Shown here piece after piece: positions 1 to 64,000 of a stretch of 64,000 nucleotides of DNA. The number at the start of each line of letters is the position of its first letter. The first letter of the stretch is position 1. The position numbers and the translations under genes are program-made. The DNA comes from Apoda limacodes (lineage: Eukaryota; Arthropoda; Insecta; Lepidoptera; Limacodidae), in the NCBI GenBank assembly GCA_946406115.1, contig OX291545.1:17576001-17640000 (forward strand), written 5' to 3'. The notes beneath the pieces were generated by a model. That model was not told where the DNA came from and did no database searches. It worked only from the letters and a program-made list of their open reading frames with translations.

Positions 1-289
1 AAAAAATCGTAACAAATACAGTTTCAGAGAAACGTAAAAGAGTGGACCATTCAGAAATACATTTTGATACAGACTCAGTATTAACTTATCATCCTACTTG
101 GAATAACTTATTATCTAGTTTTCTCAAATATTGTGAATACCAACGACAATCATAACTACATTATTTATAATATGGTAGACTTATATTTAAGTACGAACCC
201 AATTGACCATTGCATTGACATTATTAAGATACCTACTTTCACGTAGCTCTGCTGCATTAAAAATATCAATTCAATGCAGAAATTGTAAT
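1..289. other. AT-rich non-coding stretch
   Basis: No open frame of note, no repeat end and no RNA motif seen. It ends where a dispersed GGGTTCCGT element begins. Confidence 0.5.
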
Positions 290-737
290 TTTTAGGGTTC
301 CGTACCTCAAAAGGAAAAACCGGAACCCTTATAGGATCACTTTGTTGTCCGTCCGTCCGTTTGTCAAGACCCTTTTTCTCAAGACCGCGTGGAGGTATCA
401 AGCTAAAATTTATATCAAATACTAAGGTCTAATGTCGCTTGGAGCTGTGTAAAAAAAAACTTCTAAGCCAACGCATTCAAAAGATGCAGCCGTTTATGCC
501 GCAAATTTTTGAAACTCGCAAGAGAATCAAAACCTACAGGGTACTTCCCGTGAACTCAGAATCTTGCAATTTGGTACGAAGCAACGTCTTATAGTACAGA
601 TAAAGGAAAAATTGCGAAAACCGTAAATTTTTAGTTACATCATATAATAAAAATATTTTTAAAAATATACAACAACATATAATAACTTCGCACGGAACCC
701 TCGGTGCGCGAGCCAGACTCGCACTTGGCCGGTTTTT
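290..737 (+). repeat. GGGTTCCGT...CTTGGCCGG dispersed element, long copy 1
   Basis: The element opens with TTTAGGGTTCCGTACCTC, runs through the block GTTGTCCGTCCGTCCGTTTG and a CAAGACCCTTTTTCTCAAGA block, and closes with CACGGAACCCTCGGTGCGCG and CACTTGGCCGGTTTTTT. Related long copies at 4960, 25106 and 27577 share both ends and the order of blocks, while the middle diverges. GGGTTCCGT near the start and ACGGAACCC near the end are inverted relative to each other, so the two ends could pair. I know this as a common lepidopteran repeat but cannot assign it to a named superfamily. Confidence 0.8.
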
Positions 738-1727
738 TATACTTACGCGGTTTAACCGTTAACATTTGCTCCTAACAATTTACAAACTCGTTGAACTCGT
801 AAATTACTCCGACAAGTTTTAAGATTCATTGAAGTTGCCCAACTTAACAATGCCACAGACTATATAAAACTATAATACCACGAGATTTTGGTATTAAACG
901 TAGGTACTAACGTTAATCAATGGATTTTGATGTTGATATTATTAAAATACTTATTGGTTGTAGTATAAGTATTTGGCGTTTACTAGTTGGGGTATCACAA
1001 AGTGGCAGAACTGGGTTTATTTATTTATATGTTTGTATTTACAAAAAAAAAGGAATATATATGTATTTGTATCCGTTGTCTGGTATCCATAACCATAGAC
1101 TTCGAGTTCTGTAATCTGTCCTATGGCCTGCGGAATAGCATCACAAAATTGGCCACTTTTTAAAAAGAGACAAAGTGAAACTGTGGTCTTATTTATCTAA
1201 AAGACACCACGCCTTCGCTTCGCCTCTGTCACAGTTTTGCGACCATTTTTTTTCACATCTGGCTAGGGAATGCGCTGTCCAGTTCTTTATGTCTATGTCC
1301 ATAACACAAGCTTTTGCTTACTTCAGGGCCGGGCGGCGCTGTGTGTAATGTCCAAAAAAAAATATTTTATTTATAAAAAAAACCCTAGGTGCGGCGGCAA
1401 AATTCAGTTCATCTCAATAATTTACGCTAGTAATATATAAGTCAATGGTTCATCTTTATTTAGAGGCAATCGTTTCTATTTCTAAACGCTTTGAACGCGT
1501 CGCTTTTAGTCCTTTTGTAACAAGTGAAATTTGCTTTATTTTTGTGAACAATATATAGGTCTGCAGCTGAAATGTTTCCATGAACGGCCGTCATAAATAA
1601 TAATGTGTTTTGGACTGAGGCAGCGGCAGTGCGACACTGATCATACTCTCTGCTGGTGTTATTTACGTGTAAGTACCTATCGAGATGTTGCCTTCTTAGC
1701 ACGTCATAGTAATAACAAGTTTGTTTT
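738..1727. other. Non-coding, short repeat scraps
   Basis: Mostly AT-rich sequence. A stretch near 1180-1260 (accacgccttcgcttcgcct) and a TGTGTGTAATGTCC tail followed by A/T-rich DNA near 1338 look like LINE or SINE scraps; the same TGTGTGTAATGTCC phrase recurs near 30260. No credible exon seen. Confidence 0.4.
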
Positions 1728-1870
1728 AAAAACCGAGTGCGTGTCGAACACGGAATAAGTAAGAGTTCCGTAGAACGAGAATTATTGCGGATATCTAAAA
1801 AACTTATGAACCGATTTTCTCCAAAATATTTTCATTCGTAGTATTTATAGAGCCCGTAGTATCATCGCGT
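1728..1870 (-). repeat. Fragment of GGGTTCCGT element, reverse orientation
   Basis: AAACCGAGTGCGTGTCGAACAC followed by GAGTTCCGTAGAACG and ACTTATGAACCGATTTTCTCC resembles the opposite orientation of the family described at 290-737. It is diverged and incomplete. Confidence 0.45.
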
Positions 1871-2303
1871 TTTCTTTTAGACTTTTAGATCTCGCGGTTA
1901 AAAGTTAGAGAGGGGAGAGATGATACCCATGATAGGGTGCGTGAAAATGTTTTTTCGCAAAAAAAACCCCTAAAAAAGTTTTTAAATTTTTATAACATAC
2001 CTGAGTGGCGCTTTACAAAAGACAGCTCTTTACAAAAGACTGGATCGTAAAAACTGGGCCAAAGTAGGCCTTAACTAATTAGGTCACAAGTTAAATTTAC
2101 AAGAACTTACCCCTTTTGGCGTCAGATGTTTTTTATCAAAACTTTTTTTAAGTACGATTGTATGTAGTGTGTATGTGAATGTCTGTATTGTGTTCCTCTG
2201 TTCAGTATAACTATAAAATATAGAATAAGATCTAAAAATAACAGCCGCGACCTTTCAACCAAAGATCATATGAGTGACTGGCGCGGACGCGCACAGAGTA
2301 TGC

Positions 2304-2355
2304 AAAGAATGAACTAGCTCAACCGACCGAATACCATCTAGATGGTTCATTCTTT
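2304..2355. repeat. Perfect 11-bp stem, 30-nt loop hairpin
   Basis: AAAGAATGAAC at 2304-2314 is the exact reverse complement of GTTCATTCTTT at 2345-2355. The flanks are somewhat GC-rich (gcgcggacgcgc at 2281). Function unknown; it could be the core of a decayed foldback element. Confidence 0.6.
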
Positions 2356-3222
2356 CCTAAACAGTGACATTTTATTATAATCTACCCAAAGACGGCGAAA
2401 TTATAAGGCTGTGACAATGTCTTTGGCTGTGATACTCAGATGAACATAACAAATTTATAAGGGTTCCGTTTTTGCCCTTTGACTACGCAATCCTAAAAAG
2501 ACACAGCTGAAATATGTTGAGGGGGAGAGCAGATTTTGTAAGTTTATTTATATGTGGAGGGTAATCTCAAGAACTACTGCACCTATTTAAAAAAATCTTT
2601 CAGTATTTCAACTATGGTACATTATTCAGATAGACATTGAATTTGAAAAGAAAACAAATGACAACTTTGTTGTTATCACAACTAGAGCACTATTACCTGC
2701 CGTGTTAAAAATAACCATATAAGTCTACATTAATCAATTTTTTTTTACTTTTGAAATAGGTACATAATAAAATTTTAGTGAAATAGCATGGCATTAAATC
2801 AGAGGGCGTGGAAATATCCTCTTTAATGCACTCACCACTTTTAGATGGCGTTGTTTATTTTTGTAAAAATAACTTAATAGGAATGAATTATATTTTTTTA
2901 TTCTCCAGTACTTCTATTTTAAAATAAAAAATAGTAAAAAATAATCAGTAGTCTTTTTAGCAACTTATTGCATAAAGTATGTACTTGCAACATTAAAGCA
3001 CGAGAAACGAGTAAATCCTACTGAAAAGATATGCAACACGGTTCTAGCGCTTATAGCGCTTAATTTATAAATAGATCACACTTTATGTTTTCTACTTGAT
3101 TTGCTTGAGTTAAGAAGAGACTGGTGAGCAATACGGACATGATATAAAAGAACCTTACTACAAAACCCATAATACCAATGAGAACTCTTTCAGACAAAAC
3201 TTCTCCTTTCAGCGCTAATGAC
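2356..3222. other. Non-coding, diverged repeat fragment
   Basis: A GGGTTCCGTTTTTGCCCTTT stretch at 2460 looks like a decayed end of the GGGTTCCGT family. The rest is AT-rich with no recognisable element or exon. Confidence 0.4.
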
Positions 3223-3342
3223 AGTGCAACAAACTTTTCTGACCTTGGGTGTTTGATCGCTAGTGTTATATTTTAACACCATTTCAAAAGGGCGACTGTT
3301 GTTTTAATTTTTGACCATCGGGTCAGAAAAGCTTGTTGCACT
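3223..3342. mobile_element. MITE family B, copy 1 (120 bp)
   Basis: The element starts AGTGCAACAAACTTTTCTGACC and ends with its inverted partner GGTCAGAAAAGCTTGTTGCACT: 22-bp terminal inverted repeats with one mismatch. Between them are the family phrases TCGCTAGTG and GGCGACTGTTGTTTTAATTT. No coding capacity. Four more copies lie at 5404, 6861, 17204 and 50209. No clear target duplication is visible, so the superfamily is undetermined. Confidence 0.85.
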
Positions 3343-4489
3343 TTATCTATTTTATTAAAGCAACGAACAAAAAATTACTTTTATACTTACATACTATAGC
3401 ATAAGATTGTTATTTTTAAAAATTTAAGCCTAATTTTAGCCCAAGAAGATTCAAGGAAGTTAGGACAATACAGAAAAAAATAACATAGCAGGACATTGGA
3501 GCACGTATGGTATAACAACAATTTTATGATCTTTAAACAACACAGCTACCGGGTAACGTTTTGATGTATTTATACAGAGCTGCATATGAATAATATACTT
3601 AAAACTTATCTTTACGAGTATTGGTGAGCGTGTTGGCTCGTCCGTGTTGATAGCATCGCCGTGAGTAATAAAATAAATAGCATTGCATAACATTCAGAAT
3701 GTTTTCACAATAATTTTCTTATACGTACTTACTTCTTGTTACATATAGAGACCGAAAATGGTGCATCGTAAGCTATCTCATCGTTCTTTTATTAGCTATT
3801 GTTTTGGTTTATAGATAAACAAGCTTTTATCCACGACTCCGCTCGGAATAAAATTAATTATCGATGGAACTCCAACGAAATCTACTTGATTATGTAAGGA
3901 GTTATTTACACTTGACGTTTTTCTAAGCAGCTATGTTCTTCCCCTCGTTACATAAAATTTCAATGAAATCAGGTAGCCAGTCCAATTCCTTTCAATCCTC
4001 TGTGCGTTATTCCGACTCACACTTGACAGTTTTAAAATAGTCTATGTCCTTTCCCAAGGTAGGCATGCTATCGCAGTGCTAAATAATTTTATGTCCGGTG
4101 TAGCTGTTTAGCCATGAGTAAAAACGTCAAAACGGACAGACAAAGAGACGTTATGTTTTATAATACATTTTTTTTTTAAATGTTATTTTTCCTAAAGTTA
4201 TTTTACTTGAAAATTCAATATTTTAAAAAAGAAATGTTTTATAACTTATATTTATAAATAGGTACACCTATGTTTCTGTTACGTTACTTTTACGTTTACG
4301 TGGTTGTACAGACCATTTACATCGTACGTGTAGTAAATAAGTAGTTTCTATACGGGCTACTACACTCGGGAAATCCAATTGTTATTAAAAAAAAAACCAA
4401 AAAAGTCTTCTTAAACTATCTATGTATAAATAAGGTGCTCCAAATGTAGTAGATTTCTACAGACTACAATATTCACATCAATAGACATT

Positions 4490-4561
4490 AGCAGAGTGGC
4501 GCAGTGGAAGCGTGCTGGGCCCATAACCCAGAGGTCCGTGGATCGAAACCACGCTCTGCTA
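4490..4561 (+). tRNA. Initiator tRNA-Met (CAU)
   Basis: A 72-nt gene without an intron. The acceptor arm AGCAGAG (4490-4496) pairs with CTCTGCT (4554-4560), and discriminator A is at 4561. The anticodon arm is GCTGGGCCCATAACCCAG, with CAT in a CCCATAA loop. The T arm is GTGG-ATCGAAA-CCAC, with A in place of T at position 54. The A1:U72 pair, the run of GC pairs before the anticodon and A54 are eukaryotic initiator features and separate it from elongator Met. Internal box A (TGGCGCAGTGG) and box B (GGATCGAAACC) are intact, and a T5 run at 4569-4573 should terminate Pol III. It looks functional. No other tRNA lies nearby. Confidence 0.97.
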
Positions 4562-4568
4562 AAATCTC

Positions 4569-4573
4569 TTTTT
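4569..4573 (+). terminator. Pol III T-run terminator of tRNA-iMet
   Basis: TTTTT begins 8 nt after the discriminator base, the usual Pol III stop for a tRNA gene. Confidence 0.8.
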
Positions 4574-4959
4574 GTAATTTGACTACAACCAGAAAACACA
4601 AAAGTGAAATATGAATACATCACAATGAAAGTTAGTATCGAAACTAAACTAAAATATTGTCTTCCGTCATGTTTTTGAAGCAATTTCTTTAAGCGCAGGT
4701 AAATAAACATACATACATAACATCACGCCTGTTTCCTAGACGGGTAGGCAGAGACCAAAGACTGTAACTGACACTGAATCAAAATGCGATGCTTTAAAGG
4801 ATAAATTACATAATTATACGTATCTCTACAAAACAAGCATCCAAACCTACATATGTGTATGTATAAAAAGCATGCAAATAACAAAAATAGGAATATTAGT
4901 ATTCTCGTAAGTTTAGAAAGATTTAAAGCATTTTAAGAATAAAACTTTTGACTGTTAGT

Positions 4960-5370
4960 TTTTTTAGGGTTCCGTATCCAAAGGGTATTTCGAGGTACCC
5001 TATTACTAAGACTCTGCTGTCCGTCCGTCTGTCTCCAGGCTGTATCTCATGAACCGTGATAGTTAGAAAGTTGAAATTTTCACAAAAGATGTATTTCTGT
5101 TGCAGCTATAACAACAAATACTAAAAAATAGAATTAAATAAATATTTAAGGGGGCTCCCATACAAACAAACGTGATTATTTTGCTCGATTTTGCTCGATA
5201 TTGATAACGGCTACAGGTAGACGCTTAAAATATTGACAGAATAAAAGTTATATAGTCACTTTAAAATAAATAATTAAGTTAAAATAAAACAATCATTTAA
5301 GGAGGGCTCCCATAAAACAAAAGTGTTTTTTCCTTCGTGCGCGAGTCCGACTCGCACTGGGCCGATTTTT
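4960..5370 (+). repeat. GGGTTCCGT element, copy 2
   Basis: Opens TTTTTAGGGTTCCGTATCC, contains GTCCGTCCGTCTGTC and CATGAACCGTGATAGTTAG, and closes GCGCGAGTCCGACTCGCACT with GGGCCGATTTTT. The middle carries GGGGGCTCCCATAC twice, unlike the copy at 290, so it belongs to a different subfamily. Confidence 0.8.
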
Positions 5371-5403
5371 AGGTAATAACCTAGGTAGGTGGAAGGTAGG
5401 TAC

Positions 5404-5534
5404 AGTGCAACAAACTTTTCTGAACCTCTGACCTTGGGTGTTTGGTCGCTAGTGTCATTGTAAGTTCACACCATTTCAATATGGCGACTGTAGTTTTAAT
5501 TTTAGACTTCTGGGTCAGAAACAAATGTTGCACT
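5404..5534. mobile_element. MITE family B, copy 2 (131 bp)
   Basis: AGTGCAACAAACTTTTCTGA at the left and a TGTTGCACT end at the right, with the family core TGGTCGCTAGTGTC and AATATGGCGACTGTAGTTTT. The right inverted repeat has lost part of its AAAAGC block. A 60-codon plus frame here (5442-5624) is only the element read through. Confidence 0.85.
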
Positions 5535-6690
5535 AGTGGTAGTGTAAAAATCTTGTCTTTTGCCAGGTTTTTGGTTTTTTTTTTAGATCTGCTTTTGTTT
5601 TTTTATTTTACTTATAACAGCTGAAATATGTTTTACATCAATTACTTGCCGAATTCAACATTCTTTATTTATGAACAGACTGTTTCATAATGTAAGTAAT
5701 TGAAGACACTTTTTGCGAATTTTATTATTAATTTTGGCTCTAATAGCTTTTACTAAATTTTTCCTCGAGGGCTCAATATATCCAATTCAACCATCTGCTT
5801 CGAAATCAAACAAAACTTTTAAAAAAGAAAGCTAACAAAATTAGAATACAATATTCTAATAGACAATGACTAATAAATGAAAGCATTTCGTGACTGAAGT
5901 CAATACTGTTCAAGATTTATGATTGCATGTGGAGGGGAATCGGGTTTAAAGCAATATTAGTATTCCTTTTACCCCAAAAGTTGAGCAATGATGATGACCG
6001 GACACTCCCTGACTTCACGATTAGACAAGAGGGTTCGCCCCTCGCGGTAGGGTGGCCAGGTTACTAATGTCATCAACTAAGGTGCAACATATGAAATTGT
6101 AGTGATTATTTGTAAATGAACACGAAAATAATGGATGATGCACAACATGTTGAATGATATACGGTGAACGATAAACTTCTGAACCCGATATCATGGATGC
6201 GCTACTGCATAACCGTACAATAACATGAATGACATAATTTCCATTCTCGCATCTTTTGTGAGTGGAAAGTAGAACGATATTAACAAACATTTTCTTAGAA
6301 ATCTTTCAAGTTTCCGTTGCTGCGTGTTGTAACTTTAACCAAAGGAATAGATTTTTTTAACCAAGTATGCGTACGTTGTGTTTGTAGGATTTAAATGATA
6401 TTTGTTATTGTTTTATTTTCCAATTGATTACTATCTATAGCCCTACCAGATTATTTCTCTATTATTTTTATACTAATCTATATAGCTATATACTTTTTTA
6501 ACGTATCACTTAACAATTTATACCGTTTACTGAAGCTATGACAAATAGCAGAAAATACAACCGTAAAATATCAGTATAAAACCACAGCGTAAAATTTTCA
6601 TGTCTGTGGTATAAATAACAGATATAATATAATTATAAGTTAAAGAGACTGTATATTTATTATAACAAATTATGTTTATGTGGAAAATAA
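5535..6690. other. Non-coding, no recognised feature
   Basis: AT-rich sequence with scattered short frames and no splice-bounded coding pattern. A CCTCGCGGTAGGGTGGCCAG phrase near 6039 is locally GC-rich but not identified. Confidence 0.4.
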
Positions 6691-6696
6691 AGAAAT

Positions 6697-6718
6697 TTAT
6701 TATTATTATTATTATTAT
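6697..6718. repeat. (TTA)n microsatellite
   Basis: About seven perfect TTA/ATT units. A minus-strand frame through it encodes a run of isoleucines and is not a gene. Confidence 0.9.
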
Positions 6719-6860
6719 AATAGATATAGGAATGCTTGCTCGTATAATAAATAGTACTGAATAAAAAAACTTCAAACATACTTACATTATATTTAACTTA
6801 ATGTAACATTATACTTATTGTAACTTTTATGTTTTAATTCATTGTTATGATACTACATAC

Positions 6861-6979
6861 AGTGTAATAAACTTTTCTGACTTGGTCTCTGTCGCTAGTG
6901 TCGCGTAAGTTCACAGCATTTTAATATAGCGACCGTAGTTTTGTTGTTGGACCACTGGATCAAAAAAAAATGTTGTACT
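6861..6979. mobile_element. MITE family B, copy 3 (diverged)
   Basis: AGTGTAATAAACTTTTCTGA on the left and TGTTGTACT on the right, with the core GTCGCTAGTGTCGCGTAAG and ATATAGCGACCGTAGTTTTG. Both ends carry the same G-to-A-type change, consistent with an old copy. Confidence 0.75.
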
Positions 6980-8534
6980 ATTTACATGTTGTAACAGCTC
7001 GTGAGTCGTCGACGAGCGTGACTAGTACAAGAAACAAAACGTGTATGACAACGTGTATGGACAGAGCTTGGTACAAATGAATATGAAATGACTGACACCG
7101 AAAGTTGTTGCTCGTCGGAAGGATCAGAGAAAGTTGAAGTAACGTGCATAGAAACTAGAATTGGCACAAGACTGACAGAACCTAAACAGAATGCTTAATA
7201 GCCCATACAAGCTACTACCACCAATTTTTTTTTTCAGGGCCACTATTGACAAAACGGAATACTTACCTATATATATATGTGGGATTCTGTTTTTAAAAAT
7301 AAAATGGAAATACATAATTGTGATGTATGTAATCACTTGTATAGAAAAAGCCATAATGGTTTTTTTTATTAGGTACTCTAAAATTCTATTCGTTTATACT
7401 TGCACAGGACTTACTTTTGAATGTAAGTCAAAGACATACGAAAAGTAGATTGTGTAATAAAGGTGGTAAAGAGAGAATAACTAACGAGAGGCTATTTCGA
7501 AGCCTAAGGCCGAAGGCCAAAGGCTTTAATGACTCGAGTTTGTAGTTTTCGTATAACCTGTGTTACACAAAATGATTTTCATCACATTTACGAGTAAATA
7601 AATAAAAATATAAGGTGAATATATTCTCATCAAAACACAATTGAAATGGCGGGAATAGAAGTAGAGGAAACCGCTAACGCCAGATGGCGTTAGATATCTA
7701 ATGAATTAAAAAGTTTTGGCTAAAGTGATTTGTTATAGAAACTTGTAAGTACGTCACTACGGGTTAGTGTGATGAAAAAGTATTTATTACCATTTGTGAG
7801 AAATTTTAAAGTGTTATTCTGATTTTCGATCAGTGAAAATCTGTGGAACAGTATTATTTCCAAACTATTTTGGGCAAGAGACCCCTTTTCCAAAATGAAC
7901 TGGAGTTAATGGACTTATGAAATGGAATTAATGGAGTTAATGAACTGGAGGTACTGGTACTTCACAACCGCACAGCCTAATTTAAAAATTGTAAAATAAA
8001 AATTACTTTAAAATCTTAATAATTATTAATATAATTTACGTTAAAATGCTTAAGTAGGTAAATATTTTTTGAAAAAAAAACATTAAAATTATTCTTATAA
8101 CAAGTTGGTACAAGTAACACAACTTATACAGTATCCTAAAAGTTTCAAATGAGCACTTGTGTTAATTAAAAATGAGTTTTCATGTCGATCCCTGTGAAAC
8201 AGATATCGACTCTAAGGGACCACCATTTTGGGAATCCCTGGTCTATGTGGACAACCAACAAGACATTCTATTAGAAATCGGAGCAATCCTACCGAATGTG
8301 GGTCGACCTTTTTATAAGTAATTAGGCAGGTGAGTGAATATTTCGCGTAACTGCCAAACATATTCCTACTATATTATATTTCCTACACTGACTCCAGATA
8401 ATCGAAGCAGAAATATTTTCAGAAGGAAATTGTTTACATTTGAACGGTTAAAACTTCAACCAATTCAGCGCCGCCGATTCCGGGAGACCACCCGTGCCGA
8501 GTATAATGCACTTGACGTCCGTATAACTCATATT
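6980..8534. other. Non-coding, one perfect inverted repeat
   Basis: CTAACGCCA-GA-TGGCGTTAG is a 20-bp inverted repeat at 7674-7693. GTCGTCGACGAGC near 7007 is also self-complementary. The rest is AT-rich and unassigned. Confidence 0.45.
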
Positions 8535-8556
8535 TGTGTACCGGTACCGGTACACA
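8535..8556. repeat. 22-bp perfect palindrome centred on GGTACC
   Basis: TGTGTACCGGTACCGGTACACA reads the same on both strands. It lies inside a 137-codon plus-strand frame (8334-8747) that shows no domain, signal or splice support. Confidence 0.7.
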
Positions 8557-8747
8557 TCAACAAAGGTACGACTCGCTCTGAGTTACGCACGTCCGTCCGG
8601 GTGTCATGTGCTGCTGCCAGAGCTTTTTATCAAAGAAAACATACAAGTTTAATGGAGAATTTATTAATGATTATTTTTAACAGTTTGAGTAATATTTGGA
8701 TAACATATGTTTATTTGTTTCTGAATATTTATATTGCATTTATATGA

Positions 8748-9000
8748 CATAGGTACTACCTTTTACCCGTGTCTCTGAATTCGGTAATTGCCGTTGGATT
8801 GCTTTCAACCCTGTACCCAACATCTAGTTAACACATTAGACCGTTGTGAAGCGACAAAATTGTGCTCCACGCGGAAAACTAGATTCTCTTGGGAACTCTA
8901 AATTGAAATTAAAAGTGTTTGCTCTAACATAATCTAAAAGCTATTCCAGTGCCAAAAATTAAATAAATTGTTTTTTTTTCTGATCTGACTATGCAGAGCC
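8748..9000. other. AT-rich non-coding
   Basis: No feature seen. Confidence 0.4.
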
Positions 9001-9170
9001 ATTACTTCTTCACCCGACTTTTGGGGCGAGACTCTGAAGGAGTCTCAGCCCATATAGCGCCCAACGCTCAAGGGCTCCCCGCGGGGTGAGCCTCGGCTTG
9101 GGTTGTCTTTGACCAGCGTGAACCTTGAACCCGAAGGTGAGTCAGCGCCAGGAGGGGAGGGGTAAATTAG
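9001..9170. repeat. GC-rich island, probable element fragment
   Basis: A sharply bounded GC-rich block with nested short inverted repeats (GACTCTGAAGGAGTC and GGCTCCCCGCGGGGTGAGCC), flanked by AT-rich DNA. No open frame. It resembles the structured end of a mobile element or a Pol III transcript more than an exon; identity not known. Confidence 0.45.
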
Positions 9171-9978
9171 ATGTTCCGTTGCAACATTAACCAAATAACA
9201 AATTGTTAAACAGACTTTTCCATTTATATATTAGATAAAATAAGGATGTTTCAAATTCAATTACCCAAAATGATGGAACTATAATGCAAATAGCAAAACT
9301 TTTAGTATCTATGCGTATCTAAACAAATTCCCTGGTCTGTTTTCGCATTCCATTTACGAAGAAGAGTAGTGACCTAGAGACTCGTATCATACACACAGGA
9401 AGACAAACTGACGGACATACAATAGAGTGACAGCAAAAGGGCACCAGGTCAAGTTCTATTAGACATATTTAGACTTGCGCATGGGAGAGTTCCGTATCTA
9501 CCACGAACTAATATTTTTTAAAGCTCATATCAAAACTGACTGTTAACTTGATTAGTTAATAATTTTTAAAATTTTAAGACACAAAGTATGGAACACGAAA
9601 AAAAGAAAGGAAGATAAAGAATTATTTTTTTTAAACTAATGTTATGCAGTTGGCTGCTTTAGTTTTTTCTTTGTAAAATTTAGATAAAACTACTTTCGCC
9701 GGAACATTATTTGGATTGCTGCAGATTTTTTGATCATTTTTCGGGAAATCTTAATTTACGAAAAGCTATGGAAAAATAAAAAAATAAACTGTGTTTATTT
9801 TCACCGCAGACGCGATAATAGCATTGGCCTGTGCTCTTTTTTTTATACATTATTGTTGTGTCATTTCATTAAAATATTAATTGAAATCATTGATGTAAAC
9901 AAAAAAGGGATTGAAATGTTTGTAGTTATTATAATGTTTTTGTCGTTATTACTCAAGTACATTGATTATTCACATCAC
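9171..9978. other. Non-coding
   Basis: AT-rich. An 87-codon plus frame at 9730-9993 is low-complexity (Ile/Leu/Lys-rich) with no recognisable motif. Confidence 0.4.
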
Positions 9979-10150
9979 TTTTCGGTGAGGTAAAACCTCG
10001 TGAGGAAACCTGCATACGTTAAAAATTGGCGTAGGTATATGAAGTCCAAAATCCGCACTGGGCCCGCGTGTGTACTATGGCCCAAATCACCCTCGTGAGG
10101 GGTAGGCAGTGCCCCAACAGTGGAGACGTTTTAGGCTAGTAAGGAGGTGG
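9979..10150 (+). mobile_element. LINE 3'-tail fragment
   Basis: TTCGGTGAGGTAAAACCTCG, TGAGGAAACCTGCATACG, TCCGCACTGGGCCCGCGTG and ACTATGGCCCAAATCACCCT, then GAGGGGTAGGCAGTGCCCC, occur in this order. It is the familiar lepidopteran RTE-type LINE 3' untranslated region (recalled, not searched). No reverse-transcriptase coding sequence is attached, so it is a 5'-truncated copy. Confidence 0.7.
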
Positions 10151-10527
10151 CAATTTCCTGTATAACTGTGCAACATTTTAAGATTAGATATAGTGCTTCT
10201 ACAAAATATTTGCACATCCTAAAAACAACACAGTGTATACAAGTTTGTGTGTAAGTTAGTACACAGCAAATAGCTAACAACAAGCTATGCGATAAGAACT
10301 AATACATACAAAACAGTTCCTTTATTTACATTTTACAGTCGATGTGTGCCTATTGTAGACATTCTACACCTATAAATACCTGTATAAGAAAAATATCTTT
10401 GACGAAATGACAGATGGACAAAAGGACAGAAAAACAAGTGAATAATCTTACACAAATTCTATTAAAGGTAAGAACCTACTTTGAAAACAATTTACAAATC
10501 CCCTAAAATACTTAAATAAGTATCAAC
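10151..10527. other. Non-coding
   Basis: AT-rich, nothing recognised. Confidence 0.4.
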
Positions 10528-10561
10528 TTACCTACGTTAGCATATATGCTAACGTAGGTAA
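10528..10561. repeat. 34-bp perfect palindrome
   Basis: The left arm TTACCTACGTTAGCATA (10528-10544) is followed at once by its exact reverse complement (10545-10561), with no loop. The bases on either side no longer match. Function unknown. Confidence 0.9.
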
Positions 10562-11104
10562 CGTAGCTATAGCTATACTTATATCTGAATTTCTAAATAT
10601 AGCCACTTCAGGTCTGCTCATTATTTCCTATACTATGGTGCAGTTCTTGAAATTATGGCTACCATAAATATTTTCATTATAATTATAGATTATATCCATT
10701 TAGACGACCATATGAATCAGTTAACAGTCTGTGTATCAGTCAGCCTGATCTTTAACATTTATTTTATAAGTATTATTTTGGTAACGTGGAATGTCCTAAA
10801 GATGTCACCTAAACCAAAAGTTAAAAAGCATTAAAATGTGTCAAATGGTTAACCCACGACCCGCATGTGAGCCCCAACCAGCCAGTAGCCAAAGCGTCGG
10901 TCGCCCCTCCTTATCCGTTCACACCACATTACAATAAATGCTTTGACAGCTAAAAATAACAAATTAAACTTCACACACAACATTGCTATAAAGATTAGAA
11001 CGGTGGCTTCAGAACCGTCTAGTCTGAATTATACTTAAATAAAATAACAAAATTCTAACTAAAATTCTTGTCGAATTGCATTCAAGCAGAAGAAATTGAA
11101 GAGC
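10562..11104. other. Non-coding
   Basis: No recognised element. A C/G-richer stretch at 10850-10925 (acccgcatgtgagccccaac) is unassigned. Confidence 0.4.
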
Positions 11105-11273
11105 AAAACATTTTGTACGCTTTGTAACCTTGACTGAGAGGTTCGCGGTGACACATTTACTTGTTTACAATATACAATCCAGTTTTGCGATATTTTATGC
11201 AAATTGTGTACTCTACTTACTATTTGTTTTGCCTTATGTGTTTTTATTGCTATATGACATTATGATTGCTTCG
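11105..11273 (+). repeat. Left arm of 160-bp inverted repeat
   Basis: From AAAACATTTTGTACGC to ATGATTGCTTC this sequence recurs, reverse-complemented, at 12333-12493 at roughly nine positions in ten. Shared blocks include GACACATTTACTTGTTTAC, AAATTGTGTACTCTACTTAC and TTATTGCTATATGA. The 69-codon frame at 11130-11339 is an artefact of this arm. Confidence 0.85.
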
Positions 11274-11999
11274 TTATACCCCCTATTATATACTCAAATG
11301 ATTATCTCTCACAAAACCAAGCTTAAAGTAAAATTCTAACTTCAATAAAATAATTAACTTGTGTAAATTTAGTTAACATAACTTCGTAACATCGAATCGA
11401 ACTGTGATGTTAATTAATTATTCATTAATTGATCATTATTTTAAGAATATAATTGTAAATTCTTAGTTCTAACAACGTGACTACTTATTTGTATGCATAA
11501 TGTATTAATATTATTATTTATAATAGATCGAAAGTCCCATTAAAATAACATTCACCAATAACTTTAATCAAAACTATATTAATCTTCGTTTAGAAAACGT
11601 ATTTATCACAGCGTGCCTTCAATTAGATTAAATTAAATCTTGACTCCAAATACGGGTTGAATAGACACAAACTAAGTCAATACGAGTGAGGTCATGTGAG
11701 CTTAAAAAATGTCAAATGTCCCGTTGTTTAATGAAATTTATTTTCCAAATGATTTCCATTGTTTGCTCTGGAAATGAGCACACACACACTTTGTCACTAG
11801 CAGATCTGGTCTTTGTTTACAGTGTTGAAATTATCGTGACGTCATCCGCATTAAGTTTCGTATGCACTCGTTACAGAGTACTTTACATCTGTACTGGATG
11901 CTTTGCGTAACATGAAATTTACAAGAGATAAGGACATAATTTACGTCTAACAAATTTGCTCATCTGTTATTTTGTGAGATGCCTTATATAGTTATGTAA
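11274..11999. other. Spacer of the inverted repeat
   Basis: AT-rich with no transposase-like frame. A 74-codon plus frame at 11686-11910 has no motif. Confidence 0.4.
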
Positions 12000-12332
12000 G
12001 GAGCTTGTGCTTCCTATCGGAAACGATATGAGAAATTAAGCAACGTCAGGCATGGTCTGCACCTGGATGGGTGACCACCTCGTGGCACATTTACTTGAGC
12101 TCCTCCGTGTTTTGGAAGACACGTTAAACCGTCGGCCCTGGCTGTTGTATTTATATGACAGCAGTCGTGAAGCCTGCGGGTAACTTGAAAACTTTGACGG
12201 TCGAGTGGCCATGAGTTCAACAACGTTCGCCAACAAATTAGACCAGCGTGGTAGACTATGGCCTAATATACCTTCTCCAATAACATTCTTATGCCCCTGC
12301 AATAAGGCGTATAACGGCTGTTGCGAAGAAGA
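12000..12332 (+). mobile_element. 5S-rRNA-derived SINE (SINE3-like)
   Basis: Bases 12031-12079 read GAAATTAAGCAACGTCAGGC, then CTGGATGGGTGACCACC. These are the 5S rRNA internal promoter (box A AATTAAGCAACG, intermediate element, box C TGGATGGGTGACC). The body follows with GTTTTGGAAGACACGTTAAA and CCGTCGGCCCTGGCTGTTG, then a LINE-like tail with GACCAGCGTGGTAGACTATG and GCCTAATATACCTTCTCC, ending in the simple repeat (GAA)4. A 5S head joined to a LINE tail is the layout of a SINE3. The 5' end is not sharply defined. The 119- and 69-codon minus frames here are spurious. Confidence 0.8.
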
Positions 12333-12493
12333 AGAAGCAATCATATAGCAATAACAACACATAAAGCAAAAATAAATAGTAAGTAGAGTACACAATTTGC
12401 ATATATAATCGCAAAACTAGATTGTATATGGTAAACAAGTAAATGTGTCACAGCGACCTCTCAGTGAAGGTTACGAAGCTTACAAAATGTTTT
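12333..12493 (-). repeat. Right arm of 160-bp inverted repeat
   Basis: Reverse complement of 11105-11273. It begins directly after the GAAGAAGAAG tail of the 5S-derived SINE, so the SINE lies against or inside this arm. Confidence 0.85.
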
Positions 12494-13075
12494 GGCAAAG
12501 CTCTTTAATGGATGCAGAGGTCTTGTCTAATTTAAGGAAGGATTTTACCCTATCCCAGCTGAATATTTAACTGTAATACAATTTTGATTAACTTGTTTTC
12601 CTTGTTTTCTCAGCCGCGGCACGCTCTGTTCGCCGATTCGTTTCAGCTACGCACCAACGCTCAATTTCATTAATTACGTAGGATTTTGTAACGCTGTGCA
12701 TTTTATTGGAAACCATTTGTTCTTGTGCTTGTCTTTTAGCTGACAACCAAATATATACATTTTCGTGCGAAACGGATTTATTAAAAAACAGGTGAAATAA
12801 CGTGTAAACTATTGACTATCCTAGATATAGTCAATACACTTTCTTCAAGGAAAATGACAGCTTACATATATTAACTTACATTCGAATTTATAATTAATTA
12901 GTAACGAAAAAGCAGTAATACGTACTCATTCTGAGACAATAAGTACTACATAGTTACTTGTACTTAGTATAACTTTTATATATAATAACATTTTTAAAAT
13001 TCTCCTATCTTGTCGTCCCTACGCGGCACCGAAAAACAACTAACTGGCTTAAAAAAAATTACACTTAAAAAAATC
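12494..13075. other. Non-coding
   Basis: No recognised gene. A GC-richer patch around 12610-12660 (cagccgcggcacgctctgtt) is unassigned. Confidence 0.4.
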
Positions 13076-13146
13076 CTTGAAGTCGAATGCCGAAAATTTG
13101 CAGCCAATATGCGAGACAATTGTTTTCTGGCATTCGATTTTAAGGG
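13076..13146. repeat. Imperfect hairpin, 22-bp arms
   Basis: CCTTGAAGTCGAATGCCGAAAA is mirrored by TTTTCTGGCATTCGATTTTAAG about 30 bp on, with about three mismatches. It could be the core of a small foldback element. Confidence 0.6.
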
Positions 13147-14043
13147 TAAGAAAACACTTCAATGTCGTTGAAAGTTGTTGATGTTGAAATGTTAGTTATT
13201 TTTAAACTTTTTTTGGGTTTTTGAAGGCGGTGTCGTTTTTTTACTAGGACATAAATATAGGCATCAGTATAGGGAAACAGTTTATTAACAAGTATGGGAT
13301 TCTTCAAAAAGTGAGTGATTTGAGTTTCAAAGAAACGAAGCGAGAAAATCCATTTTAATTAAACTTCCCTAAGTTAAACGGTACCAATAAAAAAAAAGAA
13401 GTATCAAAATCTGATCCTAGTGATCAGAAATTGCTATGAAGTCTGCTTAGAACTATTTTATAATTCTAACAATATTACATACATACGGGTCAAATTGAAA
13501 TCCTCTTTTTTTTGAAGCAGGTTAAAAATACAAGTTTTATATATGACGATAACGAGTTCAAAGTAACTGTGTAAGAAGTCGTAATTTTCTACTTCGCAGT
13601 CACTAGCCATATACCAAAACCAACTACTTAGTTTAATGAGGCCATATATAGATACATAAATGAGTATAAATCTTACACCAGGATCTAAGAGAATGGCCGA
13701 ATGTGGTATTCCAATCTGGCGAGTTTATGGGCCATGACACAATTCAAATTAAATTGTAACACCATGTGGTTAAAATTTAGCATTTCAGATAAGTTCAGTA
13801 GCCCCAAATGTTTGCTTTGCTTGGTGGGGGAGATTGCGGAGTAAATGTAACTTATTTATTACTTATACTTTAAGTAACGGTAAATATACGAGTCTTTTAA
13901 AAATAAAAATATTTAACCATTTTTTAAAACAGATTTGATAAAAAAACTGTTATCGAATAAATAAAAGCAAAACATTTAATTATATTGAGATTTAGGTATT
14001 ATATACTATCATAATGTATATAATACCATAAAAAACTACTTCT
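13147..14043. other. Non-coding
   Basis: AT-rich. The phrase GAAGGCGGTGT near 13226 recurs near 40050, suggesting a shared decayed repeat. No exon seen. Confidence 0.4.
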
Positions 14044-14357
14044 GACTTATAAAGTCCTAGTACATTAATCTTACAAATACACAAATCTTCATATAACTAT
14101 AAGTAACACATTATAAATATACGTCCTGGCTCGAGGTTAATTAATCTTTTGACTGCATCTTTGCTGTGAAAATATTTATTTATATTCATGATATAGCCAT
14201 AGATATGGCATGTATAATATACTTTCTTCTAAGACTCTAACCTTCAGGTAGTCATAAACGAAGAAAGATTATTTCTATGTATTTATATTTATATTGTATT
14301 TCTTCTTAAGATTTTATGTGTTTATAAGATTGATGTACTTACTAGGACTTTATGAGT
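14044..14357. repeat. Foldback element
   Basis: GACTTATAAAGTCCTAGTAC (from 14044) is inverted at 14335-14357 as TACTTACTAGGACTTTATGA. Pairing continues through AATACACAAATCTTCAT and AAGATTTTATGTGTTTATAA, giving arms of about 50 bp. A third, single copy of the arm is at 27066-27195. Part of a SINE tail sits between the arms at about 14125-14200. Confidence 0.65.
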
Positions 14358-14508
14358 CACTAGGAGTTGTACATTATAAATATACATACACAGTCATAAT
14401 CTTTTTTCATTTGTGATAGATTTTTTTCATTTATGATATATTTTTTTCTTATCTTTGCTATAAAAATATGCTCCTAGTTCATCAATTATTAATTTTCAGT
14501 TTCACTGG

Positions 14509-14645
14509 CCAGAGATAGATAGCTCAATTGAGAGCACTTACACGGACTGAAAGCATTATTGCAGGTTCAACTCCTGCCTCGAGACGAATCTTTTCACTCC
14601 ATTTTTGATATAAAAATATTTATTTACATTGATTATATATAACAT
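14509..14645 (+). mobile_element. tRNA-derived SINE
   Basis: The head has an intact box A (TAGCTCAATTGAGAGC, 14520-14535) and box B (GGTTCAACTCC, 14564-14574), and a T arm GCAGG-TTCAACT-CCTGC that pairs perfectly. The presumed acceptor strands do not pair, and the head continues into AATCTTTTCACTCC and AAAAATATTTATTTAC, so it is not a working tRNA gene. The same tail, without a head, occurs at 14125-14200, which supports a SINE family over a lone tRNA pseudogene. The loop GACTGAAAGC hints at a tRNA-Phe-like source. Confidence 0.65.
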
Positions 14646-16290
14646 CTAAACCTACCTTAATAAGTACCTGTGTGATAAAGAAAGATATAAAGCGACAAAT
14701 CTAAATATACGCAACTTTATACGGATTTTGAATAAAAACTAATTTATCATATTATTATGTTAAACTTATTATACTTAGTAATACAAGTACAATTAAGTAA
14801 ATATTATCTGCCTGTCACTGGCATATATTTATCGTAACCCTACAAAACATGTAGGTACTTAATGGATTTTTAGAAATAACAAATAGGTTCCTGCTTAAAA
14901 CGCATCGTCGCATACTCAAGAAAGATTAGATTCAACAAAATATAAGGGTGCGTCTTCAACAAAAAACCACAGTCAAGGCTGAAGTTAAGTAACATAATCC
15001 TTTAACTATTAAAAAAAACTAATGATCCATTGTTAACGTTACAAAATATTTATAACGATTTTAATCGGTAACCTTCGATTAGCATTAGACAATAATTTTA
15101 ATTCAATTTTTCATACCGATATGTATCACGTATTCACGTATCAGCTACCTATCTATACTTCGAGACCCCCCACGTAGGACGTGAGTCGAACTGGAAGAAA
15201 TCATCTCATCTACGCTTAGCCAAGCCGAACCGGGCCATCATACCAACTTGGACATTTGGGATAATTGGCCTCCGTTCAGCCGTGAATAACTTGCATACTA
15301 TCCAATTAACCAGCCTTTTAAATTCATGTTAAAACTTAACTACACCAGCTACGTCTACGCAATCAAAACATGCTCTTTCTTTCTTTTACTTTTACCGATA
15401 AGCGGTAAACAAATTTAGAGATAAGTTAAGATGCCAAACAAAAAAAAATCGGAAACAATTTCCGTTTCGTGGTCATCGTTATTTGAGCAGTTTTTTCCGA
15501 TAACACTTCTTAAGTTAGGGCACAGTATTTTTATTGGTTGGACGCCATTTACTTCGAATTTAGAAGTTCTGGAATTTAGTTACATAATTTTTTTGGACTT
15601 TAAGAAAAATTGTAAGGTTTTGGGGCAACAGGTTTATGGCAATAATAGGGGTAATAAATGATAAGTATCAAGGATAATGTAGTTCCGAGGTCCTTATTGA
15701 AGTGAACAAGATAGTGTTTTGTAGCTAAATTTTCGCTAATAATTCCTAATCGCTTAACAATGTTATGTTAACAATGTTATATTTGCTATGCTCCTTAGGT
15801 GGTACTTTTTAAAATGGATTTTTAAGCTATTTTTTTGAAAAGTGTAGACATCATTCTGCCTACCTTTGTTTATTTAGGTATACGCAGATATTCATGTAAC
15901 TGCAACAAAGAAGATACCTAAAATAATATTGGGTTTCACTATTTGAGCTAAATCAAAACGTTTTTCTGTACTTATATTTATTGTTCTGTCTGTTTGTTTT
16001 AGCAGCAAAATAATTTTATTCATTAAAGTACCTACTTGAAGAAATAGATCGTAATGCACAACTCTTATAAACTAAGGTACGAAATCAAAATTTAGCTTGG
16101 AGACTTCCACGTCTGCACCTAAAGCTATTTTTATAATATAATCATTGTCTGCTTTTAAGAGTTTCGTTGTTGTCATAATATAATATAAAAAAAAATGTAC
16201 TTGCTCTATTCCATAGCAAGGTATCTTACGTATTTCACAATTTTTTACGAACATCTTGTTATTACGGCATAATTAGTGTTTATATTATTT
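14646..16290. other. Non-coding
   Basis: AT-rich. A short, more GC-rich stretch at 15170-15310 (cccccacgtaggacgtgagt; ggcctccgttcagccgtgaa) looks like a diverged LINE scrap. A 76-codon plus frame at 15431-15661 shows no domain. No splice-bounded exon seen. Confidence 0.4.
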
Positions 16291-16345
16291 AGTGGTACGG
16301 AACCCATAGTGCGCGAGTCGAACTCACACTTGGCTCCTTTTTATC
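16291..16345 (+). repeat. 3'-end fragment of GGGTTCCGT element
   Basis: GTGGTACGGAACCCATAGTG, then CGCGAGTCGAACTCACACTT and GGCTCCTTTTT match the closing block of the family, without the rest. Confidence 0.7.
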
Positions 16346-16881
16346 ATAATTACATTTCCATCTGGTTATTGTATGCATAAAGCGACCGGGGAGGAGTTAG
16401 GACCAAGGGAGCACTTGAAAATAGTTACAGTACAACAATGTAAACAGTAAAAAAAAATCAAGGGTTATATTTGCGGTCTCATTGTGTTGTTCTACGAAGT
16501 CCCATAAAAATACGTCCCCTTACACTCGACCACAGAAGAGTAAAGCTCGGTAAAAGCCGTATGCGCCAGGTGGTCGACGTTATTTTTAAACTAATGTTTT
16601 TAGTACGTACCTTGTAGGGAATATAATTTATTTTATGACTTCCATTCATAAGCTTTTGATTCATGGTAAAGAGAGCAGTTTAAAAGTTAATTGTATTTTT
16701 ACTATCAATTTTATGATACTTTATCATAATTTTATGATACCACAGAGGATTTAATGAAACTTCTCTAGGCGAAGGTAAATTATCTTTTGATAAAACTTGC
16801 CAAAAACTTAAAATTAATTTATAGAAACGTAGAAGGAAGTCAATTTCAATTTATTTATATTGTGCAGTGAGTACATTGCTT
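16346..16881. other. Non-coding
   Basis: Short direct repeat TTTTATGATACTTTATCATA / TTTTATGATACC at 16708-16743; otherwise nothing recognised. Confidence 0.35.
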
Positions 16882-17050
16882 AAAAAATTATAAATGCAAA
16901 AGTAACTCTGAGATGTTTGAGTCCCGGGAAAGGACATAGGCTACTTGAAAACGTCTAGTGTGTGGTTTTTTTCTATAATTGAAGAGTTGCCGTTAAAATC
17001 CTACACCGATAACCGAATATAGGGCGGATGGATACGCGGGCAAAAGCTAG
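16882..17050 (+). mobile_element. Helitron-like element, internally deleted
   Basis: The left part has ATTATAAATGCAAAAGTAAC and GACATAGGCTACTTGAAAAC. The right part has ATCCTACACCGATAACCGAA, then a GC-rich tail GGATACGCGGGCAAAAG and terminal CTAG (17047-17050) followed by T. Helitrons end in CTRR preceded by a short hairpin and insert next to T. Similar 3' ends occur at 19314, 23994, 59233 and 62204. Confidence 0.65.
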
Positions 17051-17203
17051 TATTAAATACATTTGGTAATATTTTACTGATATTCTGACCTTCTCATCTC
17101 TTCATGAACTGACAAAGGACTATATTATTCTGGCCGTAGTCATAAATTTTTACCTCTTATTACTTTCTTTAGAGCTAGTGATTTACGGCTTGTTGGACAT
17201 ACA

Positions 17204-17332
17204 ACCACACAACACACTTTTCTGACATAGACTGCGTGTTTGGTCGCTAGTGTCGTTGTTAGTTCATACCATTTCAATATGGCGACTCTAATTTTAATTT
17301 TTGACCACCGGGTCAAAAAAGTTTGTTGCACT
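17204..17332. mobile_element. MITE family B, copy 4
   Basis: The right end is clear (GGGTCAAAAAAGTTTGTTGC then ACT, ending 17332); the left end CCACACAACACACTTTTCTG is degenerate. The core GTTTGGTCGCTAGTGTCG and TTCAATATGGCGACT matches the family. Confidence 0.8.
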
Positions 17333-17454
17333 ATAAAGCCACAATGGGTTCACCACATGCCTCGTCTCCTGGACTAGAGTGGTTTGTGAAGTAGGGCAAT
17401 TATATAGGCTTGTAACCAGCCAGTTATCTGGAGATTAAAACCGTGATGCTTTTA

Positions 17455-17751
17455 TTATGCATACATAAGAATATACTGATATTTCGAATTACAAAAGATG
17501 TTTTCGGCGCCGACGGACAACACGTGTCTTGTGCTGTGACGGCGACACGGCTGGCAGACCAGCAGCTGAACAGCGCGATCCGTCAAGCGTAATATTTTTT
17601 GCGGGGCCAGATGTTTTTGCGAGCGCGCTGTTGAAATTTCAGTCATGAAATTTAAGATGAGTAATGTTACACCGACGTATGCAAACGCGCTTATCCTTGC
17701 CGATGGAGCAGTCTGCATATCTAATTTAATTACCTTGCCAAAATTCTTCAA
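17455..17751 (-). CDS. Candidate small secreted protein or first exon (unidentified)
   Basis: A 98-codon minus-strand frame whose composition is richer in G/C at third positions than its surroundings. From the second Met (residue 12) the N-terminus looks like a signal peptide: MQTAPSARIS, a hydrophobic AFAYVGVTLLILNF, then a polar ISTA-RSQ cleavage-like boundary. The rest is basic with a CxxC (CQPC, residues 68-71) and one later Cys, and has no family signature that I recognise. GTAATT near the 3' end (after ...ENIFC) could be a splice donor, in which case only the first part is coding. A GTAATT after GGCAAG near the start is another possible donor. It could still be a chance frame. Confidence 0.3.
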   Translation of the reverse strand: MKNFGKVIKLDMQTAPSARISAFAYVGVTLLILNFMTEISTARSQKHLAPQKILRLTDRAVQLLVCQPCRRHSTRHVLSVGAENIFCNSKYQYILMYA

Positions 17752-19099
17752 CGTAATTTAGTTATTATCAGCACATTTATGTGTCGTAAATGAAATATTG
17801 GGATAGGTATAAAGAGTCATATACCGTAGGTACTGTGGGGGTTCGTCAGCCGGGATTTATCTTCGGCCGCTCGCTCGGCTTAATGTGGAGGTTTAGGCTA
17901 TCGGGACATTAATTAAATTCTGTTATATCTTTGCAAGCCGTGTGAAGACAGGAGGCGAGCTTACTTTATTTGCTTCAAAATACATTATTCTACCTTACAT
18001 TTTATATATAAAAAAAATGCACACAGATGTTGACTCGATTGCGGTTTGAATTAGAATGTTTTTTTCTTTTGAATGTTTCTTCACCATGCCCTTGCGGACC
18101 CTTCAAATATTTTCTAGAAGCTTTTGAATGACATTCTAATTTTAAACTACATTGAATCTTAAAAGGACAAACATAGCCCTAGTTTATTACTCTTATCTAT
18201 CTTAATTCTATCCACAGATAATAAATAGTATTCTATGTCTTACGTAGTATTATATTCTCTTTGATTCTATGGCAAACTTCCATGCACACCACAGTACCTT
18301 CATTAATCAATGACGCACAGGTCCGATAATTAAAATTTAGTAATGTTAGTACATTTTATTGTGCATTTTAAGAATTATTCAAGTTCTTAAACACCACTAC
18401 TTTGAATACATTTGCTAGAATTTCAATACGAACTGAATGAAGTGGTGACTTTCAGAGTCAAAAACCACCTACCTAACTCTCATCACCTAGGTAGTTACTA
18501 CCTACCACGTCTCTGATCAATCATCACCTAGGTAGGTATTCAAACAACCCTAACTTGTGGTGATAGTTTGCAACTTTTGTAGAGGTAGCATAAGGGTAAT
18601 AATAAAATTGTTATTACACAACAAGGCTGCTCTCAATAATGAGTTTCGAGGTGAACCCGGTACGGTGCTATATTGCGAGCTATAGCAGGAGCTGTACTCA
18701 TTAGAACTCTCATTATGAACATACCTGTGAATTAGGCTGTGACGTAATGTGTTCCATGAAGCTCAGCTTATAGGACTGCCGTGAGCTCCGCGCTCCGCGC
18801 GCCCCAACTTCCGGTCAACAAACACTTTAGGCAGCTGCGTTATTGCGAAACTTCCGGTCGCAATTACAATTAGGCATACAAAAAACGTGCTTTACAGTGA
18901 CTCTCATACTTATTTTCGCTTCTTCTATTCATGTTTCGTGTACTAATGAGTATCAATATACATATATAATTTGTGCCTTGAGGTGTTACATTCCATGATT
19001 ATATATTTTTTCCACTGGAACTTTGTTTTCTTTGTCTCTCTCTTTCTTACTTTCTGACTTCGTGTCTTGAGCTTCTAGATTCGGCCATTAGTTCACCAG
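17752..19099. other. Non-coding with a CpG-rich patch
   Basis: A GC-rich patch at 18775-18860 contains GCTCCGCGCTCCGCGCGCCC and ACTTCCGGTC twice. A second patch at 17840-17880 contains CTTCGGCCGCTCGCTCGG. CATCACCTAGGTAG occurs twice at about 18480-18540. The patches could be regulatory but no gene start is visible. A short LINE-like phrase is possible; nothing else is recognised. Confidence 0.35.
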
Positions 19100-19314
19100 T
19101 ATTTCAGCATACTTTTTTATTTTGAAATTTTTTTAGTTCTAAAATTAGTATTTTCTGTCGATTTTTCCCCAAAAAAATCCCGCAGGAATAACTATAGCCA
19201 ATTCCACGTGGATAAACGGTAGTGAACTTTCTAAACTCTTTCAAACTTTCTTACTTTTGGAATCCTACGACGGTATCCGAATATAGTGCGCGCGGAACCG
19301 CGGGCAAAAGCTAG
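19100..19314 (+). mobile_element. Helitron-like 3'-end fragment
   Basis: ATTCCACGTGGATAAACGG, TCCTACGACGGTATCCGAAT, then GCGCGCGGAACCGCGGGC and AAAAGCTAG, with terminal CTAG at 19311-19314 before T. GCGGAACCGC gives the expected subterminal hairpin. The 5' end was not found. Confidence 0.65.
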
Positions 19315-20402
19315 TAATTAAATAGGGGAAAGAAAAAGCCAAATTCCGCGGATAAGACTTCAGGAAACTATTTTATTGTTATTTTTACGTTTAGTTTGCG
19401 TGTTGCCCCACTGCAGAGGATATGCATTTATACAAAACATTAATTTATATTATTCAAACAAGTTAATCTATTATGTATTAAATTTTAAAATGGCATCAGA
19501 TATCTATTTTAAAGCTATATATATACAAACAGAATGACATCACATTTTGATGAATAACCACTAACCAAACCGATACATCTGTAGATGGCTACGAAGTGCT
19601 ACGACGGCAAAAGCTTTGCCTGTCAGTCAACACTTGAATATAAAACACATTCTCAGAGCCCGATGATAGCATAATGTTAGTCCTCAATCCCTCCGACCGC
19701 GTCGCGTCGCTCCCCCTTCTATTAAACTCTCACGTCGGAATTCTCTTTAAATCTTCACACTCGTCTGCTCTCGCGCCTGTTAAAACACGACATATCATCG
19801 CTGTCCGAAACACCAGGGACTGTTTTACTTTTCTGTTTATGTTATTAAGCCATCTTGTCATAGTGCGAAATGGACTGTATTTCCTTGACGTTAAGAACAA
19901 CTGCCTTAGGTAGGTATCTAGTATCTACCTACTCTACCTACTACTCAAAGGTATTAAGTTTTAAATAAATATGTTGCTACTATAGATTTTGACCGCGGCT
20001 CCGCCCGCGCTAAATTCGGTTATGTTTGTTTGTATGTATATATTCACAGTTTCATTTACCCCAAAGGGGTAACTAGCGGTTGGACTCACACCCTCACCAT
20101 AATGTGGAGGACTACCTCTTTTCACCAACCACTTTAGTTCTGCGTGACAGAACACCCATCACAGCAACACCACCTATTCTTATGCAGTGTATATTGACTT
20201 AAGTAAGTATATATGACCCTCGTCATAAACCACCATATTTAGAAAAGTAAGTGGTTAATGTAAGAACAGGGACAGAATAATATATCCCTGGCCAGTTCTT
20301 AACGAACTATAAGAAGTCAGGATTGGACAAGGAAGATCAGCGTAATATTTCTACGCCAACTCTTTTATAATAGTACCTAACAAAGTTTTCTATTTCAAGC
20401 TA
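19315..20402. other. Non-coding
   Basis: A TTACCCCAAAGGGGTAACTA phrase at 20057 looks like a LINE 3' scrap. 19899-19945 is rich in TAGGTAGGTA and TACCTACTC. A 79-codon plus frame at 19674-19913 has no recognised motif. Confidence 0.35.
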
Positions 20403-20681
20403 TAGCTGTAGCTTAAGTTCATTCACATGAAATTCGGTTACATTAGTTATTTCTGCGGAATCTTCTTAATTTCCCGGAATAAAAAGTAGCCAATAGGTCT
20501 ATCTCTGTGCCAAATTTCAGCCTAATTGGATGGCCCGCAGCGACATTATGCCATAACAAACAAACAACAGACTGTCACAAATATAGGCAAGTAAATTAGT
20601 TTTTATTTGGGTTTGGATTGTTACCAAGTTTGTTAAATGTAAGTTGATGTAGAAGCAAAATTGCTCTAAATAAATGTGCAA
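20403..20681 (+). repeat. Diverged Helitron- or LINE-like body fragment
   Basis: AAAAAGTAGCCAATAGGTCT and CTGTGCCAAATTTCAGCCTA are phrases of a common lepidopteran repeat body. It lies just before a Helitron-like 5' end. Confidence 0.45.
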
Positions 20682-20850
20682 TCCATACTAATATTATAAA
20701 TGTGAAAGTAGCTCTGTCGGTCTGTCTGTCTGTCTGTTACCTCTTCAGTACGGATTAAGCTGAAATTTGGCATGAAGATCTGAGTCTCCGGAAGGGACAT
20801 AGGCTACTTCAAAAAGTCAAGTGTGAGTCGGGTTTTTATCTACGTATAAT
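20682..20850 (+). mobile_element. Helitron-like 5' end
   Basis: Starts TCCATACTAATATTATAAAT, the 5' TC end that I recall for lepidopteran Lep1-type Helitrons. It continues with GTGAAAGTAGCTCTGTCGG, a (GTCT)4 microsatellite, and GGGACATAGGCTACTTCAAA. No CTAG end was found downstream, so it is a truncated copy or one interrupted by other sequence. Confidence 0.65.
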
Positions 20851-20860
20851 TCTTCTTTAC

Positions 20861-21283
20861 GTGTATTTGTCACCTAACTCCTTGGAACTGGCGGGAACGT
20901 TTTGGGTGAAATTTTGTCAAATATTTCAATGGGTCCCTGCAAGGTTTGAAAACACAATTAGACCCGTTCGGTGGCGCTGCAGTCGGTGTGTCACTGATCT
21001 TCTCCTCAACAGCAGAGACGATTTTAATGATATTTTTTGTGTACGTCAGCAAGATTTAAATTCCGAAATGTTTTCAGAAAAGTATTTGTTACATTATGGA
21101 GCAGATTTTGGTATAAAACAAATAGATACCAAATGGTACCATGGTTATCAGGTCAGGATATATCGATGGGATCCTGTAGAAATCAAAGTAACTCTTGAAA
21201 TTTTTATATGCACACTTGAAGCTATTTGGGTTTTTCTTTATACCACTAAGATGGTAAACAAGCTTGCAGTCCGCGGTTGGTAA
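20861..21283 (+). CDS. 140-codon open frame of unknown origin
   Basis: The longest open frame in the window. It has charged and aromatic composition (VPARFENTIRPVRWRC, DIFCVRQQDLN, DTKWYHGYQVRIYRWDP) unlike translated AT-rich noise, but no domain that I recognise. It starts inside or just after a Helitron-like 5' end, and its last 40 bp enter a LINE 3' tail. That context makes a mobile-element passenger or decayed frame more likely than a host gene. No promoter or splice support is visible. Confidence 0.2.
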   Translation: MYLSPNSLELAGTFWVKFCQIFQWVPARFENTIRPVRWRCSRCVTDLLLNSRDDFNDIFCVRQQDLNSEMFSEKYLLHYGADFGIKQIDTKWYHGYQVRIYRWDPVEIKVTLEIFICTLEAIWVFLYTTKMVNKLAVRGW

Positions 21284-21640
21284 GCGGTCACCGCAACCTA
21301 TAGACGCTTGCAACACCTTGGGCATCACTTGCGCTTTGCCGACCCCTTAAAAATCTAATAACTTCTTTCTTGAAGTTATAAGATTTTTCCCCATGATGTA
21401 GTCCTCAGAGAAACCTATGCAGGGAGCTCATTCCATAACCAAAGCGTTCGCGGCAGGAAGTTTCTTAAAAACCGCACTGTACGTGACCATTTAGGTTCCA
21501 AGGCGTGAGGATGAATTCTCGGCCGATGGCTAACAGTGCGATGGTAGAAAGTAGCCGTGGGCATCATTTCAATCAATTCCTTAGAACACATCCCATTATA
21601 GAAGCGGTAGAACACACACAGGGAATGAAGTCTAGACTTA
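21240..21640 (-). mobile_element. 5'-truncated LINE (CR1/Jockey-like), C-terminal end and 3' UTR
   Basis: On the minus strand 21415-21615 encodes TATFYHRTVSHRPRIHPHAL followed by EPKWSRTVRFLRNFLPRTLW and LWNELPA. This is the extreme C-terminus of a non-LTR reverse transcriptase ORF (pattern ...SRTVRF...FLPRT..LWNELP). The 3' UTR includes the reverse complement of AACAAGCTTGCAGTCCGCGG and TTGGTAAGCGGTCACCGC. A similar tail phrase recurs at 46357. It is broken by an early TAG after NELPA and lacks all upstream RT motifs. Confidence 0.75.
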
Positions 21641-21825
21641 AGGGATTAATTAATTTAATCAATTAATTATTTGATTAATTCGTTACCTGGTGGCTTGTGA
21701 ATTTGGGATCGACAACAATTTTTTAGTGTACGAAAAAATAAGCGAATAGGTAACTTAAAAGTAAAAAATGAATCCTTTTTTACCAAAAACAAGAGTTGAC
21801 CTCATAAAGGTGCTACTAAAAAGGT
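21641..21825. repeat. AATTAATT-rich low-complexity and spacer
   Basis: 21642-21684 is built of overlapping ATTAATTAA and TTGATTAATT units that are strongly self-complementary. The rest is unassigned. Confidence 0.5.
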
Positions 21826-21943
21826 AAAAATCTGATCAAAATAATAAGAGTTTGAAGTTGGTGTCGTGCAAGTGAAGTATGTTATAAACTGTTTGAGGGA
21901 TAAACATCAACTTCAAACTGTAATTAGTTTGATCAGATTTTTT
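21826..21943. mobile_element. Small foldback/MITE-like hairpin
   Basis: The left arm AAAAATCTGATCAAAATAAT continues with AAGAGTTTGAAGTTGGTG. The right arm CATCAACTTCAAACTG continues with TAATTAGTTTGATCAGATTT. Arms are about 38 bp with about five mismatches and a 40-bp loop. Confidence 0.65.
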
Positions 21944-22655
21944 ATATATATATCTTTACTTTCTTGTTATTGTTAAAAAAGTTTTTATGCTCCTTTACGT
22001 ACATGGTTTCTATCTTTCTCTCTTATGCCTATACCATGCCCGCGAGAGTATAAGCAGGTTTTGGTATGACGTCTCGTGACGGTCAATTTCTCAATGATGA
22101 CTATCGAAACCGAAGAAGCTTGGCTTGAAAAATCAAATAGAGTGCCAGAAAAACACATAAGATTCAAGAATGCCATTTTTCACTCGCAGCTTTGAAATGC
22201 AGAAAGGTAGTAACAAAATCTCGTATAAATATTTGTTGCCCATAAACACATAGGTTGTATTGTATGTAGTGCGATGGTGCCCTAGATCGGCAGGCACTGC
22301 ACGCGCTCGCACGTAGTCAGTACTACGAAGTGCAGTATTTATAGCTTTATGAATTATTCACCTATCATTATTGTATAACGATTTACTTTGTCATTTATTT
22401 ATGCTCACATTGACATAACGCTGAAATTTGTCACAAGGCTGGAGCTTATCTATTATAATCTCTTAGGTTTGCAATTCTATATTTTCTTGTAACAATATAC
22501 ATTTATCCTTAATGTCAATCTTACTTTACAGAACATGACGTCAATGACCTAATGTGGTAATACCAACCACATAAGGTCAACTTGAAACTAGATTACAAAG
22601 GCCATTTCAAAATAAATAATGAAATAAATATTTTTGGACTTTACTCACAGCGCCG
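21944..22655. other. Non-coding
   Basis: No recognised gene. GCACTGCACGCGCTCGCACG near 22291 is locally CpG-rich. Confidence 0.35.
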
Positions 22656-22963
22656 TCTGGCCCCAAAGTAAGCAAAGCTTGTGTTATGGATACTGACAAC
22701 TGCTATTTATTAATTGTTCCATGATTAAATTTTTTTTTTTTTTTGTTACGATTGGTTTATGTTTATATTTCTGACACTACTGACAAGACATTCATCAAAA
22801 ATGATATTTGCAATTGCAGTGCAGAAAAAGGATGTTGATGCAGCTATCACATAAATATGTCTTCGGTCATCTTTAAGTTTTAAAATATTGTAACTTTGTG
22901 TTCATTTTCCTTATCAACTAAATAAGTTGTAAAGAAGAAAAAGTGAAATTTTAGAGGTCTGTC
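22656..22963 (+). repeat. Tandem duplication, unit 1 (308 bp)
   Basis: TCTGGCCCCAAAGTAAGCAA through TTAGAGGTCTGTC. The unit recurs at 22972-23280. The opening GCCGTCTGGCCCCAAAGTAA is the start of a known lepidopteran dispersed repeat. Confidence 0.9.
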
Positions 22964-22971
22964 TGTGTGTC

Positions 22972-23280
22972 TCTGGCCCCAAAGTAAGCAAAGCTTGTGT
23001 TATGGATACTGACAACTGCTATTTATTAATTGTTGCATGATTAAATTATTTTTTTTTTTTTGTTACGATTGGTTTATGTTTATATTTCTGACACTACTGA
23101 CAAGACATTCATCAAAAATGATATTTGCAATTGCAGTGCAGAAAAAGGATGTTGATGCAGCTATCACATAAATATGTCTTCGGTCATCTTTAAGTTTTAA
23201 AATATTGTAACTTTGTGTTCATTTTCCTTATCAACTAAATAAGTTGTAAAGAAGAAAAAGTGAAATTTTAGAGGTCTGTC
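22972..23280 (+). repeat. Tandem duplication, unit 2 (309 bp)
   Basis: Nearly identical to unit 1: I see only TTGTTCCATG against TTGTTGCATG and a changed T-run. The two are separated by TGTGTGTC. The very low divergence points to a recent event or an assembly artefact. Confidence 0.9.
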
Positions 23281-23328
23281 CTGTTCATTCTGGGAAACTC
23301 TTACACCTTTGATTCACCTGTATGCTAA

Positions 23329-23617
23329 TATGTCGCAGGCAAATCGTATAATCCGCCGTTTCATAATATGCCTAGGCAGATCGTAAATTATGGAATGAAA
23401 GTATAAAAATTATCATATAACTGAACATATTCGTATATGAAGCTTGACTGAAACGCTCCACTCGCTCCGCATCTACGTTTATAAAATAGAAACTGAACCT
23501 AACCTAACTAACATACATGACTTATATAGTGCGATTTCTGTTTCTTTCGTTTCCATACTTTACGATTTGCCTAGGCATATTGTGAAACGGCGGATTATAC
23601 GATTTGCCTGCGACATA
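23329..23617. mobile_element. 289-bp element with long terminal inverted repeats
   Basis: The left end TATGTCGCAGGCAAATCGTA, continuing TAATCCGCCGTTTCATAATA and TGCCTAGGCAGATCGTAAA, is mirrored at 23560-23617 with two mismatches in about 57 bp. Weaker pairing (TTATGGAATGAAA / TTTCGTTTCCATA) extends the arms to about 75 bp. The centre contains AACCTAACCTAACTAAC. There is no transposase. Superfamily undetermined; no clear target duplication. Confidence 0.85.
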
Positions 23618-23994
23618 TACATACTTATAATACAATTAACGTAATTGGCCTTCATATAATGTAACTGGCCGATGTCTGTACATAGGAAATTAATATGAGG
23701 GAGGGGTCTTTATAAGAGCAATAAAAGCCGAAACAATTTTCTTCAGAATACATGTTTGTCTGTCTGTACCTACGTTTGTAGTTTGTACGCGCATCACACA
23801 AAAACTACTGTATAAATAGAATGCTGTTTTTAACAGTTGTATTACCGGAGGTTTATCTTAATATTTGGTGTTTGTGCTTCGTCTCGATACCAACGCCGCG
23901 GCGCCGCCTAGAAGCCGAGTTACCAAAGAGTTGCCGTATTAATCCCACGCCGATAACCGGATTTATCACAGACGGAGCCGCGAGCAAAAACTAG
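23618..23994 (+). mobile_element. Helitron-like 3'-end fragment
   Basis: From about 23730: GTTTGTCTGTCTGTACC, AAAAACTACTGTATAAATAG, GAGTTGCCGTATTAATCCCA, CGCCGATAACCGGATTTATC, then GACGGAGCCGCGAGCAAAAA and CTAG (23991-23994) before T. The hairpin CGGAGCCG precedes the CTAG. Confidence 0.65.
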
Positions 23995-25105
23995 TTAATA
24001 AATTATTAATTATTCTTATGCTTCAAGTAACTTAAGATAAGGAATCTTCTATGTGAAGCAGACTTAACTTGGCGGGGTAATTACTTACTGTGCCATTAAA
24101 TATTATATCACAGTCAAATGGTAGAATTCGCTGTTTTATACATAACAGTTAGCCATTTTATAAAACAGAGCCGGATTGTGTGCCGTATTTTGTTCAGTGC
24201 TTTCATTCTCTATAATGCAGCTAGCCAGAGTTAGCCGTAGTTTAAATCAACCTGGTTTTGTTTAATGTGTGGTGCGGCGGTAAAGAGGAAATCTCCTGCC
24301 AGGCGAGGTGTGATGCCTGGGGACCACCGTGGTTCGCTTAATTTGCGCTTCGGTATGTATATATACTGAACTGCGAAGGAAACTTCGATAGCGCGATGTA
24401 CGACGCGTGACGTCAGCCTTGCTTGTAGCGGTATGATATGGTCCGCTACAGATGCATGAACCGCCTTTTTTGTTTTAATAAATGATGAACCGCCGCTTTG
24501 TAACTATTTAGTTCCAATTTAGTTTTAATACACATTTCACTTTCTCAATTACCATTATTATCAATTCTGAGCTCGCAGTTATTTTTCGACGACATACAAT
24601 TCTAAACACCAACATAATATCTTCCTTAAATTGTCACTAGTCAAACGCCACCGCTTTATGAATTTGTTTATTCAAATCAATGTGTTCTGTTCATCCTTCC
24701 ATAGATAAAAGAAACAAAAAAGAGTTCATTAGATAATGATTACACAAAGACCGACAATAGTTGTGCGTCCAACAATGAAAAGCCCACATGTTGGGTTAAT
24801 TGCACGCGCCCGACCAAAGCCGCCGCGCACTGAAAGACTTTATTGTAAGAAGTTGTACGCGCGGTGCGGCCCTAAACGTGCTTCTAATTAACTTATAAAA
24901 CGTTGGATAGATTGCTTGCGAGTCAATACTCCAGCACAATGATGAAGCTCACATCCTTGACGGGCTTCGAGACCATAAGGTAATGTTTACAGAGCAAGCA
25001 GCTCTATGAAATGAAATGCAATCTGGATTAAAAGCAGCTGTAAGTGCATGCAAATACTACAATGAAGACATAGATTTGTACATACTTAAACTACATTTTA
25101 TACCG
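23995..25105. other. Non-coding with CpG-rich patches
   Basis: A patch at 24270-24440 has GCGCGATGTACGACGCG and a CRE-like TGACGTCA at 24410, plus the near-palindrome TTCGGTATGTATATATACTG. A second patch at 24800-24870 has CCGACCAAAGCCGCCGCGC. These may be regulatory. No exon is supported. Confidence 0.35.
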
Positions 25106-25699
25106 TTTTTAGGGTTCCGTACCTCTAAAAGAAAAAAGGAACGTTTATAACATCAGTTTTATGTCCGTCTGTTTGTCTGTATGTCAAGACCCTTTTTCTC
25201 AAGAACGTGTAAAGATATTATGTTGAAATTAATATCAACTAAATACAAGTTCTACGGTCCCTTGAAGCTGTAAAAAATCAAATGCGTTAATTTCTAGTTA
25301 TAACACATTTAAAAAAATGTTTGTTTGTTAAGACCCAAAAGGGTAAAGAGTAAAAACTCAAGCACGCGTCGAGGTATATTTAGTTGAAATTAATATCAAA
25401 TACTACAGTCTAAAAAGTAAAAAATCAATAAAAAATATGCCCAAAATCATACTCAAAATATGGTATTTTATATGTCGCATATTGTGCCACAAATAAATCA
25501 AAACCTATGGGGTACTTCTCGGCAACCTAGAGTCATAAAATTTGGCAAGAAGAAATATGTTACATAACAAATATAGAAAAAATCCAAAAACTGGTAATAA
25601 ACCTGTAAAAAATAAAAAAGGCATAAACTATCTAATTATAATAAGTTTGTACGGAACCCTTGGTGCGCGAGCCAGACTCGCACTTGGCCGGTTTTTTTT
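25106..25699 (+). repeat. GGGTTCCGT element, copy 3 (longest)
   Basis: Starts TTTTTAGGGTTCCGTACCTC, contains TCCGTCTGTTTGTCTGTATG and two AAGACCC-type blocks, and ends CGGAACCCTTGGTGCGCGAG, then GCACTTGGCCGGTTTTTTT. The extra length comes from a second AAGACCCAAAAGGG block, probably an internal duplication. Confidence 0.8.
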
Positions 25700-27065
25700 A
25701 CACATATACATACACGCCGTCTGTCACTATGTACCAGTCTACCATTTATTGAAGAAAGCTCACCTTAGAACATAAATAAAAACATTTTAAAATGGACAAA
25801 TAAAATTTGGATCAAGTATAATGTAATTCTTTACTTCTCCAAAATTCTTATTCTTTTGTATGAAAGACAAGTAAATTTCATACTGCAGCTAAGTTTTTGC
25901 CAAAATTGCACTCACCTAAATTTTAACATTAGAGCAGCGCAGCTACTGTGATACAATACCTTTACTTGCACGGCTATACTCGTATTATAGCCACCGGCCT
26001 GCAGACAAAATTCTCATTAATCTATCTAAATTTACTAACAAGAACTTAGAAATTACCTCGTCACCTCTGTTTGCAGATATTCTTCTCTTATTTAATATTT
26101 TTTTATTATGGTAGATGAAATTGTAAAAAAAAATAGATTACTATTTGCTGACATTCTTTGATAAAATTTTTGTACAAAATTATATTAATTACTTAGGTAC
26201 TAAAAATATTTTTATTTAACTTATCTTTCTTCATACTTTTAAGTATCTTAACTTAAAATAATATTTCTATAGTATATACTATAGTATAGGAAACAATAAG
26301 TAGAACTTAAACGAGACTTACTACATACAAACAAATTGTCACTATTATTATAGATCAGAACATACCTTTACCTGATTTATTACTTTACTTACACCTTATT
26401 TTTAAAACTTAAAATTATTCAATGTGTTGTCATAATTATCTCTTTTTATCTTACTTATTGACTTGATGTGCAGGGCCCATAATTCGATCGAGACAATAAC
26501 TTTATTATGTTTCCTATTACGATACAACATGCACCTAGCGTCATTCCAAATATTTTTTAGTTTATTGAATTCAGAAGGCAATGATCTTGTCCCATACGAG
26601 GCGCCGCCACCGCCGCCGTCGCCGCGCTATTGTGGGCGGACACTCTTGCGCAATACAACTTCGGTCGCTGCGTGCGAGCATGCGCTTATGCGACATGCGA
26701 CATGCGATAAGCACAGCCGCACTACTCCGCATCAGAATTAGCATTCTACCGTTAACTCCACAACCAAGGGCACCCAGGCCAAACATAGACGTCCCACAAT
26801 AGGCATGGCATCATTGTATATCACTTCACTAACTGCACTTGGACCTATTAAGTATACCATTGATACCAACAATGTATTGACAGGCTCCTTGTCTATTGTG
26901 AATTTATGGGCAGAGCATTCATTGATCTCGTTAAACACATTTTTTTATTAATTGTAGTTTTTATATAATACATGGCACGTTTCAACTACTTGTCTAAGAA
27001 TAAGAGAATTCTTGTTTTTTATTAGTATAAAAATATGAAAATAAGGAGTAATGAACGAAAAAAAG
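25700..27065. other. Non-coding with a GC-rich patch
   Basis: 26585-26740 is GC-rich (GGCGCCGCCACCGCCGCCGT) with the short repeat GCGACATGCGACATGCGATA, and three overlapping frames of 71-92 codons cross it. None shows splice borders or a domain. TAGACGTCCCACAATAGGC at 26786 is a lepidopteran repeat phrase. A promoter or an untranslated exon is possible but unsupported. Confidence 0.35.
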
Positions 27066-27195
27066 GTATTTTTATGTATGTATATTTATATTGTATTTCT
27101 TAATTCTATGAAGATTTTGTGTATTTGTTAAATGCATGTACTAGGACTTTACAAGTCACTAGGATTTGCTAGTATTAAAATACATATAAATGTTT
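27066..27195 (+). repeat. Dispersed repeat (third arm of the 14-kb foldback)
   Basis: TATTTATATTGTATTTCTT, GTACTAGGACTTTACAAGTC and ACTAGGATTTG match 14271-14365 in order and orientation. Confidence 0.7.
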
Positions 27196-27576
27196 GCATT
27201 CCTTAGAAAGACATCTATAATGAGATAGTGTCGTTGACTGACTTTGGCTAAAAATTGAGGTCATCTCGTCGCGTTCATTGACATTGTTTGCATTTTTAAT
27301 AACGCATTAATGCAACCAGAACCCATATCAGAACTAATACTAAGCTGTCTACTATATCAAGAGAAAGTATGTTATACTTAGTTGTAAAAATAATTGAACT
27401 AAGAACGAACTCGTTAGTTAGCTTGTTTAGCACACTGTTTTTCACCAAAAAAATATTATAACGAAATTTCTGTGAACACCTAGAACTGGTACGACTGGCA
27501 CTTAAAAATTAGTGTGTGTCTATGGTAGATTTTAAGCCATTATTTAGTAGTTGATTTCGCTCAGTGTTTTAGTACT
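27196..27576. other. Non-coding
   Basis: Nothing recognised. Confidence 0.4.
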
Positions 27577-28000
27577 TTTTATTAGGGTTCCGTACCTCAA
27601 AATAAAATAAGGAAACCCTTATAGGATCACTTTGTTGTCCGTCGATCTGTATATCAAGACCCTTTTTCTAAGTTACGCGTAAAGGTATCAAGTTGAAATT
27701 ATTATCAAATACTAAATTCTACTGTCACTTAAAGTAGTAAAAAATCAAGCTTTTAAGTCAATGCAATAAAAAAATATGGCCAAAATACGGTCATTTTTGT
27801 CGCATATTGTGACACAAATAAAACAAACTTCCCGTTTACCTAGAATCATGAAATTTGGAAAAGCAAGACGTTACACCACAAATATAGACAAAAACTGATC
27901 ATAAACCTGTGAGACTAGATCTCATGATGGGAGAACTATCTACATATAATATTAATGGAACCCTCGGTGTGCGAGCCAGACTGGCACTTGGCCAGTTTTT
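27577..28000 (+). repeat. GGGTTCCGT element, copy 4
   Basis: TTTATTAGGGTTCCGTACCT, ATAGGATCACTTTGTTGTCC and AAGACCCTTTTTCTAAG closely follow copy 1. It ends GGAACCCTCGGTGTGCGAG and GGCACTTGGCCAGTTTTT. Confidence 0.8.
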
Positions 28001-29632
28001 AAGTTTAAGTTTAGCGATATATAATGACGAGCAAGACTAACTAGTAACATACATATTCACCGAAAAAAAATCCTTAACAACTTAGCTCTACGAAGACCAA
28101 GGAACCTTGTTCAATCACTTATATTTATGTGTAAAATAAAACTCTTTTTATATTCTTTTTGTTCCATGAAGCTATAATTATTTGTTTATGAAATATCATC
28201 GTTTATGTAAGTTCTAATAAATATTATAAATTAGGAGTCCTAACATGTTGTGTTAAGTTTCCTATAGTGTTAAAAAGTAGTATATTAGACACTTCTAATC
28301 ATTACATTAAAAACCTAATTCCACAACAGCTCTAGTTCTCGTAAATAATTAGAATTAGATAGAAGTTTAGCAAGAAGCCGGCTGATCAATAACGCTGTCT
28401 TCTACATTAATCAGACATCAATTCGAAGGTAAAAATTAAGGTGAAGATTCCACCAACTTCGGAAGCTATATCGCCGGTCGTCGACTGCGGTACTCTTTCT
28501 ACTACCGAGAGTAATTACATCTCGTTCAGCTCATTAGTCCGTGACTTGGCGTGGGAAAGTTCGGTGACAATTTAAGACAAGGGTCTGCCGTAGGATGCGT
28601 TCTGTCTCGTTACTCTGTAGGCGAAATACAAATGGAATTGTCCCGTTAACTGATGGCGTTATGCCAATTTCTAACTGGTTCAGTGGGTCACACGTCACGA
28701 ATGCGATAACAAGGGGAAGAAATTACTTTCTACCTGGAACTGACCTGAACCTTGTTGTTAGCCATTACCCAGTAGTCACTTCCTCCAATAAATTTTGTTG
28801 GCAGTATCTATAACATTTTATTAGTCAGTATACTATGTATATAGGTACAATTTTATTCTAAAAAATACTTTGGGTGTATTAAATTCGCCAGTTAAAAAAT
28901 CAGTAAATACCTACATAGCTACCCATAAAACAGTAGATAGCATAACGTTACCATAAATCTTAATAGAAGATGTATACGTAAGTTATTAGTCGTGGTCGTG
29001 GTCCTCAGTTGGACCGCCTTATTATTTTAACAATGATTTTCTAAAACATTATGGAAGTTATGACTAAGAAACTAAATTTCAAGTATGTTATTTAGCAAAC
29101 AGGCAAGAAAACAAAGGTACTCAAAAAATGGTGCAGGTAGATATGTGTATTACACCCAATAACTTAACAATAACTTACGACAATCCTACTTAGGATCCAA
29201 AAAAAGTGCTTGAAAAATGTAATCCCTCAGTTTTATGTAAGAAGAGCTATCCTCGGGAATTAGTATGTGAATTATATTACTGGCTCTTCACATACTTAAG
29301 TAATGTAACATACGGATGAGCAGACGACAAAAAAATATAAGGGTTTTGTTTTTGACACTTGGATACGGAACCTTTAAAACGTAGATAGTTTAATGAAAAC
29401 TGTTTGAACAGATTTTGGACTCTACGCTTTAGAATCAATCTCCATCAGAATATCAGCTTGAATTTTTTAGACAATCATAAACAATAGGTTCCTTTAAACT
29501 TTGGTACTCTTTAACAGTCGGTAGTCGAAAAAAAAAACAAGATATAAAGTAAGTACTTGTCGTGTATAAAAAAATATATTACGGCTTTTCCAGTCGCCAA
29601 TGACTTTCAGAGCTCTTTTCTATGAGCCTGGA
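28001..29632. other. Non-coding; unusual low-repeat block at 28430-28810
   Basis: 28430-28810 is less AT-rich and shares no repeat phrase that I could find elsewhere in the window (ATCGCCGGTCGTCGACTGCG, TGACTTGGCGTGGGAAAGTT). A 72-codon plus frame at 28595-28813 has no motif. It could be an untranslated exon or a control region; the evidence is only compositional. 29330-29400 holds a decayed GGGTTCCGT-like fragment. Confidence 0.3.
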
Positions 29633-29819
29633 GGTGTGGCTCATAAACATTGCGCCCCGAATAAATTGCTTTGTTTATTTATAATTATTAATAAAAAAAA
29701 ATTATAATTTTTTTTAATTAATTTTGGTGGTGTGGCTCATAAACATTGCGCCCCGAATAAATTGCTTTGTTTATTTATAATTATTAATAAAAAAAAGTAT
29801 ATTTTTTTTTAATTAATTG
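29633..29819 (+). repeat. 95-bp tandem duplication
   Basis: GGTGTGGCTCATAAACATTG and CGCCCCGAATAAATTGCTTT occur at 29633 and again at 29728, each followed by ATTATTAATAAAAAAAA and an AT-rich TTAATTAATT end. Units are nearly identical. Confidence 0.9.
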
Positions 29820-31221
29820 CTTATGAAAGTTAAAAAACATTTTTATAGTGATTTGTAAAAAAAATTTAGAAGTAATAAAACTGAAAAAAAGGGGAGAATT
29901 TAGGGGTTTCTTCCTTCGTTTCTGAAAATAAAATTTAAAGTAATTAAAAGCAAATTAAAGGCATATTAATCCGTATAGCTTGTAGATTACTATGTATATT
30001 TTCATTCAGTAAATGTCATATTTCTTTATTCTTTAATTTATAAGGTTACAAACTTGCTCAATTTTAGGCAATTTTGGAAGGATAAGCCTAAGCTAAAAGA
30101 ACTATAACCAAGTTGATACATATTTAAAATAAGTTATACGTTAACAACTCAATTGAATTACCTATGTCGTTCTACATTGTGTACCAAAAAATAACTTTAA
30201 TATAAAAGAAAGTTTGAATGCAGCAAATATTATGCAAGAAAGTATCCCATTAACCCGCAATGTGTGTAATGTCCAAAAATATTTATTTATTTAATTACTG
30301 GGATATTTCACTGGATTCAACTTCACACTGGATCTCAAAACAAATCAATCATCAATTAAATCAAACAAGTCCTTTGAGATCACTGAAGATATCGTACTGT
30401 AACCCTACTTATACAGGTTATTCCCAGGGTAGGGGACAGACTCAGAACAGAAGGCACAGAGACCCACTCAAGTGAAATAAATTTTAATGATAAGTTAAAT
30501 GTAACAAAGAGGTCATTACGACCTACAACTTTAAAATGCATTGTATTAGTATTAGTGATGCACAAATAAAGATTGTTATTACTTTATTACTTTTTTGTAT
30601 AAAAGGATATTATTAGTATAGTAGCTATCTTTTACTAGAGGGACTGCCCTCCCTAAATTTGGTTTGGATATTTTTATTTAGTTTTACGTTATAATTAAAG
30701 TTAGCTAGTATATTTTTCCTATGAAGGTTTTGTTTAGTATATATTAAGTAGTTATGGTGTTTTTTTTTTATTAAGTAGGTTCTATTTATTCTTTATAATT
30801 TTTTTCGATAATTTTTTGTAGTTAGTTTAATTATTAGAATGTAAATAAAATAATAGCGGTCTGTTACTTTTAATGTATTGATTAATCCTTTAAAAGATTT
30901 TTTTTATGGGCAAATAAAACTTTTAATATTATGGTGAGTTAATAAACATAATCTATACCTGAAGTATAAGATGCAAAGGCCCGCTTACCCTGCAAGTTGG
31001 CTTCGGAGGCTCATATCCCCACAAACAGTTCCAAGGCATTGTTTAAAATATATCTATATCGCATATTAATTTTATTTCTAATACCTATTATTTCACTCTA
31101 TTTCACCTTAAAAAATAATATTCATAGAGTCACTTATCGTCAACACATGTATGAACTTCATTTAAATAGTGATTAATATTCATAATATTATAATACAAAC
31201 ACTTTTTAATTGTTTTTTCAG
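29820..31221. other. Non-coding
   Basis: AT-rich. TGTGTGTAATGTCC at 30260 repeats the phrase at 1338. A 71-codon plus frame at 30260-30475 has no motif. Confidence 0.4.
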
Positions 31222-31422
31222 GTGTTTAGCGAGTGTTTGTTCGCGGTCGTAACGTTCGCTAGCAAGGCTGAGCGGAGACGACTTGCGTCCCAACCGGCAC
31301 AGTGCACAGGCGCCTTAAAACTGACTAGCTCGCACGCCCGCCCAACCAATCTACGTATAGGGACGGACGAGCTGAAATTCAGCTGCTCAATTATATTATG
31401 TAAATACAAACATTATACATAA
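31222..31422 (+). other. Candidate exon (terminal or untranslated), unidentified
   Basis: TTTTTAATTGTTTTTTCAG is a strong 3' splice site ending at 31221, and the next 170 bases jump to balanced GC (GTGTTTAGCGAGTGTTTGTT, GCGTCCCAACCGGCACAGTG) inside very AT-rich DNA. One plus frame is open from the acceptor to TAA at about 31422, but its translation (ECLFAVVTFASKAERRR...) has no known motif. GTAAAT at about 31397 is a weak possible donor. Reads best as an untranslated or terminal exon, or as chance. Confidence 0.3.
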
Positions 31423-32639
31423 TATACATAATTCGTTTTAAAAAATGTTTTTCATAAAAATCATTGCGTAAGTTCTAATAGCACGAACATAACTGTTTAA
31501 TGTTGTATTGTAAAATTTCTTTGTACGCACAAAATACAAAAAATTTCAATCAAATACTAACTTTATATATAACTTTAAACTGTAATTATTTTTTCAATCA
31601 ATTTAGATGAAATAAAGACCTAATGTTAAGTCAAAGAAAAATTATGATTCACGTCAACAAAGTAGTAAAATAAAATCTTGAAAAAAAATTTTTAAGCGTA
31701 CTTCGAATTTATATATGACGTCATACTTGTACATAAATTATACATATTTTCGTCATCGTCTATCTGTCATTTTAACCATTGTACTCTAGTAATATTAGTA
31801 ATGGTTCTGACTTTAGTTTGGCAAATAATTTCAGGATGTGTACGAAACCTAGGTTAGGCTACGTATAAATCGAAACGCACTTCTAATTTTTTTTTTTATC
31901 TACTCTTATTTCAAAATGTTTTAAATATCAAACTGAAGGGACAGCATCGAAATTATCTTCATTAGAGAAATAGAGATTATGGAGACAGCTAATACAGCAA
32001 GTAATAATCTGCGTACCGTAAAGTCCAGAAGCTTATAAATGGCGGGAATCTAACAATGTGCCTAAAACATATTTTTTTTTACTTTTTTTTTTTTTATTTG
32101 TTTATTGGTTATTGGTTTACCTTTAACTTAATATATATGTTGTGGTTAGCATTTTTAATAAATTGTCCAAAATTATCAATTTTCTTAAAAAACTTATTTT
32201 TCTCAGTCGTACTTAGATTTAATCTCGTAAGCAAATGCACGAAATGAGTATTTTAAAATTATTGACCTGTCTAATAATTATAGTTTTATAGCTATTTATT
32301 CTAAATTATTAACTTTGTTAAATATAGGAAGCTGCTTGTATTTCTTAATAATTTTACAAAAAATGGCAATTTAGCAAATTCACTGGGTCTAAGACAATCG
32401 GACGAAAAACTCACACTTGACTAGTTGTATGCTGTTATTTACTCATTTACTTAAGACATTCTAGTGGCCAGGTAATTATCATAATTTCGTGATGAGATCG
32501 TTCGGCAGGCAGACATACTTTTTTGGCAAACCTGTCGTCCAATTCTAATTAACTTCTTACTTAGAACTAGTTTTTTTTCTCAGTTTACTAGTAAGGTACT
32601 ATTGTAAAGCTGTGGAATTATCGGCCATAAAAGAAAAAT
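31423..32639. other. Non-coding
   Basis: AT-rich with long T-runs; nothing recognised. Confidence 0.4.
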
Positions 32640-32850
32640 AAAAATAAAGAAAAAAAAAATCTTTAAAAACAAGCTTTTATTACTTGTTAATAATAAAAAT
32701 AAATAAGAACTAAAAAGTTAAAAATAATTTAATTCTGATAAGAAATATGCCATTTTATAGGTACATTATTTACCATTTTTTTAATAAAAGCGCGTAAGAC
32801 TTTCTTTATTTCTCTTGCCGTCAAAATGTAACACGCTTTTATGTTAACGT
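32640..32850. repeat. Modules shared with the 37.8-38.6 kb composite
   Basis: AAACAAGCTTTTATTACTTG with AAAAAGTTAAAAATAATTTA (32668-32732), then AAAGCGCGTAAGACTTTCTT and TTTCTCTTGCCGTCAAAATG (32788-32828). Both recur at 37808 and 38368, in the same order. Confidence 0.7.
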
Positions 32851-32937
32851 TCACGTTTAATTACGCAGATCCTATGGCCACCTTCCAGTTTAATTTTCAA
32901 ACCGTAACCAGGGTTTTTTAATTGTAACCGTAACAAT

Positions 32938-33318
32938 TTAGGACCAAAGTACTCATTAAGACGAATGAAACGAGCCCTAACTCAATGTGATTGTGTCGTT
33001 TTCATAACGGAGTTCCTAGCACCACCTTCCAGCTCTATCATCAGACCCTGGAAACCATCTAAGGACAAAGTACTCGTCGAGACGAATCAAACGAGTCCAA
33101 ACTCGATGGGGTTGCGTCGTTTCATAACAGAGTTTCTACGGCAACCTTCCAGCTCCATCATCAGATCAGCTCCATGCCATCATAATACTGCAAAGTCACG
33201 CGATGCATATGCGTGATAAATTTCAGCTCAATCGGAAACCGGGAAGTGTGACAAATTTATCTTGCAAGATTTGATTACAGACAGACAACAACACAAGTGA
33301 AACTAAATAAAAGCGTTA
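32938..33318 (+). repeat. ACGAGCCC-AACTCGATGGG repeat, short copy
   Basis: About three diverged ~113-bp units (ACGAGCCCTAACTCAATG, ACGAGTCCAAACTCGATGGG, CACCTTCCAGCTCTATCATC), then a unique tail TTTCAGCTCAATCGGAAACC with TTGCAAGATTTGATTACAGA and AAGTGAAACTAAATAAAAG. The tail matches 39474-39565. The 83-codon plus frame here is the repeat read through. Confidence 0.8.
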
Positions 33319-33584
33319 TTACAACTTTAGTCTAGAAACACTATAATATAAGAAGTGTTAAACCCCCTGTCACGCAGGCGTGTCTAAAGGGTTGGTAATG
33401 AATAGGTTATTAAATAAATAAAAAACAAGCAAACTGTTTTTGCAAACATTAAGAACCAAACAAAAATCAAAACATACGAAATATTAAGTAACTACAAGCA
33501 GACAGGACTCATTTTAAGGCAATTACTATAGATAGTGTGAGCAATCTGTACACTATCTGAACTTGCATTGAAATAAGTCCCGTG

Positions 33585-34387
33585 TAAGGAATGCAATCTC
33601 GATCCCGCGAGATCTCGAATTTCGAGAGATCTCGGCTATTTTTTCCATATTAAATCTCGACGATAGGCAATCTCGTTCGAGATCTCGACAATATCGATCG
33701 AGATTTTGTGACAGAGAGTGCGCGAATCTTTCATGTTTTGTGTATAACAGCCTACTTACCGTAGTTCCTACCAGCGTGGGGGCTGAACGAGCTTTCTCAG
33801 CCGCGGGCTATTTAGCTGCAGATATAAGATGCCACTTAGCAGATGACACATTGAGTACTCTGTGCTTGCTCAGAAGCTATTTTCGAAACCATAATTAATG
33901 TACTTTTTCTTTATTTCTTTATTTACTTTTATCATTTGAAGGATTAGTGAGTTTCTGTTTTTAATTAGTAGCTTTATTAAAGTGAAACATGCTGGTGACG
34001 GTGAGCCATAATGCCATCGATGGTGAACCACAATGCCGTCTTGTTATTTTGTTTACATGTCAATATGTCAATTATATTTCGTTGCCTATTCTTAAATAAA
34101 CTGTTTTTCTGTGATTTGATAGTCAATACTCAAATAGTTTGTTTTATTTACAAAATGATATTTTATTGATTTACAATATCCAAAGTAGTGTTATTCTAGG
34201 TACTTTTTGATATACAGGTGAGTTTTGTATAGAGATTAGAGGTTTTTCCAATTCTCAGTATCGAAATCTTGCTGGATCTCGACTCGGTTTTGGACCAGAT
34301 CTCGAAATTCCCAATCTCGACACCAGCTTTAACACGCCATATCTCGAATTTCGAATCGCGAATCTCGGGTCGAGAAAGCATTCCCTA
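33585..34387 (+). mobile_element. hAT-family element with transposase remnant (803 bp)
   Basis: The left end TAAGGAATGCAATCTCGA and the inverted right end TCGAGAAAGCATTCCCTA match at 15 of 18 positions. The flanking 8-mers GTCCCGTG (33577-33584) and GTCTCGTC (34388-34395) agree at 6 of 8, fitting the 8-bp target duplication of hAT. Both subterminal regions carry many copies of ATCTCGA and its complement, typical of transposase-binding arrays. The interior retains a C-terminal transposase fragment (33752-33898). Confidence 0.85.
33752..33898 (+). pseudogene. hAT transposase C-terminal dimerisation domain remnant
   Basis: The plus frame reads LLTVVPTSVGAERAFSAAGY then LAADIRCHLADDTLSTLCLL and RSYFRNHN, ending in TAA. 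This is the hAT dimerisation motif (P-S-x-x-x-E-R-x-F-S-x-x-G ... R-x-x-L ... L-x-x-L-R-S). The catalytic DDE region, the zinc finger and the rest of the protein are absent upstream, so this is the last 48 codons of an internally deleted copy. Family assignment is firm; activity is excluded. Confidence 0.85.
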
Positions 34388-37017
34388 GTCTCGTCAGCTT
34401 ATAGTTAAATATTTCGTATATTTTTATTTCTGTTTAGTTCTTAATGTTTTTGCAATCCGGTTTTTTTATTTTTTTTATTACCTATTTATTTATTTTTATT
34501 TACAGCTTTTTAGTTTTTAGTGTTTTTTTTCAATTTTTTACTTGGGCTTGAATATTTTATTACTTACTTGTAAGTATTATATATTTTCGTACTCGCCTTT
34601 TAAACCCTTTATTTTGATAACCAACTCGAGGGTCTTAATTTTTTTTTAGAATTTTATGTACTCAGTGTCGCTCCCACAATTTAGAGGAATCTAACGACAC
34701 CTCTCAAGCTAAAATCCATCAAGCCGTATAGGTTACAGAGCGTGCCAAAGAAATGTACATACATTCCGAAAAACATAAACCTCTTTCTGGCGAACTCGGG
34801 TAAAAAGAAACTGTGTCCCCCACATTGATCTGAATGTACATCTAGCCACTGATTAATTACCCCCCTTTTTAGGGATTAACACCGTCATTTCACCGACTTA
34901 CATATATTACATATATAAATACTGACCAATGGCTGACCTCAACTTCCGCCGCAATGGTTCAGTCGGACCCTCATTAATAATCGTGCATTGACATTACTTA
35001 AGATACGAGTACAGCTAAATATATACTCACGCAGGCACGTAGACAGACGGGGGGCAGAGGCCTGCCCACTAAAGTTTCAACAACTTGAATTTTAATGTAT
35101 TCTAAAATAAAAAATATCTTTATTCTAAAATAAAATATTGAAAATATGCCACATTAACTAATATTTTTCGTCAAACTACAAACCCAAAAAAAAATTATGC
35201 CCTTCCCCCAAAAGAAATCCTGACTTTACTGTACTCACGTGCCTGTAGAAAGAAGAATATTGGTTCGGGCAGAAACTTTAATGTAGCTAAGCCGGCTGTT
35301 GCGCATTCCTAAGCCCAAACCATTTTATAGATATGACATTAACCCGCGTCTACACTTCAAATCCATTAGAACAAATCACGGGAATCATGTCTCACGTCTC
35401 GCCTCGCTACAATCTTTATCTTTAAACGATTGTCACGCTCTATGAGTTTCAATGTAATACATTTTGTATCTCAAAACATGCACCAAATGACTTTTAATGG
35501 GTTTATTCTATATCTAAGAATGTCTTCTAATTTTAGTTATAAAAACATCGTAAAATATTTTGATGGAGGTGAGCCGCAGCTCACCGTGAGCGGAACTATT
35601 GATCCACTATTTTATTTATTTATTCAGGTATACCAGTAGGCAGTTGTTACGATAATACTTACAATCAAGAAACATTTTCACAACAAATTTAATTTAAGTG
35701 CACAACTAATTATAGGTTTTTTGATGAGGAATTAATATATAAAAACCACTAAACCACTTCACGAGCAGCGTAAAAGGCCCCATTTTCGAGGATTTTTTCA
35801 TTGTAACTTTTGATGTGCACCGTCAAATCGTCAGTAGCTTTCATATTGATATTAAAATCAATCAAGAAACTTGCCCCCAGAGTTACTGACGTAAAGCCTG
35901 CCCGGGCTGGGTGCTTCCGTCACTCTATAGGCCCAAATTCGTCGTGCAAATCCAAGTCGTCAGTGACTCCGATTTTTGGGTAAAAATGGTCTATAAATCT
36001 TACCATTAAGGTACGAACTAACTTGGAGCTCGACCAAGCAGTGTTTAAGCGCTCTACGGGCCCAATATTTTTGTGCAGCATTATAGGCCTCATATTGTGA
36101 ACTTTCGACTTATTGCCGTCACTAATAAGAAATAATTTTTAGTTTCAACGAAAAGGTGGCAAACAAAACATTAAGTTATTTTTTGAAGAATAATAATGTC
36201 CAACTTATCTGCAATATAATAAAATATACCAACTTTATTATGGGGGATAATATGTTTAAAAAAATCTAAGTATAGATAAGAAATAAAATGATATAATATA
36301 CCCATAACATATTCCAAATTTAAAAATTATTAAGTATTTCAGATATTTAGATTACTACATGTAGACTTGTCGGCAGATGGCGGGTCGCGTGACACGAAGT
36401 AACGCATAAATTCCTCTGTTTATTTCTAAAATGGGGCTTCTTAAGCTTACAGAACGCTATACACTAGGAAAAAGCTTTCCTGACTGCGCGGATTGACACC
36501 GCGATTTCATATTTGCCAAACCGGAAAAAAATGATAACACACAAAATATATAAGGTGATAAAACAAGATTTGAAAGAAAATCAACACTGATGAGATCAGT
36601 CAAAGTTAATTATATACTAATGTAGTTAGTATACGTTTGTAACCTTCTACCCCTGATGCACAACAATAATGCCAACATTAAACACAAGTCTAAGACTTTA
36701 TAAACAACTAAGGTTGCATGGGTATGGAGAAACATACGGATCGACATGCAAACGAATGTACTATCGACCAATTTTACGTTAACTTTTGTCAATAGTACGT
36801 AGATATATCCGGAATCGTGAAATCACTGTTCAGGTTTGGCATGTTGGTTTCCTGAAGTTAGTTTAAAGATATAATGATAAGTGACGTTTAATCTGACTTA
36901 TTTTCATGCCGTTTAATTTTCCGTTCACGCAATTCGCGTGAATTTACAGGAGGTTTAAAAGATTATTTCCATGCGTGCAACGGTTGAATACGAAAAATGA
37001 GTGCTCACCTCCAATAA
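34388..37017. other. Non-coding
   Basis: AT-rich, with short repeat scraps. GGCACGTAGACAGACGG near 35034 and CTGCCCGGGCTGGGTGC near 35899 are locally GC-rich. A 69-codon plus frame at 35430-35639 has no motif. No splice-bounded exon seen. Confidence 0.35.
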
Positions 37018-37092
37018 TTGTTCTAAAGGCTGGCTGACCTGAAGCGGTCGCCGCTGGTCGCGCGACCACGGGCACGCCCAGGGCATCCCAAG
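37018..37092 (-). other. Candidate minus-strand exon, unidentified
   Basis: On the minus strand TTATTGGAG is followed by GTGAGCACTC, a strong donor. An AG (GTAGATAG) lies about 75 bp upstream, and the intervening block is GC-rich. One frame reads WDALGVPVVARPAATASGQP then AFRTIIG and is open only within these limits. No family recognised. It lies 210 bp from a plus-strand exon candidate, pointing the other way. Confidence 0.25.
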
Positions 37093-37301
37093 CTATCTAC
37101 TCTCGACACTAAGGACTTGAAAAAAAGTCTCAAATTTTTGCCCGCACTTTGGATAAGGTACCTACTACACACCACTTCCGCATTTAAATTTATTTTAACA
37201 TAACCCAGCACTGCACAAATATTTTTGGAAACGACCTAAATACAAATCTTTCAGTTAGTAATAGTCTATAAAATAATTATTTTTTATTGTTTGTGTTTCA
37301 G

Positions 37302-37549
37302 ATGCGAGCGCGAAGTGCGTGTATACTTCGGGCGGGCATTATATCGGGCGAGGACGGCACGAAGGCAAGCGATCGGTCGCAAGCTCCCGAAAGGACTACG
37401 GATCGGGCGCCGCGCCGGACTAACGGAATGGTTGTATAGCAATAGCGGACTCCATTAAAAAAACTCTCCCGCTTGATACAAACTCTCAAATCACAAACAG
37501 TCCTTAAGGGCGCACGCCCCCCGCCGGGATTCCGTGAGGGATCAAAAGG
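37302..37549 (+). other. Candidate internal (probably 5'-untranslated) exon
   Basis: The acceptor TTTATTGTTTGTGTTTCAG ends at 37301 and the donor AAAAGG-GTGAGT sits at 37550; both are near consensus. The 248 bp between them are GC-rich (CGATCGGTCGCAAGCTCCCG, GGGCGCCGCGCCGGAC) in AT-rich surroundings. It opens with ATG, but that frame stops after 45 codons and no frame is open throughout. A non-coding exon of a plus-strand gene is therefore the best reading. The gene is not identified. Confidence 0.45.
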
Positions 37550-37881
37550 GTGAGTTTGTGTGCGGGTGACTACCTAGCTTTGAAACACAAATCAATTTCA
37601 CGCATTCTAAAGATGTTTGGCTTCAACAGACAAATCTTATTGTTGAAAAACTTATTACCTTGGTAAAACAGTTTTGTCCTGACTTCGCCTGCGTTTGAAA
37701 CATCTTTCAGATGCAGTATATGTAAAAACACACGGTAAGTAAACCTTATTAATAAATCATGTAACATTTGTAGCCATAATTTTATTTAAATTAAAGATTT
37801 TTTTTCAAAAAGAAACAAGCTTTATTACTTGTTAATAAAAAGAACTAAAAAGTTAAAAATAATTAACATTACATTATAGAC

Positions 37882-38330
37882 CATTTTTAGGATTCCGTAG
37901 CCAAATGGCAAAAAACGGAACCCTTATGGATTCGTCATGTCTGTCTGTCCGTCCGTATGTCAAAGCCACTGTTTTCCGAAACTATAAGAACTACACTGTT
38001 GAAACTTGGTAAATAAATGAATTCTGGGAACCGCATTAAGATTTTCATACAAAAATAGAAAAAAATTTTTTGGGGGATCCCCATACTAAGAACTGAAACA
38101 AAACAAAATTTTTTTTTTCAAATAAGAGAATGATAAAACTAAAAAAATAAATATAATGTACATTACCATGCAAACTTACACTGAAAATTGGTTTGAACGA
38201 GATCTAGTATGTAGTTTTTTTTAATACGTCATAAATCGTAAAAGGCAATTTACCTTTCATTCAATCAACTCAAATATAAAAATAAAATAAAAAAAAAATT
38301 ATAGATAATGGTACGGAACCCTTCGTACCG
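37882..38330 (+). repeat. GGGTTCCGT element, diverged copy
   Basis: CCATTTTTAGGATTCCGTAG, GGAACCCTTATGGATTCGTC and CTGTCCGTCCGTATGTCAAA open the copy, and GGTACGGAACCCTTCGTACC closes it. The CTTGGCCGG end is missing. Confidence 0.7.
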
Positions 38331-38367
38331 TTGTTGTTTTTTCGCCGATGTTTTTTTTATAATAAAA

Positions 38368-38478
38368 GCGCGTTACACCTTCTATATTTTTCTCTTGCCG
38401 TCAAAATGTTAACGCTTAATTTTTTTATGAAAGCGTGTTACATTTGACGGCAAGAGAAATAGAGAAGGTCTAACGCGC
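38368..38478. repeat. Near-perfect 48-bp-arm hairpin
   Basis: GCGCGTTACACCTTCTATAT with TTTTCTCTTGCCGTCAAAAT is inverted as ATTTGACGGCAAGAGAAATA with GAGAAGGTCTAACGCGC. The loop is under 20 bp. Transcribed, it would form a long double-stranded stem. Confidence 0.85.
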
Positions 38479-38592
38479 GTTTAGTTTAAATCGGCTTTAA
38501 TGTACATATGGAATGGTTTATATTTCTTATCAGAATTAAATTCTTTTTAACTTTTTAGTTATTTCTATTAATAAGAAATTAGCTTGCTTCTT

Positions 38593-38789
38593 AAAAAAAT
38601 GTTTATTTTTATTTTTAACTTTTTAGTATTTATGATTTGGGATTTTTAATCATTTTCAGTCCAACCCCCCAGAGGTCCGATGTAGAGGGATAAGGGCTTT
38701 CAGAACAAAAGGGTTCTCTCTGGTACCCTGAGGCGCAACGTTAGCGATATGACATGTTCACGTGCTCACCTTGGTATTGGGTCATCCAT
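38593..38789. other. Non-coding spacer
   Basis: CCCCCCAGAGGTCCGATGTA at 38665 is unassigned; nothing else seen. Confidence 0.35.
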
Positions 38790-39565
38790 CTAATCAAATA
38801 GAATTCACGTTCATAACAAATAGATTTTCCCAAATCTGATGAGGTTGCATATGGATATTATCTTGGACCAAAGAACTCATCGAGACGATTAAAACGAGCC
38901 TAAACTCGATGCGGTTACATCGTTTTATGATGGAGATCCTAAAGCCACCTTCCAGCTTCATCATCAAACACTGGTTACCATTTAGATCAAGAAGAATCAA
39001 ACGAGCCCGAATTCGATGGGATTGTGTTATTTAATTACGGACTTTCTATGGCCACCTTCCATCTCCATCACCCTGGATACCATCTAGAGACAAGGTACTC
39101 GTCAAGATGAATCATACGAGCCCAAACTCGAAGGGGTTGCATCATTTCATTACAGAGTTCCTATGGCCACCTTCCAGCTTCATCATCAAACACTGGTTAC
39201 CATTTATATCAAGAAGAATCAAACCAGCCCAAATTCGATGGGATTGTGTTATTTAATTACGGACTTTCTATGGCCACCTTCCATCTCCATCACCCTGGAT
39301 ACCATCTAGAGACAAGGTACTCGTCAAGATGAATCATACGAGCCCAAACTCGAAGGGGTTGCATCATTTCATTACAGAGTTCCTATGGCCACCTTCCAGC
39401 TCCATCATCAGATCAGCTCCATATCATCATAATATTGCATTGTTACGCGATATACATATATCGTGCAAAATTTCAGCTCAATCGGAAACCGGAAACTGTG
39501 TCAAATTTAACTTGCAAGATTTTATTACAGACAGACAACGGTACAAGTGAAACTAAATAAAAGTT
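38790..39565 (+). repeat. Satellite-like array with 225-bp higher-order period
   Basis: Units of about 109-116 bp each carry CGAGCC(C)AAACTCGATGGG, a TTTCATTACAGAGTTCCTAT phrase and GGCCACCTTCCAGCTCCATC. Two distinct unit types alternate. The dimer at about 38950-39174 is repeated almost exactly at 39175-39400 (for example ACGAGCCCAAACTCGAAGGG at 39116 and 39341, 225 bp apart). It ends in a unique tail (TTTCAGCTCAATCGGAAACC ... AAGTGAAACTAAATAAAAG) shared with 33222-33318. Confidence 0.85.
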
Positions 39566-40289
39566 TGTTAAAAGGGTAATATTGATTGTTATAAGTAATA
39601 AGGTACACCTCAAGGCTTGTATGTAGCTAGTGGTACCCCAGAGCAGGGTCACCTTGCTCTAAAAGTTTTGAGCATTAGCCACAAGCCAGAGTTGTTATTT
39701 ACCTCTTTTTTTGTATAATATATAATAAATAATTACTTATTAGTCTTTGCAAATGTGAATATTATGTAAGTACAGTAAATACCTACCCTATTTATACGTA
39801 TGTTATAATATGATTAGTTACCTCACAGTTATTTAATTTATATTAATATTATATTTACAAATGCAGTAACGGAGTGACCAGATTTTTGCACATTGCCAGC
39901 TAGAGGGGCTGAGAAGACATACAATACTTTTTATTAGAAGATTACTTTTTATTACAATAGAGAAAAGAAATTTTTTAGCTCTATTTCAAGGAGAACGAAA
40001 CACTCAATGTTCTATAAAAGTTTATTTTTTACCTTTTAGTGGGTTTTAGAAGGCGGTGTAAATTTTCTATTTAATTTTGTATTTTATATTCAGAAAAAAA
40101 TTACGGTCAAAGCAGCAATATTTAACCTTTATATGAAGTGTAAAAAATATTAAAATAACTTATAGAACTAACCTATTTTAGCAGTTTTCTGAACTCGACT
40201 GTTTTTTCACCACCATGGACTGTAGACGTTCACTGCTGCATCAACAAATACCTAATTTAGGACATGAGAAACATTAGGGCTTAGATATA
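39566..40289. other. Non-coding
   Basis: AT-rich. GGGTTTTAGAAGGCGGTGTA near 40039 recurs in part near 13220. No gene seen. Confidence 0.4.
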
Positions 40290-40407
40290 CAGTAAAACTC
40301 GCTTAATAAGATCACGTTTAATACGATTTCTCGCATAATACGCTATTTTATATCAGTCGCTGCAACTTGGGGCATTTTTTCATACATTTTTATCACGCAT
40401 AAGGGGA

Positions 40408-40770
40408 TACACTTCGCGGCGCCTCGCAGCGTGTTTCATACAAACGAATTTCCAACTTGTTTCGGTCATTTACAGATCAAATACTGAGAAATTTAGTTGG
40501 CATGATCTCAAGCCAAATATCTTTGTCTGTGGTTTTCCAAAATCCTAAAAAAAAATTAATAACTTTTAATCTTATTGTTGAACATTTGTATGAAAAACTA
40601 TATTCCTGTATAGCTTTTAAACTTAATAATGTAATAGAAAATTGGCACACTGCAGTCCTATTTAATCCTAGAGCACGTGTTCGAAATTTCATGGTGTTTG
40701 ATTTGTAAGTCTCAAAAATAAGTGGAAAATTCGTTTGTATGAAGCACGCTGTGAGGCGCCGCGAAGCGTA
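40408..40770. mobile_element. Nested MITE with 47-bp terminal inverted repeats
   Basis: TACACTTCGCGGCGCCTCGC with AGCGTGTTTCATACAAACGA and ATTTCC on the left is mirrored by GGAAAATTCGTTTGTATGAA with GCACGCTGTGAGGCGCCGCG and AAGCGTA on the right, with about four differences. The AT-rich centre holds overlapping frames of 83 and 134 codons on opposite strands without any motif. It sits inside the pogo-like element, so it inserted later. Confidence 0.85.
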
Positions 40771-40889
40771 TTCTCTTAATCGATCGTCATCCCGTTTGAT
40801 ACGCGATCTGTGCATTCTGTGCAATACGTGTTGATTTTTATCATATTCGAAGATCTTATTTAAGATGTTAATAACACCCAAAAAGAGGC

Positions 40890-41190
40890 CCTAAGTGATG
40901 ACGATGAAGATAAAGGAGAGTCAATTCCGTTTTTTCAAACGCCCAGGCATTATCAGTTGTAAACGATTCAAGGCACTATGTATCTTCTTTAGGGGAAAGT
41001 GAAAACGCACTGCACAAAAATAAGTAATAAGTTTAAATAATAATAAACTATGATGTAACATTCCGTTTTTTCAAACGCCCAGGCATTATCAGCTGTAAAC
41101 GATTCAAGGCACTATGTATTTTCTTTAGGGGAAAGTGAAGACGCACTGCACAAAAATAAGTTATAAGTTTAAATAATAATAAACTAAGAT
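40890..41190 (+). pseudogene. pogo/Tigger transposase C-terminal remnant, internally duplicated
   Basis: One frame reads ALSDDDEDKGESIPFF (about 40890-40940). After a one-base shift in a T-run, the next reads ALSVVNDSRHYVSSLGESEN then ALHKNK and a stop. The second part recurs 136 bp on (units 40924-41059 and 41060-41195). An acidic stretch followed by a short helical ALxxVNDxRxYVSSL segment fits the C-terminal tail of CENP-B/Tigger-like transposases. No DDE domain remains. Confidence 0.6.
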
Positions 41191-41372
41191 GTAACGTAAT
41201 AAAACATATAAAGACGTATACCTAACATTAACTTTGTAACAAAATTTATAAACATACCTACAATTCAATACCGTGTTTGTTCAATTTTTTATTTTCCTAT
41301 CCCGCATAATACTCTTTCCCGCTTTTTTGGGCTGGGTCCCTTCAAATTCGTCTTAGCGAGTGTTACTGTAAT

Positions 41373-41693
41373 GGTGTTTTGTTGACCGAAATAATGTATA
41401 TTATGCGCTGAATGTCAATAATCCAACTAAAGAGAATGAGCCAAGATTTTTAGTGTATCATACAGAATTTATGTATTTTTAACTTAGCGGAATTATGACA
41501 ATTATGGATTATGACGGGATTATGACGCATTGAAGCAGTGAACAAAGTGGCGTTTTGTTGACCGACATAATGTATATAATGCGGTAATCCTACCATAGAG
41601 GATAAACGAAGATTTGCTCTGTGTTTTACAGAATTTATGTCTTTTTAACTTGGCAGGATTATGACATTAAACTCATTGAAGCAGTGAACAAAA
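41373..41693 (+). repeat. Diverged tandem duplication (about 176 + 145 bp)
   Basis: GGTGTTTTGTTGACCGAAAT at 41373 and GGCGTTTTGTTGACCGACAT at 41549 begin two units that share ACAGAATTTATGT-TTTTTAACTT and CATTGAAGCAGTGAACAAA. The array abuts the right end of the pogo-like element. Confidence 0.8.
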
Positions 41694-42737
41694 CGCACCT
41701 CAAAACGTTCTTTTTACTGTAGTATACCAACAAAAAATTTAGTAAATTTTCACCCGCGTGTTACGGTGCGTTTTATTTATTATGTAAGTAGGTATTGCCT
41801 CCTAGGCAGTGTTACCAACTCTCAAAAATATTTATTTCTAAAGTTTGTGTCAAAATCCCCTAAAATCGCCTTAATTATTGAGTTGTCCTCCTAAAAAATA
41901 TAAAAATATTCTTAACCTATTTTTTGGCGGTATCCTATCTGACATGAGCTAATTTCAAACATACGTTCAAGTTTAAAAAGAATAGACTTAACCGCCATAT
42001 TATGCACAGACAATAAAATGACCGCCAGAGGCGCCAGTATAGCCGCCAGCAAAGAGTATTATAATTATACAAAAAGGAACGCCAGTCACCACAGAGTGGT
42101 TGTAGAATTACGTACTAGATGTCGTTATAAGTCGCTAGGTCAAGAAAAAAATATTAAAGAGTCAAAAAATCCTTGAAAATACCCCTAAAAAAATCCCATC
42201 TCACTTATTTACCCCCTAAATCTGTGTGGAAAACCCCTAAGTTGGGAACCGTGCTCTCAGGTCCCATGAAAGTACTTGCAAATATGTTTTCCTCGAATTC
42301 CAGAGTCTGGCGTACTCGAGACTGTTCCCAATAAGCACCCTGTTCTTATTATTTTTGCAGAAGAAATCCAAAATCTACAGTTGAATAACTGAGGCAACTA
42401 ATTAAGATCTTTTAGAAGATTTAATGATCTTTAATCCTTTAATTAACTTGTAAATATTCAGTAATTTTCTGTGGTGATGGTATAATAAATTGGACATCCT
42501 TAGTTACTCGACAATGACGGTAAATTCAATTGTGTAGTATTAAGTAAATTAACTGACGTGGTCACTCAAATTACGTAACATACCTATACTTGTCACTGCG
42601 TTTTTGACAGACAAAAAATATGATATGAAGGTCTACGTTCAGCAGCGACGTTTACACGCTGAGACAATATTTATTTATATGGATAGGATTTTGTTTATAA
42701 GAACATATTTATGAAGCTAAAAGCTCGTCAAACACGT
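41694..42737. other. Non-coding
   Basis: AATTCCAGAGTCTGGCGTAC at 42297 with GACTGTTCCCAATAAGCACC is a fragment of the hairpin family at 45563-45727. A gene-poor AT-rich stretch otherwise. Confidence 0.45.
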
Positions 42738-43830
42738 AGATAGATAGATATATTCTTTATTGCACACCAAATATAAAAAACAAGTTAATTGAAAGTACTT
42801 AACTAAAACATACAGTATACAAAGAGGCGGACTTATCCCTTATAAGCGATCTTTGCCAGACAGCCTTTAGGTGGACAGAAAATGAATATAGAGAAAGGGT
42901 AGGTGATGCATAAAAAAAAATGTTTACAAAACATAGACGATACTTTAAACTATAGGTAATATTCAAGTAAAGTAAATACATAAACAACTCCATAAACATC
43001 AAACACAATACGATATTTATACATATGTTATATACAATACATAAAAATACACATTTCCGTACGAGTATATTTGCTAAGATACAGTGGGATTATTGCACAT
43101 AATCACTGAAATAAAGTTTTATTTGTTTTTGAAATATATTGAGAAATTAAGCTTTTTTAATATGTAACGATAATTTATTCCACAGCTGTATTACATGTAC
43201 GGTAAATGAATTTGCATAAAAACTAGTGACATGGGTTGATAATTTAAGGAGGAGATGAGAGAAAGGGCTAAGGTAGGCATTAGAAATACCTATAAATTGA
43301 AATTGCTGATTAAAGTTGAATCGAGTGAGGCGTAAGTATAGATTTGAAAATCGTCTGCACACAAGTGGTAAAGAGAAGAGATTTCGTGTGAAAACTTATT
43401 AATAAAAAGAAGAGAAGACAAGACGCCACCTTGAGGTCCGCCAGCGAGGATATCGCACCAAGATTGAACATATCTTCAACTTGGATACGTTGCTGGTGTT
43501 CATGCAAACAACTGCGAAACCATTCAATTGCCGCTGGAGTTTAATATGTTAAGATATAATTAAGCAAGTAACATATCAAAGTCGATTTTGTTAAAAGCAT
43601 TGCTGAAATCCAGTAATGACGAACTGTCAGTACTGTACGCTCCATACTGAGACAGATATCATCTGTAATCTTTGCAACAGCAGTAGCCGTAGTATGACCA
43701 GGTCAGAAACCGGATTGAAAAGAATTAAGAAGACAATTGTTTGTGAAGAAGTGACTGAGCTGTTGATGGACTAGTCGTTCTAAGACGCAATGAATTCGAT
43801 GCTTACCTACCTGTCATTTAATTAAAGCTT
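42738..43830 (-). mobile_element. 5'-truncated non-LTR retrotransposon (CR1/Jockey-like LINE)
   Basis: Read on the minus strand, frames broken by shifts encode VHQQLSHFFTNNCLLNSFQS then GF.PGHTTATAVAKITDDI (43600-43790), DFSNAFNKIDFDMLLA (near 43560-43610) and WF.SCLHEHQQRIQVEDMF followed by GGPQGGVLSSLLFLL-type sequence (43390-43520). These are reverse-transcriptase motifs. The C-terminal RRFSNLYLRLTRFNFNQQF ... THVTSFYANSFTVHVIQLWN then KLSLHIKKA lies at 43147-43362. The 3' UTR ends in the (TATC)n tail at 42738-42754. Several stops and shifts make it dead. Confidence 0.85.
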
Positions 43831-43965
43831 TATGTGGAAACTCGTTCGCCAAGTAAACTCATCAATAGCTGAAGGCGACCAGCGCGGTGCTGGTTCTTTG
43901 GGACTAATGATAAAAAAATCGTTGTAAGTAACAACAACAAGTTTAGCAATATAAACAGGTACTCA
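43831..43965. other. Spacer
   Basis: Nothing recognised between the LINE break and the exon candidate. Confidence 0.3.
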
Positions 43966-44310
43966 CATACAGCCAAAGTAGCTATGATCCAGCCCTGTTG
44001 TCTGTTCCTCTGGATCCCGGGATGCTCGTTGTGAAGTGTTGTGGCTTGAGGTCACAAGGTTCGCGAGCGTAGAAAATTATTATGCAAAAAAGACTGGCGT
44101 CGCCACAGTCCAGGCGAATATGTGTGCCACGAGGACTCGATTCTATCTTCAAAAGACCTCATTAGTGAGTGGGGTGTGTTGACGTCACACCAATCCACTA
44201 ACTGGATAATTTCATAAGCCAACTTTAAAAACATAGAAGTGCCTGCCCCATAGAAACAAGCGACAAGCGATGTAACAACCAAGATTTGCTTATAAGAATA
44301 CTTTGCGATA
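43966..44310 (-). other. Candidate minus-strand exon region, unidentified
   Basis: A minus frame at 44052-44282 reads LVVTSLVACFYGAGTSMFLK then LAYEIIQLVDWCDVNTPHSL and MRSFEDRIESSWHTYSPGLW before a TGA. Its composition is more protein-like than neighbouring frames and its start is hydrophobic. TTCTATGGGGCAG (minus) could be an acceptor, and GGCTGTAT-GTGAGTACC at about 43966 a donor. No single frame is open across both sites, so the exon model is incomplete. It lies 650 bp downstream (minus sense) of the exon ending at 44951. I do not recognise the protein. Confidence 0.2.
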
Positions 44311-44655
44311 CCATAATGTATACTTCAAAAATAGTCAGACCAGTTCATATTTTGCAGGATAACGTCAAATTGAATCAGGGACCCTGATTTATTATATTTT
44401 CCCAAGTGTCACCCGGGAAATACAATTATTCGATGTAGACTGTAATTTTTTTTGTAGACTGTAAACGAATGCTGGTTCGTCCTAAAATATCTGTATGGAA
44501 GAAAGAGCCTTCAAAAAACCAAGTGCGAGTCGACTCACGCACCGATGATTCAGTACCTACTTACCACCAGAGACTGCACAAAATTGTGGAATATTAATTA
44601 TCGAGAAAAACTTTGAAAGGGATTTTGTTCATAATTTTCGTAAAAAGTACATATT

Positions 44656-44840
44656 TTATGAAGCTTAAAGCTCGTCACACACGTAGGTAGCTTAAATATA
44701 TATTAATATACCAAAATATATCAATACAAAACTGAAAGGTCACTCAAAGTTTACTATAAAAATATATAGTAATATGCCTTGCTGCAATTCACATTAATAT
44801 AGATAATATATTATAGCTGCGTGTGTGATGGGTAGGTACT
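44656..44840. repeat. AT-rich element with short inverted ends
   Basis: CTCGTCACACACGTAGGTAGC near 44671 and AGCTGCGTGTGTGATGGGTA near 44816 are inverted copies with small differences, enclosing very AT-rich DNA full of ATATATT. The left end also resembles 42710-42745 (ATGAAGCTAAAAGCTCGTCA). Possibly a MITE. Confidence 0.4.
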
Positions 44841-44950
44841 TAATTTATTTTTTTAGAATCTTTTCTGAAACGCCACAACACCTGAGACTATAACATACAC
44901 CACACCAAACCATCAAATTGAATACTATTTCCTTTGTTAAAAAAACTTAC

Positions 44951-45103
44951 CTGTTCCAACTGCACCTTGTCTTTACTTTTAAACCGACGCCACGGTCGCC
45001 AATTCACTTTCAACACCATGTTGTACACAATCGCTACACATATAACGACCACAGCAATAATCAGAAAGCAAAACTCATAGTTTGTCACTACGTACATTAC
45101 CAT
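44951..45103 (-). CDS. Candidate first coding exon of a membrane-anchored protein
   Basis: On the minus strand an ATG at 45103 opens 51 codons that end at GAACAG-GTAAGT (donor at 44950), a consensus 5' splice site. The peptide has a short N-terminal flank (MVMYVVTNYE), one strong membrane segment (FCFLIIAVVVICVAIVY), then a basic juxtamembrane stretch (LKVNWRPWRRFKSKDKVQLEQ), like a signal-anchored protein with its domain in later exons. The domain exons were not found with confidence; 43966-44310 is the only nearby candidate. No family can be named from the anchor alone. It overlaps, in part, an opposite-strand exon candidate. Confidence 0.35.
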
Positions 45104-45141
45104 TACACAATGTACTACACCCTTTTTTTTTCTATTTACAG

Positions 45142-45277
45142 TAATGAGAAGCACATTGCTGCTACGCTCTCGGCTGCGTCGAGAGGTGCGATGTGCCCAA
45201 CTAATACTACTCAAACGTCCCCGTACCCTCGCATTGAAGTCATCACTACGCAGGAGTACATGATGCTGTTAATTTAA
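45142..45277 (+). other. Candidate plus-strand terminal coding exon, antisense to its neighbour
   Basis: CCTTTTTTTTTCTATTTACAG is a textbook acceptor ending at 45141. The following frame NEKHIAATLSAASRGAMCPT then NTTQTSPYPRIEVITTQEYM and MLLI is open to TAA at 45277, and the block is GC-richer than its flanks. It may be the last exon of a plus-strand gene whose other exons I could not find. The reverse strand of the same DNA is also open, so either or neither may be real. Confidence 0.25.
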
Positions 45278-45562
45278 ATTAACGCTTCTCATAACTGGTA
45301 CACGTTAATTATACGCCGAAGGTATCTTTGCAAATAAACTAGAAAACAACGCATTCCACATCAGGTACTTATATTAGGCAATAGAGCAAGTAATATTTCA
45401 TATTGTGCCAAAGATAAGCAGGGAGCGTATTACAATATGTCTGGAGTTATCGGGACTCCGGGGCAAAATGTATGGAAGTGAGTCGGAGCGAAGAAGAAAA
45501 CACAATTTTCATCCCGATTAAGTTTCCACGGGAATAGATTAGTCCAAATGTTACCTTAGGGA
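45278..45562. other. Non-coding
   Basis: TATGTCTGGAGTTATCGGGA with CTCCGGGGCAAAATGTATGG near 45436 resembles the arms of the next element. Nothing else seen. Confidence 0.35.
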
Positions 45563-45727
45563 CCTTATTGGAAACAGTCTCAAACTATTCGGACGTTGGA
45601 ATTCAAGAGAAAAATGTATGCAAGTACATTCACGGGTTTCGAGAAATAAGTCAGACTTCCATACATTTTTGTCTTGAATTCCAGAGTCCGAATAGATCGT
45701 GGCTGTAATGGGCTGTTCCCAATAAAG
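45563..45727. mobile_element. Hairpin element
   Basis: The arms CTATTCGGACGTTGGAATTC with AAGAGAAAAATGTATGCAAGT and ACTTCCATACATTTTTGTCT with TGAATTCCAGAGTCCGAATAG pair with about four mismatches. An outer layer TTATTGGAAACAG / CTGTTCCCAATAA extends it. A fragment lies at 42290-42345. The 82-codon minus frame here is not a gene. Confidence 0.75.
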
Positions 45728-46356
45728 TCTCGGGGCTCTGTTCGTTCACATCGCCACGGATCAAAGATGTGACTATATATTTTTAACAGAAGCACAGAAT
45801 AAGGAATAGTACCCACAGAAGTATACAAAAGGACTCGGAAAAGTACATAGAATACTTTTATTCCAATTAAGATTTTAGGGAAAAAGATTTATTTGAAGAA
45901 CAAATCATGATATACGATTCATTCCCCCCAAAAATCATCTATACAAACTTAACTAGATCCCGCGCCGACGGCTGGGTACCTACCTACCCCAAAAAATCCA
46001 ATGACTTCTCTAATGTTATAGCAAAGTACGTATAGCGCGCACGGCACACCTTTATACTTGACTTTACATATACTTTGGTTATATAGATAGTTAATGAGTT
46101 TGGAGTTGGTAGTGTGTGTCTATAAAGTAGCAGATTTGAAGAGATCTAGGTTTTACCTAATTACTCATCTGTGGTTGTTTCTGCTCTGAATTAGTAAATG
46201 TTTTCTAAGTTATACAAAATGCAGACAAAAAACCAAAGGCAGTAGCTAGAAAACTATTTAGTCAAATAGGCTGTGATACAGGTAAAGGTGCACGAAATAC
46301 TGAACTTGACCGGTAATCAGCCAAATAAAATCTAATTTCTGTTTTACTACTAAGCA
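45728..46356. other. Non-coding
   Basis: ACTAGATCCCGCGCCGACGG near 45952 is a repeat scrap; no exon seen. Confidence 0.35.
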
Positions 46357-46620
46357 AACAAGCTTACGGTCCGCGTGATGGTAAGCGAGACAAAATTAAA
46401 TTTAAGGGTCGATGAAGACCTTATCGAACATATCTCGATATAGTCAAGTATTATTAGAAAATGTGAGGTCAAAAGTACGTTAAAATCGACAAACGTTTTA
46501 AAAACATTTATGAAAGTAAGATATGTGGAAGAAGTGTGCAAGGATAGTAGCAAATGGAAGTCTGCCGTTACTTACTACTCTTCCGGAAAAAAAGCGTGAT
46601 GTCCCTTTACTAGTAAAGTA
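46357..46620. mobile_element. LINE 3'-tail scraps
   Basis: AACAAGCTTACGGTCCGCGT with GATGGTAAGCGAG at 46357 matches the LINE 3' UTR at 21258-21295. GTGGAAGAAGTGTGCAAGGA with AGTAGCAAATGGAAGTCTG at 46524-46563 reads WKKCARIVANGSLP in a plus frame, a phrase seen at the end of lepidopteran RTE-type ORFs (recalled). The two are likely pieces of different LINEs. Confidence 0.5.
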
Positions 46621-46984
46621 CTCGAGCCTAGTTGACCCCCAAAATCTAAGGCTGCGACCGCACCTGCTAGCTGGAGGGACAGAAAAGTTGTTAATGAAAA
46701 GAATATGGTATAAAATCCATTTCATTTTATTGCGCATTCGCGGTCGACCGACCATAATTTATGTACGACCTAATCGTTATATCCCGTAATGCGCACACGC
46801 AGATGGCTAACCGTGATTCGTTGTAAATGAAATGACTAAAGCTAAGACAACCCGAAGTACCCTAATATAAGTTTTACTAATCAGTATGCGAGTCAAAACG
46901 GAAAGCTATATTATCTTCAGAAACTAAAAGTACTTTTTTCTAATATCTCCAATAAAAATTTACAAAGTCCCATAAATACTCAGT
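46621..46984. other. Non-coding
   Basis: GGCTGCGACCGCACCTGCTA and TTATTGCGCATTCGCGGTCG near 46650-46745 are locally GC-rich; identity unknown. Confidence 0.35.
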
Positions 46985-47491
46985 ATCGAAAATCGAATTT
47001 ATTGAGACCCCACTATGAAATAACTCGCAAGGTCAGTTTGCATTTCATATTTGATATGGCCAGATATATTTTCAGCGCGGCCGTAGAAGAAAAATATGAC
47101 GTCGCCAGCAGGCGGCCGATAGACCGGCGAGAATGATGCTGGTCGCTTTGTGCCGCGCCGCGTCGAATAGTCATTCATTCTAATAAAAGACATACATTTT
47201 GGCAGGAAAACATGTCGATTTTTTTAAAGTCATTTTGATGAAATAAATATACCCCGTGGTCCCTTCCAGGGACTACGGCAGGGACGACGAGGAATAAGGG
47301 GAATATTTAAGTACTTATTTTTTAAATAGGTACTATATTGGACTCTTAGGTAGTAGAAAAATTAAAGTTACCGTACCGAGTACATAACGGCTTTTCTTAC
47401 CCTCGGAATAAAAGCTTTCGACGTTCTTAGGCTAACGTCGAAACTAGCTTATTTCCTCAGGTAAGAAAAAGCGTCATTTTGTACTCGGTAC
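46985..47491 (-). mobile_element. Dispersed element D, copy 1
   Basis: Minus-sense order: AAAATGACGCTTTTTCTTAC (47487), TAGTTTCGACGTTA, then CCAGCATCATTCTCGCCGGT, CGGCCGCCTGCTGGCGACGT, GGCCGCGCTGAAAATAT, and finally TTCGATTTTCGATACTGAG. The same blocks in the same order and with similar spacing occur on the plus strand at 60049-60560. Both copies encode a similar peptide phrase (KRPASFS-VY-PPAGDV), but the similarity is at DNA level and no long frame exists. Confidence 0.75.
47373..47491. repeat. Hairpin within element D copy 1
   Basis: GTACCGAGTACATAACGGCT with TTTCTTACCCTCGGAATAAAA and TTTCGACGTT is inverted as AACGTCGAAACTAGCTTATT with TCCTCAGGTAAGAAAAAGCG and TACTCGGTAC. Copy 2 at 60 kb has only one arm, so this may be an insertion duplicating an end. 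Confidence 0.75.
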
Positions 47492-48074
47492 AAAATATAC
47501 TATAAATGTTGACTTCAGCTTGAATGTTTAGCTGTTAAGAACGGTCTTGGACAAACAGACGGAAAACAATGTGATCCTATAAGGGTCCCATTTTGTGCCT
47601 TTTGAGGTACGAAAAGAAATTGTATTATTTTAGGTTCCCATACCCTAAAAGACTCAAATGAACTGTACAAAGAAAACACGTATTATTTAGATATTAATAT
47701 ATTTTCGAATCTATAATGTACAAAAAATACAACTTAAATTAATGTAATGTACTCATAACGCGTGATTTAATCAATGAATAAAAACATGACAATTTGAATA
47801 CCTTGGAGATATTAGTAAAACGTGTTGGTTTCATTAATTGACAAAATACCAAGTGGTTGTTGATCCGGAAAAGCTACTAGGAACCTAGGCAGCATAAAGC
47901 CACACTCATTCTACACAATATTGTTATTTTTATTCATCTATTTTAAATTTATTTTGTAATAATTTATTTATTTCCAAAAATAAAAATTTCACTTTCACTA
48001 ATATCAGGGCGGTTTTTTTAAAGGCTTCGATGAAACGTTGGATAACTGTACAATTTAGTTGTATCTTTCTCTTA
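47492..48074. other. Non-coding; reversed GGGTTCCGT fragment
   Basis: GGACAAACAGACGGAAAACA, TGTGATCCTATAAGGGTCCC and CCTTTTGAGGTACG at 47549-47610 is the opening of the GGGTTCCGT element in reverse. The remainder is AT-rich. Confidence 0.5.
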
Positions 48075-49879
48075 AAAAATAAACATAACGATCTATATTA
48101 AATTTATTATTTATTCAACCATCACTTTTATAACAACTTTGGTTGTGTATGCTAGTCGTAAAAATATACGTATTCAACTATTTACAATACATAAACATAC
48201 ATACATACAATGCTTAGAAATGCACAGCAACACAAGAAGCCTTAACTAACAACCTGATCAACTAAATAACACAGACTTAACGGGCACCAGCAACAAAGAT
48301 GTCTGTACTCGACTAGGTTTATGCTAAGCATCCAACTGGTACTGGGCTGAGATATCGACTGCAAAAAAAAAAAAAACTAGATGTCAACCATGGCCGAAAA
48401 AAATACTCCCGCCAACTGACCCGATCATACGTCAAATAATTATATTTATCAGGGTAAATAAATCTACACCTGTAGAATTATTAAAATTTTAGAATTGTTG
48501 ATATACGCCACACCAACCCATTTCCTATAAAATAAAGTGTTCAGTTTGCATAATTTTAAATGGTGACGTATGGTATTGCGCCATGACATGTGTAACCAGA
48601 AAATAAAACAAATCACTGACCACGTGTTATTTGTACATACAAACTTCTTTGTTGCAAATGACCAATAATCTAAAAATCACTTCAGTAATGCCTTCGAAAA
48701 AACATAATTAGCTTTACGAAATATAACAGTGTGTTAAAACTACGAAACATACAAAAATAATTAAAAAAAAAAATCGTGATCACAGACGACAGGCCAAGAC
48801 AAGAGGCGCGATTTTATACAAAAAATAAAATCATTAATGTACGGGATTGTACCTCGTTGTGTTAGCAACTGTCATCCAATAATAATAAATATTATCACAC
48901 GTACATAATCTTCTATTAAAAGACTGCCGGTTTACCCTTTAAAATTAAATAAAATTAACAACCGAGTGGGAACAATGAATATTAAACTATTCCAAACTAA
49001 TTATGTTTTTCCTGTGAAACAAAGATTCCCGTACACATCAATGTTTCCTATTTACAGTACTCCAGTGATCATATCATATTTACGCAACTATGTAACCCGT
49101 TCCCACACAATAATCTTTGATCGAATCTCAAAAAAATATTTAAATTTCTTGATTAACACCATAACACAGTCCCCTTTTGAATTTGCTGTAATTTTGGATG
49201 GAAAATTTGGACCCTATGTATATCTTCGTTTGAACTTATTTTACTCTGTGGTAACGGACTTACAATTCCTTTTACACATATACCAATTGTACATACCTTA
49301 CAGGTACGTATAGTAATTCAATATGGTAAATAAGTTTAACTTTTTTGAAAGAGATGTAGTCATAAACCTATCATTATTCTTACCACATATAATGCTCTTA
49401 AAATTAACATGAATAGTTAAGAAATATTCGTAATTATTACAACACTGTATTTTGGAATGGACATCCAATTTTGAATCGAATTGAAATCTTTGTTGTATTC
49501 ATTTAGAAAAATATTTTTTCATAATTAAGTCGTTTACTTTATTTATTTTAGTATTTTTACGTAATATTGAAATCAAAGAGCATGGCAATGCAGATATGTA
49601 TGTCGTGTGAGGCTCCGCATCTATATTCATAATTTTTTGTAAGTGCCTACGAAAAACGAAAATAGTATATTTTTTAAATAAGCTAGCCACTACAGATGTA
49701 GGTAGTGGTCACATCTCCATAAAAAACTCAAACAAGATTTCAAGCCTAAAAATCTACGTAGATACACAAAGACCATAATAGCTGGAATTAAAATTACAGC
49801 ATTTAGGATTTTACTGACACCGAGCCTCATGCGGCACAGACCTTTTGCACCACCACTCATCTACTCGTTACCAAAACCT

Positions 49880-49905
49880 ATATATATATATATATATGTA
49901 TATAA
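49880..49905. repeat. (TA)n microsatellite
   Basis: About ten perfect TA units followed by TGTATATAATGTATAC. Confidence 0.85.
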
Positions 49906-50208
49906 TGTATACATATACTTATAAACTGTTTTCTAAATTTATTATATAAAGGTGTGGGTAGTTTTTAAGCCAATTTTAAACGTTAAATGTCCATAAATCA
50001 AAACGTGAGTTCTTTTTCATAGGAATACTTCTTCGTTGATGTTTTTTATAGACTACAAAAAAAATTCTAGATAAGGTACATAATATTTTGTAATCGAACT
50101 TTGAGTCAACAACTGCTGCACTGAATAATATTTCTGCATTAGTTCCACTGGAAGACTTCTCAATTCAGACACATTATAATAACAACAAATAAAAACAATA
50201 ACATCTAC

Positions 50209-50328
50209 AGTTCAACAAACTTTTATGACCCGGTGTCTGTCGCTAGTGTCGTAGTAAGTTCACAGCATTTTAATTCGGCGACTGTAGCTTCGATTTTTGA
50301 ACGCAGAATCGGAAAAGTTTGTTGCACC
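50209..50328. mobile_element. MITE family B, copy 5
   Basis: AGTTCAACAAACTTTTATGA on the left and GGAAAAGTTTGTTGCACC on the right, with the core GTCGCTAGTGTCGTAGTAAG and TTCGGCGACTGTAGCTTCG. It is the only family copy in the repeat-poor block. Confidence 0.8.
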
Positions 50329-52487
50329 TAAATCCGACTGTATAACTACTGCACTTATCATATTTTTGGTTATTTTTTGTTTTTGCACAATTATACGGTT
50401 TCATTTTAAATACGTAAATAATTTTGTAAAACTTTCATTTTCGAAAAAATAGTCACATCCGAGACGGAGAAACAGTCAATGGCATATGATCAATTTAATG
50501 TAGACATTTTAAAATACAATTAAATATAAGTAACTTTGATATTTTCGAATTATTCTAAATTCGATGTTTATTTACAATGAATCAAATTATGGTAAGACCT
50601 AAACAGAAACCAAGTAAAGATAAAGATGTCGTCAGAATGATATTACATTAGGTTCTTACTTATATTAATCATTATATTATAAAATTATGCTTACTTCAAC
50701 ATTGTCTGTTCGAAAAAATATTTTCTGTTCTTTGTATACTCTAGGCACGTATGCGTTAATTAGGGTTCACAAATTGTTTTTCATAAACGCTGTTATATTC
50801 TTCAATTCTATTAATGGACGTTGGTGTATATAAAACGTTATGATTACATAAACTATGGTAGCTTTAACCTGCAAAAATATAACCTCTCTTGTTCATACAT
50901 ATTGGTGTTTCTATACCTAGCGATCTGACTGTAGAGGCTAATGTATTGTAACATATGAAGTGTAAAGTTCAGATTTTATAAAGGCAATCCCTTGTACTTT
51001 GTGTGTTAGTTAAAATATTACCTACATTTCAAATTGTCTCTCCATTTCAAATGGAATGAACTGTTATATTGCTCTTGATTTCAGACACAGTAAAGCTTAA
51101 TATCACTATTATTATATGCGCGGAGTGCTGTTCATTAATTTACTTTACAGTACCGTCGGAGAAATACATCGGTAGTCTAAATTTTAACTATTTTTTACTC
51201 TGTAATTGTATAAAAATATACTATCGACACTTGTGCTCAGTTCCGCATCAACTCCAGTAATGTCGTCCATGACATAGGTATATAAATAATATAGAATATA
51301 AGTTTAGAATTAAAATCGATTTATGTTAAAGAATAGTAAATAAAAAAGTTTTTTTTTTTTTTGGAACTGTATTAGTGTTTTACATGTTAGGTAATAGCTG
51401 ACCAAGCAGATGTTGTAATATGTGTTTCAGCGCCCTCTTGTGGTGAGTTATAGCAAAATCTACAACAAAATAACCTTTCCCATTATACATGTATAGATAA
51501 TAATAGGTACGATTACAACTGTCTTTGAGAGTCTGACCCAGCTAGAGTTGATGCGGCGGCAGGTGTGTTAATACACGCGCGAGTACCTTATATTATTTGT
51601 ACATAAAATCTTCGTTATAGGATATTATTTATTATTTTAACTCTGTATGGAGATCATTATGTAGGAGATGCAACTAACATACATATATAATCTTGTTAAA
51701 TACTAAATTATTTAGAAGTTGTTTTAAATGTGTGAAAGGCTAGATTTTGAATATGTACTTAACTTTAACGAAATATAAAAATAAAGACGCTGTATAAAAA
51801 CATTAGAGAAATCAATTATTTTCCATAGTGTTATTCCTTCATAACATATTTCTGACCCGCATAATCCTTCTTTTAAAAAAAAAACACGTTTTAAGGCCTG
51901 ATTTCGTGATGTCTCAAATACTACAGTCTCGGCAATTCGAGGGTAAAATGGGGGCAAGCACTATAACGAATCTTAAAAGATAAAACTTACTGGCATAAAT
52001 TTTACTGCCGCATTTCTAAATCTGGAATATTAAAAAAAAATTAGACCAATTACAGTATTTCAAATTGGTTATTGCCAGGAATATGATGCCCTTGCGTGTA
52101 AAAGGATGCAGAATTTCTAAAAAGTGTTTAATCTCTTCAGGTCTTGTAATATAACCAGCTAATGGAACCAAACTCTGTAATCTAATACATACTCGCTAAT
52201 TCGCGATTGAATAAGACAGTTAAAGCATCGGTTAAAGAATCTCTATTTCACATAAACATTTCACTAGCTCCGTAACTAGATTAAGATATATCTAAATAGA
52301 CAATACATTAGTCTAGTATAATGAGCAAAATTCATATAGATCACTTATTTAGTGGCGTCCACACTATTTTGTCGCATCTCTTGTTCACTGTAACATATTC
52401 AGAGAAGTATAAGTAGAATTTGGTTATACAAATTATGTTTTTACACAAAGTTACATTGCCTTAGTTACAGATTAAAAGTGTTTAACA

Positions 52488-52635
52488 TTATAATAATTAT
52501 TCGGGTCTTACAACGATACAACACGCACATTGGGCAGGTGCACTTTCCAACTCCGCAGTACATGTAACTGTGCCGAAATATCGGAATCAAAGAAAAAAAA
52601 CATATCGTGGTAAGACCCTATTAATTGTTATAATT
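52488..52635. mobile_element. Small inverted-repeat element
   Basis: ATTATAATAATTATTCGGGT with CTTACAACGATA is mirrored by TATCGTGGTAAGACCCTATT with AATTGTTATAAT, about 28 of 32 matched. The centre TGTGCCGAAATATCGGAATC is a phrase I know from lepidopteran repeats. Confidence 0.7.
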
Positions 52636-53477
52636 TTCGTAGTAAATGACAAAAATAACATTTAGTGATACGCACCGAGTGTTACATATGTGTCAAATTA
52701 TACAAGATGTATATGTATAATATGTGTTTTACAAATATAACCAGACGTTGACCAATTAATGAACACACGCTTTAATCTACATAGCTCTTGATTAAGGTTA
52801 ACAAGCAACAATTTACATTTTCAACGTAAACCATTCGACACATTTAATAACATAAAAAAAAGATCAAAGATATACACATATAAGTTATATATGAGGCCTG
52901 ACGGAGACCAATTACGCTGCTAATGTAATATAAGTTTAGATGACGTCTTAACTAGACCTAAGACGGTAATTACTTTTTTAAAAACAAAATCATAAAACAA
53001 TAAATCGCTGCAAAAACGTTTTTAGGTAGTAAATTAAATCGTGCGTTCGTAAGGCTGTCGCAAAAATGAACCTACAGACATTTAAACCATACACTAGTTA
53101 CATTAGTTGTAGGTACACGGTATCATCAAAGTTATGATTTTTCACTTAAAAATTCATAATCAATCAGTGAACCCTCAGAGAATGCATATTATTGTCTCCT
53201 ACGCCATTTTTTTCTTTCTAACGTTTTTATTACAAGTTGTTGATACTCGTGGTATTGCAAAGATTTTTGCGTTAACATTTTTACAAGTCGGAGATATGGT
53301 CCCGAAAGTTTCACAGTTAGGGACATAATAACAATCTATAAAGTGGGTTAAATTTTAACATCAAAGTGCACATATTTGACAAATACATCACATTCAATAG
53401 TATTTTATTTAATCATTAAGTTTAAAATTTACGTTTAAATTGTGCAAATCTGAGATTAAATTTTTATAAAAGCATCA

Positions 53478-53578
53478 TTACTTCACGTAGTTATAACGTT
53501 AGTTCTGAATTGAGAGTAACTTGTATACATAATATATCCTTAATTAATAATAATTGTTAATTACTACGTGAAGTAGTA
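53478..53578. repeat. 13-bp perfect stem
   Basis: TTACTTCACGTAGT is matched by ACTACGTGAAGTAG about 65 bp later. If the block is a 3' UTR, the stem would form in the RNA. Confidence 0.5.
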
Positions 53579-54836
53579 AAAACACTTTTCGTCTACATCC
53601 TAAATACACCGATGACATAATATAGGATGTTCGCGTTAGTAACACAGTTGCGACAATATTTTTTAAATAGTCAAATGTACGACTTCGATAATTTAAATTA
53701 CGTCCAATATTCGATACTCAACGTGTTGCTAGATACTAACATTTTATATAAATGACAGGTAAGATTAGTCTCTATTCATGGATCCATTCATCTCCGGTAC
53801 ATAACATTGACAACATTCAAACAGATTTAATCGATTTGGTAACTCGAAACATTTCACGATATCATTACATCAAGTGACGATTGACAATTTAATTAGATAT
53901 TAACAAATGAATGACTGAACAAATAAAAAATATAGACTTTAACATTAAGTTTAATCTAGACTTCAGATAGATCAATTTGTAAAGTGCGCCGGGAATATAA
54001 GTCCTAAAGACAATATTAAAAATAATTAGATCGTTGACACAAATATTAATAAATTCGTCAAATTATGAAATAAGTTTCGCAGTCGTTTTTCGTAAAATAA
54101 AATAAAAATTACAGGAAAACAATATGCGACGCTTGAAACACAAATGTTTAACAAAATATTTACAATAAAGCAGATGCTAAAATTTGATAACACATATTTA
54201 CACATAAAACATAACTCTCCAAAAGAGAAACCGTTTTAATCAACTACTCATATATAAGTATGTAATATAATACAATTTACTTTGTCATAACAGGTAACAT
54301 TTGACTTTCATACTATAATTACAGTTTACGTTCATAACGCCAACATTTTTATTCCTATAGAATATTGCACACGGTTTGTTTCTTTTATAGATTGTGTTGT
54401 AAACTTGTACACTTGCAGATAATAACTTTGTATATATACATATGTTTATGTTGAATTCTATCATAGGAAGCTACCACCTCATCTTGTTACGAAATGGTAT
54501 CACTTTCAAAAATTATATATATATACATACAGTAAAATAAACCTTAAAAACGAAGTTCTTTGAGAACTTAAAAAAAATATATCAACAACGAAACAATATT
54601 TACAGCTCGGTCTCTAGCACTACTAGACTTCCTACAATAAGACGCTTTATAAATACGTGTACTATATTATTCTCACAGAGTCGTGAGATTTACAGCCGTA
54701 GAGGTACCACGTAGATCGTAACAGGGATCGACGAGGCGACGTTAGTTACGATGGGAATTTCCGTATCGTCGATGGCTCATCCGTGCGATACGTTGATAAA
54801 GTAATAAATGCATACGTTCAGGTTCAGGGCGGCGCA

Positions 54837-55001
54837 TCACTGCGACAGCAGTTTCTGCAGCAGGCTGGCTCTAGCCGCCGTCGTTGTCGAGGCAGCCGTA
54901 GCCGCAGCCGCCGCCACCGCTGACGCCGCCGCCGCCGCGCCCCCCGCACCCGCCGCCTCATCACCGCCCCCCGCCTCCGCCGAGCCCGCCTCCGTAATAT
55001 T
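54837..55001 (-). CDS. tai: Last coding exon, probable p160 coactivator (taiman/NCOA-like)
   Basis: The acceptor GTTGTGATACAG precedes the exon on the minus strand. Entered in phase 0 from the exon at 57099, it encodes 54 residues: NITEAGSAEAGGGDEAAGAG, an alanine-rich run with Thr/Ser, then AARASLLQKLLSQ and TGA. LQKLL is an LxxLL nuclear-receptor box placed at the very C-terminus. From memory, vertebrate SRC-1a also ends in an LxxLL (LLQQLLTE), which is a main reason for the name. Entered in phase 1 directly from 61610, the same exon reads EYYGGGLGGGGGR and stops at 54961-54963. The plus-strand 135-codon frame over it is a shadow. Composition is extremely GC-rich. Confidence 0.55.
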   Translation of the reverse strand, partial: NITEAGSAEAGGGDEAAGAGGAAAAASAVAAAAATAASTTTAARASLLQKLLSQ

Positions 55002-57098
55002 CTGTATCACAACCAACACTATTTACCACCTGACACCGACGACAACCACTCTACGTGCCATACACTTACGCCACCTCCACACATTCGCCCCAACGATTGC
55101 AATACTCGTATCATTGGGAGTTGGCCGGCACGTATTGTGTCCCAAAGTAAAGATGGCAAGCATAATATACGGGCCAATAATTAGGCCAACGTGCAGAGCC
55201 AGTGTAAAGCTATGATCACATGAATAAATATGACAGAAAGGAAGCGCTTTGAGAAAGCCAAAAATTTTTACCTATTCCTATAAGTTTCTAACTTTTTGGC
55301 GTGATTCTAAAGCGTAGCGTAACTTTTGACATTGCTTGGTACTCAAATATTTTTCTTTGTCCCTGTTGTAGACAGTATGAAGGCGTGCTTCATATCCAGA
55401 TATACAAAATTTAGAACCATTGCAAAATCTAAATTGTTCACTGTTAGTTAAAGAAAAATGAGGCCTTGCGCGCAACCTGTAGTAGCCCTTTACAACCCAT
55501 ATGTGAACCTGTCCTTATGAAGCTAGTCACATACACGATTTTGAAGGCGCGCGATTTTGTAGTGTAAATATTTTTCAGCTTTATTCTGCGCGTCGCTTCT
55601 GCTTTTATTTATTCATGCAACTATGATTTAATTTATCTTTTCGAATCACAGATAAATTATGTATATGCTATACACCTCTTAAGAGGTAATTTATTTCATT
55701 CTTCATACAATTTGCTTTTTAATTCTAATCACTTGTTTATAGGGCTTTTAAGATTTGGCGTAAAAAGAAAACTTACCAACTCTACTCCAAAAAGTTTTAC
55801 TTAGAAATAATGAATAGTTTTTTTTAAGGACATGTTACCCAACAAACTTTTACAGTAATACATGGAATGTAAAAAATGTAGTCATTTATTGGCAATAATC
55901 ATTAGTTACCCATCGATCGATACGTTAAAAAAGGAGGTAAAACACACGACACATTTCTATGAAATTTCTAGAAAAAAATGTAGGTCAATATTTTGAAAAA
56001 AAAAATTGAACCGGTATAAATTCAGCAAAATTTTATCATGCATGTTGTGTATTAAGGTGAAACCGATTTAGATTACTTTCATACAACTTTCATTACATTA
56101 AATATCTATAACTATCAATATGTTGCATATCAAAACGCGTTAACATATATCGATACATACGATTGGCGGAAAAATCTTATGTTCATCCTTAAAATGTCAT
56201 TCTATTACTAAATAACCACAAATATTATTGAATTAATTCAATAAATTATATCTATAACAACTTTGATTATTTCAAAAATCACTGGCATTAAATGGAAATA
56301 ATATATGCTTCTGGCACCAGTTTTGGATATAATGCGTTTTAAGTAGCGTCATATTTATAGTTAAATGATGTTAAATGTTACGCAGTTCGTATGAAAAAAG
56401 TGGATCAAATTCACCTTAACTCTATCTACGAAACTTAATAAATAAAACTATCAATCTGTACGCTAGGAGAACATTTCATAAGCAAACAAATAAGCAGATA
56501 AACTAATTGCAAAAACTGTAATGTAGTACCAACACTACTACACACAACCCTCACCACGGCGTACCCGCCGGCGCATGCCATCACCGGCATTGCCACGAAA
56601 TGAATTGAGTAAACCTTAAAAGCAGATGATCTACCATACTATGTAATTCATAAAATTGACGATAAATACTACAATACTTCGGTATAAAACAGTATCACTA
56701 GATAGAAAAGAATCACCAGACATCACATCACAAAAGCGTCTTTCGATAACTCTAGAAATGCACCAATTGACTTAATTTTTGCACACACATTATTGGACTC
56801 ATATCCGAAGTCAATTCCTATACGTACATAATTACATAACAATTTGTAATTTTTTTAATAATTTAAAATTTGAAGTACTTATTGAATATATTCGGCGAGT
56901 TTTGGCACATTTCTTTATATCAGCAACTAAAGATCGAGAAGGTCGATCGACAAACATACGCAGCAGAACAGACGCAATACGTAAATAATCAAAGTCAAAT
57001 CTACAAAAAACAATGGAAACCGATAAGAAAAGTAGAAGAGTGGCTATTTTTCGTCGCAGGACGCGTCCCAAGCTTACCGAGACGCGTCCCAAGCTTAC
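55002..57098 (-). other. Intron
   Basis: Between the 57099 donor (GTAAGC) and the 55001 acceptor. AT-rich with a few GC-richer spots (near 56560, GGCGTACCCGCCGGCGCATG). No further exon is supported. Confidence 0.45.
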
Positions 57099-57166
57099 CG
57101 AGATGTGTTGCGACTCCCACGCATTTGCCGACGCAGAAGCTCGGCCCCCCACCTCATTGCCGCCAC
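57099..57166 (-). CDS. tai: 68-nt cassette exon, probable p160 coactivator
   Basis: On the minus strand the acceptor GTGTGCGTACGTAG and the donor CTCG-GTAAGC enclose 68 nt. Joined in phase 1 to the 61610 exon (G + GT) it reads GGGNEVGGRASASANAWESQ then HIS, ending exactly in phase 0. That is the phase needed for the last exon to reach the LxxLL. Because 68 is not a multiple of three, skipping it shifts the last exon. A 21-bp direct duplication (57058-57078 and 57079-57099) repeats the donor: using the second GTAAGC (exon 57078-57166) adds VSLGRVS in frame. The acceptor has a weak pyrimidine tract, so this exon is the least certain of the three. Confidence 0.45.
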
Positions 57167-57401
57167 CTACGTACGCACACACGTATACATTGACAGGGTA
57201 TAACCCCTACACTGACAATGTTTAAACACATCGCTCAGTGTTTCTTTGTTCTAACCTAATGTTACTACAGTCTCTTTGCAAACGGCGTAACATTATTTTC
57301 GGAAACACTAATGTTATGTGCCTTTGACCGTTTTTACAAGACAATGTTAGTATTTCAAAACTACCAAATCATGAAAAATCTTTTTAGCATCATGTACCTA
57401 C
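57167..57401 (-). other. Intron
   Basis: AT-rich; no feature. Confidence 0.4.
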
Positions 57402-57527
57402 TTGGAAGTTATACGGCATGTAGGCGAGGTAGTACCAGGTGCCGATATATGTCTTTGACAAACAGACGCGCGACTGGTCTGCCTTCACTTTAACTTGCCG
57501 CGCGAGTCGAGATCCTATAGCGGCCAT
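57402..57527 (-). CDS. 42-codon exon candidate with GTWY (lipocalin-like) signature
   Basis: ATG at 57527 opens MAAIGSRLARQVKVKADQSR then VCLSKTYIGTWYYLAYMPYN and FQ, followed by GTAGGT as possible donor; read through, it stops after VGT. YIGTWYYLAYMPYNF resembles the first strand of a lipocalin (GxW...P..F), but only this strand is present. Entering at the CAG before CTATGG would put it in phase 1, so it could also be an alternative last exon of the surrounding coactivator gene. Codon choice is GC-rich and the frame is clean, but a chance frame cannot be excluded. Confidence 0.25.
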
Positions 57528-59099
57528 AGCTGCGTTCTAAACACGCGCAAGACTAATAGTGATAAATTCGCCATATCTGAACAATTTCTAAGGCTCTATA
57601 AGAGGCTCATTCTTAATTGTTTTGTAGTTAGTATCTCTTAAATTCTGTTACAACAGTATTCAGTTTGAGAGGTGGTTACGAGTTGCTTTCTAATACGGAA
57701 AGGAAAGGATCCCTTATAGTTCCGTTCTGACCGACCGTCCATCCGTTGATTTGGCACAGCCTGATAATTCTGCCATCAATGAAGATACAAAAATGCTTGC
57801 TTTCTCATCAAACACGATTAAGGAATATTTTCTTTCGCGCATTTTAGGGATATTTTCTTTCACGCATCTCAACATAAAAAGTTAATTTTGAAAATGTATC
57901 TAATAATTTTAGATCAAAAGTGTTTTCTTTTAATTATTATTTTGTATTTACTATCTACTATCTGATATTATCTATTTCTTATCTGCATTGTGTGGCTATT
58001 TTTTACATAACATCACTAAATTAAAATTATCACACTAGCGGACACCTGAACGACCTGTTTTTAGCCTTTTTTTAAATAATATAATTAAATGATAATAAAA
58101 AAACCTTTATACATAAGCATCAGAAATATGATCAATATTTTGAACTATAAACCAATATTAATCATATTTTATTTTTTCGGCAAATAAAAAGTGAACTCCT
58201 AATAATATTATACTTTTATCATTTTTACAACAGCTGCATTATTATTTAATTAAATAATTTTTAATATTACTTTAACAATAACCTATCCAACTGCATTATA
58301 ACCGTATGTACAATAGACCAAATCGCCGGTAGACCATTTAAAAGATCAGGGGCGTGGGCCACGCCTTCAACTTTTTTTTGTCAATTACAGGAAACGATTT
58401 TGTTTTGCATTAATTTACCTGTTTGAGTAAAATTATAAGCACAAATGTAAGCGTATGGTTTGCCCCGCGCTCCGTGAAGAAAGGTGCGAGCGAAATCAAT
58501 ATTAATGATGATTCGGCAAAGTTTTTGCCGACTGTAAAGCTCATACAACAAATCTTAATATTAAATCTTTTTTAGTTTTTTTGCCGCATAGTTCATATCT
58601 AGCTTTAGCCCAACTTTATGTGACCTTTTTTATCAAGTTTATATTTTGGTAATCATTAGTTTGATTCTGTCGATATTCAACATCTTAAAGATCTTGTTGA
58701 AAAACATGTACTGCCAATGAAAGTGTACAATTTAGGACTTTGTCACATTACAATTTCATTCGATTCCATTTCGTGCATTGTTTCATGTATGACTTTATCG
58801 CTTCGCAGTTAACGGAAACTTTTGAACATTGAACGACATGCCTTAATCGTGGTAATCGACAAGATACTTATCGGTTACCATGGAATTTTTGCTTTTAACG
58901 AATGTGTAGTCATTTGGTATGACAACTTTACATCATCTATACCAATATTATAATTCCGGAAGCTAATATGTTTGACGTAAAGGAGTAACGTGTCGCAAAG
59001 GCGCATCCAATTCAGCTGCAATTTAGCACAGGGATAGTTAAAGAGACGGAGAAGAACATAATTGTTTAATTCCGGTAAATTCAAAAGTTTGCGCGGGAG
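57528..59099 (-). other. Intron (continued)
   Basis: 57660-57790 contains a fragment of the GGGTTCCGT family (CCTTATAGTTCCGTTCTGAC, CGACCGTCCATCCGTTGA). GGCGTGGGCCACGCC at 58352 is nearly palindromic. Otherwise AT-rich. Confidence 0.4.
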
Positions 59100-59233
59100 T
59101 TATTATAACCGAATTCCACGTGGACGAAATGTAGCTACAGCTTTTGCAAACTTATTGCTAATTAACTAGAGTTGCCTAGAAATCCCACGCCGATAATCGA
59201 TTTTTCGCGGGCGAATCCGCAGCCAAAAGCTAG
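59100..59233 (+). mobile_element. Helitron-like 3'-end fragment
   Basis: GAATTCCACGTGGACGAAAT, TCCCACGCCGATAATCGAT, CGCGGGCGAATCCGCAGCC, then AAAAGCTAG ending 59233 before T. The subterminal GCGGGCGAATCCGC forms the hairpin. Confidence 0.65.
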
Positions 59234-60048
59234 TTTTCTTATACTACTACTTCAAAATTATGTATTTAAACAAAAACACTACATAGAATCAAGCTGAGCT
59301 GAGTATGTTTTACAAAAGCTCCACATTTTGTAATACATACAATTTAATAACGATAGTTTGACGTAATTTCACGTCAGTGTCGATGACCTTGTTTAGCAAA
59401 ATGACAAGATTCTATATTCATTTTTTTTTTTCAAATTAAGTTTTTACAAAAGTTATGAAATAAATATAATAACAAAGGCGCTCAACATTTCAAAAATATA
59501 AAATAAACTAGTTGTCATACTTGCTATTAGTGGTAGAAGTGGTTCCGTAAATGTTAAATGTAATATATACATATTTCTTTTGTTGGGAACACTATTTGTC
59601 TTAATTGATTATGATCTCGTTTCATATATTTGTATAATTTTTAGGAAAAGAGAAAAAGCCTAAAAGTAAGAGAAAACTATAAAACCTTCGCATTTCGCTA
59701 AGTCCCAAAAAGAAGGTACTTGTACTGCCTAACTTGTTCACTATATCAGCCTTATTTACAACTATTGATGATTGATTAGAGCGCAGCTTATTTGTATCTC
59801 CCTTACACACGTCATACTCTCTTATGATCATTTGACACGAATCAACTGAAAAATAGAAGCTTAGAATTTTAGTGCAGTAATGATGCACATTCTTGATCGG
59901 TTAATAGTTTGCACTGCTCTTCTGAAATAACTAAACTGCGGGGAAACATCCGTAAGCCATATTAACTTGGTATCAAATTTTTTTTTTAACCGCAAATTAA
60001 AAATAATTATGAAAAAGTAAATGTATCAGATTTTAATAGTGTATTTCG
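59234..60048. other. Intron, no recognised feature
   Basis: AT-rich. An 88-codon minus frame at 59622-59888 has no motif. Confidence 0.4.
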
Positions 60049-60560
60049 TACTAAGTACAAAATGACGCTTTTTCTTACCCGAGGGAAGCAGCTAGTTTCG
60101 ACGTTAACTGAAGGCGAACTGTTTTGTTCTGGCTATGCTTTGGCAGCTTCGCACAATATTTTTTTTATTCATTTTGTAAGGCATGGATTCAAGTCGTTTA
60201 GCCTAGCAAAACACGTAACAATAGTGCAACCCAAATAAGTGAATTGTAACGTTAAAGTAAAAGTAATTAAAGTTATTTTTGACAATTACTTAAACAATCG
60301 TTTTGGTGCAATCCAGCCTAAGATAAAAAAAAATTCATGTTGTCCCGCAAAAATGTAAGTCTGAAGCGGCCAGCATCATTCTCGCTGGTCTATTGGCCGC
60401 CCGCTGGCGACGTCATATCTTTCTTATACGGCCGCGCTAAAAATAAAACTGGCCACATCGAGTACGAAATGGAATCTCATACGGTTTTTCGAACTGACAT
60501 GGGAGTTGTTTCGCACCCAAAATGTTCGATTTTCGAAACTGAGTTTCTATGGAACTTTGG
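60049..60560 (+). mobile_element. Dispersed element D, copy 2
   Basis: TACAAAATGACGCTTTTTCT, CTAGTTTCGACGTTAACTG, CCAGCATCATTCTCGCTGGT, TTGGCCGCCCGCTGGCGACG, GGCCGCGCTAAAAATAAAAC and TTCGATTTTCGAAACTGAG occur in the same order as in the minus-strand copy at 46985-47491. The 80-codon plus frame is the repeat read through. Confidence 0.75.
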
Positions 60561-61609
60561 AACTTTTTATAGCAGGTAGTAGAAAAACCTTTTTTTGTGC
60601 CCACTCTGATAGTGGATAGAGCCTCTGTCTCTTCACGCTGACTATGTACTTGCCGCCGCGTCCTAGACGGTTCAATTTGGTGGACTTGCAATTTTCATCC
60701 CTTGTACTTCGGATTTCTGAATTTTACAAATCCTATAAAACTTTCCTCGAATTTATGATTAGGGTAATTAATATCAACATATAAAGCTTACTAAAGATTA
60801 CAAAAAGTTTTATATGTGGAAAGATAAAACACTACTTGTCATTACAGTAAAGGCCAATTGACGTTTACAAACACCTTTCTAAGAATTAGTGAAGTTTACT
60901 AATAACAAACATCATATCGTACCGCTACGAATCAAGGTTGACGTCACGAGTCCTACATTGCGCTATTACAGTTTCTTTGGTAGTTCGCATGTATACAAAT
61001 GGACCACGGTTTTCTATAACCTTCTATTCCCTATAACCGCCACTTCACATTTGGTGATCATAAGCTGAACAAATTTGACGTACCGCCACAGCCCTTCATC
61101 TACCGGGTACACGAACCAGTTGTTAATCGTTCGCTTCGCATCACAGAGGTTCTCCAGGAATTATCGGTGTAATTAACGCTTATTGTAAGCGTGTTACGTT
61201 ATTTCATTCCAATAAATTTTACTTGTTTTTTGTAAACAACACTGTTATTCCAACAAGACTAGTTTTTTTCATGTTAGTAAATACAATAAGTAAAACTCAT
61301 TAATAACCGTCAGTGTAATTTACTTGTCCTCGGAATTACTAATATTTTAGTGGTTATTAGTATAATTTACTTGTGCCTACTTAAGTTTTTTTTCTCTGTG
61401 TATAAAGGGCATAAATATAAGAAATTTTGAATGTAAAATGTGTGAAACGGTAAGCAGTATTGAGGGTTCCCGGCGTGGTAATATCGACTACCTCTCATTT
61501 CCTGTGATCACCGCGAAGAACGTTGACACAGTAACCGCTCCAGGCACGAATTTAAGGGATATTGAGTGACAAATGGATGAGAGTCGAGTAGTAAGCAAAT
61601 GGTCATTAC
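60561..61609 (-). other. Intron
   Basis: Between the element and the donor at 61609. No further exon recognised; TTGCCGCCGCGTCCTAGACG near 60650 is locally GC-rich. Confidence 0.4.
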
Positions 61610-61771
61610 CAGGCGCGGCCATGTCGAAGGTCATAAGCGGGTCTAGTTCTTGGGGCTGCATCTGGTGCAGGTCGGGGCGGTGCGAGCGAGCTCCGACCAC
61701 GGCCCGAAGCTCGTTGCGAACATACTCAGACGTACCCGCCACGTTGCTCACGCCGCCGCCATTGCCTGTGC
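61610..61771 (-). CDS. tai: Internal coding exon, probable p160 coactivator (taiman/NCOA-like)
   Basis: Minus-strand acceptor TTTGATATGTAG and donor GCGCCTG-GTAATG enclose 162 nt, entered with two bases (GC) and left in phase 1. It encodes TGNGGGVSNVAGTSEYVRNE then LRAVVGARSHRPDLHQMQPQ and ELDPLMTFDMAAP. The EYVRNELRAVVGAR segment is the most conserved-looking stretch in the window; I associate it with the C-terminal region of insect taiman/NCOA proteins, from memory only. Taiman is a bHLH-PAS coactivator of ecdysone-receptor and Met signalling in the nucleus. Coding composition is strongly GC-rich against AT-rich introns. Earlier exons (bHLH, PAS, central LxxLL boxes) must lie beyond 64000. 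Confidence 0.6.
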
Positions 61772-62204
61772 CTACATATCAAATTTATACAAATATTTTA
61801 TCGTTAAAAGGCAAATGTCAACATTAACTAAATTATAGCCATATTTAGCTATAAACGCATAAAATTCCTTTTTTCAACGTAGAACGATGACCTGAAAAAA
61901 AAATAGTTGACGCCATAGTTATAATTGTATGTACAATGCGGAGCGAACGAAGTACATATTCGAAAAAAATACTTATTAACGCTTGACTCGCCTTATTTAG
62001 TCATAAGGGTAAGCAAGGTACAGAGTTTTTTGATTGTTTAGACGCAGTATTCTCTGGAATTATTCTTACCAGTCGCATTTGGAGAATCGCTTTTGCATTT
62101 GATATGCCTGTTTTTGAGAAAGTTTATAGGGTATATAACTTCACGCCATAGCTCTTAGGAGCGAGCAGTTATTTAATGCGGGTGAAACTGCTGGGAACAG
62201 CTAG
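61772..62204 (+). mobile_element. Intronic repeat with Helitron-like 3' end
   Basis: ACTTCACGCCATAGCTCTTA and TAATGCGGGTGAAACTGCTG, then GGAACAGCTAG ending 62204 before T, resembles the Helitron-like 3' ends elsewhere. GAAACTGCTGGGAACAG gives a weak hairpin. The left boundary is not determined. Confidence 0.45.
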
Positions 62205-64000
62205 TATAACTACATAATTCTTTTATTGTCAAGTTTAGTAACAAATATCAAATAGAAAAACACGTGTCTTCAAGTAGCCTCTCGTCTGCCAGAGCTTTCA
62301 GATCGTATATAAGGCATTGATATGGCCAAACAACTGCTGTAATAATAACACAACCAGGACCAAAAACAAAAGAAATAATATAAAAAAAATATTTTTCATT
62401 ACAAAATTTGATACTTCCTTTTGGGAGAATTCCAATAAATAGTGATTTAACAAAGGACTTTTGCTTCGAAACTCCTTTTGTCATTTATCGGCCAACGAAA
62501 TGTAAATAATTTTACTACATCAATGTATGTCAATGCGAGTTTAAAAAAAAACATTATATCCAAACTATGACTCCTAAATTTCATTCTTCCTAAACCGTAG
62601 AACTATGCAATCAAATTAAATTTTAAAAAACGTGACTTGGGAATTTTGTGTCATTGAGTTTGTGAAAAGATAGTAAGTGAATAAGTTATCATTAATGTTT
62701 AAATTAGATATGGCAACTCCGGGTACAGAATTTCTGACAGGTGATATTGAGGTACAATAAATCTGTTGCATTATAAACAACAAATTTATGTAAAACAAAA
62801 TGTTTGGATGATAAGAATTTTGAGAACTGTTTTCAGATACATGGATTATTCGGAGGTTACCTCTCAGACACCCTACTGGTCCTCATAAATGTTTGTATTT
62901 CGAATGTTATGTTTTTTTTAAACATAAGAAACTCAATCATTGATTCAAAAATTGGCGGGCAATCGCGTGTGAATTGTTTTTTATTACAAGTTTCGTCGTC
63001 CGTAGCAAAAAATGGAATTAAACCGATAAGATTTTTGAACAGTGTTGTTCCGTTACAAATTTAGCGTTAGAAGTTTTTTAAGGATTTGCTTTGATAAAAT
63101 GAATAATATAATAAAAAAAAAAATAATAAGTGTATATATTTTTATAATAGCACACTAACATGGTTCTCTTTCAATTATTATTTCAACACCCGTAGGACCA
63201 TCAAAACACTATGGACAGGTGGGAAATTTAACCAACTTCATTATTCAGGACTGGCGTAACTGATAAAACATGTTAAAGGATACCGACGGTAAGATAATTT
63301 ATATTAATAATACTTAATTAGAAGAAATATTTGTTATAAAAAAAGCGATATTACTCAAGCTTTGGTTGCATAGTTTAATTAAATTAAGTACGTCATGCAG
63401 GGCAATTGTCATAATATAATACAGGTTTATACCATTCCTCAAAATCAAATCGGCTTACCTTATTATTCAAGTTAAAACCCAAAGTTACTTAATAAATATG
63501 AAAGATAAATAGCTAAAGGAAATATGTAACTAAATACTACTATACACATTTTTTGACTGAATACGAAAGGCGCTGTAGTAGGTTTGTGCAAGCTATGATC
63601 TGACGTTAGCATGCTAAGATCAATGCTAGCAAGTTAGACACCTTCAGTTGAGACAAGACCTATATTGAGCACTATCAGTTTTTTTGAGAAAAAGTAATAA
63701 TTTATCTGTACGTCTCACACACATGTTTTTTCATATATTTGCATCAGTATATTTTTAAAAGTGTATTATGGTAAAATATTTGACATTAGGGTGTATCCTC
63801 ATTTTTTCATACAAACTGTGTGTGTCACACACCTAATATATAAATGTTACTATCCTAACTATCTAATCATCATGATCGCAAAACTTGTGAATGAATATAT
63901 TCACAAAATGCTCGTGAATTATTAATAAACCAAGTTTTCATTGAATTTAATATATCGAATCGACAAAAACTTCGTATCATTCCCAATTCACTGACATTTC
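62205..64000 (-). other. Intron, no exon recognised
   Basis: AT-rich. A 78-codon minus frame at 62248-62484 (FGPGCVIITAVVWPYQCLIY then DLKALADERLLEDTCF) and an 86-codon plus frame at 62804-63064 are more protein-like than random but have no motif or matched splice borders. CACACACATGTTTTTTCATA (63714) and TTTTTCATACAAACTGTGTG (63804) are loosely inverted and may mark a small element. Confidence 0.35.

Follow-up and report, generated by a model that had tools for sequence, protein, structure and literature searches.

The 3' end of a lepidopteran taiman gene as a probable two-way C-terminal switch

Described C-terminal variants of p160 coactivators

Vertebrate SRC-1 occurs as isoforms with and without a terminal LxxLL motif. 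In the portions of the literature covered here, the isoforms of this p160 coactivator have differing C-termini (PMC13199265), and in mouse the inclusion of exon 22, which brings an earlier stop, yields the shorter SRC-1e while its skipping yields SRC-1a (PMC3551673). Among insects, taiman of Blattella germanica carries indel-2, a 74-nt insertion that starts at nucleotide 4771 of a 4914-bp ORF and whose loss causes a frameshift and an early stop (Lozano et al. 2014, PMC4214675). In the part of that paper covered, all four indel combinations were recovered by 3' RACE, the form that skips the insertion is described only as slightly truncated, and two known Tribolium sequences are said to have no indel-2 equivalent. 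RNAi of the forms with the insertion (IN-2), in which depletion was modest, left the measured ecdysone- and juvenile hormone (JH)-pathway mRNAs unchanged and the survivors normal (PMC4214675). The taiman isoforms of Leptinotarsa decemlineata vary over E11-E13, the penultimate E13 of 14 being alternatively spliced and some isoforms being without E11 or E12 (PMC6584964, as covered in part). According to the portions covered of two reviews, JH shifts Tai splicing in Aedes aegypti to A and B, whose binding to the ecdysone receptor complex is stronger than that of C and D (PMC13126561, PMC7901893).

Given the 74-nt insertion of Blattella, the splicing event itself is already known. In the partly covered literature we found no description of a terminal LxxLL as the switched element, of conservation of the other tail or of one exon carrying both, part of which Liu, Fu and Zhu 2018 (Aedes) may have reported. 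Text searches of the literature for the tail peptides (YYGGG, FFGGN, LLQKLLSE/D/Q) gave no taiman title among the matches listed, and those for taiman combined with reading frame, exon and C-terminus returned none.

Exon structure and gene identity in Apoda limacodes

We analysed a window of 64,000 nt from Apoda limacodes (contig OX291545.1, 17,576,001-17,640,000, forward strand), and all coordinates are window positions. By sequence similarity we identify the gene as lepidopteran taiman, which encodes a p160 (SRC) coactivator. The bHLH, PAS and downstream regions of taiman have collinear, same-strand matches just beyond the window, at 74.2-88.9 kb in window-extended coordinates, and PAS_11 was detected above cut-off in three of three scanned relatives (P0015, P0018 and P0020; E 5e-11 to 7e-10), both of which bear out the tentative assignment to taiman in the first-pass annotation. 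In the same three proteins bHLH_NCOA scored just below the cut-off of 27, at 23.7-26.8 bits (E 8e-6 to 7e-5), and a solved-structure search with Arctia taiman returned 0 matches at E <= 0.001. The block E[YF]VR[NQ]ELRAVVGAR, conserved close to the C-terminus of insect taiman, is present in the upstream exon as TSEYVRNELRAVVGAR; the same block is found in Lepidoptera, and many beetle taiman records carry TSEFVRQELRAVVGAR there. LxxLL strings number 5 to 8 per protein in the eight lepidopteran taiman relatives first retrieved, while the three exons of the window hold the terminal one only.

Table 1. Features at the 3' end of the taiman gene (window positions)
Feature	Position	Strand	Reading and basis
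Upstream exon e1, 162 nt	61610..61771	minus	Encodes TGNGGGVSNVAGTSEYVRNELRAVVGARSHRPDLHQMQPQELDPLMTFDMAAP plus first base of junction codon; AG/GT borders, open frame; tblastn E = 1e-19 (P0015)
Cassette exon e2, 68 nt (2 mod 3)	57099..57166	minus	Inclusion frame GGNEVGGRASASANAWESQHIS; AG/GT borders; matches Arctia taiman GGGSLVGGRATSASANSWESQ, E = 0.001
Last exon e3, coding part, 165 nt including LxxLL-frame stop	54837..55001	minus	AG acceptor GATACAG
Two-frame segment	54961..55001	minus	NITEAGSAEAGGG(D) with inclusion; (E)YYGGGLGGGGGR-stop with skipping; direct translation
Terminal LxxLL motif (LQKLL) inside SLLQKLLSQ-stop	54846..54860	minus	Direct translation
21-bp tandem duplication, two identical GTAAGC donors for cassette	57061..57099	minus	Exact 18-bp copies at 57061 and 57082, 21 bp apart

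The coordinates, borders and open frame of the three exons, which had been proposed to join in matching phases, all hold (Table 1). The upstream exon has the donor GTAATG and the cassette GTAAGC, an AG acceptor precedes all three exons, and GC3 of the last exon is 0.75. The distal GTAAGC donor, if used, would lengthen the cassette by 7 codons and leave the frame unchanged. Since the cassette length is 2 mod 3, whether the cassette is kept or skipped decides in which of two open frames the last exon is read. With the 68-nt exon joined, reading runs through to ARASLLQKLLSQ-stop, so that SLLQKLLSQ is C-terminal; with it left out, the last exon reads EYYGGGLGGGGGR followed by two consecutive stops, and codon counting places the first, a TGA, at 54961-54963, exactly where the first-pass annotation had put it. 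The CGG TGA (Arg-stop) of the skip frame sits within the Gly-Asp of the LxxLL frame. The 3' end of the gene is very probably built as a two-way C-terminal switch.

In tblastn without the low-complexity filter, Arctia taiman (P0015) aligned with all three exons, in their proper order and on the minus strand, at the E-values of Table 1 for the first two and 9e-5 for the last. Under the same settings the last exon matched the C-terminal ends of Arctia, Helicoverpa, Pieris, Plodia and Amyelois taiman (E 9e-5 to 0.003), and isoform X3 of Leguminivora (P0018) matched the skip frame EYYGGGLGGGGG (E = 0.002). Stretches like the cassette also occur in Helicoverpa, Heliothis and Chilo proteins. These unfiltered searches gave chance matches at E about 0.001 to 0.006 on the opposite strand of the GC-rich last exon, so weak E-values alone prove little; with the low-complexity filter, the last exon was unmatched by four queries and the 68-nt exon was matched by P0015 alone (E = 5e-4). 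We accept the exon chain because of its exact order, its borders and the identical tail strings in relatives. A wrong exon chain or a gene other than taiman was rejected on the order of the exons in tblastn together with the collinear bHLH/PAS matches.

Tails of related proteins and the two-frame segment

We compared the window with 71 long taiman-like proteins, P0015-P0085, which span 811-2226 aa and are in some cases partial; they come from Lepidoptera, Coleoptera and Diptera, the only orders that the protein database search returned. Orders were taken from record names, which 4 records lack. To judge by the names, most of the records seem to be automated gene models, and annotation is no proof of expression. 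A terminal LxxLL tail was found in 19 proteins (19 species), an aromatic-glycine tail, [DE][FYH][FY][GS][GSN]...R at the end, in 33 (26 species) and neither in 19, all counts being of cluster representatives at 90% identity, among which a species may have several records and isoforms can be hidden. Both kinds occur in all three orders. Comparison of the joined protein with insect taiman C-termini, which the first-pass annotation had suggested as a check, recovered both predicted tails in relatives' records. ASLLQKLLSQ is C-terminal in Heliothis, Arctia, Pieris, Helicoverpa, Plodia and Amyelois, the last five being long proteins that carry both the cassette and the LxxLL tail, as does the shorter Heliothis P0001. 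The skip tail recurs nearly letter for letter in Leguminivora isoform X3 as EYYGGGLGGGGGGGGPR. The LxxLL tail and another, which one last exon had been predicted to encode, are both seen in the translation of the window and in these records.

To assess constraint on both frames, we back-translated the relatives' proteins and recoded the window's own codons. In all 19 LxxLL tails a near-terminal peptide is co-encodable, one frame over, with [DE][FY][FY]G[GS]; over the whole proteins such sites number 92 of 27,500 positions, the near-terminal ones counted in. The last 60 residues of these 19 tails were shuffled 5700 times, and 1148 of the results still held at least one compatible site (976 if an R-stop is required). 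Because shuffles often yield one, the presence of a compatible site is weak evidence, and the weight is carried by position and by exact tails. Of the 27,500 positions, the mosquito EFFGGNTSR-stop fits one frame over at 3, a single one in each mosquito LxxLL tail (n = 3), and EYYGGGSTR-stop of Psylliodes at a single position, in the beetle Diorhabda, each at the junction inferred, for mosquitoes and beetles alike, from the protein alone. The window's EYYGGGLGGG fits at 3 positions, the junctions of Arctia, Pieris and Helicoverpa. Coverage is accordingly 1 of 11 beetle LxxLL tails for the Psylliodes tail and 3 of 5 lepidopteran ones for the window's ten residues, and 8 of 11 exact-tail queries (Brassicogethes, Phlebotomus, Hermetia, chironomid, Bactrocera, Calliphora, and the full Leguminivora and window tails with their stops) fit none of the 27,500 positions. 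In the window itself, random synonymous codons for the LxxLL-frame peptide gave [DE][FY][FY]GG...R-stop in 1.05% of 100,000 draws at GC3 0.5 and 0.53% at GC3 0.8. We rejected two open frames as a chance product of high GC content, given the match between the skip tail and the Leguminivora isoform and the rarity of such a tail on recoding. These indirect tests lean towards constraint on both frames, against the eight exact tails that fit nowhere. Judging from the relatives' protein records, the last-exon overlap is compatible with one double message and may have been kept as a two-frame message.

The LxxLL form might alone matter, with the cassette in effect constitutive, skipping a rare by-product and the role of the resulting tail truncation at most. 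The slight truncation of Blattella would fit, as would the lepidopteran proteins, in which 5 of the 6 long ones that reach either tail are inclusion forms and Chilo and Eumeta, which end before the last exon, also hold the cassette. We consider this unlikely, as retention of the sequence that ends 33 records in three orders is not what one expects of a free by-product, and the aromatic codons overlapping the LxxLL frame are uncommon, whether among recoding draws of the window or in the search with exact tails, where the three fitting ones have 1 to 3 positions each. Conversely, the protein could function chiefly with the aromatic-glycine-arginine tail, the NR box being an occasional add-on. 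Within the retrieved set more proteins have the aromatic tail than the LxxLL one, 33 against 19, and among P0050 and P0066-P0085, which we take to be Brachycera, it ends 19 of 21 fly records and a terminal LxxLL none. We doubt this reading too: the set consists of representatives with repeated species (Bactrocera dorsalis four) in which isoforms are possibly hidden, the LxxLL tail is the commoner in beetle and lepidopteran records, 16 against 4, and, in the portions of the sources covered, GR and MR were crystallised with a cofactor peptide of like form from NCOA1.

It is highly improbable that the segments are joined otherwise, whether to some other last exon or at an alternative acceptor within 54.8-55.0 kb, for although Heliothis P0001 joins the cassette straight to ASLLQKLLSQ with no intervening segment and the last exon is unmatched under the low-complexity filter, NTTEA or STTEA directly follows the cassette in the five long lepidopteran proteins (NITEA at 55001 in the window) and the junction of the upstream exon to EYYGGGLGGGG in Leguminivora P0018 is the product expected from the same acceptor. 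The Heliothis arrangement is either a third one or a model error. Cassette lengths implied by the proteins are 74, 62, 74, 59 and 56 nt in Lepidoptera and 104 in Culex, all 2 mod 3 because the junctions were set that way.

Relation to described systems and predicted hormonal role

As far as the respective papers were covered, the probable two-way switch is like Blattella indel-2 in gene, in protein end, in having a non-triplet (2 mod 3) exon near the C-terminus, of 68 nt versus 74 nt, and in the early stop caused by its loss. Compared by description only, it differs in that a terminal LxxLL is named here as the switched part and the other tail as conserved (PMC4214675). Compared by position only, E13 of Leptinotarsa lies where the window's cassette would be expected (PMC6584964). 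Tai A-D of Aedes can be likened to the switch as hormone-chosen taiman isoforms (PMC13126561, PMC7901893). The locus also resembles non-triplet splicing and dual-coding exons, in which splice choice sets the frame of a common exon without NMD, although the overlap, about 41 nt including the stop, does not reach the 60-nt dual-coding threshold and by that criterion would be an alternative C-terminus (PMC13247117, as covered in part). The main text of that paper contains neither taiman nor Ncoa1.

The arrangement had been predicted to differ from that of vertebrate SRC-1, and the polarity is indeed opposite: inclusion gives the LxxLL tail in the insect gene and SRC-1e in mouse, judging from the part covered of PMC3551673. 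As predicted here from the window and the relatives' records, what is shared with SRC-1a/1e is that one isoform ends in LxxLL and the other in an unrelated tail. At its extreme C-terminus SRC-1a carries the NCOA1 peptide QKSLLQQLLTE. The terminus of the insect protein (KSSLLQKLLSE in beetles) is similar to this peptide (PMC5825103, PMC10297449); in the portion of PMC5825103 covered, one NCOA1 assay peptide carries an additional A, and a peptide of the unrelated coactivator PRGC2 contains LSLLQKLL. Given the likeness to NCOA1 the terminal motif may have been inherited, and given that PRGC2 shares LSLLQKLL it may equally be convergent.

In the proposed mechanism, inclusion of the cassette would end the protein in the NR box SLLQKLLSQ and skipping would end it in EYYGGGLGGGGGR. 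By general rules a stop in the last exon is not expected to elicit NMD, and since both stops fall there neither transcript should be a target. The NR-box form would gain a putative docking helix for ecdysone-pathway nuclear receptors at its extreme C-terminus, in place of which the skip form would have a short aromatic-glycine-arginine end, and hormone-controlled splicing would shift the ratio of the two. We give an even chance to the fuller reading, in which one taiman 3' exon holds two separately selected tails in overlapping frames, one being an NR box and the other aromatic-glycine-arginine and with a partner of its own, that predate the split of beetles, moths and flies; a hormone-controlled non-triplet exon would choose between them, JH would so set taiman's service to ecdysone receptors, and the NR-box switch would be like that of SRC-1 with opposite exon logic.

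Taiman is a meeting point of JH and ecdysone signalling at which 3' isoforms are known to matter. The switched part is named here as a terminal, putative receptor-binding helix, a protein-level change not set out in the portions of the literature covered, and the other tail is given a conserved sequence with which a binding partner could be sought. For Aedes, the reading yields a prediction of the isoforms expected to bind the ecdysone receptor complex. If true, the locus would be a compact example of two-frame coding retained over deep insect time, and insect and mammal p160 genes would control a like terminal motif by opposite exon logic.

Gene Identity and the 3′ Exon Chain of taiman

With the 130 residues encoded by the joined exons as a protein query, 14 matches were recovered, the best of which (Heliothis virescens A0A2A4JZ97, E = 5e-20) ends GGGSVVGGRASSASTNSWESQQSTPASLLQKLLSQ and includes both cassette and LxxLL tail; all 13 others were unnamed short fragments from the region of exon 1. 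When long proteins were searched with only exon 1 counted in the score, eight lepidopteran proteins with PAS_11 listed came up, and Pfam scans of three lepidopteran relatives matched PAS_11, with bHLH_NCOA just below the cut-off. All eight matches of Arctia taiman to the A. limacodes genome (31 contigs, 800 Mb) fell on the same strand of the window's contig; matches run in collinear order from ~88.9 kb (window-extended coordinates) to 57.1 kb, and the last exon follows at 55.0-54.8 kb. Because these matches are collinear and on the same strand, with the last exon at their end, the window holds the 3′ end of taiman. Hence the gene, which the first-pass annotation had named only conditionally, is taiman, an insect p160/SRC coactivator, as the collinear matches and the PAS_11-bearing relatives indicate. 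In the Heliothis protein (P0001), the cassette runs directly into ASLLQKLLSQ and the STTEAG...GGDE segment present in Helicoverpa is missing, possibly through a third acceptor or a gene-model error; by eye, no phase-matched acceptor for such joining was seen in the window.

The proposed exon borders carry AG acceptors at all three segments and GT donors at the first two. As had been claimed, the chain with the 68-nt exon reads ...MTFDMAAPGGGNEVGGRASASANAWESQHISNITEAGSAEAGGGDEAAG...ARASLLQKLLSQ-stop and that without it ...MTFDMAAPEYYGGGLGGGGGR-stop, both stop codons lying inside the last exon. With low-complexity filtering off, five lepidopteran proteins matched the last exon (E 9e-5 to 0.003) and Leguminivora matched the skip frame (E = 0.002), while the opposite strand of this GC-rich exon gave chance matches at E 0.001 to 0.006; with filtering on, four queries missed the last exon and one of the four found the 68-nt exon. 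For these predicted exons, the weight of the sequence support is on order, borders, and shared strings. The distal of two identical GTAAGC donors of the cassette would add seven in-frame codons (VSLGRVS). Pyrimidine fractions at acceptor positions -5 to -25 were 0.48 (cassette), 0.43 (last exon), and 0.52 (upstream exon); since the upstream exon is hardly richer, few acceptor pyrimidines do not single out regulated exons.

Features at the 3′ end of taiman (positions in the window)
Feature	Position	Strand	Remark
Upstream exon (exon 1)	61610-61771	minus	
Cassette exon	57099-57166	minus	68 nt
Tandem duplication	57061-57099	minus	21 bp; two identical GTAAGC donors
Last exon	54837-55001	minus	holds both stop codons
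Two-frame overlap	54961-55001	minus	
Stop codon of skip reading	54961-54963	minus	
Alanine-rich stretch	within 54840-54960	minus	between Gly-Asp and LxxLL; longer than in the five long lepidopteran LxxLL proteins retrieved (alignments)

Both Tails in Relatives

Proteins of Arctia, Pieris, Helicoverpa, Plodia, and Amyelois end with the cassette and LxxLL tail, and the end of Leguminivora isoform X3, SEYYGGGLGGGGGGGGPR, corresponds to the skip reading, so that each predicted tail was found in relatives. A profile search yielded 71 taiman-like proteins of 811 to 2226 residues, not all of them complete, whose names place them in Lepidoptera, Coleoptera, and Diptera; each record represents a cluster and is not evidence of expression. 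A terminal LxxLL, defined as SLLQ[KQ]LLS[EDQ] or SLLLQKLLSD at the C-terminus or a few residues from it, occurred in 19 of the 71 (19 species: five Lepidoptera, 11 beetles, and three mosquitoes), and the ending [DE][FYH][FY][GS][GSN]...R in 33 (26 species). The other 19 had neither ending, being short, reading past an exon, or ending otherwise. Among 21 brachyceran fly records (P0050 and P0066-P0085), 19 had the aromatic tail and none a terminal LxxLL; loss of the cassette or of the NR-box form in these flies is one possible reason, masking by clustering at 90% identity another.

The Overlap as a Possible Double Message

Dynamic programming over synonymous codons was used to ask whether an LxxLL-tail stretch can encode [DE][FY][FY]G[GS] one frame over, following the G left by the upstream exon. 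A compatible site lay near the C-terminus in 19 of 19 LxxLL tails. With beetle and mosquito junctions placed from protein, not DNA, the site lay 22 residues before the end in eight beetles, 24 in three mosquitoes, and 26 or 27 in the three beetles with a few extra end residues. In the five Lepidoptera it was 28 to 43 residues from the end, on the residue aligned with the window's exon border; two had a second site 60 residues from the end. Over the whole of the 19 proteins, 92 of 27,500 positions were compatible, near-end sites included. As a cruder control, shuffles of the last 60 residues gave at least one site anywhere in 1148 of 5700 cases (976 with R-stop), so a site's presence is weak evidence by itself and its position is what counts.

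Of 11 exact tail queries, three had a fitting position among the 19 proteins and eight had none. Mosquito EFFGGNTSR-stop fitted three of 27,500 positions, one per mosquito LxxLL protein, each 24 residues from the end (SSSEAIRVGD, NFSEETRVGD, and NFSEEIRVGD). EYYGGGSTR-stop of Psylliodes fitted one, NTMEEARQGD in Diorhabda, also a leaf beetle, and no position in the ten further beetles. For EYYGGGLGGG of the window, three positions fitted, the Arctia, Pieris, and Helicoverpa junctions, but none in Plodia or Amyelois. No position in the set accommodated the tails of Brassicogethes (one residue longer), Phlebotomus, Hermetia, a chironomid, Bactrocera, or Calliphora, LxxLL tails of the queries' own group being absent from it apart from other beetles and mosquitoes. 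Nor did the Leguminivora or the window tail fit at full length with its stop, because the stretch before Gly-Asp differs in length among Lepidoptera.

In 100,000 random synonymous recodings of the window's LxxLL-frame peptide, [DE][FY][FY]GG...R-stop arose in 1.05% (GC3 0.5) and 0.53% (GC3 0.8), the GC3 of the last exon being 0.75. In the LxxLL frame Gly-Asp is kept; read in the other frame it is (A/C)GG TGA, Arg-stop, which would explain why skip tails end in arginine. Leptinotarsa (P0045) has Thr-Asp instead of Gly-Asp. Judged from sequence, the overlap fits a shared double message of both tails.

Precedents and Proposed Function

The splicing event is known in kind, given precedents in three insects, as excerpted sources describe them. 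Loss of the 74-nt IN-2 near the C-terminus of Blattella taiman causes a frameshift and early stop, four isoforms having been obtained (PMC4214675); the penultimate exon (E13 of 14) is alternatively spliced in Leptinotarsa (PMC6584964), and Pyrrhocoris has alternative 3′ exons (PMC10511111). A terminal LxxLL as the switched element, a conserved second tail, and one exon with both were not found in the available parts of the literature matches listed, a scope outside which Liu et al. 2018 falls. The arrangement differs from that of mouse SRC-1, as proposed, and its logic is reversed: in the excerpt of PMC3551673, inclusion of mouse exon 22, which carries a stop, gives SRC-1e and skipping gives SRC-1a, whereas insect inclusion gives LxxLL. 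The first-pass account is right on the sequence and conditionally right in its reading; with both tails present in three insect orders and an overlap that fits a shared double message, the result is stronger than that account stated.

Inclusion of the cassette would give the extreme C-terminus an NR box, and skipping would put an aromatic-glycine-arginine end in its place; receptor binding by the insect tail, a role for the aromatic tail, and regulation in A. limacodes are what we infer. The NR box has a precedent of like form in NCOA1: its peptide AQQKSLLQQLLTE served as cofactor peptide in a crystal of the glucocorticoid receptor, and, for crystallization, PQAQQKSLLQQLLTE was fused with the mineralocorticoid receptor domain (excerpts of PMC10297449 and PMC5825103). 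After modest depletion by IN-2 RNAi in Blattella, EcR, RXR, E75A, Met, Kr-h1, and BR-C mRNAs were not lowered and survivors were normal (PMC4214675, in part), which counts against NR-box forms as the hormone-switched A/B forms. In Aedes, JH signaling moves taiman splicing to the A/B forms, whose binding to the ecdysone receptor complex is stronger (passages of reviews PMC13126561 and PMC7901893); we predict that these would be the NR-box forms.
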